DNA of 64,000 nucleotides from Coemansia sp. RSA 487. Taxonomy: Eukaryota; Kickxellomycota; Kickxellomycetes; Kickxellales; Kickxellaceae. Numbering within the stretch: the first letter of the stretch is position 1; each line of letters opens with the position of its first letter. Under the pieces are notes generated by a model. That model made no database searches, was not told the origin of the DNA, and saw nothing but the letters and a program-made list of their open reading frames with translations. Of this stretch, positions 1 to 64,000 are shown one piece after another. A program made the position numbers and the translations under genes. The stretch is taken from contig JANBRJ010000037.1 in the NCBI GenBank assembly GCA_027577595.1, positions 85,762 to 149,761 on the forward strand. Reading direction: 5' to 3'.

Positions 1-303
1 AGCCATTTCGAGGAGCTTGTCGGCTCGAGCAAGCTGGATCTGCACGCTATCGAGACTAGCTTTTCTTTTGGCCACACGATTAGCGCAAGCATCGAGCACG
101 TTGCGAAGTGCAGCCACGCTAAGCACTCCTGAGCCTGCCCCAGACACCAGCGAAGCGCTCGAAAGACGCAGAAGAGTGTACCCACTACTTACTACGGCGT
201 TCAATGCCTGCACTGCAGCTAGTGGCAGCTCGTCCGAGTTAAGGCGCTCATCGTCGAACTGCCTCAGTTCGGCGGCAAGCGCCTCATTCGCTGCGTCAGT
301 CAT
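1..303 (-). CDS. Hypothetical protein, N-terminal part, runs off the left edge
   Basis: An open frame starts with ATG at 303-301 on the minus strand and stays open to base 1, giving about 101 residues of an unfinished protein. It begins MTDAANEALAAELRQFDDE and is rich in Ala, Leu, Ser and charged residues with an amphipathic helical look (for example LAAELRQFDDERLNSDELP). No signal peptide, membrane segment or catalytic motif is visible. GC-rich composition like the neighbouring dynein gene supports real coding. I do not recognise the family, and the C-terminal part outside the window would be needed to name it. Confidence 0.55.
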   Translation of the reverse strand, partial: MTDAANEALAAELRQFDDERLNSDELPLAAVQALNAVVSSGYTLLRLSSASLVSGAGSGVLSVAALRNVLDACANRVAKRKASLDSVQIQLARADKLLEMA

Positions 304-1009
304 TTTATGAAAATAATAATAAAAGATATTATAAGACGTAAAGGTAAAATAAATACTGAAAGAAGCAATGCCAAAGGAGGTTAAAAGTGAAGTGAATGTT
401 GAATAAGAATAGGAATCAGCAAAGAAAAAACTGCGGTGAAAAGAAAAATGTAAAAAGTCAATTAAAATGTGGCTTTAATGGAAATTGTGTAAGCGATCGA
501 TTTCCCTACCGGTGGTTTACGGGGCATATAGTGGTTCGGTCAATATATGAGTTTGTTTATCGATTGGCAAGCAGCACTTTAAAAGCAACAGCAGAGCATT
601 AGTGGTTAGACTATGATTACTTTTCTCGGGTGTGGCGCGGCGCCGCGCAAGCAAAACGCTAGGTGTTGGTTAGTAACTGTCATCACATTCGCATATACGG
701 AGGATAGGGTGGAATAGACAGCGCCCAAGAATAGGTGCTTACTTTTATGTTTATTCACTAAGGAAAAGCAGTCTATTCAAAATACCGGAAATTGAAATGC
801 CCTGTTTTTCGGGTAAATTAATAAATTATTTGGTAATCCAAAGTGGAGCTTTTAAAGTATAAAACATCCATATATGCAGTTACATGTATATGTGCACCGT
901 GCATTTGTCTACGTAAAAATATGAGTAATCTGGTTACACATAGATCGTAAAATGGCCACCATCAAAAAGGAAAGAACGTTAAGCGTATAAGTATATTTAT
1001 CAAAAGGGA
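304..1009. other. AT-rich intergenic spacer
   Basis: About 0.7 kb of AT-rich sequence upstream of the partial minus-strand gene. It should hold that gene's promoter. I see no convincing gene, RNA or repeat in it. Confidence 0.5.
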
Positions 1010-1318
1010 CTTGGAAAGTGCTCTTAACCAGTTCCTTCAGGGTTTTGATGAATGAGTGGGGATTGGCATCGTCGATCAGTACCGCCTCGCCACCACCGCC
1101 ATACTGACTGGCGTTATTGTATGAGGTCGACGGGGGCCTCGAGCAGCAGCTTAAGGTTTTCGTACTCGGATTGGCTATGGTAACTGGCATTCCTTCACTC
1201 TGCAATGGCCCCTCCGTGCCAAATCAGGATGTGGAGGTACGCGTCAAGCAGTAGGATGACGTCCGGCTTCATCAACACCGAGTCCAAATGTACAGGCGCA
1301 GGGTGTGATAACGATTCG
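1010..1318 (-). pseudogene. SEC23 C-terminal fragment (COPII coat), decayed
   Basis: Read on the minus strand, this segment carries the end of a Sec23-like protein. First comes PAPVHLDSVLMKPDVILLLD, then AYLHILIWHGGAIAE, the gelsolin-like region. A TGA follows where the family has Trp (TIAQW), and the same frame continues RNASYHSQSEYENLKLLLEA. After a frame change and loss of about 60 residues comes GGGGEAVLIDDANPHSFIK, which matches the TDDVSLQVFM-type end of Sec23. The nonsense codon, deletion and missing front two-thirds show it is dead. A complete SEC23 should exist elsewhere in the genome, because the COPII coat is essential. Confidence rests on several family motifs in the correct order. 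Confidence 0.7.
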
Positions 1319-1412
1319 GCTTGCAGGTGGCAAAGCCGGATCGCAATATGGTTGACTCGCGTTGTCAGTCGTATTGTTAGAAAGCATACAATATATGCTT
1401 TCTGATTATTTA
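1318..1412. repeat. Short dispersed repeat, copy 1
   Basis: About 95 bp resembling 43518-43617, including TCGCAATATG-TTG and a palindromic part (AGAAAGCAT...ATGCTTTCT). It directly abuts the SEC23 fragment. The copies are diverged, so it is probably an old non-autonomous element or an element end. Confidence 0.5.
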
Positions 1413-2336
1413 AGCATGTTTTGATAAATGTTTGGATGGCTATAAAAAGGTCATGATTTATTGTAACAAAGGTAAAGGAAATTTAGTTCCGCATTAGATC
1501 TTATTATTGCAGCACAAAGCATGTGCCTGACACTAATGTACTTCGATCAATCGTTTAACAGGCTGCGAGAACGTTTAAAGTGTTACAAACTAATTTGATA
1601 TTGAGAATAGAAGACAAAATGCGTAAGGCGAGTTGTGGAAAATAAAAAAACAGGACTAAGCGATTAAACCGGTAAAGAGAAAAGAAAAAGAAAAATGAAT
1701 CAATAACCCATGAAGTTATTGCTTTTTTGTTGGCATTTGTGCGGATACGTCAGCCCAAGTCGATTAACACATAGAAGAAGAGGCTTAATATCTCAGAGCG
1801 TAATCTGATCATAATATGTTTAGATTTCGACAAATATATATCGTGTGAGCATATGTTGTTTCATATTCAGCACGCAGCAAGAATGAGCGCTTTGTTTATA
1901 AGTATCTATTTATAACCACGCGTTGGCTTCCAGCACTTCAACAATTCTCACGTTTTACACAGGTCAGTTGGAATTTGTGCGAAAAGGGCTCCAGGGTTTG
2001 AGTTTGCAAGGGCGAAATGTAAGAGGTGCAGCAGTATAAAAACACTCTTGCTCCAAGCCCTGAACTTTTTTCTAGGGGAGGGAGGATTTTCTGTGCAGAG
2101 GCTTTTAATTAAACCATCCCACAGCTTGGAGATATCGTGGTCTTTTAAGGGGGCTTCAGCAGTCCTTGTTCAAGTCAAGCAAGCCAGCAACACGTAATAT
2201 GCTATTTTATTGGCCACTTGCGAAAAGGCGATTTCAAGCTGAATCCAATCCAGCAATAGATAGAAGCAAGAAACATGAATTAAAGCCAAACACAAGATAT
2301 GTAAAGAAAAAGTCAAGGGTTTTCACGTTATAGAAT
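1413..2336. other. AT-rich spacer downstream of the dynein gene
   Basis: About 0.9 kb lying beyond the dynein stop codon. It includes the dynein 3' end region (transcription is leftward). No supported gene. Short open frames are out of keeping with neighbouring codon use. Confidence 0.45.
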
Positions 2337-3278
2337 CTATGCAGCGATAAGAGCAACCGCGCGTTGCACAACAGTGCTGGCGGTGGTTGAGCCGTCAGAC
2401 GAGTTGATGGGAAGCCTGGCTTCAAAGAGAAGGTCGCTTCGATCCATGTTCAAGTACACAGGGATAGCAGCAACACTAAGGGGAGATTCCTCGGATCCGT
2501 TCTTCTGAGCTCCGCCGCGACGATGTACCCATCTCAGGTTGCATACAGCCAGACGTTCGGCAGTGCCATCGTTGAGAACAAGTGCTTTGCGCTCAGGGCA
2601 CCATGCAGCACCTTCAATGCGCAGGCCACTGACCGCAAAGGCATCCATTGAGTCCTGGGGACCATCACCATCCAGGGACACAGCAATCTCCAGCTCTTCC
2701 AACGAACACTGCAACTGTTTGGCAACAGCTTGGCGTGTGGCGGTAATGAACGCCTCGGGGTATAGGAGGCCGCCCAGCCACACGCGCTGTGCCTGAATCT
2801 CGCGGACGATGGCAACGCCTGAAGGATCGTGGATAGCATTGCGTTGGATACGCTCGACCAGCGCACGGCATTGCTCGAGACGGCTGGCAAAGTCGCCAAT
2901 CCACTTTGCTAGCGAGTAATCGCGCGGAACAGTATAGGCGGTGATCCACGAGCGAGGCACGACGCCAGCACTAAAGTCCGAAAGCAATTGCCGCAAATGA
3001 TTTGTCTGCTTGCGCTCGCCTCGGCATGCCCCACGGAGCTGCTCCAAGTCCACATGCACCTGCTCCAGCAACTTGCGCGACACAGAGTTCTCGCGCTCGA
3101 TGACGCGGAACAGAGGAATTTGCTGCGCCGAGTGGCCATTGTCAGAACCAGTCGCGAGCACAGGAAGCGTTGCTGGCAGCACGCTGGCGAAGCTGGACGC
3201 AAGCGTCTCTACTTGGCGCATGTATGCAGGCTGCTCCGCTTGGTCGCCTGAGCCAGCGCTGTCACCTGCCAGTGTTGC

Positions 3279-3312
<34 letters not shown>

Positions 3313-6300
3313 ATAGCGGTGGTTTCGTCATCCTCATCGTCGTCGTCGTCCATAAGCGACCGCAGCTTGCGCACATCGCCGACCAGGCGCTGGCCCTTTT
3401 GCACAAGAAGCAGGGTTTCGGCATTTGCAGGCAGTCCGAGCCACGTTGGGGGCTCGTTCTCCGGCAGCTCATGGCACCAACGCACAAAGTCCTCGCGCAT
3501 TGTGCCCTCGGGCGCCAGCAGCGGTGCATTGGAGGCGTTTCCATCAACAAGCGCAAAGTCCACGCCATACGCGTCGGGGCGGAACCATTTGCTGACAAAT
3601 GTCTCCAGCACGTGGTGGTCAAAGTCATTGTCGATGCGGCCGCCATAGACACTCTCAGTAAGAAGCGTGCGGATGGCGTCCCAGGGAATGCGCACCGGGT
3701 CGATGTTCGCCTTGCCTGCAGCGGTGCGATCGATCCACCGGTCTACAGTCGCACGAGCACACGCAAAGTCTGCGTCGCTGAACTCGTACTTGCTGGTCCA
3801 TCCAAGCGGAGCATACCGCAGCCGCTCAACAACAACTGAGTGCAGCCACGCAAGCAAGAAGTGCAGCCGCGTACGCTCGGCCGGAAGCACCTGCTGCTCT
3901 CCGGTAGCGACGCTGTTCAGGCTCTCCAGGAGATTTGCACGGATTCCAGGAGCCGGCTCATATACCAGCGTGCGCGCACGCCGCAGTAGGCTGGCTGGCA
4001 CTGCCGGGTTGATTTCCATTGTCAGGAACAGGCGGAACTGCGCGTGCGTACGCAGCGACTGGAGCCGCTTTTCGAGCTGCCCGAGCCACGCTGGCGCCAG
4101 ATGCACGTTCTTCAGCAGCACCCATGCGCCAGATTTGGCAGCGCTGGCGATCGCCTGATCTGCCAGCGCGAATCCCTCAATCGAACCCATTGCCACAGAC
4201 AGCACGCTGCGCCGCATATCCTCAGCTAGCGCGTCAACGCGGTTCGCCGCGTCGTATCCAGGCACCGAGCACAGCGCCACTGGCGTCGTTGGCTCAACTT
4301 CAGTGGTTGCAATCTCGCGCAGATTCGCTTCCGCAACCATCCCAACGCCCTCCAGCGTAAGACCGTTGCTGCTTCCAGCTCGGCGATTCCCGGCAAAGAC
4401 TGCAGCTGCAAAGCGTGTGGCAGCAGGAAGCACGCGGTCTGGTCGCAAAAGGCGTACCACAATCAGCTCTCGTAGTGCCACGGCCTCGAGCATTTCTGCC
4501 AACAAGCCATCGTCAGCAAGGACTGCACTGCGTGGCACACGCTGTTCTGCATCGCTGCTTGTCATGAACTCGACCCAGCTACCAACATCCTCTTCACTGC
4601 TGCTGCTGCTGCTGAGCGCGCGGATCCATGTACGGCACCAGCCAAGGCTCTGTGCGTGCGCAGCCATGCTGGCGCGCATATCGTCGTCCAGAAGCGCATT
4701 GAGCTGTTCAGGTAGCGCTATGTGCGCACGATCATCGTTTTGGCCAGACACAACGATGGTAGCCTCGCGCAGAAGGAAGTCAAGATCGGTGTTGAGCCGC
4801 GCCCACATCTCCTGCGATCCGCTTCCGGTTGCTGTGTTGCTGTCCTCGTCCTCTTCTTCTTCGCTACGCAGGCGGATCTGGGCCAGCTGCAGCAGAAGAA
4901 CAAGCTGGCTGTCGTAGTGCAGCGAGGCTGCCGCGCGTGCAAACGCCAGTCTGAACAGGTCACGGCGCAGGATTTCGAGCCGCTGGTGCTCATCACTTAC
5001 GCCATGCAGGTTAGAGTTGTGCTCAACCACTTGGCGGAAGATCGCATTGAAAAAGTCAAGCGAAAACTGGTAGAACGGGTGCAGCGCCGACAGCCGGTCC
5101 AGCGCAAAGTAGACGGCTGAACACGACTTTGCAAGAGGCGTGAATGTGGCGGTGACGCGGTCGACTTCGCGCATCACGCCGTCGGTTTCGTCAACCTTGC
5201 GTGAAATCTCTGCAGCCTCGGTCTTCAACGTCTCCAGCGTCGCTATGACGGCGTCATCGTCTAGGATGTTGCCCTGCGAAGCGTTGAGTGCGCGCAGCAG
5301 CTCCTTCTCCAGCGCATGCAGCCGCAGTCTGAATTCGCCCTGCAGCTTGAGCAGATCGCGACGGCGCTCGTCGACATCGGGGCGCTCATGGCGCATGACC
5401 TGGCCAAGGCATTGCGCCTGCAAGGAAGCGCGCGTCACTGTGAAGTTAACGAATGTAACGCGCGATGACAGGTCTGGTGCAAATGTCGCCGACGGGTCGC
5501 GTGTTGACAGGAACAGGCGGAACGCAGGCGAAAAGTCGATATCCTGGCTGCCCAGGCGGATCAGCACACGGCCTCCAGTGCGCCGCAGCTCCCGGTTGAG
5601 CACGGGGTTGAGGATTGGATCCAGGTGCTCGACGTCGGTGATCAGGATCGGGTTTCCGAATCGCAGTGCCGACTCGAGCTGCTTAAGGAACGCATCGTCA
5701 AGGAATGACGTCACAGTCAGCTTGCGGCCAGCCTGGGCTAGGTGCTGCTGAAGGAACTGCGTGGCAGTGCCTGACGGATCGACAACCAGCGGGTACCGGT
5801 TGAAATGCTGCAGCATCGCTGCGTTTTCCATAGCAAGCGAGTCGTCGGCCAGGCCACACGCCTGCCATGCCAGCCGCTCCTCGGCCGATGATAGATACTC
5901 GGCCAGACGCATGTCATTGCGGATCCCAACGCCTGACCGCGCAAGCTGTGCAGCCCAGCGCTGCACCAGCTGGTCACGGTACTGCTGGTCGTAGAAGCCG
6001 CCATACGCAAGCAGCGCACCGGCAAGCAGCACATCGCCGACCAGTGTGCCCATCTGAGCGTCAAAGTCAGCGCTTCCGGCCTCCCAGCGCCCGCGCTCGC
6101 TACCCAGCGATTCAAGCAGCTTAAGCGAACGCTCGACCTTGGCCTCCACGCGCGCCATCTCGCCCTTGAGCCGCTCGGTCTCGGCAATCAACAGCGCGTA
6201 CTCGTCCTTGTAGCGCGCAATCGACGCCTCGAGCTCAGCAATCATCTGCGACAGCGTGGCCGCGCGCACCTTGGTCTCGTCTGCATCGCTCTCCAGCTGC

Positions 6301-9300
6301 TTGACCTCGTTGCGAAGCGGCCCGACACGGTCCAGGATCTCGGCAAACTCGACCTGCGCTGCCACCCACTTGACAAGCGGCCCACAGGCCTTGGACGCGC
6401 GGTTGACCGTCTCGAAGTTGAACTCGGGGCGCTCCAGGAACTGCCGCCGCATCTGCGCACGCAGAGCACGGTTCATCTGCCGGTCGGTGTCAAAGTTAAC
6501 GATCGACGCAATAAAGTCATCGCGGCGAATGATGCTCTGAAGGCTCTTCCAGTCGGTCTGCCGGTGGCCCAGCAGCGTGCACACACTCTCCATAGCCATC
6601 TTGACTGCGCTAGGCGGGTTCGCCATTGCGCGCAGCTCAGTCAGCTGCTGCTTCTTGATGTTGGACACCGCGCGCTGCGCCTCCTCGACTGCTGGCTCGG
6701 CGCGCTCCAGATCGAGCATGACCACTTTGCGCCTCTCTTCAATTGCCGCGTTCTTGGTTTCCAGCTCGGCTTGCAGCGAAAGCGACGCCGCCTGCTTCTG
6801 CTCAGCCTCCTGCTGGTCCTGCACCATCTGCCGCAGCTTGTCGTTGGCCTGCTGCGTCTTCTGGGCCAGCTCTTCCTTCTTCTCAGCCAGCGACCGGCGC
6901 AGCTCCTCGACCTGCTTGACAGTCGTCTGCAGCTTGTCGAGCCCCACATTGACGTGGCGCTGCTGCTCTTCCAGCGCATCGCGCCGCTCAAAGTACATCC
7001 GCGTGAAGTGCTGGATAAAGTCCAGGTAGTGGCGGGGCGTCACGTGCGCAACACGTCCGCGCCGCTTGGCCAGCCGCACATTCGCAGCGCGAACAGCCTT
7101 GTGCACGGCCACAAACGCATTGACGACGGTGTCGCGGTGCGTTGCCGGCAGCTCGAGCCCGGCGAATGCAACCGGCAGCGTGTCAGGCGCAACGAACCCG
7201 GGCACGTCGAGATCCACCGACACGGTGAACTCGCGGCCGACATGATACAGCGCCTGGTCAGACCAGTCGCCGAACCAGTCCAGCACGCAACGGTTGAACA
7301 GCGCAGGCGACGTGGCAGCACGCGATGCCAGCCCATCGGCCGGCGGGTTCATCGTAAAGACGACGTGGAGGTTGCGCGAAACCTGCTGCGTGAACCAGCG
7401 GTACAGCTCCTCGTTTGAGTCAAGCATAAGCCCGTCACGCGCTGCGCCCTCGCGGCACGCAGTCATCAGCGCCGCCTGCTCGTCGCCCTCGAAGAGTCCG
7501 GGGACCTCGGAGTTGGCCAGCAGCGTGTTCATGCGCTCCAGGAACCCGGCGTCCAGAACATTGCTCTCGTCAAGCACGAAGCAGATCTTCTCGCCTCCAC
7601 ACCCGCTGCGGCGCAGAACCGTGCGCAGGTCGTCGTCAAAGTCAGATGCACGGTACCTGTTGTGCGCCTTGATCTGGTACACCGACAGCCCGTTCATCCA
7701 GGCGACAAAGCGTGCAAGCGTTGTCTTGCCTGCACCGCTTACGCCAATCAGCAGCGCATGGCCCTGGTGCTGCCGGAACACACGGTCGATGCGCAGGACA
7801 TGGTCCAGTACGTCGTTGAACAGAACCAGCGGCACATCCAGCTCCTCCTCGTAGAACACGCGCAGCCGCGCACGGACGTAGTCGCGCAGCTCCTCGCGGT
7901 CGACCGGCACGTAGTTGCGCGTTAGCCAGTTTGAGAACAGAATCGGTCGCGCCAGCGCCTCCTGCTGGTCGATTGTCGGGAAGTGTGCGTGGGCCGCTTC
8001 GTCTATGCGCTCGTCAGTCCACCGCCGCTCCCCAGCCTCCACAAGCCTGTCCTGGAACAGGCGCAAGCCCTCATGCGCCCACAGCCGCACCAAGCCTTCG
8101 ACGCTGAGCGACTCAAGCGGCAGCATCGCATCGTACATGCCTCGGGTCCACCGGGTCAGCTCTCGCGGCGAATACACGTAGTGTGCCTGCTGGTCGGGTG
8201 TGAAGCGTCGCTGCGACGCCAGGTACACGTCCACCATTGCGTGCGTCAGCGGGTCGGAGTACGCGCGCAGCTGTGGCTGCACTTTGAGCATTGCGCGCGC
8301 CAGCACGCCGTAGATCTGCAGCAGAGACTGCTCGCCTGGATAGTCGACCATGACGAGCGGCGCATGGCGCAGGAAGCGGTGCGACAGCGGAACACGCCCA
8401 GGGTCCGTAGGCGGGTTGCATGCGCCAACAAACTGCACGCGCTCCAGGGTCACCCACTGGTGCTCGGCTGCGCGCCAGAACCCGCCGCGCTCGACCAGCT
8501 CGCGCATAAATGCAATCACGCGCTGGGTCCCATAGCGGTCGGGCGCAGGCAGATTGATCTCGTCGCAGAACACAACCAGCCACCGCCCGATCGCCACCGG
8601 CGACAACACAACGCCGCTGGGCGTCTTGCGGTACTCGCAGTACTGCTCAAACGTCTTGAGGATAAGCTCCGGCGTTGTTGCGGACGAGAAGTTCAGCGCA
8701 GCGACCTCCAGATCGGGCAAACCACGCAGCGCCGACAGCAGAGTCATTGTCTTGCCAGATCCCGGCGGACCGCACAGCACAAGCGGCTTGTGCTCTGACA
8801 GCCACGCATTCAGGACATCCTCGTGCCGCAGCGTGTCGGTGGTTGGCACAACAAGGCTCGGGTCGGTGACGCGGTGCGTCTCGATGTCCATGCGCGGCAC
8901 GCGGTCGGCCCACGGCGTCCACTCGGCGATGCCGTTGCGCAGTGAGACGTCGTAGTCGATTACCGCCTCGTCGCCGGGCTCGCCCGTCAGCGGCGGCAGG
9001 TCTATCGTCGCCGATCCGCGCACAAAGTCCGACATCTCCTTGCGTGCAGTCAGCGACGCATCGCCAGTAAAGCTCCAGACGAGCGCAAGCACCAGCCGCT
9101 TGCTCAGGTACGCCTCGACGGCGTCAGGCGCCAGCGGGAAGTCGGCGTGCTGAGCGTTGTACTCGACCACCTGCAGCACCGCCTTGTTCAGAAGCGTGAA
9201 CAGCGTGCTCAGGACTCGCGCGTGCGTAAAGTCCATGATGTGCTCCAGTGCGCCGGCAAACGCCAGTGCGCGCTCCACCAGGCCGTCGGCGCCGAAGTGT

Positions 9301-12300
9301 GGCTCAAACACATTTGCTGCTGCCGTCTGCACCTGTATTGCAGGGCTCAGAGCACCGTCGGCGTTGCTGCTGCTGCCGCTGCCGCTGCCGTCTTGAGCAG
9401 CCCCCAGCGCTGCTCCAAGGAGCGCAGCCGCGCTTTCCTCGCCTTCGTCAAGCGGCTTAGACCGCAGTGTGCGCAGGTAGTTCTGCACAACCATCTCAAA
9501 CGCAACAGTGTCATCGCTGAACCACACCATTCCACAACGAGAGACAGTGGCCAGAGTGGCATAGCGCAGCGTTTCGACCTCAAACATGATGCGCACATTG
9601 GGCGGCAGCGCCAGGCGCTCTCCGTTGGGCAGCGTCAGCAGCTTGTTGTCGTCGAGCACCGAATTGAGGTTCTCGACCCACTCGGGGTCGACATCGCCGT
9701 CGAAGACGATCCAGTGGCGGCGCGTGCTCTCGCCGCGCACGTTGTCGACAATCTTGCGCAACAGATGTGTAAACAATCCGTCACGCCATTCGCGCGTCGT
9801 GGCATCGAGCGTGCCGTACAGATCGTCCTTGGTCACAGCCTTGGGATCGATGACGTAGCTGATGCCCTCGACGCCGTCGAGGCGCTCAAGAGCCGCCAGC
9901 AGCACCTGCCACGCGGCGGTTTTGCCGCTGCCAGACGCACCCACCATCATCAGTCCGTGGTGGATCGCCTGGATCTGGTACAGCTGCACAACCTTGTCCA
10001 TCCACCGCTCGCCAGGCACCAGGTTGCGCTGCTGACACACAGCTAGTATTGCCTCGCGCAGCTTATCGATGCTTGCCGGTCTGTACTCGACGCCAGGGAA
10101 CACGTCGTCCAGCAGGCTCGACAGCAGCTGGATGTCCTGCGCCACAAGCTTGGGAACCACAGTCTCGCGGATGCTCTGGATCACAAGGCCCTGCTCCTCC
10201 TGCGCCGACGAGCCAGAATCTCCGGTGCCGTCTTCGGATGGCTGCTGCAGAAGGCGGCCGCGCTTGAGGTTTCCTGCAGACACAAGAACGCTCTTCAGCG
10301 CACGCAGCCCAAAGTCATAGTGCGGCTGCTGCGACAGCTGCTCTGCGCACAGATTGAATAGCGGCACCACCTTGCTTGCAAGCAGCTCGGCCTGGCGGAA
10401 CCCTTGGGAGTAAAGCATGACCTGCGCAATGAGGTCGCGGTCGGGCTTGGTCATCGCAAACGAGCGGAACAGCTTCTTCAGGTTGTCAGGCAGGTTCGAG
10501 CGGCCAGCATATCCAGGATTCATCGTAATGAAGATGCCGGTGTCAGGGTGCAGCCGCACCTTGTGGTCGAGAAGCTCAATCTCAGCAGGCGTGGTACTGC
10601 TTGCGGTGGTGTGGCGAAGGCCAAGCTGGATCGTCTGGATCTGCTGCGAGACTGCAGAGAGGATGCGCTCGTCCAGGCGATTGAACTCGTCGAACACGCC
10701 CCACGCGCCAACCTGGCACAGGCCGACGAAAATGCGGCCCATCGCCTGGAAGTCAAAGTTCTCGTCGCAGCAGAACACCAGCGCAAAGCGGCCGAGCTGC
10801 GTCGCCAAAGCCTTGACCGACTCGGTCTTTCCCGTGCCTGCGGGCCCAAACGGCGAGCCGCCGAGCCTCCGCTCCAGCGCCTGCGTCAGCGTCAGGTAGC
10901 AGCGGTCGGTCAGCGGAGTCTGCACCAGCCGCTCCTGCACGCCCAGATACTCAAACCCGTACCGGAACTGCGCATCGGCCATGTGGACAACCAGACAGCC
11001 CAGCGGGTCCTGCGGGTTGGCCGCATAGCTGAACCGCATCTGCGAGAGCCACGCAAAGTCCTGCGCGCTCGTTGTGTTTGCCTCAACAAGCAGTCTGATG
11101 ATGTCACGCTGGTGGACCAGCTCGGTGATCAGGTGCTCGCTCTTCTTGCGAACCACAGGCTCAAGGTCCTCGAGCACAGCATCTGCCAGAACCTGGAGCT
11201 CGCGCTCGACATCGGCGAGAGCCCGTGTAAGCGTGGCGCCATTTGCCTCTGCCAGCGATTCGTCAACCCTGCGGGTCCATACGACCTGTTTGGCCAGCAC
11301 GACAAGCTGCGCAGGAGTGTCGGCGACCCATTCGCGGAAGCCTGCCGCGTCGATGTTGCTTCCAGCGATGGCCTCCTCAAGACGCAAAACAGCCTTTCCC
11401 AAGAGATCGGCAAGGGTCAGCCGCATTTCGCGCTCAATAGCAGCAAGCCAGTCGTTGATCTTGGGGTATTGCTTCAGCACAACCGGCTCGCGGAACACAA
11501 TGCGCTCGCCCTCGCGGCTCGACATTCCAAGAATCTCGGCTCCGTCGTCTGAGATCTGGATGAATGCAAGGCCGGCAAACATCTTGCGTAAGTGCTTCTG
11601 GATGCGCGGCACGTCTTTGGCATTACCGATTATCTCAAGCAAATCCTCGTCGCCAACAAAGTAGAAGCGCGGGAACGACGCGCGCTCGCGCTCCAAGTAG
11701 TCGCCCAGCGCCTTCTGGATCTTGCTCAGCAGATCGGCCAGGCGCTCAAGACTGCGCTGGATGTTGGGCAAGTGCAGCACGTCCAAGACAAACGGACTCT
11801 TGTACACCTTCTTCATCACCGCCAAAAACTCGGTGTTAATATTCTGGAAGCGCGACGACTCGACCGGCAGCATGTGCTTGATATCGGCGGAGCTGGTGAA
11901 GATGCCCTCAAGGTACACCCACTGCCTCTGTACGTCGACCCAGACATCAAACAGAACGTGGATGCGGTTCAGCTTGTCCTCCCAAGACCCGGCCTCTTCC
12001 TCGAAGACCTTGTAGTACGGCGACGCCTTCATTGCGGCCAGTGCGCTGATCTGCTCCGAGCACTTGGCAAACATATCGTCCCAGCCCTTGATCAGCCGGC
12101 ACTTGTTCTGGTAGGGAACGAGCTCAAGCACGTAGCCGGTCCATGTCTCGCGGATCTGGCCGAGGAACTCCTCCAGCGCCATCTCGCCCTGCGCAATCGT
12201 AATAACCTCGCGGATCGCTGACTCGTTCCGCTGGATGTCAAAGTCCCACACGCCGCCGAGTGTCAGGTCCGACATGGCGGCTGCCACGCGCAGCGACTTG

Positions 12301-13537
12301 AACAGCTGGCGCCAGTGCCTGTCGCGAAGAGCATCGGACTTGAGGTCGGCGACAATAGGGTTTGCCTTGAGCAGGCCACGCAGTGTCTTCTGCATGTACT
12401 CGAATGCTGCGTACTGGCGCATGCGGTTCGGCAGCTGCTTCGAGTCCGCAAGCAGCGCATCCAGCTGCTGGCGCACCTTGCGCACAACGACGCTGACCCA
12501 CGGAGTCTCGCGCAGCTCGTCGACAACGCGCCAGATCCCGGAGAGCGCGGCCCACACCCCCTTGAGGTCGTTGGCTTCCTCGCGCACAGGAACCAGCCGC
12601 TCATCGCGCGAAATGTCCATGTCGAGCGCCTCCTTGGCGCGGCAAACCTGCTCGTACTCATCGACCAGGCGTGTGATGCGCTGGAAGAAAACGTTCAGCG
12701 TGTTGGTAGCAATGTCGGGCTTGAGCGAGCCCTGGACGGGCTTGTTCTTCTCCCAGTCGCCGCACAGCTGCGCGATGCGCTGGTCAACTGCCTTGTCCTC
12801 TGCAATGATCTTCATCTGCAGGCTCGGGAGCTGCTCCTGGATGACGTTGTTCTTGCGCTTCAGGATCTCGTTGAAAGCGCTCCACTCGCCCTCAACCTGG
12901 TCCAAGTACATCCAGTCCTGCGGGAACTGGTACCGCAGCTTCTCTAGCACACGCTGCCCGCCGCGGAACGCCTCCTCAACGTCGTGCCGCCATACGGGGC
13001 ACTTGCGCTTCAGCTCCTGCACAAACGTGATGAACGTTACAACCTCGCTCGTTGTGCTCGACTCGGCTGAATGCGACTCGAGCTCGAGCCGTGCGCTGGA
13101 TATTGCGTGGCACGTGTCGCGCATTGCCTGGCCCAGACGCTGTCCAAACTTGTTGAGAATCTCGCGCTGCCAGTTGTCGTACCGCGCGTTGACTTTGCTC
13201 TGCACCTGCTCGTAGTCGACGACGCAGTGTGCGCCAATGTACTTGACGGTCTCTGAATTGTCAAATGTCGTGCGTGCCCTGCGGATCTCAAGCAGAAGCG
13301 ACTGCCACCGCGCCAGATCGTCGCCGAGGAACCCCAGCACATAGTCGATCTGAAGGTCCCACAGCGCCTGGTACTGTAGCCAGATCTGCACGTACGCCGC
13401 CGCCTGCTTGGTCATGGCCTCGACCGACCGGTACGCTTCAAAGAGGCTGTTGTCGGGCAGCCGCGACAAGAGATCCTTGTACGAAGGCGCAGACCCGCTT
13501 CTACCGGCAGCCGTGTTATCGGCAAGCGACTCATCTG

Positions 13538-13568
<31 letters not shown>

Positions 13569-16500
13569 CTGCTGGCTGTCGCTAACAACACGGTGCCCTG
13601 GGTCATACTCGAGTGTCAGATTGTCGTACTCCAGGTCGTCGTCTGCGCTGGTAACAAGCTCGTAGCGAGCAGCCTGTGGACGGCGCTGCTGGCAGATCGC
13701 CGCCAGCCACGTGTGCAGCTGCTGGATCCACGACGCACGCGCGTTCTCCAGAGGCGGATCGAGATACATGACCTGGTTCTTGATGCGCAGCTCATGGACA
13801 AGCGGGCGCAGCTGAGGAGTTGCACCAGCGGCATTGCCGTCGGAATCGCTGCGTGCGGACAGCCCGCGCGCACCAGCGATATCGTCGACGCCCATGCTGC
13901 GCTGCAGCTTGCGTGCAATGTTGCTCGACTCGTCGCGCATCCCATGGCCTAGGGTACCACCGCCAATAGCACTGCTATTAAGAGTGTCAGTGTCGCCGTC
14001 ATCCCCGGCTGCAGGCATGCGGTTGAACTCTACAATCCACGCATGGATAGCGTGCGACAGCCGCGCAGTCAGCACGCGCTCGAGCCGCTGGTCGAGCCCA
14101 GACACCCACTGCTCGAGGTTAGCGTAGTTGTCGAGGTTGAGACGATCGATAAGCGCTTGGATGCGGTCCAGGATCTCCTTGAAGTTGGCCTCGTCATACG
14201 GACACGACGACAGCTCGCGAACCGCCGCGTTGATATCGCCGTTGAGCGCGATCAGCGACTCGACCTTTTCCTGGAAGAGCGACACGACCGCTGCAAACTC
14301 ACGCACGAACGAGGCGTTGCGGTTCTCGTGCGACTCAACAACGGTGTTGATGCCGCCAGAGGCAGCCGAGTATAGCCCGGCTGTCGTGACAAAGTACTGC
14401 CACTTGAGCCCCATGCCCTTTTGGATGCACAGCATCACGTCGCGGCGGTACCCGGCAGCCAGCGGCAGGACGTTCAGGTGCTGGTGCAAACGGTGGCTCG
14501 TTTGGCGATAGATCTTGGTGGTTTCCATAAGACTCACAGCATAGGGGTAGACGCGCTTGCCGTCGCGCGCCATGTTGACCAGCGTGTGCGGCACTTGGAA
14601 GCCCAGCCACAGCAGCTCACGCACTTCCTTGAATAGCGTGATCAGATGTGCGTCAAAGCTGATGTTGAGCTGGAACGCGTTCCCCGAAGCGCGGTGGCGG
14701 GTAATCAGGATCACGCGGCCAGACACTGTCAGATCACGGCGGCTGATCTCGGCAAACCACGCGTCGTACATCGGGCGCGTCTCGAGCTTGCGGCGGAAGC
14801 TGGCAGAGTCCGCTTGCAGGCGCTGGCCCTCGGCGTACAGCTCCCACCCCTTGCCAAGCACATCCTCGACACGACGCATGTACATGTCGAGCTGCCGCTC
14901 GATCTGGCGGACCCAGATGATGACGCCCGACACGGGGGGCACATCGCGCAGCTGCGACATGGCGTATGCCTCGGACCGGCTATAGTTTTTCTTGAACGTG
15001 TCGTGGAGCCGGCGGATGTCGTCCTTGACTGAGCTGATCAGCTGCGTCTGGTACTCCTGGATGGCGCCGCGGATCTTGGGCCGCACAAACAGCGCGTTGA
15101 ACTTGGAGAACACGCGGAACATCTCGGACGCATTGCGCGCGGTGGCTAGGCGGTCGCGCAGCCGAACGATGATCTGGTTCTCGACCCTGGCGACACGCTC
15201 GTTGTAGCTTGTTTCCGCGCGCTCCCACAGCTCTGTGCCGTCGGACGTGACGTCCAGGATATCGACGATCTTGACGATGTCGTACGCCATGCGGATCTCG
15301 TCGATGGCCGACGTGTTGCCGGCAGCCGACGCGTCGTCGCTGATGGTGCCGTGGCCAGCACCCATAACCTTGACAATGGTCTGCTGGAGCTGCTCGTGCT
15401 GTTGGCGGAACTGGTGGACAAACTGGAAGCGCTCCTGCAGCGCAGCGTGAGCGGCGCGGATCTTGATGGGGATGAACTTTTCGCTGCGCTTGCGGGTGAC
15501 ATCGCGCGCAAGGTTTGCAAACTCCTTGACCTGGTTCTCCCAGGCATCGAAGGCGGTATGGGTCTCGCGGAACAGGCGGTCAAAGTCTGCGTAGTCCATG
15601 TTCATTAGACGTACATGGCTCAGGACCTTGACCAGCTGGTCGTTAAAGTCGCGCGAAATCGCCTCAACAAGCGGCAGCGCGCGGCGCACCGGGTATGCAG
15701 TCAGCTTGAGCTTCTTGTTGACGTGGGCAAAGATCAGCTCAATGGCAAAGCTGATGCGCCCGATGTCTGTCGCTGACAGCAGCTCGTTGATCGGAAAGTC
15801 CTTCATAAGCACGTTGAAGCGCGTGACGCGCTCGGCGGCCTCCTTGAGGCCCGTGTCTGTGCGGAATGACACGGTTGCGTGGAAGCGCTTGGCCGCCTTG
15901 AGCACATCCATCGTCAACACGATTTCGTCGCTCTGCAGCTGCTCCTCGATGCGCTCAAGCGCGCGCTCCATCGACAGCCAAAAGTTGATTTCCTGGCTGG
16001 TGGTTCCGGAGCCCGGGTCGCGATCAAGCTTGGTGACCTTTTGGATCTCCTTGATCCAGCCGTTGACATCGCCCTGCAGCTGGTTGAGGAAGCCCGAGTC
16101 CGCGAGCAGCGTGGAGCCAATGGCGTCCACCGTAGTGCGCACGCCCTGGCTGCGGCATGCGTCGACTGCGCGAGCAATCGCCGGATGGATGTTGAGCGCC
16201 ACCTCGGGGATGTCCATGTTCTGCTGCAAGTGCAGAAGGGAGAGCTCGAGCTCGGCCAGCTTCTTCTTGGCCATCGGAATGCCGCCTTGCTGCGAGGAGT
16301 CCTTTTCGTCGCGGAATGCATCGTTGCCGCCAGCCTGCGCCGCTGCCGCCTGCTGCTCGGCTTTTTCCTTGGCTGTCACATAGGCGTTGAAGTACGGCGA
16401 TACTGCAAAGCGCAAGTAAGCGTGCAGAGCCTCGTAGGGGTTGGTTGCCAGCGCAGAAACTGCGGAGCGCTCCTTGGCAGATCCTGGTGCAGCAGGTGTC

Positions 16501-17063
16501 GTCTGGCCGTCGCCCGCGACAGCAACGCCGGTAGATGACGACAACGACGACGACGCTGGGCCAGGAAGGTTCATGACCTGGATCTGGCGCGCCAGCGGCA
16601 CAGTTGGATCAAGCGTCGGCACGCGCTTTATCAGTGCAACACTCCCGACATGTGTGGGTTTCCACAGGAGCTCGAACGACAATGCAAACGAGGAGCGGGG
16701 AAGCGCATAAGCCGCATCACCGCTGCTGCCATTTTCTGCTGCCTCTGCTTCTGCTGCCTGTGCGTCTTCGGTCTCTGTTTCCTTTACCACGTAAAGCACT
16801 GGCACCGATGCGTCGTTTGCAAAGGCCTTACACTTGACGCTGGCTTCGGGGATCGAAAACATCGCGCGAATAGCGTCGAAGTCGCTTTCCTCCCCGTCGT
16901 CGCCGCTTCCGTCGTCCAAAATATCCTGGCCACTGCCTAACAGAACAGGGACCAGGTTCATAAGGTACCGCTTGACGATGTTTGGATCGCAGTATGGTAC
17001 GGTTGCTGGCGGGCGTTCAGTAACGTCACCAGAGGAGGACGGATGGTCTGCCAAATCCTCCAT
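2337..17063 (-). CDS. Cytoplasmic dynein heavy chain
   Basis: A 4908-residue minus-end-directed microtubule motor encoded in one uninterrupted exon. The order is an N-terminal tail (about 1-1400), the linker, then the AAA+ ring. Walker A loops are visible in AAA1 (GPAGTGKTESVK, about residue 2075, followed by CDENFDFQAMGRIF and VFDEFNRL), AAA2 (GASGSGKT, about 2379), AAA3 (GPPGSGKT, about 2767) and AAA4 (GVSGAGKT, about 3112). A stalk follows, with two coiled coils around a microtubule-binding domain (about 3360-3670; core near ANPPSAVKMAMESVC). AAA5, AAA6 and the C-terminal domain complete it. It is somewhat longer than usual for fungal cytoplasmic dynein (about 4100-4400). The excess comes partly from low-complexity inserts with two glutamine tracts. 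The ATG at 17063 precedes MEDLADHPSSS and no upstream in-frame extension is needed. Assignment as cytoplasmic dynein 1, rather than axonemal or IFT dynein, follows from overall family resemblance. Confidence 0.96.
3279..3311 (-). repeat. CAG-type tract encoding 11 glutamines in dynein
   Basis: Eleven consecutive Gln codons, nearly pure CAG, in the C-terminal region of the dynein heavy chain (about residue 4590). They follow an acidic DDDDDEDDE run. Likely a length-variable surface loop. Confidence 0.9.
13539..13574 (-). repeat. Mixed CAG/CAA tract encoding 12 glutamines in dynein tail
   Basis: Twelve consecutive Gln codons (CAG interrupted by CAA) at about residue 1165, in the dynein tail. 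The CAA interruptions should make it more stable than the purer tract near the 3' end. Confidence 0.9.
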
Positions 17064-17579
17064 TTCGATTTGTCTTTTGCTGATTTAAAAGAGCCTGATG
17101 CTTTTGTTTTGATTAGTTTTGAAGTTTAATAAAAAAAGTGTAGCTGTAGAGTACGAATTAGGAAATGATTACTTTTTTTTTATTTTGAATGAGTAAAGAA
17201 AAGCAAAAAGGGGGGGTTTTTTGTATACCAAATATCGGATGTTGAAACGGCTGTTGACAAATAAGCTCTGATTGTTTGTTTGTTTGTTTTTCATGCAAGT
17301 TGGTGGGTTGTGGCCTACACTGCTTATAAATGCTGGACTGATTCACTGCTTCTTTAGACTCCTGCAAGCTCGCCGTTTTCAAACGGTCTCTCTTTAATAT
17401 CAAATATGGTTCCAATAGAAAAAAGGATACCATTATAAAACACTGCCAATGTATTGAAAGTTGTTTACGAGGAAAGAAAGTCTTGAATAACGAATAGACC
17501 ATGAGGGGAGGGGAAAGCGAAAGCACTAGTTTAAATTTAACACCTATGGATGAAGGAGGGACCCGTAGAAGTTGACGGA
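17064..17579. other. Dynein promoter and downstream end of the next gene
   Basis: AT-rich spacer between the dynein start and the stop of the next minus-strand gene. It contains poly-T and poly-G runs near 17174-17220 and a TTTG repeat near 17275-17290. No gene seen. Confidence 0.5.
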
Positions 17580-18197
17580 TTAGAAGAAGGCGGCGACAGC
17601 AACCAATGCAGCTGCAGCAACAGAGCCAGCGACCTTTGCGGCGCCGCTGCTTGTCTCAGTGTCTTCCTTGTGCGAGGAAGAGTCGTGCTCGTCGTCCGAG
17701 TCACTCGAGGCAGAATCTTCGCTAGACTCGTTAGATTCGCGCTCGCTTTCCTCGCTATCAGAACCGGACTCATCGTCAGACGAGTCATCGGACAGCTCAT
17801 CGCTAGCCGAATCGGTGACAGCACTGCTGCTACCGTCCGAGGAAGACGACTCGCTGCCGCTGCTGCCGCCGCTGCTGCTGCTGCTGCTGCTGCTTGATGA
17901 GGTTTCGGTGGGGGTCGGCAACAGTGTGGAAATCGAGGACATGAATTCGACATACTCGCTGGAGAGCTTGGGGATTTCCGAGGTCGGGAGGCTGGGAGCC
18001 AGCGCGACGAGCGAATTAAAGTCGGTGGGAAGCGTGCCCTCGCCAGCCATTAAAGAGCTGATAAAGTCGGCTGGCAGGTACGTCATAGCACCAGCGATGT
18101 CAGAGGGCATGGCCGACAGAATGGCTCCCAGGTTGGGGTTCCCGGCGGCAGCGGCAAGCGATGCAAGCGCGAAAAGGGCGGTGGCGGTGTACTTCAT
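17580..18197 (-). CDS. Secreted Ser/Asp-rich protein with GPI-type tail
   Basis: A 205-residue protein starting MKYTATALFALASLAAAAG, a clear signal peptide. A small folded part (about residues 20-95) follows, then a long serine and acidic tract (about 100-180), then a hydrophobic C-terminus (AGSVAAAALVAVAAFF) after a small-residue stretch. That is the layout of a GPI-anchored cell-surface protein. The motif SLMAG followed by PT also occurs in the small protein at 46228-46587, suggesting kinship. Surface display in wall or membrane is inferred; no enzymatic motif is present. The acidic tract could bind divalent cations, but that is speculation. Confidence 0.75.
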   Translation of the reverse strand: MKYTATALFALASLAAAAGNPNLGAILSAMPSDIAGAMTYLPADFISSLMAGEGTLPTDFNSLVALAPSLPTSEIPKLSSEYVEFMSSISTLLPTPTETSSSSSSSSSSGGSSGSESSSSDGSSSAVTDSASDELSDDSSDDESGSDSEESERESNESSEDSASSDSDDEHDSSSHKEDTETSSGAAKVAGSVAAAALVAVAAFF

Positions 18198-19099
18198 GGC
18201 GAATAGAAAGAAAGGTGAGAGTTTGAAGGGGAAGGGAGGTTTGTAACGGATAAGCGCGAGGCGGAAGAAAAGAAGGTAAAAAAAGAGGGCGAAAACAAGT
18301 GTTCAAGAAAGAAAGGTAAATTGCTTTTTGGAAGAAGCGAAAGAGTAAAAATGCAAAAAAGTTTGGTTAGAAAAGTAAGGAACGATGGGCAGCGCAAAGC
18401 ATGCATGAATACATCATCTTTGTGTCAATGGAACAGGTTTGTTTGTGTGTCTCTGTGGCTTTGATTATACTGCAAAAGTCTTCCTTGAGGTTCGCTTATT
18501 CCCTTTTTGCCGTTTAGTGCAGTAACATCAAGGACATGCTTGTTCTGCTCTTTATTTCGTCCTTTTGACGCGTAGCAATTCTGTTGACCGATAATGTGGT
18601 TCTACCTACCAAAAAAAAAAAGCAAAGCACTTTATTTTCTGGGCTTTTCGGTCTCTGTGGTCCAAGACCGCGTTTTTATTGATGAGATCATTCGATATGC
18701 AACCAATACAGTGTGCCTGCATATAAGCCGATTTTCAATTTTAGCAAAGTGGTTGGTTGCTTTCTCGCTCTTATCGCCTTAATGGTTTGGATACATTTAA
18801 TGTGACGATTTTGGATTCAAAGTTATTCATTGATTCATATACAATAACTGCAAATGCTTGTTGAGGATCTGCTGTTTTGTTTGTTTTCCGTTACTGTTGC
18901 CAAGACTATTTTTCATTGTTTGACCTGTGCCTATTATAACTAGTCTATTTTTTTGTAGGTTCCAGCTTCTAATTTGATAATAAAGCGCTTACGTGATTTA
19001 GCCCAACTAGATCTATTCATTCCACTAACGAACCATCGAAACATTACACGCTAAAGGGAAAAGCATAGTTTATTCGTATCATCTAGGATGATGAAAGAG
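18198..19099. other. AT-rich spacer
   Basis: About 0.9 kb holding the promoter of the secreted protein at 18197 and the 3' flank of the next minus-strand gene. Pyrimidine-rich on the coding strand next to the start codon. No gene supported. Confidence 0.45.
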
Positions 19100-19582
19100 T
19101 TACAGAATTGACAAAGATTTCAGAAGTAGTAGGGAAGGTAGCACCATGGCTAGCACATGTTCCGTGGCAAAGGCCAGCGATGCGGAGCCACTAACTACGT
19201 ACGCCGACTGATGAGCAGCCTGGTATGCGGCCGAGATGCTCTGCAGCTGCTCGTCGTCCCAAGTGCGTGGCCCAATATCGCGTATCTTGTCCATCAGTGA
19301 GTGCATGTACTGCAAGTCGAAGGCTGCAGGCACGGGGGCGCCGTATATCGAGGTCATCAGCACATATGCGCCGTAATCCCTGTCGCTGCTCAGCGTGCTT
19401 ATTTGTCCGTCCAAGCTCCGGTGAATGTCGGGCCAATTCGCGCTTGCCGATTCGTAGAACGCCTCGGTGTTGTCGATGGTTGTTGCTGGGATGTAAAACA
19501 CTGCATATGCTTGTTTTGGTGCATGTATAATTGCCATTGTCATGGCAATAACAATGGCGCAGAAGTTGCTGTTGGTCCTCAT
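19100..19582 (-). CDS. Small secreted protein, hydrophobic C-terminus
   Basis: 160 residues. The N-terminus (about 1-28) is a signal peptide, a compact region follows, and the C-terminus (FATEHVLAMVLPSLLLLKSL) is hydrophobic and could be a GPI-attachment signal. The central piece has SIYGAPVPAAFDLQYM and a later GPRTW. The plus-strand protein at 24330-24935 has SIYGATSMPALYNDAM and GPATIW at equivalent spacing, so the two look like diverged paralogues. Function unknown. The start ATG at 19582 is preceded by a TTTTG repeat. Confidence 0.65.
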   Translation of the reverse strand: MRTNSNFCAIVIAMTMAIIHAPKQAYAVFYIPATTIDNTEAFYESASANWPDIHRSLDGQISTLSSDRDYGAYVLMTSIYGAPVPAAFDLQYMHSLMDKIRDIGPRTWDDEQLQSISAAYQAAHQSAYVVSGSASLAFATEHVLAMVLPSLLLLKSLSIL

Positions 19583-19583
19583 T

Positions 19584-19616
19584 GTTTTGTTTTGTTTTGT
19601 TTTGTTTTGTTTTTGT
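19584..19616. repeat. TTTTG pentanucleotide microsatellite
   Basis: Six or so consecutive GTTTT/TTTTG units immediately upstream of the start codon of the minus-strand gene ending at 19100, so they lie in its 5' leader or core promoter. Confidence 0.85.
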
Positions 19617-20747
19617 GACTATGGAGCCTAGAGAAATTCAAAGCACCTGTATCCCTTTGTGTGTTTTACTCGGTTCTGTGTTTTTTAGTGCTTTGCCAAG
19701 ATTTGAAACAATAAGAAAATATCTAGATAAAAACCGAATAGCTGAGGAATGGAAAGCAACAATTTGCTCCTTACCTTGTTTTGCTGTTTTTCGTTTTAAT
19801 GGCTCACTCCTTCACACTGGTCCTTTTGGATAACCAAGACCACTTGGACGAGGAGAACTGCACATGCTGAACGAAATAAAAAGACTGGTCGTGTGGGTGC
19901 AGTAAAGCATAGTAACATTGCAGCATCTTGCTCTTATTGCATTATATTGCGGACCTTGTTTGAGGCATGAGTGTGTTATTCGGCAGAGCTTGCCGGACTT
20001 GATCTTTTTCTGCGGGGAATGATGAAGCTGGCTGAGAAACCGGGGAAACAAAAAAGCCAAGCAACAGCTTGGATGCCGAAAAAGAAGGGAAAAAACGAAT
20101 AAAACAGGCACGCAAAGTGCACGTGCTTTTTCAATCTTCGGCATCCACTCACGCTGACGATTTTCGATAACTGATAGCTGAATGGATGGTATGTGAGGCG
20201 GAGAAGGGCGTAATTACAACTCCCTTTTTCCAAAATCGCAGTAAACTACGCTAGGTTTTTTTTTCATCTTTCCTGCGTCATGTGTGCCACACACGGCATG
20301 GGTGCCGCCACACATGTAATCCGCTTTGGCCAGAATAAAAACATATTACGGCAAAAGAAACCGGAGATGGCAAATGTTAACTGACACTAGTATCTTTTTT
20401 GTCTCCATTGACAAGGATGAATAGTACAACTGCGTAAACTATGTGGGGTTTATTCCTTTTTCGGCTTTTGCAGATACCGGTAAAACGATCCAAAAATGCA
20501 AGATTTACCGAAATACACGAAAGACGTAAACTAACCAAGTTTATTTGCGAGATCTCCAACAGCATCACTTTCTTTTCACTTGATCTTGCTACGGAACGTG
20601 ACTCCCTATTTTGCTATTGCGTGACATGGTAGCCCGTGAGCAAGACCTCTTCCCTTATTTGTATTGCGAAATTGTCAAAAGTTCACAGGTCCCGATTGTT
20701 AGTTTGGAGCAGTGAAAAGGAGGAGGGCTGAGGGAAGTTCACTCTGG
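19617..20747. other. AT-rich spacer between divergent genes
   Basis: About 1.1 kb between the divergently transcribed secreted protein (minus) and RING protein (plus). Promoters of both should be here. Short ORFs on either strand lack family resemblance. Confidence 0.45.
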
Positions 20748-20756
20748 TATATAAAT
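20748..20756 (+). promoter_or_regulatory. Probable TATA box of the RING-H2 gene
   Basis: TATATAAAT lies about 85 bp upstream of the chosen ATG at 20841, a plausible distance for a short fungal 5' leader. An ATG directly behind it (20757) opens another frame and would precede the transcription start. Confidence 0.5.
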
Positions 20757-20840
20757 GGAGTTGGTCTATTCCTTGCTCTCTTGGAATTTCAATATTATAA
20801 TGAATCTGTATCTTTCATCCCACTTTATTAGATTATTAGA

Positions 20841-21637
20841 ATGTCCACAAGTATATCAACCATCAGCAGCGGCAGCAGCGGCAGTGCCATTGCTGCCAGT
20901 CTTACAACATCGCTTCTATCAAGCACTCCTACCACGACCGGCACACCTAAGGATATGTCGGGCTCGCATGGCGTACCACCATCCCAAGCAAGCACCAAAC
21001 AGACCGTCATTCTCAGCGTTGTATTTGCAGGTAAGCACCAATCTAACCGTGTTTGCCTAACTAACTGGTGCTGTTCTTAAAAATACGAAAGCTAATCACT
21101 GAAAAATGCTACATTTTATTAAAAGTAGGATGGGCGGTTATTGCGCTAGTGCTGTTTGTGCTGGTGGCGCGGCGACGCGGAAAGCTTTTGCAGGAACAAG
21201 ACATGGAGGCGATGCTGGCGGAGCAGCAGATACAGGCGCTTGGGATGCACACGCCGTATGCGCGAATGCCCTTGGGCACCGAGTACCAGCCGACTCGGCG
21301 TGCGCGGCAACTGCCCGTGCTCAAAACCAGCGAGCTTGCGCTAATCCCGGTGATCCCGGCCGCCGAGTACCTAGGCAAAATCAGCGCAGAGTGCGAGAAC
21401 AAAAAAGGCGAGCCAGATGGCGGCGACGAGGAGCAGCCCGTTTGTGTTGTTTGTCTGGAGCAGCTTTCGGCCAGCGACGAGAAAGTACGAGTGCTGGGGT
21501 GTGGCCATGCATTCCATCCTCCATGCATCGATAAGTGGCTGCTCAAGCGCTCGTGCCGCTGTCCGCTATGCAACCTCGACACTAAGAGCGCCCTTGGGCT
21601 GCCTGGCCACCCGAGCTCGGCAAAGCTTGCCGACTAA
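20841..21637 (+). CDS. Single-pass membrane RING-H2 ubiquitin ligase (spliced)
   Basis: Join 20841..21030 and 21129..21637. The 98-bp intron starts GTAAGC, ends TAG and has CTAACTAAC as a branch-point candidate. Joining restores Ala-Gly-Trp across the boundary in frame. The 232-residue product has a Ser/Thr-rich N-terminus of about 55 residues, one membrane span (VILSVVFAGWAVIALVLFVL) followed by RRR, a linker, and a C-terminal RING-H2 finger (about residues 169-212). The finger reads CVVC, then CGHAFHPPC, then CRCPLC, the C3-H2-C3 zinc ligand set. The layout matches PA-TM/ATL-type E3 ligases that ubiquitinate membrane or vacuolar/endosomal cargo. The topology (N-terminus lumenal, RING cytosolic) is inferred from the positive residues after the span. 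Confidence 0.85.
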
Positions 21638-21689
21638 GACAACAATCTTTGACATTAGAAAAAAAAGCCGTAACTACAAAGAGGAAATG

Positions 21690-24040
21690 TTAGGATCCGC
21701 TCCTCCCTTCCAAGACTCTTTGAAGAAAATTATCAAGCATTATTTTCATCCACTTGCTGTATCATTCTGTATTTTATCCATCCTCAATCACACGCATCCC
21801 TTGCGTTTACAACTTGTTAACCAATTTGCACGATATATTTTTATTGACGAACTTTACAAAAATCAAAACCTTCAATTCCATACTTATTTGAACAGGTAGT
21901 TTTTGTGGAAGCATTTCTCCACTTGACTGCAAGGATGCAAGCTGGGTTATCACGGCTGAAACGCCAGATCCAAGACGCCATTCGTACCGGATCCTACGAC
22001 GTCCATGGCCTCTTCCCTTCCGCCATTATCACGATCCATCATCTAACGCCGATTCTCAATTCATATGCTACAGGTTATGAATTCGAAAAAAAACAATATC
22101 TATTATGACGTTAAGGTGCACCCTGAAATACATGCAAAGGCGTATTTAGGATCACTCAGCTATTTGAGACAGAAGGTGAGTGTGTGTTCCAAAGTATGCC
22201 GCCGCACATGATGTGGGTGCCACAGCACATGGCTATAGCCACCGACATCCTGCGCCGGAACATATTGCAAGACACAGCAGATAAAGCAACATACGAAAAA
22301 AAACGAAAACATATGGTGGCAGATCAGATTTTGGACCTCAAATCCAAAGCAATAAGTTTCGCAAAGCGGGCATAACTTTAAACACACAGTACAAACGGAC
22401 GGCGTTTCTATTTCTATCATCAAAGAAAAAGAGAATGGCGGCTGGAGGCCCAAGCGAAAAAAAGGTAGCGAATTGAAGTACGTGAGCGATCTTGACAAGG
22501 AAAAAGCTCAACGAAATCATCGACAGAAGCGCATATTTGGATCCTAATCGCCACAACCTCAAACATGGGATCCTTCCTAGCAGCACAGCAGAAGACCCAA
22601 AGTGTATTCGCTACGCTCGCGACCAACACGCACACGAAACGAAAATACATAGGCATCAACATATACTTGCTATTGTAAAAGCTGCGTACCGCAACGGCAT
22701 TGTGTTGGAGGCTGAGGAGCGCCTCCAACAAGTATCGTGTACGACGACGAATCCTACAGAGTATAAAAGATATTTGCGAACACAAACAGCTGTGCACAGC
22801 GTTTTGAGCGAGTTTTGCACGGAAACGCTCACCAATCGCAACGAATTCGGACAATATCTGCATCGTCGTTTGAGGCTTTCCACTTACATGAATCAGTTGG
22901 CGGCGAACCAACGCCTCGCGAACTATATCCGAAAGAAGGCAGGGAGAAACGACCTCGTGTTGATTATCGGCGACTGGCAGGCAGCAATGGTGCGCTCCCA
23001 GGAGCCGATTCGCGGCATTGGCATGCTTTGTATGCTCCGACGACAGGGCTTCGAAGTATATACAGTCGACGAGTTCCGGACATCGACGTTCTGCCCTAGC
23101 TGCGGTAGCATACTACGCAAGTGTCTCCGCGTCCAGAATCCGCGCAATAAATCCAGAAAGCAACCTCCCATTCGTTGTGTGTCATGGGTTGCTTGAGTGC
23201 ACCAGCGACGAGTGCATCCAGTACGTGAAGGAGAAGCTGAGGGAGAAGAGCGGGAATGAGTCTGGAGCTGAGGGCAATCCAGGTGTGAATGTTGAGGGGC
23301 GCTACTGGAATCGCGACACAGCAGCAGCGCTGAACTTTAGAATAATCACCGATAGCTTACGCACAGTCAGGCGTGTCCCAGAACGCTTCAATCGCAAGGT
23401 GAAGCTGACCCCGGAGCAGCAACGCCAACACCAGCCGCTCAAGCTACAGGTGCTGCACAAGCTACAGTAGACGCGGGAGAAATGGCTGCAAATGCGGTAG
23501 AAATACCAACAACAGAAACGGGAGTGGCAGGAGCAGCGTGCACAGCATAAGTAACACGAGGAGCAACGCCTTCTGGAAAATCAACAGCGACTCGACCAAC
23601 TTATGTGAGGCACAACGCAATAAATTTATGGACAATCAAGAACAGCGGGAGAGGGAGCTCGGTACCGCGAGCTGCAGAGTTTAAAGAACACCATCGTCAA
23701 CTCGAACGGAAGCGGCGCCAAAACCATGAGCTGCAAGCAACAACAACAAATACAACCACCACCAAACAAAATCCGCCATCTCGCTAGACGCCCAGCTGTT
23801 GCAGCCGCTTCTGCTGCCCAACCAAACCGCCGTTCCAAGCGCAAGGCTTCTCTGGGTGCTACTGTCGTTCAGCCAGATGATAGTACCAGATGCAGAGTCG
23901 TTGCCACTGCTTCGTCCGATTCCGAAGCCCAACTGAGCTGTTGTTATCCCAAGCGCAAGGCTGCTACGGCCTCAACGTCTGCTGCAACTGCACAGGAGCA
24001 GGAGCAAACTGCCAAGCGTAAGCGTACTGACTGGCAATGA
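21690..24040 (+). pseudogene. Fanzor (eukaryotic TnpB-like RNA-guided nuclease), frameshifted
   Basis: A nearly full-length Fanzor broken by at least four frame changes or stops. In order: a helical N-terminal part (about 21690-22180); FKHTVQTDGVSISIIK (22380s), the family's TDGVS motif; RuvC-I YLDPNRHNL with Asp at 22540-22542; GDW followed by an arginine-rich segment; VDEFRTSTFCPSC with Glu at 23071-23073 and the first zinc-ribbon pair; then CHGLLEC, the second pair; and RuvC-III YWNRDTAAALNF with Asp at 23315-23317. A single-base shift separates 'SDLDKEK' from 'LNEIIDRSAYLD', and another separates the two zinc pairs. After a stop at 23468 a Gln-rich, then Lys/Arg-rich frame continues to 24040 (KRKRTDWQ), probably the old C-terminal tail. 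Fanzors cut DNA guided by an omega-RNA made from the element's 3' end. The catalytic set is legible but the gene cannot make the whole protein unless some breaks are introns. Confidence 0.82.
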
Positions 24041-24204
24041 AAACAAACCTTCACGTATCGTATCGTATTGTATCGTACCACATCTTATCAGTTAAATCTG
24101 ATGCCATAAGCGGCTTTGCGCCTTTATCTCTGACGAAGGACACCTCTCAGGAGAGACCCTCCTTGCGACAGACTTCTCTTCGAGTTGTTTTAGTGAAGGG
24201 GTCG

Positions 24205-24256
24205 TTTCCAGGCCAATAAGGCGCGGAAATAGGCTGAATCCTCCAGTGAGAACCTG
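24205..24256 (+). other. Possible structured 3' tail of the Fanzor locus
   Basis: A locally GC-rich stretch downstream of the Fanzor relic contains GCGCGGAAATAGG and the small hairpin CCAG-TGAGAAC-CTGG. It weakly recalls the GCGG-AAA block seen after the other Fanzor genes. The similarity is too short to be sure. Confidence 0.22.
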
Positions 24257-24329
24257 GAAGTAAACTAGTATTGTGCCTGTTAATTTTTCGCAACTACATA
24301 TAACGCAAGCTTTCTATATTGTGAAAAAA

Positions 24330-24935
24330 ATGCACATACTACCAGTGTTTCTTTTCACCAGCCTCGCCAGCGCACAATTCGCTTTCCGCGTAGAGGACAC
24401 TGATGTCACCAACATCTACAGGGATATCCAAGCAATGTGGGTCGACTGGGCGGCTGCTGGCAACCAGGTCCTTGAGTCAGCAAGCGCAGATGGGCTGACG
24501 GATGCTTGGTCGCAGTTGGCTTCTATCTATGGCGCAACAAGCATGCCTGCTCTGTACAACGATGCTATGGCGCGCAATGCGGCTACAGCTCTTGCGCAGG
24601 CACAAAAGCACGGGCCTGCTACCATTTGGGACCCTGACGCCGGCGACCATGCGCAGTACTCATTCGCTGTCCGTGATATCTCGATGGCTTCGGGTGGAAA
24701 CGACGAATCTCATCCAGCGACGGCTACTACTGTAAGTTCTCGGTCTTCTTCAGCGACTTTAAATACCCAGGCTCATTCAACATCAGTTGCTACTGCCATA
24801 GAAACGACACATACTTTACAAACAACGGATACCCCTACTACCAGCGCCAGCGCCTGTCGACGCTGCCAGAAAGGAATTTACCGCACTGCTATTTCCGCCA
24901 TTGTCCTTGTAGTTCTATTTCATCATGTAATGTGA
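24330..24935 (+). CDS. Small secreted protein with Ser/Thr-rich stalk
   Basis: 201 residues from the ATG at 24330. The signal peptide MHILPVFLFTSLASAQ is followed by a roughly 110-residue folded part, a Ser/Thr-rich linker (about 125-175) and a hydrophobic end (ISAIVLVVLFHHVM). The folded part shares SIYGA...ALYNDAM and GPATIW with the protein at 19100-19582. The C-terminus looks like a GPI signal or short membrane anchor. No known domain recognised. The frame extends upstream only through a GTG, so the ATG at 24330 is preferred, being directly followed by the signal peptide. Confidence 0.68.
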   Translation: MHILPVFLFTSLASAQFAFRVEDTDVTNIYRDIQAMWVDWAAAGNQVLESASADGLTDAWSQLASIYGATSMPALYNDAMARNAATALAQAQKHGPATIWDPDAGDHAQYSFAVRDISMASGGNDESHPATATTVSSRSSSATLNTQAHSTSVATAIETTHTLQTTDTPTTSASACRRCQKGIYRTAISAIVLVVLFHHVM

Positions 24936-25643
24936 AGAAAAATCAAACACGTATTATTCTCTGCATATCCCACATGTATCATGATGGGGGTGGTTGACAC
25001 TTTGCGTCCGACCCATTTGTCATTTGGGGGCAGGAGAGGGTGCAGAAGAAACAAAAATAACCACCCACATAAGCTTGAGGTGTCCGCGTATTGTGTGTAA
25101 AGGCAGCGGGAATTCAAAACCGCCTTTCCCCCCTTATTTGAAGCAATAGCGATTCTTAGAGTACATAACGGATCGTTCCAGACCGTCTTTTATTCATATT
25201 CCGGCCAACTTATTCGCCAAGTGAATCACGCAAATGTTTGTTTGTTGCATAATGGCGTTTTTGATGTACAACATCCTAAAATACACATGCTTAGACCGTT
25301 ATAGTGTACCCCTGGGACATTTATTTTGCCTACAATAAAGTCAATATCGACAAAGGCGAATGTTGTGTTTTATTGCGCGTTTTTGCATTGGGTGTGTAAC
25401 AAGATGGATATGAAAGAAAATTTGTGATACAGAGCTTGTTTTGTTCTGTTTTCAATTTTTTTTCTCCAGTTGCACTACGGGTGACGCTTGTATAAAAGTT
25501 TGGCATATCCACCGCGGATGTGCTCGCTTGGCACTTTTTTTTCTCATTTACAAACATTTCTCTATTGAAAACTTATTACTTTTATATACAGAAAATACTC
25601 CCTTGTCTTTACACTCCTTGTTTTTCGACATTTATATATAAAA
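24936..25643. other. AT-rich intergenic region
   Basis: About 0.7 kb. It contains a TATATATAAAA-type promoter element right before the ATG at 25644. No other feature supported. Confidence 0.45.
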
Positions 25644-26123
25644 ATGATAACAGCCAGACGTTCGTCCTCTATGCTTGTTGTGCTGCTGGTCGCAGCAGTC
25701 ACGATTACTGGCAATATGGCAGCCGTTGAGGCGCAGCAACAAGGGCAGCAAGAACAGCAGACGCAGCAGCAGGGTCAGCACCAGCAAGGTGTCTCCTCGA
25801 GCCCAGCTGCCGCGGCGAACAGCAATAGTGATCTGTTGGCCGAGGCAAGCAGTAGCTCATCGCCATCCGGAAACAGTGGTTCCAGCGGCAGTTCGGACGC
25901 ATCCGCCACCGACGCGTCATCTCCCTCCGACAGCGGTGCGTCGACGAGCACAGTTACCAGCGATGGAAACACCAGTACTGTCACCGACTCGGGCTCGGGT
26001 TCCTCAACCGGCGATTCATCAAAATCCACCACAGGTTCAAGCGGTGCACCTGGCAATGCTATGGGATCGGCTACTGGGCCCATTGCTGCTGCAATCGCAG
26101 TCGCTGTTGCCGCATTTGTGTAG
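25644..26123 (+). CDS. Secreted Gln-then-Ser-rich GPI-type protein
   Basis: 159 residues. The signal peptide (about 1-30, MLVVLLVAAVTITGNMAAVEA) is followed by a Gln-rich stretch (about 31-50) and a long Ser/Thr/Gly/Asp-rich stalk (50-135). It ends with the small-residue then hydrophobic sequence GPIAAAIAVAVAAFV, typical of GPI attachment. No folded domain is evident, so it is probably a heavily O-glycosylated wall or surface mucin-like protein. It shares architecture, but no clear sequence core, with the other secreted proteins here. Confidence 0.7.
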   Translation: MITARRSSSMLVVLLVAAVTITGNMAAVEAQQQGQQEQQTQQQGQHQQGVSSSPAAAANSNSDLLAEASSSSSPSGNSGSSGSSDASATDASSPSDSGASTSTVTSDGNTSTVTDSGSGSSTGDSSKSTTGSSGAPGNAMGSATGPIAAAIAVAVAAFV

Positions 26124-26872
26124 AGAACATCTTTTTTTCATAGCCATAAGCAAAGCGGAGTTGGCAAATGTATCCTTGAAATACTTTTGGTTCGCTTTAT
26201 AAATTCGGAGAGGTGGTGGGTGGGGGGTCAGAAAGGATTTAAAGGACGCATCGTTATTTGTAACAAGTGTGTGAGCTGCGCCCCTTCTGATTTCATAAAG
26301 CTGAAACCGCGAATCATAGGCAAGTCTTTCAAACCCCACACTGGGGAAAAAAGGCCTGCCGAATCTGGTCCTGCTCATCCTTTTCATCATGTACAGAGTT
26401 GTAAAAACTCGGTAGGATCTAAATTGGCCCTCAAAAAAGAACAGATACCTACGGTATCTGTCGGCTCCTATATAGCAATATTTATAGCGCTTTCCCATAG
26501 ATTTGCACAAGGGCAGCGCTTGTGGGAAAGTTGTGCGTGACTGTTAATGGTGGCCAATAGAATCACAAAGATCTTTATAGAAAACGAAAATTTTTTCATC
26601 CACCTTTTGTTCTGCATCTGCTTGGGTGACAAAAAGAACAACCACCACTCGCCCCCAGCAAAGAAGAGACAGAGATATGCTTTTTTCACAGGCGAAAGCA
26701 CAAGGCTGAAAGTAAAGTCCGAAAGGGAAAGTAAATTTTTTTTTTGCTTTCTGTGTCGTGAATCTCTTTTCCTTTCAAATCAATTTTACACTTTATTACT
26801 TTTCTAATACTGTATAGTTTTGTTCTTTTGTGTTCCATCAACAACAAAAGTAAGGTTAGCAAAGCAATCTGC
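26124..26872. other. Intergenic region and eIF1 promoter
   Basis: About 0.75 kb of AT-rich sequence between the secreted protein stop and the eIF1 ATG. Pyrimidine-rich just upstream of the eIF1 start (26740-26830). No gene supported. Confidence 0.45.
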
Positions 26873-27839
26873 ATGTCCTTGTCCAAAGAATCCAATGATG
26901 AGCTCCACGACGAGATGAACTTGCCTGTCGAGGCCAGTCCCTCAACTGAGCACCAAGACGTCGAGAAGAGCAAGAAGAAGAAGAAGTCCAAGAAGAGCAA
27001 GGAAGTAGCGGACGAAGGCTCTGAAAGCGAAGCATCTGGCTCTGATTCGGAGGGCGAAGAGAAGAAGAAGAAGAAAAAGTCCAAGAAAAAGTCCAAGAAG
27101 AGCTTGTCATCCAAGGCTGACGAGGGAGACTTGGAGGCAATGATGGCCAACGATGGTGGGGCGTTTGTCGACCCGTTCGATAACAAGGAGCAGTTTGGAG
27201 CGATGGACCCCTTTGACGAGACCACAGAGGATAAGGAGACCGGCATGGACCATATCCGTAAGTATTTCTTTGTGAATCATTTGGTTGTCCTTTTTCTTTT
27301 TGGTGTAGTGGGATTTATGTGATGAATCTTCCCGTAATGGGATTTTTAACCATGAGCTGGGCTTTTGCTTTGTGAAAGCTACGGAGCTTGGCCAACTCTT
27401 AGTGTCCCCTCCGTTTTGGAGGTGATGCGCGGCTGCTCTTACAGCAGTGCATGTTTTTATAGTCATAGTTACACTGATATTTCCTGCTACATCCACCAGC
27501 CCTACTGTATTTTGCATTGGCTCGTTTTTTTTGCGGATGAGAAGTGGCACTAAATTGGACGTTGTTTGACCCGAGTTTTTCTTTGCTATAGATCTGCGTA
27601 TCAAGCAGCGCAGGGGCCGCAAGATGCTGACGACAATCCAGGGCCTGCCGGAGATCTTCGACTACAAGAAGCTGGTCAAGTACTTCAAGAACACGTTTGC
27701 GTGCATGGGCACCATCATCAACGACGAGACGTATGGCAAGGCGATCCAGCTGTCAGGCGACCAGCGCTTAAAGGTGCGTGAGTTCCTTATTGGCGAGGAG
27801 ATTGCCACCGCTGATACCATCAAGGTCCATGGCTTTTAA
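26873..27839 (+). CDS. SUI1: Translation initiation factor eIF1 with lysine-box N-terminal extension
   Basis: Join 26873..27257 and 27592..27839. The 334-bp intron begins GTAAGT and ends ATAG, and splicing makes a His codon, giving DHIHLRIKQRRGRK, the invariant eIF1 entry strand. The last about 100 residues (from MDPFDETTEDKE) are a normal eIF1: LTTIQGLP, YFKNTFACMGTI, IQLSGDQR and final KVHGF. Before them lie about 110 extra residues with two lysine-rich clusters (SKKKKKSKKSKE and KKKKKKSKKKSKK) separated by acidic Ser/Glu stretches, plus a second DPFD motif. Standard eIF1 is about 108-113 residues; this is 210. eIF1 sits near the ribosomal P site and enforces start-codon stringency. The first ATG has T at -3 (poor context), while the ATG at 27203 has GCGATGG (strong) and would give a canonical-size protein. 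Confidence 0.9.
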
Positions 27840-28593
27840 GTTTCTGTGCTTTTAGACTCTTTTCTAACTTTTTGTAAAATAGGCTTAATTTTGCAAACTG
27901 TCTCCATCTCTGACGAGAAAAGCGTGGTATTTAGTTGTGGTTTTGATTTTTAACTTGATTTTTGTGGAAATGGAACGAGCTCCAGCCCCTGCTGCTGCTG
28001 TTGCCACAATGATCTGTCAAAAGTAAAGCCAAGACCGAGAGGGGAAATGTCAGTTTCATTTGTTCCAAGCTGTGTGGTGTGTGTCTGTGCGACGACAAGT
28101 AATCACATCCAATGTCATCTGCTCAAGCAAAGAAAGGAAAAAACATCAGAGGCGGCGGGTTTTTCTCCCTCTACAAGCGAAATAAAGAAATTTGAATACA
28201 AAACGTGGCTGCGTTTATTTCTGTGCAACAGGCGGGTGTTACAAGAGGTACAAATGAAACCCTCCCACCACCACACCACTACTTTGTTTCGTTGTTTTGG
28301 GGTGGGAATGTGAGGCGGTCGCTTTTGTTCTGGTATGAATTAGATATTTAGTTTATTCAGCAATGAGCAAAGGGAGTGGCGGAATTGTGTTGCACACATA
28401 CAAAAATTGACAAAAAAAGCCCAGCTTTTCCTATATCTATTATTTTTTTGAAGCTACTAGCTGCTGTATAAAGCTAAAGGAAAGAAACCCCCTCTCCAAG
28501 GGGAAGTTCATTACATTTTTCTTTCAAACCTCCTTATATTATATTACTCAATACTGATATTCTATTATTGTTTTGATTTACTCGATATTATTT
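27840..28593. other. Intergenic region between eIF1 and aldolase genes
   Basis: About 0.75 kb, mostly AT-rich, containing the eIF1 3' flank and the aldolase promoter. No gene or repeat supported. Confidence 0.45.
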
Positions 28594-29481
28594 ATGATGG
28601 ACGGAGAAAACAAGACGGAAACAATCCAGTACTACGACGGCAGCAGCAAGGATAAGCTTTCGTTTACAAAGGATGCAAAGAACCCAGGCAGGTTCGTTTT
28701 CACGATGCCCAAACCGCCGACATTTGACGACTTTGAGTCCGAACGCGTGCACCGCAAGCAGCGGCTGGTGGCGGCGTTCCGCGTATTTGCCAAACTGGGG
28801 CTGGACGAGGGCGTTGCGGGACATTTGACATGTCGGGACCCCGAGCACCCGCACCTGTTCTGGGTGAACCCGTTTGGGCGCAGCTTTGCCTGCATCGGGA
28901 TCAAGGATCTGATTCTGGTCGACGCAGAGGGCGCGGTGGTGCATGGAAACAGCCCGCTGAATGCAGCGGCCTTTGTGATCCACTCGAAGATTCACGCCGC
29001 GCGCCCTGATGCTGTGGCTGCGTGCCACAGCCATTCAATGTATGGGAAAGCGTTTTCTTCGCTCGGAGTGCCGCTGCAGCCGATTACGCAAGATGCGTGC
29101 ATTTTCTACAACGACCATGCAGTGTTTCCCGGATTCAATGGCGTTGTGGCCGACGAGGTCGAGGGAGCCCGGATGGCTGACACGCTGCGTGGATACAAGG
29201 CGCTTGTTCTGCAGAACCATGGGCTCCTGACGGTGGGAAAGACTGTGGACGAGGCTGCGTTCTGGTTCATTGCGCTCGACCGGTGCTGCAAGGCGCAGAT
29301 GCTGGCTATGGCTGCTGGCACCCCCCAGTGCATCTCCGACCAAGTGGCCGCCGACGCCCGCGACACCGTAGGATCCACGCTGGCTGGCTGGTTCAGCTTC
29401 CAGCCATACTTTCAGCAGATCACCAAAGAGCAGCCCGACATCCTGGAGGTCGACGACCAGGATGGCAAGCTGACCTTCTGA
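28594..29481 (+). CDS. Class II aldolase/adducin family protein
   Basis: 295 residues from the ATG at 28594 (the frame is open further up only through a TTG). It contains the class II aldolase/adducin fold. The N-terminal helix region has RLVAAFRVFAKLGLDEGVAG, then LTCRDPEHP and FWVNPFGRSF. The metal-binding motif CHSHSMYGKAF (His about 144 and 146) and QNHGLLTVG (His about 209) supply zinc ligands. The family includes L-fuculose-phosphate aldolase and many fungal 'meiotically up-regulated Mug14-like' proteins, which act on sugar phosphates or unknown carbonyl substrates. The conserved His residues argue for a metal enzyme rather than an adducin-type structural protein. The substrate cannot be read from sequence. 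Cytosolic: no targeting signal. Confidence 0.88.
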   Translation: MMDGENKTETIQYYDGSSKDKLSFTKDAKNPGRFVFTMPKPPTFDDFESERVHRKQRLVAAFRVFAKLGLDEGVAGHLTCRDPEHPHLFWVNPFGRSFACIGIKDLILVDAEGAVVHGNSPLNAAAFVIHSKIHAARPDAVAACHSHSMYGKAFSSLGVPLQPITQDACIFYNDHAVFPGFNGVVADEVEGARMADTLRGYKALVLQNHGLLTVGKTVDEAAFWFIALDRCCKAQMLAMAAGTPQCISDQVAADARDTVGSTLAGWFSFQPYFQQITKEQPDILEVDDQDGKLTF

Positions 29482-30070
29482 GCCCCGGCTAGCGCTTTGG
29501 GACGGCTGTTTGCCTTGCCGCTTCTTCCTTTTCCATTATGGCTGCCGCCCGCGTGTACACTTGCATCAGCTCTTTGCGACACCATGTGTTGTGCGAATGG
29601 GCCGTGCAAAAGTTGTAACATGGTGAGATGTGCGGCTCGTGCGAGCATCTTCGCCGCATCGCTGCGTTGTTTGCCAGAACCGCGGTGCTGCTTAGAAATA
29701 TTGATAAGAAGCATAGTCGTACAATAAGTGATACCGTTGGCGGCGACTTCAATGTTAGCTGCATTATCTTTGTTTTGTTTAGACAAGAAGATTCACAAGA
29801 AATGTCATGTATCATAAAAAAAGGTATCACGAGGAGCAAAGGGGAGGAGTTTGATAAATACTCCATCCATATCGTAATACGGTATTAAACAAGATCTTTA
29901 TTTTATATTCCATACACTATACTTGTGGAAGCTGAAAACTAAAAAAAAAAAAAGTAATAATCGGGCAATTGTAAAAGTAAGGCGCCATATTAAAACACGT
30001 ATTGGCACAGTTAAAGTCCAATCCTGAAAAAAAACTGACTTTTTCCTACTGCAGAGTAAATTTGACAAGC
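29482..30070. other. Convergent intergenic region
   Basis: About 0.6 kb between the stops of the aldolase (plus) and GPCR (minus) genes. It should hold both polyadenylation regions. The first half is GC-rich without a supported gene, the second half AT-rich. Confidence 0.45.
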
Positions 30071-32335
30071 TCAGGCCATTACATACTCGGTCAGCCAGAA
30101 CAGAACAGCATCAACGAAACCGCCCAGCAAATGCAGCGCCTGGATGATGACAAGCCACGAGAGGCGGCTGCTGCCGGCGATGCCATGCGTGGCTACCAAG
30201 TAATAGGGCCAAGCGCGGTGCATGTTCTCTGGGTGGGTCCAGTGCGCTGGCAAATCAGTCAAATCAACCCCTCCTCGCTTGACGTGCGTATTGAGGAACC
30301 CGTCGTCCGACTCGAATGCCCGATGGTACACATACGTCGACATCACACAGTACACCAGCGACGGGAGCCACAGCGCTACGTATGCCAGCGGATACACATA
30401 CAGCCGCGAAATCTTTCCGCCGTTGTTGCTAGCGTACGACCGGTTGCTGCGGCACTTCTCAACGGTTGCCATCCAGCTCCCTTCCTCCAGCGACGAAAGC
30501 ACCATTTCAGCGTTAGGGTCGCTGTACATGCTGAGCGACCGCTGGTCCACTGCACTATGGTGCTGTTGATGGCTGGGCGTCGACGCTACTTGTTCCTCTT
30601 CTGCCGCTGCTTCTTCTCTGAACGTGTAGATGCTCAGGTGCTGTGGCGGATACGCAGTCTGGAACCCAGGCGCGCCGCATCTGGAGAACACAGGTATTGG
30701 ATCAGCTGCGCTCATGTCGTCTGTTGCATCGACGCTGCTGTACTCGTAGTCGTCGACGACCGAGTCGCACGCATAGTGCGTTGGCTGGACAGCCCGCGCG
30801 GCTGCATACGAAGCTATAAGCGTGTGGTTATTCGAGCGCACCATATCGCCTGAAAAGGCGATCGAGTCCACTACTGGCCACTGCTGATGCTGCTGCTGCT
30901 GTCTATGCCATCTGGAGCCTCTCCCGCCTGTGTTTGCGACACGGCCGGGATACGTGGGCCGCCCAAATGCAGAGTCGCACAAGTTCATCTGCTTGGCCGA
31001 CAGGTTCGGCGCAGTGTGCGACCGCCGCAGCGTGTACCCGGGGACCACCGCAGGATGCGTGGTCTTTGCGGGCGGTCGCAGGATGCGCGAGACCGCCGAG
31101 TACCAGCGCCTCAGCCCCATACCGGCTGCCGAGGACAGCGACATGGTGTCCATTGCCTTTGAAGCGCTTCTCTGGTCGTCTGCATCTGACACCTCGATTG
31201 GCCGGCTGGCTATGGACTCATTGCAACATCTGTTAGCGCTGGTGCTGGAGCACACGTCGCATTGCGTGACGCTGGTTGACAAGTACTCGTCGCCATCTTC
31301 CTCGTCCTCCCAAGCCGCTGGCTTCTTCGAGGACTTGCATATGTTGTCAAAGATGCCGTGCGACAGCGTGGGGCTCGGGATATCGGTGGTGATGACAAAG
31401 TGCCGCGTAATAAGGCTGATCAGCGACTTTTTGAACTGCTCGTAGTAACTGCGGGACTGCTTCTTCTTTGTCTTCTTTGTCCCATTCTGATTGGCCATGC
31501 TACTACTGCTTGTGCCGTTTATTGTTTCGTGGAGGTTACTGCGCCCAAGCTTCGACATTGCCCACCGGTGCATGTTGTGCACCGACTGGCTCCACAGCAT
31601 CAGCCCCGCGCCCTTGTCTGTTGCTGTGCTGTCGATGACTGAGCACCGCCGGCACGCTGTCTGCGGCGAGCGCAGCTGGGTGCGTTGTCTCACTTTCTTT
31701 GCGCAGGCTATGCGCACATACATAAGGCACAGCGCACCGACCAGAATCAAGCGCCACGAGTCGATGGCCACCCACCGCGCATACACAGGCACACGCGGCA
31801 CCCAGCAGTACGCATGTTCTTCGGACCGGAACTGCCAGATGATCTGCACAATAACCGTGCCCACCAGTGGCAGAAGCACAATGACCCCCACCACGGGCGC
31901 CTTATTGTGCTGCACCCAGTACTTGCCTTGCGTCCACTGCGCCCGATGGAACTGTGACGCGTACACTACCAATGCAATAAACACAATGCTTATGCCGTCT
32001 GCTTGCTGCGCCCAGTAAGTGAACATTCCGCTGGCAGTACACCCGGCCTGCGATGGGATACGGCCGTATACAAGGTACACGCCGCCCGAGAGAAGCCCAC
32101 TGAGCGCGGATATGAGGTTTACGCAAGAGAGCGCGAGAATAAGGTAGTGCCGCGGTGACCACTGTCTCTTTGGGATATGCTGTTCGGATTTGTTGCGCCT
32201 CTGACGCCTTCGGAGTATACACAGGTTGAGGATTACAAATCCCGTGCCCAGCACGCTTAGAAGACTGCCAGCTAGCGAAACCGCGGTGGAGCTGACGCTA
32301 CTTGGTGCCGCATCAAGAATCGAAAAGTACCCCAT
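30071..32335 (-). CDS. G-protein-coupled receptor, Git3/cAMP-receptor-like
   Basis: 754 residues from the ATG at 32335 (MGYFSILDAAPSS). An upstream in-frame extension exists but is low-complexity hydrophobic and AT-rich. Five membrane spans occupy about residues 15-215, for example SLLSVLGTGFVILNLCIL, YLILALSCVNLISALSGLL, ISIVFIALVVYASQF and APVVGVIVLLPLVGTVIV. A very long hydrophilic loop of about 430 residues follows, then two more spans near the end (YPLAYVALWLPSLVYCVM and the segment ending FVDAVLFWL). The layout of 5 TM, huge third cytoplasmic loop, 2 TM is that of fungal Gpr1/Git3-type nutrient receptors that signal through G-alpha to cAMP/PKA. HRAQW after TM3 and a conserved Cys pair fit the class. 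The ligand cannot be predicted. It is divergent from CCT-theta across an 860-bp spacer. Confidence 0.75.
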   Translation of the reverse strand: MGYFSILDAAPSSVSSTAVSLAGSLLSVLGTGFVILNLCILRRRQRRNKSEQHIPKRQWSPRHYLILALSCVNLISALSGLLSGGVYLVYGRIPSQAGCTASGMFTYWAQQADGISIVFIALVVYASQFHRAQWTQGKYWVQHNKAPVVGVIVLLPLVGTVIVQIIWQFRSEEHAYCWVPRVPVYARWVAIDSWRLILVGALCLMYVRIACAKKVRQRTQLRSPQTACRRCSVIDSTATDKGAGLMLWSQSVHNMHRWAMSKLGRSNLHETINGTSSSSMANQNGTKKTKKKQSRSYYEQFKKSLISLITRHFVITTDIPSPTLSHGIFDNICKSSKKPAAWEDEEDGDEYLSTSVTQCDVCSSTSANRCCNESIASRPIEVSDADDQRSASKAMDTMSLSSAAGMGLRRWYSAVSRILRPPAKTTHPAVVPGYTLRRSHTAPNLSAKQMNLCDSAFGRPTYPGRVANTGGRGSRWHRQQQQHQQWPVVDSIAFSGDMVRSNNHTLIASYAAARAVQPTHYACDSVVDDYEYSSVDATDDMSAADPIPVFSRCGAPGFQTAYPPQHLSIYTFREEAAAEEEQVASTPSHQQHHSAVDQRSLSMYSDPNAEMVLSSLEEGSWMATVEKCRSNRSYASNNGGKISRLYVYPLAYVALWLPSLVYCVMSTYVYHRAFESDDGFLNTHVKRGGVDLTDLPAHWTHPENMHRAWPYYLVATHGIAGSSRLSWLVIIQALHLLGGFVDAVLFWLTEYVMA

Positions 32336-33197
32336 TAGCCTGAAATATAAAGTGTATTGGGATATGAATATGAATAGGAATAGGAATATAAATATAAATA
32401 AAATAAAAAGGGAATAATGCTTGATGTAACGTTGCTGTATATATTGTATTAATTTTCCCGAATGCCGTTCAATGTATATACTGGATGAGACGACCAAAAA
32501 AAATCGCTTCAATTTCACAATACAAGACCGAACAACTCAAAATACGGTCCCACCATCGATAAACAGTAGTACTCCAAATAAAAAATGTTTGTGATTTGGT
32601 TTTCCAATACCTAAAGTCCAGAGGACCTGTATGGCAACTGGCCAGTTGTATTAAAAGTATTTTCATTTTTCATATTACTTTTTTTCTTCATTCGACAACT
32701 CTTGGGGTAAATACAAATGTGTGTTTTCTCTCTCTCTTTCTCTCTCTGTTTGTTGACATGTAAAAACCAACGATATGGAATAACAGTAAATTAGCAGAAA
32801 AACCATTATTTTATGAGTATGCGGAGAAACGAAAGAAAAAAGTGTTGCCGTCAATTTTGTAATTATACTGCTATAATGTTTTTTTTGTATCAGCCAAAAA
32901 CAAAAGTAAACACATTTGAAAGCCGGCAAAAATAGCCATCCATATAGAAATCACCCACGATCAGATCACATAATCAGGACTCTCTGGTTGTTTATTTTTC
33001 CGTCAAATATTGTATTCTAGGTGCTTCGAATTGCAAAAGCGAAAACAACAGCATAACACACACGCACACGCACACACGCACACAACACCCTGCTCAGCTT
33101 CTCTCTTTTTCTCTGTTTGATCCCTAAAGCTCTTTCTACCTCCAATCTATTTAATCCGCCAAAATAAAAAAATACATTCACAAATAGTTCAAAAAGA
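32336..33197. other. Divergent promoter region (GPCR / CCT-theta)
   Basis: About 0.86 kb of AT-rich sequence with a CT microsatellite (about 32730-32750) and a CA/CACG microsatellite (about 33057-33086). The leader just before the CCT ATG is pyrimidine-rich. No gene supported. Confidence 0.5.
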
Positions 33198-34931
33198 ATG
33201 GCGCTCCGTGTTCCACAATCAGCCGGCCCCCAGCTGTTCAAGGAAGGGTACAAGAACCTGCAAGGGCTTGAGGAAGTGATATTGCGCAACATTCAAGCAA
33301 CCAAAGAGATGAGCGAGATTACCAGAACGTCGTTTGGACCCAATGGGCGGAACAAAATGATTGTGAATCACCTGCAAAAGCTGTTTGTGACCAACGACGC
33401 AGCCACGATTATCCACGAGCTCGAGGTGGTGCACCCGGCAGCCAAGCTCATCGTTATGGCCAGCCAGCAGCAAGAAGCCGAGGCCGGTGACGGTACCAAC
33501 TACGTGATTATTTTCGCCAGTGAGCTGCTGCAGCGGGCCGAGAGCCTTTTGCGTATGGGGCTGCATCCGTCGGAGATCGCGCGCGGGTACGAGCTGGCGC
33601 TGGATGCGGCGCTCGAGGCGCTGGAGTCGTTGGCTACCGATGCGGTGCGCGACTGGAGGGACCCCGAGGAGCTGCTCAAGCCGATCCGCACGGCCATTGC
33701 GTCGAAGCAGTACGGGCAGGAGGAGATGCTGGGGAAGCTGGTGGCGCAGGCCGTGGTGACTGCGATGCCGGCGCACGACCACACGCGGTTCAATGTCGAC
33801 AATGTGCGCGTGGTGAAGGTGCTGGGCGGCGCTCTGGCGCACAGCAGAGTGGTCCACGGAATGGTCTTCCCACGGTCGCCCGAGACCGTGTGCCACCACG
33901 CGCAGTTCGCCAAGGTTGCCGTGTTCTCGTGCCCTGTGGATATGGGCCAGACCGAGACCAAGGGCACGGTGCTCCTACACAACGCTACCGAGATGCTTGA
34001 CTACACGAAGGGCGAGGAGTCGCAGATGGAGTCTGCCATCCGCGAGCTGCACGACGCCGGCGTCAAGGCGCTGGTGTGCGGCTCGGGGCTCGGCGACCTT
34101 GCCATCCACTACCTGAACCGCTACGACATGGTTGCTGTCAAGTGTCCGTCCAAGTTCGAGCTGCGTCGCGTGTGCCGCGTGCTGGGCGCCAACCCGCTTG
34201 CGCGCCTGGGCGTGCCGATGCCGGAGGAGATGGGCTACTGCGACGAGCTGCGCACCGACGAGATCGGCGGCGACCGCGTCACCATCATCAGGCAGTGGAC
34301 CAGCGATGAGCTCAAGGCGAAGAGCGAGGAGCAGCGCCCGGCGTTTGCCGACCGCATTGCGCGCTCGCCGCTGGTCACCGTTGTGCTTCGTGGCGCGACG
34401 CAGAATGCGCTGGACGATGCCGAGCGCGCAGTCGACGACGGCGTCAACGTGGTCAAGGCGCTGACCAAGGACCCGCGGCTTGTGCCCGGCGCGTGCGCCA
34501 CGGAGATGGAGCTGGCCCGACTGGTCCAGGAGGCGGCAGACCGGACCGCCGGGCTCAACCAGCATGCGATGAAGGCGTTTGCGCAGGCAATGGAAGTGTT
34601 TGCGCGCACGCTGGGCGACAACGTCGGCGTCGACAGCACGGCGCTTGTAGCAAAGCTGATTGCGGCGCACCACCAGCAGCAGCAGCAGGCAGGCAGTGCG
34701 GAGCTTGTGGGCCCTGCCATTGGAATCGATGTCGACTGCGAGCACGAGCCACGCGTGGTTGATGCGCTGAAGGCGCGCATCCTCGATCCGCTTGCCGTCA
34801 AGCAGTGGGCCATCCGCTATGCCACGCAGGCAGCACTCACCGTCCTCCAAGTCGACCAGATCGTCATGGCAAAGACCGCCGGCGGCCCCAAGCTCCCCAA
34901 GCAGCAGGGCCACTGGGATGACCAGGACTAG
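33198..34931 (+). CDS. CCT8: Chaperonin TRiC/CCT subunit theta
   Basis: 577 residues. Group II chaperonin subunit of the cytosolic eight-membered ring that folds actin and tubulin using ATP. The start (MALRVPQSAGPQLFKEGYKN) and LEEVILRNIQATKEM are diagnostic of the theta subunit. The ATP-binding motif NDAATIIHELEV is followed by AGDGTN (about residue 97). The apical domain carries GQTETKGTVLLHNATEMLDY, typical of theta. The equatorial C-terminal half has TVVLRGATQNALDDAERAVDD and VPGACATEMELA. It ends in a Gly/Lys/Gln-rich tail. Length is close to yeast Cct8 (568). One exon; the ATG at 33198 follows an A-rich leader. It is a constitutive housekeeping gene and no regulatory site was recognised. 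Confidence 0.96.
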   Translation: MALRVPQSAGPQLFKEGYKNLQGLEEVILRNIQATKEMSEITRTSFGPNGRNKMIVNHLQKLFVTNDAATIIHELEVVHPAAKLIVMASQQQEAEAGDGTNYVIIFASELLQRAESLLRMGLHPSEIARGYELALDAALEALESLATDAVRDWRDPEELLKPIRTAIASKQYGQEEMLGKLVAQAVVTAMPAHDHTRFNVDNVRVVKVLGGALAHSRVVHGMVFPRSPETVCHHAQFAKVAVFSCPVDMGQTETKGTVLLHNATEMLDYTKGEESQMESAIRELHDAGVKALVCGSGLGDLAIHYLNRYDMVAVKCPSKFELRRVCRVLGANPLARLGVPMPEEMGYCDELRTDEIGGDRVTIIRQWTSDELKAKSEEQRPAFADRIARSPLVTVVLRGATQNALDDAERAVDDGVNVVKALTKDPRLVPGACATEMELARLVQEAADRTAGLNQHAMKAFAQAMEVFARTLGDNVGVDSTALVAKLIAAHHQQQQQAGSAELVGPAIGIDVDCEHEPRVVDALKARILDPLAVKQWAIRYATQAALTVLQVDQIVMAKTAGGPKLPKQQGHWDDQD

Positions 34932-35157
34932 AACTCTCCCTCCCCCTCTTTTTTCTGTTGAAGCCTGCGAGGAACTCGCACTCCTAATAAAACCAAAAGT
35001 CTGCTTTGAGCCAAATAAAATATGCAAATGCAATGTTGGTGGATCCATTAAAGTCCTGTTTTCCTTCCCCTCCCCCCTTCCTTTTGAATTTCGTTCATTT
35101 TATCCCCTTCCTCTTCCATCGTTACGGTCTATTTTATTTTGTTAATTTCTTTTGTAA

Positions 35158-36060
35158 ATGATCTGGTCTGTGTTGCAGCAACCGCCAACCGGCGTGTGGG
35201 TCGCCGTATGGCTCTCTGTATTCCATGTCAGCATGTTCGTGGGCCTCATATACGTCTTCATGGTACTGAATCGGGTGCCTGGAGTATCGATACACAATCG
35301 CAATCATCCGCAGATAATAACGCGGCGGATTCTGGGGGTGTCCACGTCTTCAGCAATATCGCTTATAATCACAGCAGCGACTTTGCACAGCTGGCAGCAG
35401 CAGGGCACCACCGGGCAAGGGCAGGAAGGATGGCTGTCGGTAGGGCGGCAAATGGGGTTGGCTCCGCAAAAGGCGCTTGGATCGCTTGTGGTTGGACTAG
35501 TGTTGACTGCAATACTGTACACGGGTCCGCTGGTACTGGACTACTTGGATGGCTCGTTTACATGGTCCGCGGTGAGCCGGTTCCTTGGTGATTTGCAGAC
35601 ACTGCGGACAAAACAAAGAGACTATGTGGTGGGCCCGCTTACCGAGGAGCTGGTGTTCCGTGCTTCCATCGTACCCCTGTGGCTGGCTTCGGGGGTCGCT
35701 CCCAACACGTGTATCCTGGCATCCCCTGTTCTATTCGGGTTGGCTCACTTGCACCAGGGATACCGGCTGCTTTCGGACGGCGCCTATTCGGTTGCGCAGG
35801 TGGCGGCGTCGACGACGTTGCAGCTTGCGTATACCACGCTATTCGGGTGGTTTGCAGTGGCGGTTTTCATTAGATCGCAAAGCGTCGTAGGTCCTGTGGC
35901 AGCCCATGTTTTCTGCAATATCCAGGGACTGCCAGAGCTTGGAAGAATTCAGGAACGCCAAGGGTTCAGTAAATATGCGGTGTGGATGGCGTTTGTGCTG
36001 GGCCTCTTGGGGTTTGTCTTGCTCTTTGAGCCAATGACACGGCCTGGCGTATTTTTGTAG
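35158..36060 (+). CDS. RCE1: CAAX prenyl protease 2 (Rce1-type)
   Basis: 300 residues, multi-span ER membrane protein of the CPBP/ABI family. It removes the last three residues of farnesylated or geranylgeranylated CAAX proteins such as Ras and G-gamma. The three signature motifs are present in order: EELVFR (Glu about 163-164, Arg 167), FGLAHLH (Phe 193, His 197) and HVFCN (His 250, Asn 254). Several hydrophobic spans are visible from residue 12 on, including WVAVWLSVFHVSMFVGLIYV. The size matches fungal Rce1. The gene follows CCT-theta on the same strand after 226 bp. Nearby receptors signal through prenylated G-gamma/Ras, but linkage to them is not evidence of co-regulation. Confidence 0.92.
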   Translation: MIWSVLQQPPTGVWVAVWLSVFHVSMFVGLIYVFMVLNRVPGVSIHNRNHPQIITRRILGVSTSSAISLIITAATLHSWQQQGTTGQGQEGWLSVGRQMGLAPQKALGSLVVGLVLTAILYTGPLVLDYLDGSFTWSAVSRFLGDLQTLRTKQRDYVVGPLTEELVFRASIVPLWLASGVAPNTCILASPVLFGLAHLHQGYRLLSDGAYSVAQVAASTTLQLAYTTLFGWFAVAVFIRSQSVVGPVAAHVFCNIQGLPELGRIQERQGFSKYAVWMAFVLGLLGFVLLFEPMTRPGVFL

Positions 36061-36236
36061 AACAAAAAAAATACATATATCTAGTTAGCTGTATCTTTTG
36101 AAGATTTTAATGTTTTACATTGATGTGGGAAGTATTTGTAGTAAGTATATATATCTTTCTGTTGTTATTGTTTATCTTGTGTATCAAAAAAAGTTAGTGA
36201 ACTATGTGTTATCAAAAGTAAATGAACGTTTTGTTT

Positions 36237-36935
36237 TTAGAACAGCAGCAGCGATGCCAGAACAGCCGACACGATGCCTCGGATCAATGGGATACTGGCT
36301 GGCGGTGCTGCGCTGTACCCTATACCGGTTGGCGCGATTGGAGTAAAGTCAGTGTTGAAGTTGCCGACAATAGGGTTCCCATCCTGCTCAAACATGCTGG
36401 TTGATGGGTCGGCCGAATCCAGATCACTAGCAACGTCCTCGGCGTCGTCACTGCTGCCGTTGGAGTGCTCCACCGTAGTCACACTGCCGTCAGACAACGT
36501 CGAAACCTCCACCGACTGGCCATCGTCTGTGGCCGACGGAGTAGCCGAATTGCCAGTCAAGACAGCAGTGATCAGCAGCGATGATCCATCCGTAGGTTTC
36601 GCTTGGCTTGGATCAAACGTAGCTGCCTGCGTGGGTGCCGCCGGTGGCGTGTAAAGCCCGGCACCCATGACGAACTTGGACGCCCACACACCATTGAACT
36701 GCGAGGGAACGTCGATCTGCGCACCCGGTTTCAACCCCAGCTGTGCCGCCAACTGCTGGTACTTGAGAGGATCTGTCTTTTGGAGCTGGTCCACTTGGTA
36801 CCGCAGATCACTGAACTCGTTTTGCCAGTTGTACGAGAGGCTGCTCATAAAGTTGTCGTAGTCCGTCGTATCTCCCATCGCGCTTGAAAACATCATGTAC
36901 AATGATAGCAGGCTAACTGGGTTGGGCAGTCGCAT
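36237..36935 (-). CDS. Secreted protein with GPI-type tail, unknown function
   Basis: 232 residues from the ATG at 36935. The first 20 residues (LPNPVSLLSLYMMFSSAMG) form a signal peptide. A roughly 110-residue folded part follows (SYNWQNEFSDLRYQVDQLQ; FNGVWASKFVMGAGLY), then an acidic Ser/Thr-rich stalk and a hydrophobic end (IRGIVSAVLASLLLF) for GPI anchoring. The stop lies 174 bp from that of RCE1, convergently transcribed. It shares architecture with the other small surface proteins of this window, but I see no clear sequence identity. No known domain. Confidence 0.68.
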   Translation of the reverse strand: MRLPNPVSLLSLYMMFSSAMGDTTDYDNFMSSLSYNWQNEFSDLRYQVDQLQKTDPLKYQQLAAQLGLKPGAQIDVPSQFNGVWASKFVMGAGLYTPPAAPTQAATFDPSQAKPTDGSSLLITAVLTGNSATPSATDDGQSVEVSTLSDGSVTTVEHSNGSSDDAEDVASDLDSADPSTSMFEQDGNPIVGNFNTDFTPIAPTGIGYSAAPPASIPLIRGIVSAVLASLLLF

Positions 36936-37691
36936 TTTCTCTCTTTTCGCAGTATTTTTCTTTTGGATTTTATTCGATAAAGTTGTGGAAATTATTAGAC
37001 AAGTTGTAACCAATGTTAAAGATCCCAAAAAATGTATTCTCCAAAAGCAGCCTTTCTCAGCCCAGCAACAACAAAAAAAACAGATGCGTAGGAACGATGT
37101 ATAAAGGTAAAGAGGAGGAGGCTTATCAGCATGGGAAACCAGTAAGCATTTTATTCTCATGGTTTTGTGAATACCTTGGACGCTATGATGCTCTGGAACA
37201 AAAGGAAAGTTGCCACATTTTCTCTTTCGTCTGGGAGACCCCTTTTTGGGCGGGAGGGGGTTCCAAAAATCAAAGTGCCTTATTCAATAGGAAGCAAATG
37301 TTTATGATGTTTCCAAACGTCACATTGTTTATTTTTTAAAATGGAAATGGATCTATTGATTTGTTCCAACACCATTCGTGAATATATTAGATATGGCATG
37401 AAAAATGAGAATTTCAACTTTTCTGTTAGCCGTTAAATGTGGCACCAAATGCAACAGAATTTTCCAAAAAATAAAAAACTTTCACAATGAATAGGCGAAT
37501 GATTTAGGTCAGAATGGGCGGGAGAAACTGTTTAGATTTGACAAACAAGCAAAAAAGGGAGCAAGGATGGGGAGAGAAGTGAGAAAACAATAACGGAGGA
37601 ACTAAAATAAAACAAAAGTAGAATAAGAACAAAAACCAGAATGAAAAGCTAGCTTTTCAATCATTTGGGATTTGGTTTCTGATTTCTTTGT
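36936..37691. other. AT-rich intergenic region
   Basis: About 0.75 kb with the promoter of the secreted protein at 36935 and the 3' flank of the one at 37692. No gene supported. Confidence 0.45.
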
Positions 37692-38627
37692 TTAGAAGAA
37701 AGCAACGGCTGCCATACCCGCCAAACACAGAACAGTGTCCAAGGGCTTCATGGCCAGAACTGACATGGCACCCGAGCTCCTGTCATCCGATGCAAACTCG
37801 TCCGAAGAGAAGTCAAAGTCGCTCGAATTGTCGTTGCTGAACCTGTCGCTCTCTTCGTCAGAAGAATGCATGTGGGATCCAGACAGCTCGTCAGAGTCCG
37901 AGATATCGTCGGAATCAGACATGGAGTCCAATTCAGACCCGGATCCGGACTCAAGGTCGCCAGAAGCATCGGATCCAAGCCCAGATTCCTCGTCGCTATC
38001 GCTTCCAGAAGCGCCATCGGTGGCTTCATCGCTGGCAGAGCCCTTGGACGAAGCAGGGGAACCGGTTGGTGTGGCTTGGCCGAGCCCAGTGATGCTACCC
38101 GATGCGTCGGTCTGTGGAGTTGGCAGACCGTCGTTGCCAAGCGATGGGTTTGGAACTTGAGGCTGCATCAGGCCAGCAGCTGATCCAGACTCGAGCGCCT
38201 GGGCATTAGCGCTAGGCGACATCTGCATACCGGGCATCTGGACATTGTTTTCTTGGCCATTGGCGTTGCTGGCAGGCGCCACGGTTGAGAAACCTGCAGC
38301 AGCATTGTTTGCAGGAGCATTGGCGCCCGGTGCCGGTGTAGGAACCGGGTTGGCGTCTGCGCCGGCTGTAGGCGCACCGGCGTTTGCAGCGCCTGCCGAC
38401 GGCGCGGCGGCATCAACTACGACTGGCGGTGTGGCAAGACCAGGCGGAAGCACCTGGTTGCCGACAACGACATTGGCGTCGGGCGCCGTGGATGCGGGGT
38501 TTGCGGCTGGGTCAGCAGGCATTGCTGGCTGGATCGCCGCCGCCGCTGCCGGAGGAGGAGGAGCCTGGCCAAGAACCAGTGTTGGTGCAAGGGCCGAAAG
38601 TGTGTAGACAAATGTCGAGATCTTCAT
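37692..38627 (-). CDS. Secreted Pro/Ala- and Ser/Asp-rich surface protein
   Basis: 311 residues from the ATG at 38627, which opens a good signal peptide (MKISTFVYTLSALAPTLVLG). Upstream in-frame codons contain a His-Thr run from the GTGTGT repeat and are not used here. A Pro/Ala/Asn-rich middle (about 21-165) is followed by a long Ser/Asp/Glu-rich tract (about 200-290) and a hydrophobic end (VLCLAGMAAVAFF) suited to GPI anchoring. The acidic Ser tract resembles that of the protein at 17580-18197. Probably an extended wall or surface protein; no catalytic motif. Confidence 0.7.
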   Translation of the reverse strand: MKISTFVYTLSALAPTLVLGQAPPPPAAAAAIQPAMPADPAANPASTAPDANVVVGNQVLPPGLATPPVVVDAAAPSAGAANAGAPTAGADANPVPTPAPGANAPANNAAAGFSTVAPASNANGQENNVQMPGMQMSPSANAQALESGSAAGLMQPQVPNPSLGNDGLPTPQTDASGSITGLGQATPTGSPASSKGSASDEATDGASGSDSDEESGLGSDASGDLESGSGSELDSMSDSDDISDSDELSGSHMHSSDEESDRFSNDNSSDFDFSSDEFASDDRSSGAMSVLAMKPLDTVLCLAGMAAVAFF

Positions 38628-39159
38628 TATGATGATTATGTATTGCAAATTGAAATATGCTAGATATGCGTGTGTGTGTGTGTGTGTGTAAATGTGCGAC
38701 CAAGAAAGGATGAACAATGTTCAAGTATTCGAGACAAGATCCACCAAACGAGTAAAAAACGAAAGATTGTTGTGAAAGCGAGGCTGCTCCTTCTATGGCT
38801 TAATTGGTGTGCAGAGTAACAAGAGTATTAGAATCAAAATTAGTGCCAGAGCCTAGTAAAAGAAAAGAGGTATGAAAGAAACACTGCAAGCTCGCTTGGC
38901 ACGAAGAAAAAGGAGCAACGACGATTTCTTTTATATACATCCTTCAGATAAAAAATCGTGGAGAAAGAAATAAAAAAAACATTGGCTCATTTATTGTCAT
39001 TTCTCTATGAACCAGCCACTGGACAAGGGCACAAAGCTATTGGTCGTGGCAGACACACAGACACCGAGCACAGCTTTCATTTCTGGCAGTGGAACAGAAT
39101 CACCTTTCTTCGCAACAAACAGAACTAGTGTTGTTTACCACGCCAAGAGCACACTACTT
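38628..39159. other. Intergenic region with GT microsatellite
   Basis: Promoter side of the secreted protein at 38627, with a (GT)n run at about 38670-38690. Otherwise unremarkable. Confidence 0.45.
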
Positions 39160-39718
39160 CAAAATATCGACGTGTGCATCCAGGAACAATAAGCAAACGG
39201 TATGAGAATGGCGCAAGATTCTGGGAAAATATAAACATACTGTCCCAAACATCAAACACAAGCATACAAACGCAAGCAGAAGAACCTTTGCCACTGTTGC
39301 TGTGCGCCATCAATCAGACAGAAAAAGAAAGATGATGTATGAGAGAAACAGCACAATCAGACAGAGCAGAAAACGTTTACTAAATACAAAACTCGCAAAA
39401 AGGCTTTTTTCTCAGAGAAAATGTGGGATTCCCTTAACGATAGGAAAAGCGATATTTGTTTGTTATAGCATGGGTGGCTTTATCGGTCTAAAGATACAAA
39501 AGAATAGAAAGGGAGAAAACACAAGCGGTTAGTAAAAAGGTCAATGAGAAACAAACAACGCAAACGCAAACGCAAACGCAGGCAAGCAAATATTGCCAAC
39601 AACCTCCGATTACCACTAACATGTGGCAGCCGAAGCCCTGAGCCTAGCATTAGTTTCCGCCCAGAACGGTTCTAGACAGTTAGAATGCTATAGCACCCAG
39701 GGAAAAATATGGCTGATA
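39160..39718 (-). other. 3' tail of the second Fanzor relic
   Basis: Downstream (leftward) of the Fanzor stop. The block at 39621-39662 (minus strand GGCGGAAACTAATGCTAGG) matches the post-stop block of the copies at 57178 and 63670. Farther down, weak matches to the terminal inverted repeat family appear near 39165-39260. A (CGCAAA)n microsatellite sits at about 39556-39580. The outer end of the element cannot be fixed. Confidence 0.45.
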
Positions 39719-40138
39719 TTAAGACTGCTGCTGCGATTTTGCTGAACGAGGCTTCATTCTGGGCTGTGCAGAGCCACTGGTAGGCCTCTTGGCGCCTCTC
39801 GCGAGCTTCTTGGTCTTCTTTTCTGGTGGAAGAGTGGTACCACGCCTAAAACGCCCAAGTCTCTTGTGTGTTTGGCGCAGCCTATGGAGGGTATGCCTAA
39901 AATTCAATACAACAGCAAAATCTCTGTTCCAAAACCGAGCAGCAGGCTCTTTCCCGAGATGGCTAGCAGACTTCATGCTATCTGCCACATGCTCCACACA
40001 TTTTTTGCTTTGGCACATTAGGAGTCCCATGGCAAGTAACCTACTCACGCCTATTCTCTTTCAGGTAGGGCCTTGGGTTTGGAACCAGCTCTTCAGGATG
40101 CACAAACCTGTATTCGCAACACCCAGGGCAGAAAGCTA
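39719..40138 (-). pseudogene. Fanzor C-terminal fragment
   Basis: The minus strand gives FCPGCCEYRF, then LVPNPRPYLKENR (first half of the zinc ribbon and the PNPRPY motif). After a stop and one-base shift it gives GLLMCQSKKC (second zinc pair) and RuvC-III FWNRDFAVVLNF with HTLHRLRQTHKRLGRF. It finishes with a basic tail (KKTKKLARGAKRP) to the stop at 39719. It aligns motif for motif with the loci at 21690 and 63702. Everything upstream of the zinc ribbon is missing, and Tc1/mariner-type sequence begins just beyond (about 40190). Inactive relic. Confidence 0.82.
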
Positions 40139-40189
40139 ATAAATATAATCTACACCGGGCTTCAAGCAAGAGCAAGTTACACTGGCGGC

Positions 40190-41000
40190 GTCTGTACAGG
40201 ACAATCACACAAAAACCACAATTTTAGTTGTTAAAAAACACGATAAAGAAAGAAATGTCTACAGAACGCAGCTACTGAGCCAGCATCTGGTAGTGGATGG
40301 TGTGCTGGTTGGAAAACCGGTGGGCTTTCCATACGAGCGATAGCACAGTGGTGAGTCAATGTTCTTTCTGCTCAGCTTTTCTTTTCAATGACCACCTTCA
40401 TGCGCTTAGACATGCCTTTGGTTAGTTTGTTTATTTTATTTTGATGTTTTTCCAGCGTTTGTGAAGGAGTGTTTCCTTGTCATTGCGCGTCGAGTATCTT
40501 GTTAATTGCTTGGAAGATCTGTGCTTCAAGATCCCCATACATTTTCAATTGGGTTGAGGTCGGGAGAATTCGCTGCCCATTTCATAGCAATAACTAGTAT
40601 TTATTTCAAGTATTATAATTCAGACAAAGCGGAGCTCAAGCGCTGATTTATTGATCATAGAGCTTATGGCTCATAGCCGTACAAACATTTATCAAAATAT
40701 GATAATTTCTGATGAGTCTATCATAATATTGCAGGCCTGGCTCAATGACTCGCAAGCCGAGTCACAACCACCGACCCAAGTATTTATCGCATAACCAATG
40801 CGCTTGTATTTCTGTTTGATTGTGGATCCCTTTCGGAATTGCAACTAATACTTTGCTTTTAACTGTCAATTCAGTATCATTAATATGGAATTTTAATCCA
40901 CGCTTGATTAAATACGTAATAGTGAGAATTCTAAAGTCGATTTAAACCCCAGGATTATCGTGCATAACGAATATCGATTTGCTTTTACAAGAAATTTACC
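40190..41000 (-). mobile_element. Tc1/mariner element relic, copy 1
   Basis: On the minus strand the end of a Tc1/mariner transposase is legible: WAANSPDLNPIENVW (third catalytic acidic region), then, after a frameshift, EAQIFQAINKILDAQ and LTKGMSKRMKVVIEKKS. Bases 40190-40560 are a diverged repeat of 42568-42940. The upstream (right) part to about 41000 is decayed and its limit uncertain. Not mobile. Confidence 0.72.
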
Positions 41001-41627
41001 TTTACAGGAGCCAAGAACAGTAATGGAAGCACATGGAACGCTATTGCTGGAAAAAAAACTTCCAAGTGCGGAAAAGTGATTTTTGCAAGCATAAGCGTGC
41101 ACATGCGGACGCGGGCAAGGGGCTCCTGATTGCTGCTCCCATGCACACAGTTAGGGATTTTCTTCCCCTGAAAAGAAGGCGGCAACCAGAAGTTTTCAAG
41201 CCATGCAGTGCAGACGGAGCCGAAATCGAAAGCGAACAAAATACTCGCCCTCTCTATTTTTAACCCTTCTGGCTCTAACAACAGCTTCTTTTTGATTAGT
41301 CAGCAGTCAATAAAGACATCCCTACTTTTTGCTAGGTTTTGTTTCTGTTTGCCACGCTGCACCTCTTTCATTAGATTATACTAGTCCTTCCACCCAAGCT
41401 CACCACCTTTTGTTTATCAGGTTTGTTCTTGTCGCTTCCTTTTGATTATTAATGCACTCCAGTTTGGCTTTATATTTAAACAGGTGAACGGGCCGCTCTG
41501 GAAACCTCATCATAAACATCATCACCAGCAGAAGCAACAGCAAGATAGTTCGTAAACTACAAGCGCCTCGATACCGCCTACCAAGAGCAACTGAAACAAC
41601 GAATCACACACATATCAGCCAGCAACC

Positions 41628-42278
41628 ATGTCGTCCACCAGCTATGTCTTCCGTTACTTTAACACCCCCGGGTTTGGCGAGGCAACCCGTTTAATGCTTC
41701 TTGCATCAAACTCGAAGTGGACCGAGGAAAACCCCGAGTGGCCACAGGCGAAGCCGGACCAGCCGTTCGGTCGTCTTCCCGTTCTGGTCGAAAAGTACGC
41801 AGACGGAAGCCCCGACTTTGTTGTCAGCGAATCCGGAACCATCGAGCGTTACCTTGCTCGTACCCTTGGGTTCTTCCCGTCAGACCCCAAGCAGGCCACT
41901 CTCCAGGAACAACTACGCGATCAGATGACAGACATTACTATACTTTGCATGCAGATTAGGAATGGTGCCAATGACACCATAAAGGAGAAGCTTGCTGAAC
42001 TGTTTGTCAAGCTCAAGGAGATCATGCCCAAGGCTCTAGAGAACAATGGAAGCAGCGTTAGCCCTCAGAGCAATGGTCTGACCTATATTGACTTTGTTGT
42101 CTACAGCTTCTTCAAGGCCCTCCTTCCGCATTGCATAGAGAAAATGCCAGAATACACGGATTCTTTTAAGAACATGTGGTCTCCTGAAGTGAAGAAGCTT
42201 ATCGCGAATGTGAATGCTGAGCCTAGCCTGCAGTCGCGCGTTGCCGATGACAAGAAGGTATTCACTTTCCTCGCTTAA
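41628..42278 (+). CDS. Glutathione S-transferase-like protein
   Basis: 216 residues, soluble. The N-terminal thioredoxin-like half starts YVFRYFNTPGFGEATRLML, matching the sigma/prostaglandin-synthase type opening Y-F-x-x-x-G-x-x-E. The glutathione-binding segment GRLPVLVE carries the cis-Pro, and SESGTIERYLAR fits the usual 'S-x-x-I-xRYLA' helix. The C-terminal half is all-helical. Probably conjugates glutathione to electrophiles or acts as an isomerase; the substrate is unknown. Two transposon relics flank it (40.2 and 42.6 kb), yet the frame is intact and GC-rich. The tyrosine in the first strand is the likely catalytic residue. Confidence 0.85.
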   Translation: MSSTSYVFRYFNTPGFGEATRLMLLASNSKWTEENPEWPQAKPDQPFGRLPVLVEKYADGSPDFVVSESGTIERYLARTLGFFPSDPKQATLQEQLRDQMTDITILCMQIRNGANDTIKEKLAELFVKLKEIMPKALENNGSSVSPQSNGLTYIDFVVYSFFKALLPHCIEKMPEYTDSFKNMWSPEVKKLIANVNAEPSLQSRVADDKKVFTFLA

Positions 42279-42567
42279 AAAGTTTTTCTAGTGAGATTAC
42301 TCTATAGTGATGAGTCGATGTTTTTTCATTTCGATGCAAGGGCGAACAAGTGCTTTTTCTGCGTACAATATATGAATCATATTGGAGTCCGCAATACAGT
42401 GGCCAAAGTAGTCGATTGGCGTGTAAGCGTCGCAACTGTTGTTTTTGATTGTGGTTCAGCGAAAATACAGCAAGCAGCATGGCTACAAGCGACGGGAAAC
42501 AGCACAAATGTCATTGCATAAACCCAAAGACCAAAAAAACGATAGAAAGCCTAAAAAACGATCTGGC

Positions 42568-43440
42568 AGCATCTACACAGGACAACCACACAAACACCAC
42601 AACTTTAGTTGTTAAAAGGCACAATAAATCAAGCAATGTCTACAGCACACAGCTGCTGAGCTAGCATCTGATGGTGGCGGACGGTGTGCTGGCTGGAAAA
42701 TTGGTGGGTTTTCATATGAACGATAATGCAGCCATGAGCCAATGTTTTTTCTGTTCAACTCTTATTGTCAATAACAATCTTCATGCGCTTAGGTATGCCT
42801 TTGATTATTTTGTTGATATCCTTTATATATATGCTATTTCAGAGTTTGCAAAAAGGTGTTTCCTTGCCATTGCGTGTCGAGTATCTTGTTAATTGATTGG
42901 GAATCTGTGCTTCAATATTCTCCACATATTTTCAATCGGATTGAGGTCGGGGAATAGTTTACTGGCTATGTTGATTTTTCAATATCTGGCAGCTGGTGAC
43001 ATGTTTTTAGAAGTGTTTGATGTGTGTATACGAGCATCGTTTTCTACAAGTGTTGGGAGGTTTTGTTCTTCATAAAGGTCACCAGCTGATGCTTATATGC
43101 TTCTTCCTTTGATACCTCGTTGGTCACCGAATTTTCTCTGAAAACAACAAAGCTAGTGTGCCCACTGTAAAAGATGCCATCTCACACGTTAAAATAACGG
43201 CCACCTGGTTTGAAGGTATCAACCGCATAACATTTATCAAGCTCGCTGTTTTTAGATCGCTTTAGAGTTCTTGACTGACCAAGGCTGGGCTGAAATGTGC
43301 TTTCATCAGCAAATATAAGCTCCTTAAACTGTTCGATGTCCCAACTGATATGGTCCTTGTTGTCTCACATTTATTGGAATGCTTGGTCAATGGCCACATA
43401 ACCCGCACAAGCAAGCCTAAACTCTCAGTTATTACACGAG
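42568..43440 (-). mobile_element. Tc1/mariner element relic, copy 2
   Basis: The minus strand contains KDHISWDIEQFKELIFADES followed by TFQPSLGQS. The Asp of ADES is the first catalytic residue region of Tc1-type transposases. Next come GGRYFNV and NYSPTSIRLKICGEY (the SPDLNPIEN region out of frame), and IIKGIPKRMKIVIDNKS. Multiple stops and shifts are present. Its last about 370 bp repeat 40190-40560. Inactive, of the same family as copy 1. Confidence 0.75.
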
Positions 43441-43517
43441 GAGGGAGACTTTAATCCCTCTTCTTTATAGTGTGTTTTATATAGTTTACAAAAATCTAGA
43501 CAAACTGTAATAACGAC

Positions 43518-43617
43518 TAGGCTCACGAGTTGCCGAGCCGCCATCGCAATATGATTGTCTCATGTCGGAACAAACATATTGCTGGAAAGTATACAATATA
43601 TGCTTCTCAATTATCTA
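43518..43617. repeat. Short dispersed repeat, copy 2
   Basis: Diverged copy of 1318-1412. It includes GCCATCGCAATATGATTG and the AAAGTATACAATATATGCTT near-palindrome. An inverted pair GTTATTACA (about 43435) and TGTAATAAC (about 43506) lies just left. Confidence 0.5.
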
Positions 43618-46227
43618 TATGAAACAAACGCTAAGGGAATAAAGCTGCAAAAGTCGCTTTAAAATAATTCCTCAAAATCTATTAATCAATGTTATACGGA
43701 AAAAACATTTGCTTCACATTGTCTAAAATGGAATAAAAGAATCGGCTCGCCGCTGTATTTCCATAGTAGCTTTGTAGGGGGATTCGTTTGTTTCTTAATC
43801 AAGCTTGTGTTAAATCAATAAATAGTTGAAATGGTTGGGATATACACGAATGCAAATGATGTAGAGAAATGCAAAGAAAAATGTCAACATAATTAGCTAC
43901 TTTTGCAGATCAACGTGTTTTTCATTTGTTTTTCATTTGTATGCCCTATTCAGCTAAATGAATTTTCCTTTCATTTAACATACCACATTTTGTTATATTC
44001 TATTCTCCTTGCAATAAATTGAAAAATAACACATTAATTAACTCATCTTATTTTAAAGGCTAGAAGATTGTAAAGCAGCTACAAAAACTGACTACATAGT
44101 ATATACAGCTGCAACACGTTGAATGTAAGAAAAGGCAAGGATATACTGTATGTTCCTTTTCTTGACATTATCTGACATACTAGACCATATGCTTTTGCAA
44201 TCACTACTTAGTGGTTTTGGATTTTTTGTGATGTTTCCTCTTAGGCACATTTTGGCCAACAGCATATATGGATCTATTGAAGTCTTTTGTGTCGATAGTT
44301 CCATTATTTCGGGATTCATATTTAGTTAGGGGGGTGCCAACTGGCTTCTTGTTAATGTATGCTTCTGGATCACTATCGTAGTCTGCCATTATGAGAACAG
44401 AATGTTTTATAGAATGTTTGTTGTTTGCAATTATGTTCCAACAAGGTTGTTTTCAATTCATTTTATACGCCAACATGCTACTGCAGCTAATGGGCTATTC
44501 CATAGCTGAATTATTAAAAGGTGGAAAATCTGCTTATGTTCAAAAATATATTTTAGCTTGCCTGCTTTTATATAAATATAGGTTAGTTTCTGAATCACAA
44601 ATTTGATGAACAATAAAAATGGTGTTTTTAGAACTATATCCGATATAATTTAGTGTAAGGTGAATGGCATTTATAAATATATTTGATATATTCTCTTTTC
44701 AGTTTAAATAAGTTTAGCTTGTGTACTTTTGAAGAATTTTTTTTAGCTCAGTAGCACTATTCCTTTCTGTCTTCCATTAAATTGAATTGCAATTTACATG
44801 GCCTTACGCCGGGACATACTCGAATTGTTGGGGGCAATATCTTTCAAGGACATATTGATATTTTCATATAGTATGTTTCACTTTTAAAATTACTTTAAAT
44901 CATTATATACGCCTACACTTTTATTCTATGTATTATTCATTACTAATACACATGTCATCTGCTACAATTTGTACTACTTTCAGTTCATTATGCTTTCTAG
45001 CTAAAATATATTTATTTGCCTAATTCATTGAATAAATAAAAAGATAAAAATAATTTATAACGTTAGTTTATATATCACAATCAAATTAATTTTTTACTTC
45101 TTGGGCCGTCATTACTTATTTTTTCTGAACTTATCATTTTTATCTTGGGTTCTTGTATATTTGCCCCTAGAATTTCTTTTATGGTTAAAAACTGCGTCAG
45201 CAGGCACTCCACTTTTCAATAAGTTGATATTTACTTTGTCCTTGGTTGTAGTGGTTACCTTGCTATTGTTTTTCATGGTTAGAAATAAAATAATTGCAAA
45301 TACTTGTGGGAAAATATTAGTTTAAAAGTGGCTGAAAGAGCTCTTTTATACCTTTACTTGAGCATGCAAATTATAAAAAGTACTGCAGCTCAAGAATTAG
45401 ATGTTGAAAGTGTACAATCAAGCTATTTTCAGATAACAATTAGCAGTTTTCCTGTTTCTACATGAGCATGCAAAGCAATTGGACATTGCATCCTTTTCTA
45501 AACCAAATTATTTTCGGTAACTAATGTAAGCGCTGAGTGGTGGAAAGTAGATTCCGAATCCAAGTTCTTGATTTGAGCAGAAACAGACTATGCAAACGTC
45601 AATTCTACCAGGGTTTTTTCCGTATCTTTACTCAGATACGCTAGTTTCTTATTTAAATCCAAAGTGTCAGCTCCTTTCTAATGTAGCATTGTCTGATGAA
45701 TTATGATCTATTCTTGTCTTTTTTCGAGATGTGTAAAACATTTAGAAACAGGAGACAAAGATGCTAAATCAATTTAAATTGGAAATTGTTGCTGTCTCTC
45801 ATTCCTTTGCTTCATAGTCGGATCAACGATATATCCAACTTGTCAGCAACATTGGCGAACTGTGCCAACTAACAATCAACTTATTACGAGCTCAATAACT
45901 CAAGGGTTGTTTCTTATGCTTTTTGTTTGTATTGTTTCCTGTGGCAAAGCTTGAAAAAGAGCAATTGAACGTCTAGTTGAATTGGTCTCGCTCATGTTGA
46001 CTGAGTATTGGATGTGCTACACTTTACGAGTATTCCAATTATAAAGCGACCACGTATTTAGCCAGTTCACAAGTACATTATTTACATCTATTTTTTTCTT
46101 TCACCAAGTCAACAGTCATTTTAATTGTCATCCCTTATTATGTTTACTCACGATAGAAATAAAGTTCAATAGTGATATTGATAAACAATGGAGTGCGCGT
46201 GATTTCTCACAAAAAAGTAATGTAGAT
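43618..46227. other. Very AT-rich gene desert
   Basis: About 2.6 kb with composition visibly more AT-rich than any other part of the window. No recognisable family. A frame at 45101-45325 without an ATG encodes two hydrophobic segments (WVLVYLPLEFLLWL and the LSLVVVVTLLLFFMV region) and may be a decayed membrane protein. A 61-codon ORF at 44204-44389 is listed separately. Confidence 0.5.
44204..44389 (-). CDS. Doubtful small basic ORF
   Basis: 61 codons beginning MADYDSDPEAYINKKPVGTP and ending in a lysine-rich tail (KRKHHKKSKTTK). It has an ATG and stop and a non-random, hydrophilic sequence, but lies in the AT-rich desert with no recognised relative. It could be a small gene, an exon of a larger one, or chance. 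Confidence 0.22.
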   Translation of the reverse strand: MADYDSDPEAYINKKPVGTPLTKYESRNNGTIDTKDFNRSIYAVGQNVPKRKHHKKSKTTK

Positions 46228-46587
46228 TCAAATTAGTGCAGCCATAGCAGCTGATACAGCAGCAGCCATTCCAGCAAACACAGGCCTGTAGTTTGATGAA
46301 ACGCCCGATGATTCTGTCGTCTCTTCGCTGTTGTGATTATTGGAAGAGCCAGACACTGTTGGCATGTCAGACATGCCAGCCATTAGAGAAGAGTAGGCAG
46401 CAGGGTCTGTGATTATCGACGCCAAATCTGATTGATATGAAGATAATAGAGCATTAGCACTGGAAATAAGCCCACTGATATTGATATCACCAAAGCCCAA
46501 TGACGAAAGATTGATATCCTGAGGTTCGCACATTGATGGAACTGTGGCTGCAGCAAGGACTGCACAGATAGTAGCGGCGTTCTTCAT
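46228..46587 (-). CDS. Small secreted protein with GPI-type tail
   Basis: 119 residues: signal peptide MKNAATICAVLAAATVPSMC, a short helical core, a Ser/Asn/Glu-rich linker and a hydrophobic tail (FAGMAAAVSAAMAALI). The core motif SDLASIITDPAAYSSLMAG followed by MPT matches SDIAGAMTYL...SSLMAG...LPT in the protein at 17580-18197, so both belong to one family of short surface proteins. Function unknown. It is the only convincing gene next to the AT-rich desert. Confidence 0.7.
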   Translation of the reverse strand: MKNAATICAVLAAATVPSMCEPQDINLSSLGFGDINISGLISSANALLSSYQSDLASIITDPAAYSSLMAGMSDMPTVSGSSNNHNSEETTESSGVSSNYRPVFAGMAAAVSAAMAALI

Positions 46588-47458
46588 GTTTATTATTGGT
46601 GATTTGGTAATTCTCGATACGTAAATACGTCGTTCAAAAAAGCAGAGCCAAAAGAAAGTAAATAGGGAGGCGGAACACCAAAAAAAAAGAGAAGAGGAGC
46701 AAGCAACTCGAAAGTGAGAAAGGGTATTTTATATTGTGAGCTCCTCTACAAACCGTTTAAAACCGACAGACCTCTCCACAAAATTTTCATCGTTGTCACA
46801 ATAAAATATTGTTTTGCAACACACAAAGAATGGCCCAACAAAAAATAAAATAAAATGCCGTATGTTGCGTCATGTTGTGGTAATTGTTTTGTTTTTGTGG
46901 GTTTCCCAAAAAGGTAGCCCAATTCCATTGTTGCTAATAAAGTCATATGGAAGCAAATGCGGAGGTGATCTTGTATTGCACTTATTGGTATATGAATAAA
47001 CTCAATGCCAAGAATCCAAAAATAAAAATCAGGACAGCTTTAATATCTAATCTGCGAAAGGCACAATGGGGCAGGTTTTATTTGTGGTCTTTGGTGGTTG
47101 TCAAAGGATAAAAGCACAAAGTTTATTATGTAATGTTCGAAACGTAAGCCTGTCCTGCCAGCAAAAGATATTCAGCCAACCTTGCAACGAAAGTCTTGTT
47201 TATCTTTTTGTGTTTACATGAACAGATTGAGCACTCGTTCTGTTGAATCAATGTTTAACACAAAAACGGCCATTTCGCTTTGAAAATAGAGCTTGTCCAG
47301 TGACATAGCAGTTTGTGGAAATGTTGTCTATTTTCCCCTGATCCTGATATTTTTATTTTTCGTGTTTTGCACAAAAAAGCATTGAAGCAATTTTAGGCTT
47401 TTAGTTCTTTCTCTTCTTCAAACAAACAATGTACTTTTTTTGCGTTTTCGAATTCAAA
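46588..47458. other. Divergent promoter region
   Basis: About 0.87 kb between the divergent secreted protein and D-amino-acid oxidase genes. AT-rich; no gene seen. Confidence 0.45.
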
Positions 47459-48586
47459 ATGTCATTCAAAATACCTGTCGTTGTGGTTGGTGCTGGGGTT
47501 ATTGGCCTATCTGTGGCTATCCGGCTTCAAGAAAGCGAGCTATACAGCGTGCTAGTGGTAGCTGAGCATACTCCCACCAAAGGAATGGCTCATGGCGTAA
47601 AGCCGTCTATCGAATGGGCGTCGCCGTGGGCAGGAGCGCACTGGCGTCCATGGTCCTCAAATGACGACCATTCGATGCAGAAAAGAGAGCTCGACACATA
47701 CCATGAAATGATGGCAACAGCAGAGTCTAACTTGTGGGCTGGCCTCAAAAAGACTACTGGTATCGATCTATATGAGAGCATGGATGGAGAAGACCGACTG
47801 TGGTACGTGGATGCGGTTCCTGGTGCCCGCAAGATCCCTGCCGACTTACTTCCCGATGGTGTTGCTTACGGTATCGAGTACACGACTCTGGTTATTGATG
47901 TGCCGGAGTACCTGGTTTATCTGATGGATCTGTTTGCCACCATTGGCGGGACCATTGTAAAGCGTCGCATAGCTCATATTGGCGAAGCTGTGGATGTTGT
48001 TACGAAGCATGGAAAAGCATCCCGAGTCATTGATCCATTTGTTGTTAACTGCACGGGACTAGGCAGTCTTTCTCTTGGCGGAGTTGCGGATAAGCAGATG
48101 TATCCAATTCGAGGACAGACACTTTTGGTCCATGCACCAGATGTCAAGCGCACAATAACCAGGCTAGGCGAGACTTTTGGCTATGTGATTCCACGCGGTA
48201 ATGGGAAGGTGGTTATTGGCGGCACATCAGAAAAATACAACCGGGATAAGCGCCCAAACAGTGAAACAACAGAGACAATTTTACATCGTGCATTGGACCT
48301 AGAGCCTGCACTAGTATCGAAAAGCCTCGCTTTGACGTCAAAAGAAGGCAAGATTGCCGATTTGCGCAAAAGAATAATTTCAGTTAACGTTGGGTTTCGG
48401 CCAGCACGAGAAGGCGGTGTTCGATTGGAGCACGAGGCCATAGACACGAAAAGACACGGAAAAATCCAGGTATTTCACTGCTACGGCCACAGCGGATTTG
48501 GATTCCAAAGCAGCCTTGCGTATGCAAAAGACGTCCTTGATTTGGTGAACATTGCAGCCAGAATATATGAACACAGACGTGAATAA
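47459..48586 (+). CDS. D-amino-acid (or D-aspartate) oxidase, FAD-dependent
   Basis: 375 residues from the ATG at 47459. An in-frame ATG at 47429 would add ten residues not typical of the family. The N-terminal dinucleotide fold is VVVVGAGVIGLSVAI (GxGxxG). The FAD-contact motif ASPWAGAHWRPW is diagnostic of DAAO. Later motifs are VNCTGLGSLSL, YPIRGQTLLV, FGYVIPRGNGKVVIGGT and NVGFRPAREGG, whose Arg pairs with the substrate carboxylate. It oxidises D-amino acids to 2-oxo acids, ammonia and hydrogen peroxide. Most homologues are peroxisomal. Here the C-terminus (YEHRRE) is not an SKL-type signal, so import would need another route or the enzyme is cytosolic. Substrate class (neutral vs acidic) is unresolved. 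The stop lies 37 bp from that of the convergent protease gene. Confidence 0.9.
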   Translation: MSFKIPVVVVGAGVIGLSVAIRLQESELYSVLVVAEHTPTKGMAHGVKPSIEWASPWAGAHWRPWSSNDDHSMQKRELDTYHEMMATAESNLWAGLKKTTGIDLYESMDGEDRLWYVDAVPGARKIPADLLPDGVAYGIEYTTLVIDVPEYLVYLMDLFATIGGTIVKRRIAHIGEAVDVVTKHGKASRVIDPFVVNCTGLGSLSLGGVADKQMYPIRGQTLLVHAPDVKRTITRLGETFGYVIPRGNGKVVIGGTSEKYNRDKRPNSETTETILHRALDLEPALVSKSLALTSKEGKIADLRKRIISVNVGFRPAREGGVRLEHEAIDTKRHGKIQVFHCYGHSGFGFQSSLAYAKDVLDLVNIAARIYEHRRE

Positions 48587-48623
48587 TTTATTTGTACAAA
48601 CATGGAGTCTAGCAGTATTTATA

Positions 48624-49466
48624 TCAGTAAAAGTTATTTGCAGCAAGTCCAGTGACTTTTGATATGAAATCAATATGGCTGTTCGCATTGACGTCAATAT
48701 GAGAAATGCCCGATATGACACCCTTTGGATTGGCGTAATACACAATTTGTGATGCTATACCAGCAAGTTTTGTGTCCCCATTTTCACTGACCACGATAGC
48801 AGAGCCACCATCCCCTGTATTGGAGCCCTTCTTAGGATTTGAAAAGTTGAATGAGCATATCTGGGCACCACTGCTCGATTTATAACCGTCAATGTACTTT
48901 GTACATTCGCTTAGAGATCCAATGGAGGTAACAGCGCCTCGAAGCCAACTCTGGAGAACTGTGCTGGATTCTGTTTTCCCCCAGCCAACCGTCAGTACCT
49001 GCTGCCCAGGACTGAGATCCCCCTTGTATATTTTTACCATACTGGTGGTAGAATAGAGTGAGAGTATGGGTACCTTGATTAAAGCAATATCGTTGCTATA
49101 GTCCAGTGTATTTTTGCTGGTCACAAAGCCCGGGTGTATTGAGATGGCTGCCCCAGTTGTGTTTGTTTGTTCGGATCTCAGCCCACTCCCATACCCTACC
49201 ATCACTTTACTTGCGTCGAGTGGTTTGTTATTGTTGTCCAGCAAGTTGTGTGCCGCTGTAAGAATATACTCTGAGGAGAGAATTACCCCTCCTCCTTGTT
49301 TCGCTGCTTGGCTTGCGCCACGGTCAATCTGGAGATAAACCGCACATTCTGTCAGCCCCTTTGGAATTAAGAACCCATCGTAAATTCTTTTTGACGGCCT
49401 GTGCGCGCGACCACGAACCGCGCTATTCAAGGTAAGTAATAATACAAGGAAAGCAAAAAGAAGCAT
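48624..49466 (-). CDS. Secreted S1 (trypsin-fold) pseudoprotease
   Basis: 280 residues. A signal peptide (about 1-20) is followed by a dibasic activation site SKR|IYDGF, so Kex2-like cleavage would free the Ile that normally orders an S1 active site. His is present in TAAHN and Asp in SNDIALIKV. The nucleophile motif GDSGG, however, reads GDGGSA: Ser195 is Gly. Barring an unusual substitute, it cannot work as a serine protease. The rest of the fold is well kept (VLTVGWGKTE, VILSSEYILTAAH), so selection for a binding role is plausible. It is the downstream-most of three tandem paralogues on the minus strand. Confidence 0.85.
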   Translation of the reverse strand: MLLFAFLVLLLTLNSAVRGRAHRPSKRIYDGFLIPKGLTECAVYLQIDRGASQAAKQGGGVILSSEYILTAAHNLLDNNNKPLDASKVMVGYGSGLRSEQTNTTGAAISIHPGFVTSKNTLDYSNDIALIKVPILSLYSTTSMVKIYKGDLSPGQQVLTVGWGKTESSTVLQSWLRGAVTSIGSLSECTKYIDGYKSSSGAQICSFNFSNPKKGSNTGDGGSAIVVSENGDTKLAGIASQIVYYANPKGVISGISHIDVNANSHIDFISKVTGLAANNFY

Positions 49467-50014
49467 AGCTTGAGTTTCAAACTAAATGGTGTAAGGAGGG
49501 TTTTAACAAATTATAGCAAATGTATCAGTACAAGATAAAAGAAAAGAAGGAAAAAAAGCTCTGCAAGTTGTCGCTGGCTAATTAAGAGAAATGCCAGACA
49601 AATACGGACATGTTTCTGGTTGTTTCAATTTTTTTTTTTTAGCAAAGAGCTAGATATAAAGCGCTATGGCCAATTCTTTGTGACTTTCTTATATCTCGAT
49701 ACTCAGAACAGTTTTCCTGATCACACCCAATCTCATTTTGCAATGATATCGAGTTTTCGAGGCATTTCGGCTTTTGACATAAAGAAGGCTCGTTGTCAGA
49801 TAATAGTCATAAAATTAGAACAGCTTTTCTCAATTGATGTTTAAAAAACGTGTGTACATGTGAAAATCAACTGTTTTTTTTACAGGCCCCTTCTTGCAAG
49901 TAAAAATAGAAAAACAAAACTGGATGAACGATGAAATAGACTATTTCTATCTGGATAACTGAGAACCAAACGCTAAAACTACATATTTTGCTAATATTAA
50001 AAAACAGCACTACT
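49467..50014. other. Intergenic region between protease paralogues
   Basis: About 0.55 kb, AT-rich, with the promoter of the pseudoprotease ending at 49466. No gene supported. Confidence 0.45.
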
Positions 50015-50299
50015 TTACCAGGGTAGTAGGGTAGTGGCTTTGATCTGGGTAGTAGTAATTACCTTTGTCACAGCCATCACATTCTGGTTTACATAACTAG
50101 AGGTGGCTGAATTTGAAGAGCTGTAATGGCTGGTAGTCGTCGATAATGTTTTAGCAGCTGTCGATGATGACTTGATAGTTGCTGGAGCTGGTTTAGTACT
50201 CGCCGGTGATGGTTTAGTAGTTGTTGGAGCTGCTTTTTCTCCAGCCAAATACTCTCTTGTTAGACCGGATTTTTCAATAATAAAATTCATTGCTCCCAT
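50015..50299 (-). pseudogene. Duplicated C-terminal tail of the S1 protease gene
   Basis: 94 codons beginning with an ATG. The sequence FIIEKSGLTREYLAGEK, then a Thr/Pro/Ser-rich stalk and a final LLPW, copies the end of the neighbouring protease (FIIEKSGLTREYLTGEK ... SLPW at 50467-50740). DNA identity is very high around 50235-50290, so the duplication is recent. The protease domain, catalytic residues and signal peptide are absent, so it is a truncated duplicate. Confidence 0.75.
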
Positions 50300-50466
50300 T
50301 TATTTACTGTATTTAAAGCTATTATTTTTGGTTTCATATTTTAGGGTTGTTTAGCAAAAGTATCATGCAGTTATGCACAAGCGCGATGAAATGTAAAAGT
50401 CGATAAATGCCTATAAAATAAAACGCTAATGCTGTACATTTCTATGAATAACCAAAAATGAGTTCC

Positions 50467-51552
50467 CTACCAAGGTAGCGACGTAGCAGTTTTGGTTTTG
50501 GTAATAGCAATTACTTCTGTGACAGTCAGCACATTTGTATTTTCACAGCTGGATGGAGCAGGCTCAGTCGAAGCATGATGGGTGGTAGGCACTGGCGGAG
50601 GCTTGGGAGTAGTAGTTGGTGGTGGTGGTGGTGGTTTGGTATCACTCGCTGGTGGTGGAGCTGGTTTTTCTCCGGTCAAGTACTCTCTTGTTAGACCGGA
50701 TTTTTCAATAATAAAATCCATATGCAAATTTACATTTGTAAAGAACGACGCAGTATTGTCACCACCACAATTAAGCTCTCCCAAGGCTACAATTCGCGAA
50801 CTTATGCCAATAAACTTTTCTACATCTCCGTCTTTTGCCATGATGCTGCTACCAGAATCACCGCCACAGATGCCAACTCCTGGTGTCTTTCCAGATAGTG
50901 TGCATACCATATAGTCGTTACTGTTTGTAAATGCGCCCATGTATTTCTTGCATGTTTCAGAGTCACCAACAATGAGATTTGCACCGCGTAGAAGCGATTT
51001 GTTTGTGACAGCATCCTCAGAACCACCCCATCCCACGGCAAGAACAGTGTCTCCGGGGTTAACATCTTTGGTGTATATTAGAGCGCGGGCGGTGTTTGCC
51101 CCACTTACTGCTGTAACTTGGAGAACGGCCATATCGTACCGAGCATCTTCACTACTTGCGTTAATAATGTATTTGGGGTGCGGATATGCGTTTATTACCT
51201 TCACTTGCTTTTGTGCCCCCTCGTCCTCGCTGTCGTATCCGATGGTGATAACATACGATGATTTGTATGGGTCTGCACCGCTCTCCAAGCAATGTGCTGC
51301 TGTTACAAGGTATTCTGGAGAAATGAAGGTAGCACCGCACAAGTACTCAACATTTGTACCCTTAGTCATCATAAAATGCGCTGCGTATGGGGCTTGACCA
51401 CTAGGCATCGTGTATCCTTTGTATATGCGCTTGTCAAGCAACCCAAGCTCCTCGGCGCCCAGCACCAAGTCAAGGACCAGAACAAAAGAAAATACACTAG
51501 CAAAAAAGTACATGATAATTATCGGCAAAACATAAGGAGGTTGACGGGCCAT
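50467..51552 (-). CDS. Secreted S1 serine protease with Pro/Thr-rich tail
   Basis: 361 residues. Signal peptide or membrane lead (about 10-33), dibasic activation site DKR|IYKGY, and a complete triad: His in TAAHCLES, Asp in ARYDMAVLQV, Ser in CGGDSGSS. The residue at the usual position 189 is Gly rather than Asp, so specificity should not be strictly tryptic. Disulfide cysteines pair around the His (LCGATF...AAHC). After the domain a Pro/Thr-rich stalk (about 290-345) leads to a short conserved end. It is the only member of the tandem trio with an intact nucleophile. Probably an extracellular digestive or host/prey-facing protease; the role is inferred. Confidence 0.9.
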   Translation of the reverse strand: MARQPPYVLPIIIMYFFASVFSFVLVLDLVLGAEELGLLDKRIYKGYTMPSGQAPYAAHFMMTKGTNVEYLCGATFISPEYLVTAAHCLESGADPYKSSYVITIGYDSEDEGAQKQVKVINAYPHPKYIINASSEDARYDMAVLQVTAVSGANTARALIYTKDVNPGDTVLAVGWGGSEDAVTNKSLLRGANLIVGDSETCKKYMGAFTNSNDYMVCTLSGKTPGVGICGGDSGSSIMAKDGDVEKFIGISSRIVALGELNCGGDNTASFFTNVNLHMDFIIEKSGLTREYLTGEKPAPPPASDTKPPPPPPTTTPKPPPVPTTHHASTEPAPSSCENTNVLTVTEVIAITKTKTATSLPW

Positions 51553-51786
51553 CTATTAACTCATCGCGAGGCAAATGTGCTTTATTTATGAGAAATCATT
51601 CAGGTTTACAAAAATAACTACACATCGGCATACTCGTGAAGCATCTGTTTCTGAGTTCTATGTACACAGTCTTTGTAAAAAAAATATTAATAGTTGTTGA
51701 ATGTAGATTGAGAATCAAGAAATATATCCACAAATCAAATAAAAAACATAACGCAAGAGGTAAAAAAAAGGATGTACAAGAAACTA

Positions 51787-52803
51787 TTACAAAGGTGCAA
51801 CATACTTGACATAAGTTTCTGAAACAAACACAGTTTTGGTTGAACTGTATTCGTCTGCTGCAGCATATTCTGTTGGTCCAATCATGCGCACTCCTGAGAC
51901 AGAAGCTACTACATCGTGTGTAGAATCAGTATTTCCTTCAAGATAATTTTTGGAAAGCCCAGTGACGCCCATGATATAGCTCAAATGCTGGCTGATGTGT
52001 ACAAACATGGTGGCAGAATCCGAACCGCCGCAAAATTTACCATCCAGTGAGATAATACGACTAGCTAGGCCAACAGCCATAAAGGTTCCACTGCTATTTT
52101 CCACATAGGCAGGCGTACCGGCATCTCCATTACATATTCCAGTGCCTGCGCTCAATGTCGACAGTGTACATACTAGCGTGCCATTGCTTGTGTCAAAGGT
52201 ACTACTGAATTTCTTGCAGTCCGAGTTGCTGCCAACATAGAGCTTTGCTCCCTGTAAGTCGGGTGCATAAGAAGTCGACGAGGATGCGTCTGTCTGGCCC
52301 CAGCCCGTTGCTATTATCGGCTGTTTTTCGTAAATATTGCCCGTATAAATTGGAATGCGCTTAGTGTCATCGCCACTCATTGAAGCTACTTGGATTACAG
52401 CTATATCGTAGCTGGGGTTGGCAACGTTATCTTTAAGATTCATCGAGTTGATATACACGTTTTTGATGGACGCGTTCTTTTGGCCCTTCTTTGCTTCGCT
52501 GTTGAACCCAATCTTTACGCTGACGGAGGAGTTGAACGGTGTGCCGGGCCCTTCAAGGCAATGAGCTGCGGTGATTAGGTATTCGGGTGAAATAATGGTG
52601 GCCCCGCACTGCTGCACGGAACCATCGGGTCGTGTTACAGTTAACAGAGCTGCATAGGGTACAGCCCCTTTTTGAGCTGTGTATCCGTTGGATATGCGCT
52701 TGATTAAAGATGTCTCCGCTACGCCTGCCAGGACGCACTGACTTGATTCCAGAAATAGCAATAGAAAAGCGAACACGATAATCATGTTCTGGTGGGGTGG
52801 CAT
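51787..52803 (-). CDS. Secreted S1 pseudoprotease, Ser to Ala
   Basis: 338 residues. Signal peptide (about 7-27), dibasic activation site IKR|ISNGY, His in TAAHCLEG and Asp in SYDIAVIQV. The nucleophile motif is NGDAGTPA: the catalytic Ser is Ala (codon GCC, one base from TCC). The sequence is otherwise well preserved, with paired Cys and IIATGWGQT, so the loss looks like a change of role rather than decay. A roughly 60-residue C-terminal extension follows the domain. First gene of the tandem trio in transcription order. Confidence 0.86.
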   Translation of the reverse strand: MPPHQNMIIVFAFLLLFLESSQCVLAGVAETSLIKRISNGYTAQKGAVPYAALLTVTRPDGSVQQCGATIISPEYLITAAHCLEGPGTPFNSSVSVKIGFNSEAKKGQKNASIKNVYINSMNLKDNVANPSYDIAVIQVASMSGDDTKRIPIYTGNIYEKQPIIATGWGQTDASSSTSYAPDLQGAKLYVGSNSDCKKFSSTFDTSNGTLVCTLSTLSAGTGICNGDAGTPAYVENSSGTFMAVGLASRIISLDGKFCGGSDSATMFVHISQHLSYIMGVTGLSKNYLEGNTDSTHDVVASVSGVRMIGPTEYAAADEYSSTKTVFVSETYVKYVAPL

Positions 52804-54038
52804 TTTAAAGTGTACAAGAAATAGCTATCAAAGTGAAAAAGTAAGGGTGAAGGATATTCAAGTCAAAGCAATAGATGCCCGTTGGTTTAGTTTATCTGGT
52901 TGGTTTTGTGGCAATTATAAGTGTGTAGGGTTGTGTGTGTATCCTGGAATATCCGGGAACAATTTGGATATGGATATTCTCTTTGTGCTTTAATCGGCTA
53001 CAATGGCCTAATCCCGTGTTTGTATATAGAGAAACGAGATGATTTTTTATTTCCGTTAAATGTGGCCCTCCGACTCACCAATAATGTAGTAAAGGTAATG
53101 TAGCCAGCAGTATCCTGAAAATGTTACTTAGAAACATGCCATTTTTACAAAGTGTGTATTGTAGCATGAGTGGTTTCTTTTCCTTAGGGAATAAACAGAA
53201 CGAGCAGTATCCATGGATGCTGGCGATCCTGCCCTATCTATCCCCCATTTATAATATGATTAAAGCCAACTAAGCGTATCCTAATACTTTAGCTGAGCAG
53301 TGCCATGTCACACTCGGGAAAAGGTAATCATAGCATGACCACCTCTGTCCCGTTGTAACAAATATGACTTGCTTAGGCTGTTCTTTTTATTCAAGAAATT
53401 TTTCTTTTTCAAATTAGACATTGTGATCTTGGATGGCGGTGGTTTCCAGTTTAGCATGCTTGTCCAATTCCACTACCGAATCTTTTCCACTTATTCGTTT
53501 GCCGCTAAAAAGAAAGAGGAGAGAATAGCTGACAGAAGTGTGTATTCAAAGCCATAAAACCCCAGCGTTATTTTCTTTGCATTGCCAATCTGTCCGATAA
53601 ACACCCATTCATTTTTCACAAATCGCCAACTTTTTGCAGAATGTCCAGTAAATCAACAGTTTTACGTGAGGCTCCGAAATCAAACAAAAACTCAAATACG
53701 AAAATTGGAAGCAGCGACGGAAGTACAAGGATAGCTACTGCGAGTAGCAGCTAATTCAACTGATGTGTCTGTAGCGACTTTCTAAATTGGCCCCCACACG
53801 GTTGGATAGGGCCGTAATAATTTTTTAAAGTGTACATGCTTTATTGAACAGAGGTCATTGCTAAACAATTAAGATGTGGGGTGGTTGCTTCGTCTCTTTC
53901 ACGTTGATGATGCGATTCGATTCGAACCCGCCGATGTGACAACAATATCTAAAGTCGAATAAGTATAAAGCTAGGTTCATCTTGCATTGTTTTCTAGTAA
54001 TTTTAGTAATATGCTATTAGATGCCATTATTCCATGAA
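52804..54038. other. Intergenic region upstream of the protease array
   Basis: About 1.2 kb. A 37-codon ORF at 53640-53753 (plus; MSSKSTVLREAPKSNKN...) is preceded by a promoter-like stretch but has no recognised relative, so I do not list it as a gene. Otherwise AT-rich with nothing supported. Confidence 0.4.
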
Positions 54039-55724
54039 TCAGGCGTTTGACAGCTTTCTAATAAACCTTGTATAAACATCACTGTAAAGCATTAGCAAGA
54101 CCTCGTCCTTGAGCTCGTCAAAGAACGAGATATGCAAAAAGTTAGAGTTAATGCGCTCGGTTATTCTGCGGACCACCAGCGACGACGCGTTAACCGAAGT
54201 AATGGATGCAGGGTCGACAAACTCCCTGTACATTCCAAAGATCTTGGGTGCCAATTGAGGAGGAAACATCAGCGTATCAGGGTTGATGTTAGCGTACTTG
54301 TCTCGAACAGTTTCAAGAATACTGACGGTGGCGCTGGTGCGCTGGAAATCCTCGGCATAGTCCATATCTTGCGCCAAAATGTTGTCTACTATGCTCTGTG
54401 ATAACCTGTTCAGCTCCAATGGCGCTTCGTGGTGCATAATGGCTGCTGTGGAACTATCACAACTGTCATTTGCGACTTTGGTGGTCTGGTGGTCCAGTAA
54501 GGCAAGCACTTGCGATTTGAGTATCTGGTACTCCTCAACGAACGATGTCAGCTCCGAGCAAAAGCACGAGGCTGCGAACGAGCGGAACCGTTGGTACTCG
54601 AGAGCGGAGTCCAGCATTCTGTTAAAATCGGCGCGACGGCTCGACACACCAAGCGTGTAAACTGGGGCCTGCAAACCATCGTGTCTTGCGTAGATTTGCT
54701 GAGACACTGCACCCTCGTTCGCTCGCTGCATATGCTTGATAGCGTAAATTAGCGGAACAAGCACAGACGATACGTGGATGAAAAGGGCGTAGACCCAGAT
54801 GTATGAGAGTCCGGGCCATATTTGCTGCGTCTCGTGGAGCCGCAGTACCCATACAAGCGTCACTATCATGACGACTATCCCGACAGTGTCGCACACAATC
54901 AGGTCGTTACGGATCCCGTACGCGTCATTGTTCCGCCACACGCGCCACAGGATGATCGGGAACATTAGGAAAAAGTAAAAGACGATGATGGAAAGAGCTG
55001 GGATGAAGCCCCACATGAACTCGCACACGATGTTCATTGGACGCAGCCTAAACTGCTTATCCGTTGCGTTGATAACAAATGTAAGCACAACGATGAAGAG
55101 GAGAAGAAGACCCACGTAGAGAAGCAGCATGCGGTCTGTGGTGAACCGCATAAGCCGTCGGTACTTGCGAAGTCGCTGCTCGAGCCGGATACGATCGTAC
55201 GGGTTTGCACGATAGAGCGTGGAGTTGAGGCGACTCGGCTTGTGCACAACAGTGCTTATGAGCCGACTGTCTGTGTGGATACTTTTCTCGCTCTCGTTTT
55301 GTATGATGCTTTTGCTTGACGCATTGATTGCGCCTGGTGTTTTGGAAGACAGCTGGCTTGCCAATTCATGCACCCGGTAGACGACAAACAAGTGGAAAGC
55401 GCGGGCTGACATGGCGGCCAGCGACATGATGAACCCGATGTTGAATAGCCACAGCTTGCCGAAACACGCCCAGTTGTTGAGCGCCGCAGTTACAAGCCCG
55501 TCGACGCCCACAAAGTAGCAGCCGAGCGCCTGGAACACAATAAGCTTGACGGACCGCTTTTCCAGACCGCTTCTCTTGTTGCGTGCGACGACAAGAAACA
55601 TTGCTGTTGTGATTAGTACAAAGAGCGTGTATGCCAACCCGATACCGAGGATTATGTATGCTCTAGTCCTGTAGTTTGGTGTGCCAGGAATCCAGTCCTG
55701 CAAAATCTCTGTATCATCGCTCAT
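54039..55724 (-). CDS. 7TM receptor fused to an RGS domain, copy 1
   Basis: 561 residues. Seven membrane spans occupy about 20-335, for example YIILGIGLAYTLFVLITTA, LWLFNIGFIMSLAAMSARAF, LLLYVGLLLLFIVVLTFVI and YIWVYALFIHVSSVLVPLIY. The C-terminal third is an RGS domain, beginning FNRMLDSALEYQRFRSFAAS (about residue 366), then CSELTSFVEEYQILK, and ending DELKDEVLLMLYSDVYTRF. RGS proteins speed GTP hydrolysis by G-alpha. A 7TM-RGS fusion, as in plant RGS1 and fungal GprK-type proteins, couples ligand sensing to G-protein shut-off. It is a close paralogue of the gene at 57569-59272, which lies on the same strand with a transposon remnant between them. No signal peptide is needed because the first span inserts. 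Confidence 0.87.
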   Translation of the reverse strand: MSDDTEILQDWIPGTPNYRTRAYIILGIGLAYTLFVLITTAMFLVVARNKRSGLEKRSVKLIVFQALGCYFVGVDGLVTAALNNWACFGKLWLFNIGFIMSLAAMSARAFHLFVVYRVHELASQLSSKTPGAINASSKSIIQNESEKSIHTDSRLISTVVHKPSRLNSTLYRANPYDRIRLEQRLRKYRRLMRFTTDRMLLLYVGLLLLFIVVLTFVINATDKQFRLRPMNIVCEFMWGFIPALSIIVFYFFLMFPIILWRVWRNNDAYGIRNDLIVCDTVGIVVMIVTLVWVLRLHETQQIWPGLSYIWVYALFIHVSSVLVPLIYAIKHMQRANEGAVSQQIYARHDGLQAPVYTLGVSSRRADFNRMLDSALEYQRFRSFAASCFCSELTSFVEEYQILKSQVLALLDHQTTKVANDSCDSSTAAIMHHEAPLELNRLSQSIVDNILAQDMDYAEDFQRTSATVSILETVRDKYANINPDTLMFPPQLAPKIFGMYREFVDPASITSVNASSLVVRRITERINSNFLHISFFDELKDEVLLMLYSDVYTRFIRKLSNA

Positions 55725-56300
55725 ATTTTAGATAAAAAAAATTGGAAAGAGCAGCTGGAGCAAGCTTTCTCTACAAGTGGAATTGTATTGCGATAAATAA
55801 AAAAACAATATAGTTAAAACAGACTAAAGGAAAGCTATTCCTACAAGCAAGCACAGGATAGTTTTCTTCACTTGATTTTTGATGCTACCAACACAATAAA
55901 TGCAAGGGCGAAAATCGCAATAGCCTGTATCGTAAAGCTCTCTTCATGTATGTAAATCAGACAAGTAAAATGCAAACGAATCTGGTTGCAAGCCTTTTTT
56001 ATTTTTTTTTTATTTTTTGCATGGTAAAGGAGTTGAAACCAATTCAAAAAGGAAAACTGTTGTGCATCTTTTGTTGCAACACAAGATTTTTTGCAAAATG
56101 TTCACAATGGAATCGACAGGATGGCTTCTTCCAAGAAGAGATTGCCATTCTTTCATTTTCACTTTAAAAACATAAATGATTAACATACGCACAGATATGC
56201 AAAGCTTGCAGGACCGTTTAGCCACATGAGGCAATAATTTTTTGAAACAAAAGTGAGCAAACCTTGATCTTGGCTAATCCCCAGGGATCAAGTAACATGG
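55725..56300. other. Intergenic region, left flank of transposon
   Basis: About 0.58 kb with the promoter of the 7TM-RGS copy 1. Contains a T-rich run near 55994-56018. No gene supported. Confidence 0.45.
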
Positions 56301-56542
56301 TGTATTTTGCAAAACCAATTGTGCTGAATAAAAAGGATGGATATGCGTCAGATAGCGAAAGGTTTGTGGTGGCGATGGCGCATTTTGTGTTCCAAGAAAA
56401 GGTTGCTTGCGCACATGTGGCAAGTCATTTGCATTAGCTAGCATTGTATTTGTGCTTGGAAGCAAAAGGCGCAAACTGGGCTTTGTGGAGAAAGCTGTTC
56501 GCTACACGTCTATCATTTTACACTAACAATGGATTGACTTCC

Positions 56543-56579
<37 letters not shown>

Positions 56580-56730
56580 TTCAATGCGATTAGTTAACAT
56601 TGATCCTAATAAAACCTAACAGTCTGAAGAAATACAACTAAGCCATGCACCCCTTGTCAGGCGTAGGCATGTTGGAAGACTGCTGCTCAAATAAGGAGCC
56701 AGAGAACATTTTGTACGCATATGTACACTG

Positions 56731-57149
56731 ATGGATGTTGATCCACCAGAGAGCAGCCACAGAGAAGAAGTAGCAGAAGAAACACCTCGGGCAAGAAAAG
56801 AGCAAAAAAAAACAAAACAAAATAAACCTAAAATCAGAGGACATTACAGAAAATACATACCACAGCAAACTGAAAAGCTATTTGATTTGGTCATAGAAGA
56901 AGAAGAACGCTCAGCAAAAAAGCAGCATTACTAGCTGGAATAAACATTCGAACAGCTCAGGGCTATGTGAAAATATACAGAGATGATGAACAGAAGCATT
57001 TGCCCGGTGTTGAGCGTAAGCCTCGTGTTGAGCGTAAGCCTCGTGAAGAGCGTCCGAGCAAACTAAATGACATATACTCACAGCTTCTCATACAGTTTGT
57101 GAATAAGGACCCAACTGCGGCAAAAAAGATGATGAGAATGAGCAAATAA
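56731..57149 (+). pseudogene. IS630/Tc1-type transposase N-terminus joined to Fanzor tail
   Basis: The plus strand reads RGHYRKYIPQQTEKLFDLVI, then after a frameshift ALLAGINIRTAQGYVKIYRD, LPGVERKPRVERKPREER and KLNDIYSQLLIQFVNKDPTA. This is the helix-turn-helix DNA-binding region common in fungal IS630/Tc1-like transposases. It then runs directly into KKMMRMSK and a stop. That stop and its downstream sequence match the end (KTVRTSK, stop) of the Fanzor at 63702. The catalytic DDE domain and nearly all of Fanzor are deleted between these two pieces. Confidence 0.7.
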
Positions 57150-57465
57150 CAGTCACCACGAAGTTCAGCCAAGGTTATGGCCGCGGGAAACCCTAGCTCT
57201 AGGATAGGATGCTGATGCTGTCCCTTTTGCAGGTAGATGCTCAAACGAAAGCTGAAGAGATAAACATCTGCGGCTGTTTCTAGACAATAGTATTAATCAG
57301 TTGTGTTTTCTCTTGCGTGTTTTCCTGTTTTGCACTGACGCATATGCCACGCCTGCGCAAACAATTTTTCTCGGGACGCAAAATGTTTATCGCCACTGCA
57401 TAGCTTTCACCATTCAGCACGTATACACCCCTTCTTATTCGATGCAATTAGTTTTGCAAAATACA
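57150..57465 (+). ncRNA. Candidate omega-RNA region of the deleted element
   Basis: The 316 bp from the Fanzor stop to the element end align with 63400-63701. The best-kept part (57178-57232) contains GCCGCGGGAAACCCTAG and CTCTAGGATAGGATGC, a GC-rich block able to fold. In Fanzor and TnpB systems the guide RNA scaffold is encoded here, ending at the element's right end. Expression is not shown. Confidence 0.4.
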
Positions 57466-57568
57466 GAAAGTGGTCAATGTTAAAGTGGATGAAGGAATCA
57501 CTAGCAGATACGAATACAACATAATAAACTAAAAAAAAGTAATCGAAAAAGGGGAGAGGATGTTCAAG

Positions 57569-59272
57569 TTAGGATTTCTTGACATACCTGGTGTACACGT
57601 CGCAGTAGAGCATTAGGAGGACTTCGTCCTTGAGCTCATCAAGGAGCGAGATATGGAAGTAGTTCATATTGATACTCTGCGAGATCCTGCGCACCACCAG
57701 TGTCGATGCGTTGACTGAAGTAAGTGACGCGGGGTCCGCAAACTCCTTGTACAGATCCGTAATCTTGTGCGACAATTGGGGCGGGAACATCAGCGATACT
57801 TGGTCGATATCCGGGTACCGCTCAATCACGGTGTCGAGGATGCTGACGCTAATGCTTGTGCGCTGAAACGTTTCAGTAAAGTCCATGCCCTGCGACAAAA
57901 TGTTGTTTACGATTATGCGGGAGAGTCGGTTGGTTTGTCCAGCGACAGCTTCCTTTTCTACCTGGATATCATGATGCGTGCTTACCTGGTTAATGGGGCT
58001 CACCAACACGCCATTATTGGTCCTTGTCTCTTGGTAATCCAGAAGCGCAAGCACACGCGACTTGAGCATCTGATACTCCTCGATAAAGGAGGTAAGCTCC
58101 GAGGAAAAGCACGAGGCTGCAAATGTGCGGAACCTTTGGTACTCGACCACATCGTTCAGCATCAGATTGAAGTCTGCGCGCCTTGCAGACAGGCCAAGGC
58201 CATTCGATGGGCCGTCCAGGTTATTGTGGCCATTTGCATGCGTATCGGCATCGTCAGTCCGCCGCATATGCCTGATGGCGTTGATAAGCGGAACAAACAC
58301 AGACGATATGTGGATAAGCAAGGCATACAGCCACACGAAGAAAAAGCCCGGCCATTTCTGCTGAATAAGCTGGAGCCGTGTGGTGTTCCACACAATCGCC
58401 AGTATCATTATGATGCTTCCGATGGTGTCGCACACGATGAGGTTGTTGCGGATCCCATATGCGTCGTTGTACCGCCAGAGCCGCCACAGAATGAGCGGGA
58501 ACACGAGGAAAAAGTACACGCCAATGATGGCCAACCCCGGGATGAATCCCCATTGCAGCTGGCAGTAGATATTCACTGGCCGGATTGCAAACTGGCTATC
58601 TGTCACGTTGATGGTCAAAGTGAGGATAACCGCAATAAGGAGCAGAAGCGCCATGTAGATGAGCAGCGTGCGGTCGGTGGCGAACCGCAGCAGCCGGCGG
58701 TGCTTGCGCAGCAGCTGCTGCAGCTTGTATCGCTGGTAAGTATCGTCGCGGTCGAAGTCGGTGCTCCGAAGCCCCGAATGGCGTGGAACCAGCGCGGAGA
58801 TAAGTCGGGGATCCATGTGGGTGCTCTTGTCGCTGTGGCTCGAACGCGCCATCATCGGGTGTGAAGGCTCGTGTATTTGTGCATTGTACGATGCCAGCTT
58901 GCTTGTTAGATCGTGCGCCCTGTAGACGACAAATAGATGGAATGCGCGAGCAGATATGGCGGCCAGCGACATAACGAATCCGATGTTGAATAGCCACAGC
59001 TTGGCGAAGCACGCCCAGTTGTAGGCTGCCGTTGTGACCAGCCCGTCCAGCGCAACTAGGTAGCAGCCCAGGGACTGGAAGATCAGCAGCTTGACCGACT
59101 GCTTTTCCAGCCCGCTTCGCTTGTTGCGTGCAACCACCAAGAGCATGACGGTTGTCACTAGCGCAAACAGCGTGTACGCTATTCCGACACCCATAACTAC
59201 GGCTCCTCTTACTTTGTAGTTGTGCGAGCCAGGCGCCCATTCAGGCAGGACATCCGCAGGACCATTCGTCAT
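57569..59272 (-). CDS. 7TM receptor fused to an RGS domain, copy 2
   Basis: 567 residues from the ATG at 59272. The frame extends eight codons further only to a TTG. Same layout as the gene at 54039-55724: seven spans in the first about 340 residues (MGVGIAYTLFALVTTVMLLV; LWLFNIGFVMSLAAISARAF; LIYMALLLLIAVILTLTI) and a C-terminal RGS domain from about residue 360 (FNLMLNDVVEYQRFRTFAAS; LTSFIEEYQMLKSRVLALLD; LLDELKDEVLLMLYCDVYTR). Conservation is strongest in the spans and RGS domain and weakest in the loop after span 3 and in the RGS insert. It probably tunes G-alpha signalling in response to an extracellular cue. Tandem duplication is the simplest origin. Confidence 0.87.
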   Translation of the reverse strand: MTNGPADVLPEWAPGSHNYKVRGAVVMGVGIAYTLFALVTTVMLLVVARNKRSGLEKQSVKLLIFQSLGCYLVALDGLVTTAAYNWACFAKLWLFNIGFVMSLAAISARAFHLFVVYRAHDLTSKLASYNAQIHEPSHPMMARSSHSDKSTHMDPRLISALVPRHSGLRSTDFDRDDTYQRYKLQQLLRKHRRLLRFATDRTLLIYMALLLLIAVILTLTINVTDSQFAIRPVNIYCQLQWGFIPGLAIIGVYFFLVFPLILWRLWRYNDAYGIRNNLIVCDTIGSIIMILAIVWNTTRLQLIQQKWPGFFFVWLYALLIHISSVFVPLINAIRHMRRTDDADTHANGHNNLDGPSNGLGLSARRADFNLMLNDVVEYQRFRTFAASCFSSELTSFIEEYQMLKSRVLALLDYQETRTNNGVLVSPINQVSTHHDIQVEKEAVAGQTNRLSRIIVNNILSQGMDFTETFQRTSISVSILDTVIERYPDIDQVSLMFPPQLSHKITDLYKEFADPASLTSVNASTLVVRRISQSINMNYFHISLLDELKDEVLLMLYCDVYTRYVKKS

Positions 59273-60143
59273 TTTTTTTGCTATGGCTTCAAGCAAAACC
59301 TATGTATAATACTAACCGAGCTTAAAGGAAAGGCGAGAAAACCCGTTAGAATGCAGAAAATAAAGTAAACTCTACTAACTAGTATGAAAATGAAATGTAT
59401 TGTAACAATCAACAAATGTATAAACCAAGAGACATTTGTCCGGACGATGCCTTGAGTTGTCATTTGCCAGATGTATACATGCATCACCAAACGACAAATG
59501 AAAATCCTCTATAGAAGCAGCACCTTGTTTAATTATTACATATGATGTGGAAAGAAATGCAGTCTTTTGTGTGTGTGTAGATCCGACACATGCAAGTTGT
59601 TCAGAAGCAGACTTTCAAAAGCAAACCTTATTTATGGTGTACAAATATTCATGAAACTACGTGACTAAAGGACTGTTCCCTTTTAATATATTTCCTCTAT
59701 ACGTAAAAGAAGAGTGAGGAACGCACGCCCGAGAAATAAATGTGTTGCGAGGCTAGCAGAGCGTATCCTTTTTTTTCTTTTTTTCTTTTTTTTTTTGCTG
59801 AAGCAACTGAGAACTCTACTTTTAAAGAAAGTCTTTTGAAGAATAATGGAATTGTCAGCAAGACGTTTACATGAAAAAGGGATTTTCATTCAAACGAAAA
59901 TAAACAACGGCTGCTGCATAAACGTAAATCTCTCTTCCCATCTTTGGACCATGTTACTGGTGCAGAAAATGGAGGGGGGGTTGTCTTTTTTTCTCCATTT
60001 CTGGGTCACATTTTTGTAACTGAGGTTTGTAAATAATATATGGAAATGTTGCTTTGAACGAATTGCAAAAAAAAAAAAAGCTGCTGCAATATAACAGATA
60101 AACTAAAAACTAATAAATTAATGTATCACTATGGCTAAATAAC
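59273..60143. other. AT-rich intergenic region
   Basis: About 0.87 kb with T-rich and A-rich runs near 59770-59797 and 60066-60080. Promoter of 7TM-RGS copy 2 and 3' flank of the next gene. No gene supported. Confidence 0.45.
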
Positions 60144-60461
60144 TTACTGCTGGACAAAGTGTACCAAGGTCGATGCAGCCCAAGCAGCCGTTTGCGATGT
60201 CGGGACGCCGCCAAGATTATTGGCAGAAATCTGATCAGACACTTGTTTTGCAGCTAATTGCAGATCGCTGGCTTTGGCAACACCGTTAAGGTTGGAGAAG
60301 AACGTGTTGACGTTGGAGACCAGCGCTGCATCGTTGGCACTTCCCTGGATTGTCTTAAACGCGGCAACAGCTCCGTCCATGTCACGACGGAACAGAACAG
60401 GCGCACCAAATGCTGTTGTTGCTGTGGCAATGACTGCAAGTACGAAAAGTGAGAAACGCAT
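60144..60461 (-). CDS. Small secreted protein with dibasic processing site
   Basis: 105 residues from the ATG at 60461, which begins the signal peptide MRFSLFVLAVIATATTAFGAP. Upstream in-frame codons are not needed. After VLFRR, a Kex2-type dibasic site, comes a mature part of about 78 residues that is helical and has no Cys (AAFKTIQGSANDAALVSNVN; LQLAAKQVSDQISANNLGG). Unlike its neighbours it has no hydrophobic tail, so it should be released. It superficially recalls small fungal hydrophobic-surface-binding or cell-wall proteins, but I cannot assign a family. Confidence 0.68.
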   Translation of the reverse strand: MRFSLFVLAVIATATTAFGAPVLFRRDMDGAVAAFKTIQGSANDAALVSNVNTFFSNLNGVAKASDLQLAAKQVSDQISANNLGGVPTSQTAAWAASTLVHFVQQ

Positions 60462-61536
60462 TGTCTTGTGTAAACTTTGAAAGTTGTTATAATGGTGATA
60501 GAAACCGCGTGTATTTTTTGTTAATTGTAGATAAGGAAAAAAAAGGATAGTTTGTCTGACCAGGAGTATCTGGGGGTTCCCCTGTGGTTTTATAGCAGAA
60601 TCTGGACGGGTGATACCAAGCAAAAAGAACACCGCTCCTGCTAACGTAAAAAAGATTGTGAACAACACGCACGCACCCTCCACCACCACCACCTCCTCCT
60701 CTGCTTGCTTACCCGCTTAGTCAATAAATGGAAGAATGTTGACTTGCACAATATATCGTAAAGAAAAAAACAGATATTGTCTGGAATATTGGATTATTGT
60801 GTGCCATTGATTGCGTATCAAAGAATACAGCCACTACTTTTCACTGGCGAAATAAAGAAAGCGGAATTCCCATTTTCTTGAAAAAAAAACAAAACAATGT
60901 AAAGCGAAACAAAAAAAAGTCCATGTGGCCACAAGAGTGTAGTATTTTTACATTATTTATATGAATGTAAAAAAAGGTATCTTTTCCTATTTCCATTCCA
61001 TATACAAATATTACATGCCACCGTTTTCTCTCTTTCCAACTATTTACGTGAGAATAGGGATTGTAGAAATGTAGTATCCATCACTTTTCCATTACAGCAT
61101 TCCACTATTTAATCAGCAATCTAAAATCTTTATGCTAAAGTTCATTTTCAGCTTACATTGAGGAATAGATAGCAAAAAAAAGAGCAAACAGCAAGGAAAT
61201 AAGACGACGCCATGAGAACGGAATGGCGAGCTGTAAGCACATGCATCAGCCGCACCGCTTGGAAAACAAATGTGAGTTGCAGAGTATTGATCTGAATAAT
61301 CCGGTTCCCACAGTAGGAAAAATACATGCTTGGTTTCAGTGCTATAGACAGCATTCTTTGCTCAACAAATAAAGTACAACGAAAAAAAAAAAAGTGAAAG
61401 AAATTTATCTTGAAAATTTTTGAATAAGCTATTGGTGGCTTGAATAAAAGCACCATAGAGATAGCTGTAAAACAAAAAACTCCGAGTCATATTCATAAAG
61501 AAGTACAAAAAGAAAAATAAATAAATAAATAAAAAG
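60462..61536. other. AT-rich intergenic region
   Basis: About 1.07 kb. Pyrimidine/purine-biased stretch near 60670-60715 (CACC repeats). No supported gene between the small secreted protein and the GH35 remnant. Confidence 0.45.
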
Positions 61537-63399
61537 CTAATCACCATTGCCAAGCTGTTCGTATCCTTGGCGACTGTTACGCCATTTCCAGTACAAATGG
61601 GACAGGGCGCCGCCCAACCCAGCAACGAAAGCAAGCACACACAGAACAAGCACGGTTTTGAACAATACGTGGGCAAATCTGCAAACCCACGAAGCGCCCT
61701 CATTATCACCATGGGGTACAATAGACACCCGCTTAGCTATAGAGATGTGCTCAGGTTTGCCCCCGATTTCCTCCAGCACATACAATGTGTTCAAAGGAGG
61801 CTTCTCATCGTCATCTGTGGGCAAGCTGAGATAGGATCTAGGTAGGTGGTAGTACTGCTGCGAGTACTCGCCACATCCTTGCCTGCACACGTTGTCTGGC
61901 CAGTACCATCCGCCATAGCCGCACTGTTGGCACGGTTTGTGGGATTCCTTGGCAGGAGCGCGACGCAGCCAGTAGCGACCCAGATGATGTCCGTTGATCC
62001 ACAACTGGCCCTTGGTCATCGACGACATATCCACGCCGTAGCGTGGCTCATCATTAGCGCTGCGCTCCTCGTTGGCAACAAGCGCAGTGGCATCGATGTC
62101 TATCGCATACCAGCGGGCTATCGACTTCATATGGCCCGTGGAGCGGTCGGTCTTGGGCTGGTATGGCATCCAGGGATGCAGCTGGGCTGTGGGGGCGTCA
62201 AGCGGATTGGCTTCGCCCTCGAGCCCCGGCTGCACTTGCCATTTGCCATCGGTTATGTCGTGGCCGCATAGCTCGATGGATCCAAGAAGCCCCCTTGCGT
62301 ACGCTTCCATGTGCCGCTGGTTGTGCGCCATCCCCATTGTCTGCGACAGGATCCTCAGCTCCACCTTCTGCTTCGTGCTGCCGGCCGTGAAAAAGCCTGC
62401 CACGTCAAACGTAAATGTTGCCAACCGGTCTTGCTGGCCATACCGCATCCCCATGTATTGGTCGTCCAAGTAAACGGAGGCGACATCGCCAGCATCACGG
62501 AGCACAAGCGTTCCGGTGGTGGAGTTGCATGTCGCCGGGACGTCGACCGTCGTGCGGTACCATAGGTAGTCCGTGGTATCGTCGGTTATGGAGATATGTT
62601 CCGGCGGGCGCGAGTACACGGGATCTGCAGCATCCAGAGATGATGTATCTTGCTGCATGGGCAGGTCGATTGGGCGCCAGCGAACAGAATCCTTGCGCAT
62701 AATGGGGCGGTGGCTCTGCGACTCGTCGTCGAGCGCAGGGGAGCTAATGTGCTCGAAGTATGCGGGGTTCTTCTGCGCACGCTTGACATCGCTGGAAAGC
62801 GTGGCAGAGTTGTACAGGATGGTGGGCCTGGAGTCGCCGGCACGCTTGCGCACAAGCGTGACCGACCATCTGGGCAAATCCAGGTCCACGCCGTCGTATC
62901 TGACACTCACGTCGCTGTTTGCGTCAACGTTGATCAAAAATGCCAGGTAGTCGGTGCTGGATCCGTATGTCTTTGCATAGGTCTTTGGGCTGCCCGCAAG
63001 CGTCTGGGACTCGGGCACCGGATTGCCGGTGATGATATCGGAGTGGTCCAGCAGGTGGTTGTGGAGCTTTGCCAGGTGCAAGTACTTTGGCCAGTTCTCC
63101 AACCCATACTCGTCGAGAAACCCCTCGTAGTCGTAGGACGTCAGGATGAACGGCCCTGACGTGCGGCCAAAGTTGGTCCCGCCCTGGTACATGTAGTATG
63201 CAACGTATGTGCCGCCATGCGCATACCACTTGGCTACCGCATACGCAACGTCCTCGATGGGCCGGTGCGGCGCAGGCTCGCCCCACCGCTGGAACCATGC
63301 TGGCCACATCTCGGTCCACATATCGGGGAAGCCTGGGTGGTCCCTGTGGTACTTGTCCAAATACTGGTCGCAATAAAAGTTGTTTTGCGTCGGAATTGC
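61537..63399 (-). pseudogene. GH35 beta-galactosidase, 5' part replaced by a transposon end
   Basis: About 620 codons of a plant-type GH35 enzyme remain open. Legible parts are NNFYCDQY, MWTEMW (the nucleophile Glu), YYMYQGGTNFGRTSGPF, SYDYEGFLDEYG, the beta-sandwich motif GQLWINGHHLGRYW and the Cys-rich CQQCGYGGWYWP...CGEYSQQYYHLPRSYL. The C-terminus adds a membrane span (FKTVLVLCVLAFVAGLGGAL), so the enzyme was probably anchored. The N-terminal half of the TIM barrel, including the acid/base Glu region (usually Q-x-E-N-E-Y/F-G), the signal peptide and the start codon, is missing. At 63399/63400 the frame passes straight into the transposon end. No in-frame ATG precedes MWTEMW. The lack of stops in the remainder suggests a recent break. 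The missing half may lie on the other side of the element. Confidence 0.85.
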
Positions 63400-63701
63400 T
63401 GTGTTTTGCAAAACTAATTGCGCCAAATAAGGATGTATACGCACCGAATGGCGAAAGGTTTGCGGTGGTGATAATGAATTTTGCGATCCAAGAAAAGTCG
63501 TTTGCACAGGCGTGGCATATGCATCAGCGTAAAACAGAAAAACACGAGAAAACACAAATGATTAGTACCATTGTCAAAAAGCAGCCACAATGTTTATCTC
63601 TTCAGTGCTCATTCGAGTACCTACCTGCAAAAGGGATAGCATCCTGTCCTAGAATTAGGATTTGCCGCGGCTATAACCTTGGCTGGATTCCGTGGTGGTT
63701 G
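63400..63701 (-). ncRNA. Candidate omega-RNA of the edge Fanzor copy
   Basis: The 302 bp between the Fanzor stop and the element end. The core 63628-63670 (minus strand AGCCGCGGCAAATCCTAATT then CTAGGACAGGATGC) is conserved with 57178-57232 and, more weakly, 39621-39662. By analogy with characterised Fanzors the RNA would extend past the element end, so its guide would be GH35 sequence immediately below 63400. Transcription is inferred only. Confidence 0.42.
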
Positions 63702-64000
63702 TTATTTGCTTGTCCTCACCGTCTTCCTTTTCTTCTTGGGCTGCTGTTCATCAGCGGTAGCAGCGGCAGTAGGCTGACTGCGACAAAAGCGCTCTGGAGT
63801 CTCGCCATGGTCGCGAAGGCCATGGAAAATATGCCTGAAGTTGAGAACAGCAGCGAGATCTCGGTTATATATGCGTGAGCGAGGAGTCAAAACGCCATCC
63901 ATTTCCATGGGTCCCATACATATTTCGTTGGTGCACTTAAGGAGACCGTGGCAGAGGACCTCTTTCATCTTCTTTCGTTGGTAGGGGCGGGGGTTGGGCA
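63702..64000 (-). CDS. Fanzor nuclease, C-terminal part, open at the right edge
   Basis: The frame is open from beyond base 64000 to the stop at 63702. It begins inside the zinc ribbon with PNPRPYQRKK, continues with EVLCHGLLKCTNEIC (second zinc pair), and has RuvC-III IYNRDLAAVLNF followed by RHIFHGLRDHGETPERF. It ends with a basic, NLS-like tail (QQPKKKRKTVRTSK). There are no frame breaks in the visible 98 codons, unlike the other two loci, so this copy may be intact upstream. An ATG at 63968 occurs but lies within the zinc ribbon and is not the start. RNA-guided DNA endonuclease by family; activity unproven. Confidence 0.85.
   Translation of the reverse strand, partial: PNPRPYQRKKMKEVLCHGLLKCTNEICMGPMEMDGVLTPRSRIYNRDLAAVLNFRHIFHGLRDHGETPERFCRSQPTAAATADEQQPKKKRKTVRTSK

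Follow-up and report, generated by a model that had tools for sequence, protein, structure and literature searches.

Transposons of the Tc/mariner type that carry Fanzor1 were already described in 2013 (Bao and Jurka, PMC3627910). In the elements of that paper, terminal inverted repeats enclose Fanzor1 together with a mariner-type transposase, other elements have these repeats but Fanzor1 only, and SPu-1 has 17 full-length copies, nine of them intact. The published mechanism, drawn from SpuFz1, PpFz1 and an insect-virus Fanzor1, is that the Fanzor1 protein binds RNA from the 3' end of its element, uses about 15 flanking bases as guide and cuts matching DNA beside a TAM (PMC11423790, PMC10432273, PMC10711439). 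The catalytic residues of SpuFz1 are D383, E541 and D606 (PMC11423790), and a TDG motif in the WED domain marks Fanzor1 (PMC10711439).

At the right edge of the window (the whole stretch of 64,000 nucleotides that was analyzed, C37:85762-149761, in a genome of 17.8 Mb) there is, in our judgment probably, the 3' end of a Fanzor1-carrying Tc1/mariner-like transposon inserted in a GH35 gene of a eukaryote, presumably a fungus, with its 5' end on a second contig, C170; the copy would be of a compact form and broken by a TAG, in a family that has intact members. Like the elements of Bao and Jurka (PMC3627910), this family has copies whose terminal inverted repeats enclose Fanzor1 and a mariner-type transposase, as well as copies with those repeats and Fanzor1 alone, and here too, as in SPu-1, several copies in one genome are intact. 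Spu-1 of Spizellomyces punctatus, as presented in PMC10432273, has many copies with proteins about 82% identical, some intact and others consisting of repeats without a frame ("ghost" elements), together with Ty3 insertions, a conserved stretch after the stop and the catalytic D-E-D; each of these features recurs here, where the intact copies are 82-88% identical to P0001, a full-length sister on contig C82. The features of the locus are as follows.

61537..63396, minus strand: GH35 beta-galactosidase, C-terminal part (PF01301, PF21467)
63397..63398, minus strand: CA dinucleotide adjoining the 3' end, matched by a CA at the 5' end on C170
63399..63517, minus strand: end of the element with its 3' terminal inverted repeat, which inward reads C(T/A)GTRTTTTGC...
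63579..63701, minus strand: conserved non-coding block that adjoins the stop codon, a candidate for an RNA or a 3' regulatory region
63702..63998, minus strand: C-terminal 98 codons of Fanzor1 (P0004), open up to the contig end, with the TAA stop at 63702-63704
63858..63860, minus strand: codon of Asp47 (NRD) of P0004, equivalent by alignment to catalytic D606 of SpuFz1 (residue number from PMC11423790)
63918..63935, minus strand: C22 and C27 of P0004, the second pair of cysteines in the TNB (zinc) domain, read from the sequence
C170 (L058:719-1093), minus strand, ending near base 718: GH35, N-terminal part
56301..57465, plus strand: internally deleted element of the same family, 1165 bp, which lacks a Fanzor frame but has kept the 3' block and both repeats

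P0004 alone gave no Pfam match up to E 1 and was therefore identified through full-length relatives. The piece is 87% identical over 97 residues to residues 661-757 of P0001, which in turn matches the Fanzor1 of Parasitella parasitica (E 9.1e-103), SpuFz1 (E 6.5e-41, a distant relationship) and Guillardia Fanzor1 (E 6.3e-5); all three distinct PDB sequences matched by P0001 up to E 0.1 are Fanzor1. Residues D458, E638 and D706 of P0001 align with D383, E541 and D606 of SpuFz1 (numbering checked with an inferred offset of 394 for the fused tag), and D, E and D are all present in five of five intact copies. Only the NRD aspartate of this set lies within the window piece, where Asp47 aligns with D706 of P0001 and D606 of SpuFz1. 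The second cysteine pair is also found in the nine other copies compared with the window piece, the C-terminus is a lysine-rich tail, and TDGV is seen in 9 of the 11 sister frames examined; the matches of two full-length sisters to the Pfam TNB model fall below its cut-off. The best match of P0001 among solved structures, PpFz1, has an insertion of about 100 residues, taken to be the FRI domain of PMC11423790, that is absent here (it falls between P0001 residues 565 and 568). The family is thus, as judged by these alignments, Fanzor1 with its catalytic residues, and its relatedness predicts RNA-guided cleavage. The first-pass annotation had read the window edge as the last 98 codons of a Fanzor, unbroken and with half of a zinc ribbon, the RuvC-III NRD and a basic tail, followed by a conserved 3' tail and a defined element end; all of this is borne out, with the type now given as 1 by the P0001 matches and the identity of the piece to P0001, and the end as a roughly 117-bp terminal inverted repeat that finishes near 63399.

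The last 1 kb of the window has at least 55 matches in its own genome, itself counted (40 of 185 candidates scored), a recurrence far beyond chance. A search of the genome with P0001 gave at least 68 matches (59 of 269 candidates scored), many of them broken sister copies, and five copies that run to the C-terminus without a stop:

C82, residues 1-757: P0001 itself
C19, residues 1-754: 86% identical to P0001
C5:38076, residues 1-755: 87% identical to P0001
C60, residues 1-757: 82% identical to P0001
C71, residues 50-757: 88% identical to P0001

Among 11 first-family frames, the 53 pairs that share more than 500 codons have a median dN/dS of 0.31 at a median dS of 0.27, pairwise values in which selection on the active lineage is mixed with neutral change in dead copies. 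The ten pairs among the five intact copies give 0.23-0.36, the shifted N-terminus of C71 being a source of noise, and the 88 comparable codons of the window give 0.13-0.26 against nine other copies. Sister copies therefore appear, from these substitution rates, to have been kept working by purifying selection, and the family can, judging by its open frames, make an intact Fanzor1 protein from copies other than that of the window.

Contig C37 stops at window base 64000, so the Fanzor frame is not directly extendable to the right. PF01301 has three matches in the genome, at the end of C37 (model positions 192-318), C170:776-997 (2-74) and C54 (23-151), the last in a different gene. The GH35 part in the window lacks the N-terminus, directly adjoins the element end at about 63399 and aligns with the beta-galactosidase 6ik6 from residue 209. 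The C170 reading (L058) aligns significantly to 6ik6 residues 6-82, and the stretch just before the element, ending VPWVMCHQY, resembles 6ik6 186-202, a likeness that is non-significant when taken alone (i-Evalue 3.1e+03). Along C170 the GH35 frame is followed by the 5' terminal repeat of the element at base 717 and then by the start of Fanzor. Because the GH35 halves each abut an element end, C170 and C37 most likely hold the two ends of one insertion, as inferred from the split gene, with no contig spanning it. Over 123 positions, the 3' repeat in the window and the 5' repeat on C170 agree at 78.9%. The left terminal repeat for which the first-pass annotation had proposed to look was found, on the probable 5' side of the window copy.

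GH35 on C170 also appears to lack about 103 residues (6ik6 83-185) before VPWVMC, in frame and within a single contig. We take the missing stretch to include the acid/base glutamate; with it gone, the GH35 may have been non-functional irrespective of the insertion.

Numbered from the conserved ATG, codon 56 of the Fanzor frame on C170 is a TAG; the frame is otherwise open until the contig ends at about residue 110 of P0001. Codon 56 is GAG, GAA or AAG in all 20 other copies that have it (two loci of one copy merged), and three further copies (C23, C60 and C119) lack it through deletion. The 77 terminal bases of C170 recur without a difference in the C5 and C7 copies, and those of C37 in the C25 copy, so that both contig ends look as if a de Bruijn assembly, its k being about 77, had halted where sequence is shared. 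At the C170 end, the base next to this common 77-base stretch is the T of the TAG; it therefore distinguishes this copy, yet it stands where an assembly error is easiest. The part of the window copy corresponding to P0001 residues ~111-659, in which RuvC-I and the first zinc pair lie, is unassembled, apparently because the family is repeated.

Were the TAG an assembly artefact or the property of another copy, the window copy could be intact and active with its frame open throughout, a reading that draws on the open and constrained state of the 98 window codons, on the TAG being a single base at an assembly branch point and on the five copies intact elsewhere. We consider it unlikely: besides the different gene on C54, PF01301 finds the N-terminal half of GH35 on C170 only, the Fanzor frame there carries the TAG, and the many broken sisters give a low prior for any one copy being intact. 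An element internally deleted past base 64000, of which the window would hold a 3' remnant only, has precedents in the copies on C72, C29 and C24 and at window 56301-57465, and three short copies do keep about the last 90 codons, the 3' tail and both repeats. This seems less likely still, as the C170 side keeps the Fanzor start to about residue 110, in frame but for the TAG, a part of the element that is missing from the short copies, and C37 ends at a shared 77-mer with no visible deletion edge.

The reading that we prefer is accordingly a compact copy split between C37 and C170. Its frame is probably not that of an intact nuclease gene, a judgment that depends on C37 and C170 belonging together and on a single base at an assembly branch point, and with that TAG the copy most likely makes no full-length nuclease. 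The suggestion in the first-pass annotation of a possibly intact element thus holds for the visible part, which is unbroken and constrained, and for the family, but is probably wrong for this copy: where it had allowed for an intact upstream part, the probable 5' half on C170 has a stop, an outcome that it had itself named as refuting. The motifs for which it had proposed to look upstream, here in the forms TDGV, RuvC-I DPG, IDEF(R/K)TS and CPNC, stand in a single frame in the five intact sisters; of the window copy's upstream part, only its left repeat and the beginning of its frame are visible.

We collected 34 element ends, with repeats of about 110-120 bp starting C(T/A)GTRTTTTGC, as against repeats of 33 bp in SPu-1 (PMC3627910). 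Read toward the element, the flanking dinucleotide is TG at 15 of the 34 ends, TA at 12 and CA at two, and in this non-uniformity of TA the family differs from the elements described in PMC3627910. Flanking dinucleotides match in three of ten two-ended copies (chance 0.064 each): C71 with TA, C78 with TG and the window/C170 pair with CA. A clean Tc1/mariner TA duplication was not found among these ends, TG being commoner than TA and TA/TA occurring in one of the ten two-ended copies.

Some long copies have a DDE_3 transposase (PF13358) between the 5' repeat and Fanzor, as in L024 (6.1e-12), with weaker matches below the cut-off in L031 (5.1e-6) and L011 (0.015). DDE_3 occurs at 51 places genome-wide, and 16 of 26 first-family copies have one on their own strand at most 5 kb upstream, against 0.19 expected from an even scatter; these 26 are the first-family matches that begin at residue 126 or before, and C170 is not among them. 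The other ten have no such DDE_3. By its terminal inverted repeats and the DDE_3 transposase of full copies, the element is Tc1/mariner-like. Only about 350 bases separate the C170 5' repeat from the conserved Fanzor ATG, which leaves no room for a transposase and makes the window copy a compact one. Two full copies of this type are about 2.8 kb long. DDE_3 also lies in open frames of 298-317 aa at C81:4348-4596, C19:215695-215916 and C99:3147-3389, which are candidates for surviving transposases.

Three elements of about 1 kb (L018:2071-3080, L020:1362-2371 and L021:1786-2759), some 81% alike, form a non-autonomous subfamily in which both repeats, the 3' block and roughly the final 90 codons of Fanzor are retained; the "ghost" elements described for Spizellomyces (PMC10432273) are comparable. 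The deleted element at 56301-57465 contains an internal stretch without a match in the elements compared. Remnants of a Ty3-type reverse transcriptase are found in several Fanzor elements (L011:6857-7615 and L014:6332-6868 by Pfam, L024:1845-2793 by DNA similarity and reading only); being common to several elements, they apparently go back to an insertion in an ancestor, with which they then spread.

The conserved block at 63579-63701 has a p-distance of 0.11 over 19 copies, and the outer end of the repeat 0.20 over the same number. Among seven copies the block stands at 0.10, against fourfold sites at 0.17 over the whole frame and 0.21 over the last 150 codons; among ten two-ended copies, four of them short, the block core lies at 0.07-0.09 and the first 270 columns of the 5' side at 0.14-0.26. 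In these comparisons the constraint is specific to the 3' side, and the block fits an RNA or a regulatory region. The fold of the 3' region shows weak covariation, with 3 of 53 predicted pairs changed on both sides. Known Fanzor1 guide RNAs are 75-150 nt long (PMC11423790); in PMC10432273 the guide RNA of SpuFz1 ends just past the element and its scaffold of about 75 nt lies at the element end, whereas the block here is set 180-300 bases inward from that end. The end of the 3' repeat would be expected to end the guide RNA scaffold. The TAM of PpFz1, ATN (PMC11423790), fits the AT(A/G) that precedes the element at 7 of 12 five-prime ends (0.38 expected; this partly follows from the TA/TG flank), but the window copy's own 5' flank, ACA, does not fit.

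Scarcity of AG in the 3' region (36 against 118 expected after a TACTAAT-like motif, in 19 copies), together with that motif and GT...AG-like ends, raised the possibility that the element is spliced from GH35 as an intron. AG is also rare in the 5' repeats in the same sense, with 12 occurrences in 12 five-prime repeats against 11 in 22 three-prime repeats; eight of the 12 come from two copies, and a one-sided Mann-Whitney test gives P 0.37. As AG is scarce in both repeats, the rarity looks inherited with the repeat and not like selection against acceptor sites; we regard splicing of the element as very improbable and rejected it.

By analogy with SpuFz1 and its relatives, the intact copies would supply the Fanzor1 protein, and the 3' ends of elements, broken copies included, may supply guide RNAs. 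The last ~15 bases of a guide would come from the flanking target, which for the window copy is GH35 sequence; the protein would cut DNA matching the guide, in this case the empty GH35 site, and cutting of the empty site would favor retention of the element. Guide RNA, cleavage and benefit to the element are all carried over from these relatives. That copies with a dead or missing frame, such as the window copy and the 1-kb forms, still donate guide RNAs to the nuclease of intact copies is a speculation to which we give little weight; if it were true, one shared nuclease would work with many guides, and each guide would match the unoccupied site of the insertion that it came from.

Taken alone, the window copy is probably a broken example of an already described system. 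One small genome here combines a Fanzor1 family with several intact copies apparently under purifying selection, a coding gene interrupted by an insertion whose two flanks are probably both known, and a 3' tail that stays conserved in copies whose Fanzor frame is broken or gone, and this combination should make the role of Fanzor for its transposon testable in one organism. Among the papers listed by a literature search, none was recognizably on this genome; most subscription journals were outside its scope, so nothing follows for what is in print.

A fungal Zn2Cys6 domain (PF00172) lies near a copy, in one of four frames scanned. Two stretches of the window, 22043-23443 (plus strand, with internal stops) and 39839-40060 (minus strand, a short C-terminal fragment), are Fanzor1 remnants of more distant families, in pieces 29-37% identical to P0001, and are probably the two other loci that the first-pass annotation had called broken. 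A second Fanzor1 family in the genome shares about 40% identity with P0001 and has frames of 772-816 aa without interruption, for example at C113:40304, C101:54195, C23:54756, C66:76136 and C81:58858.
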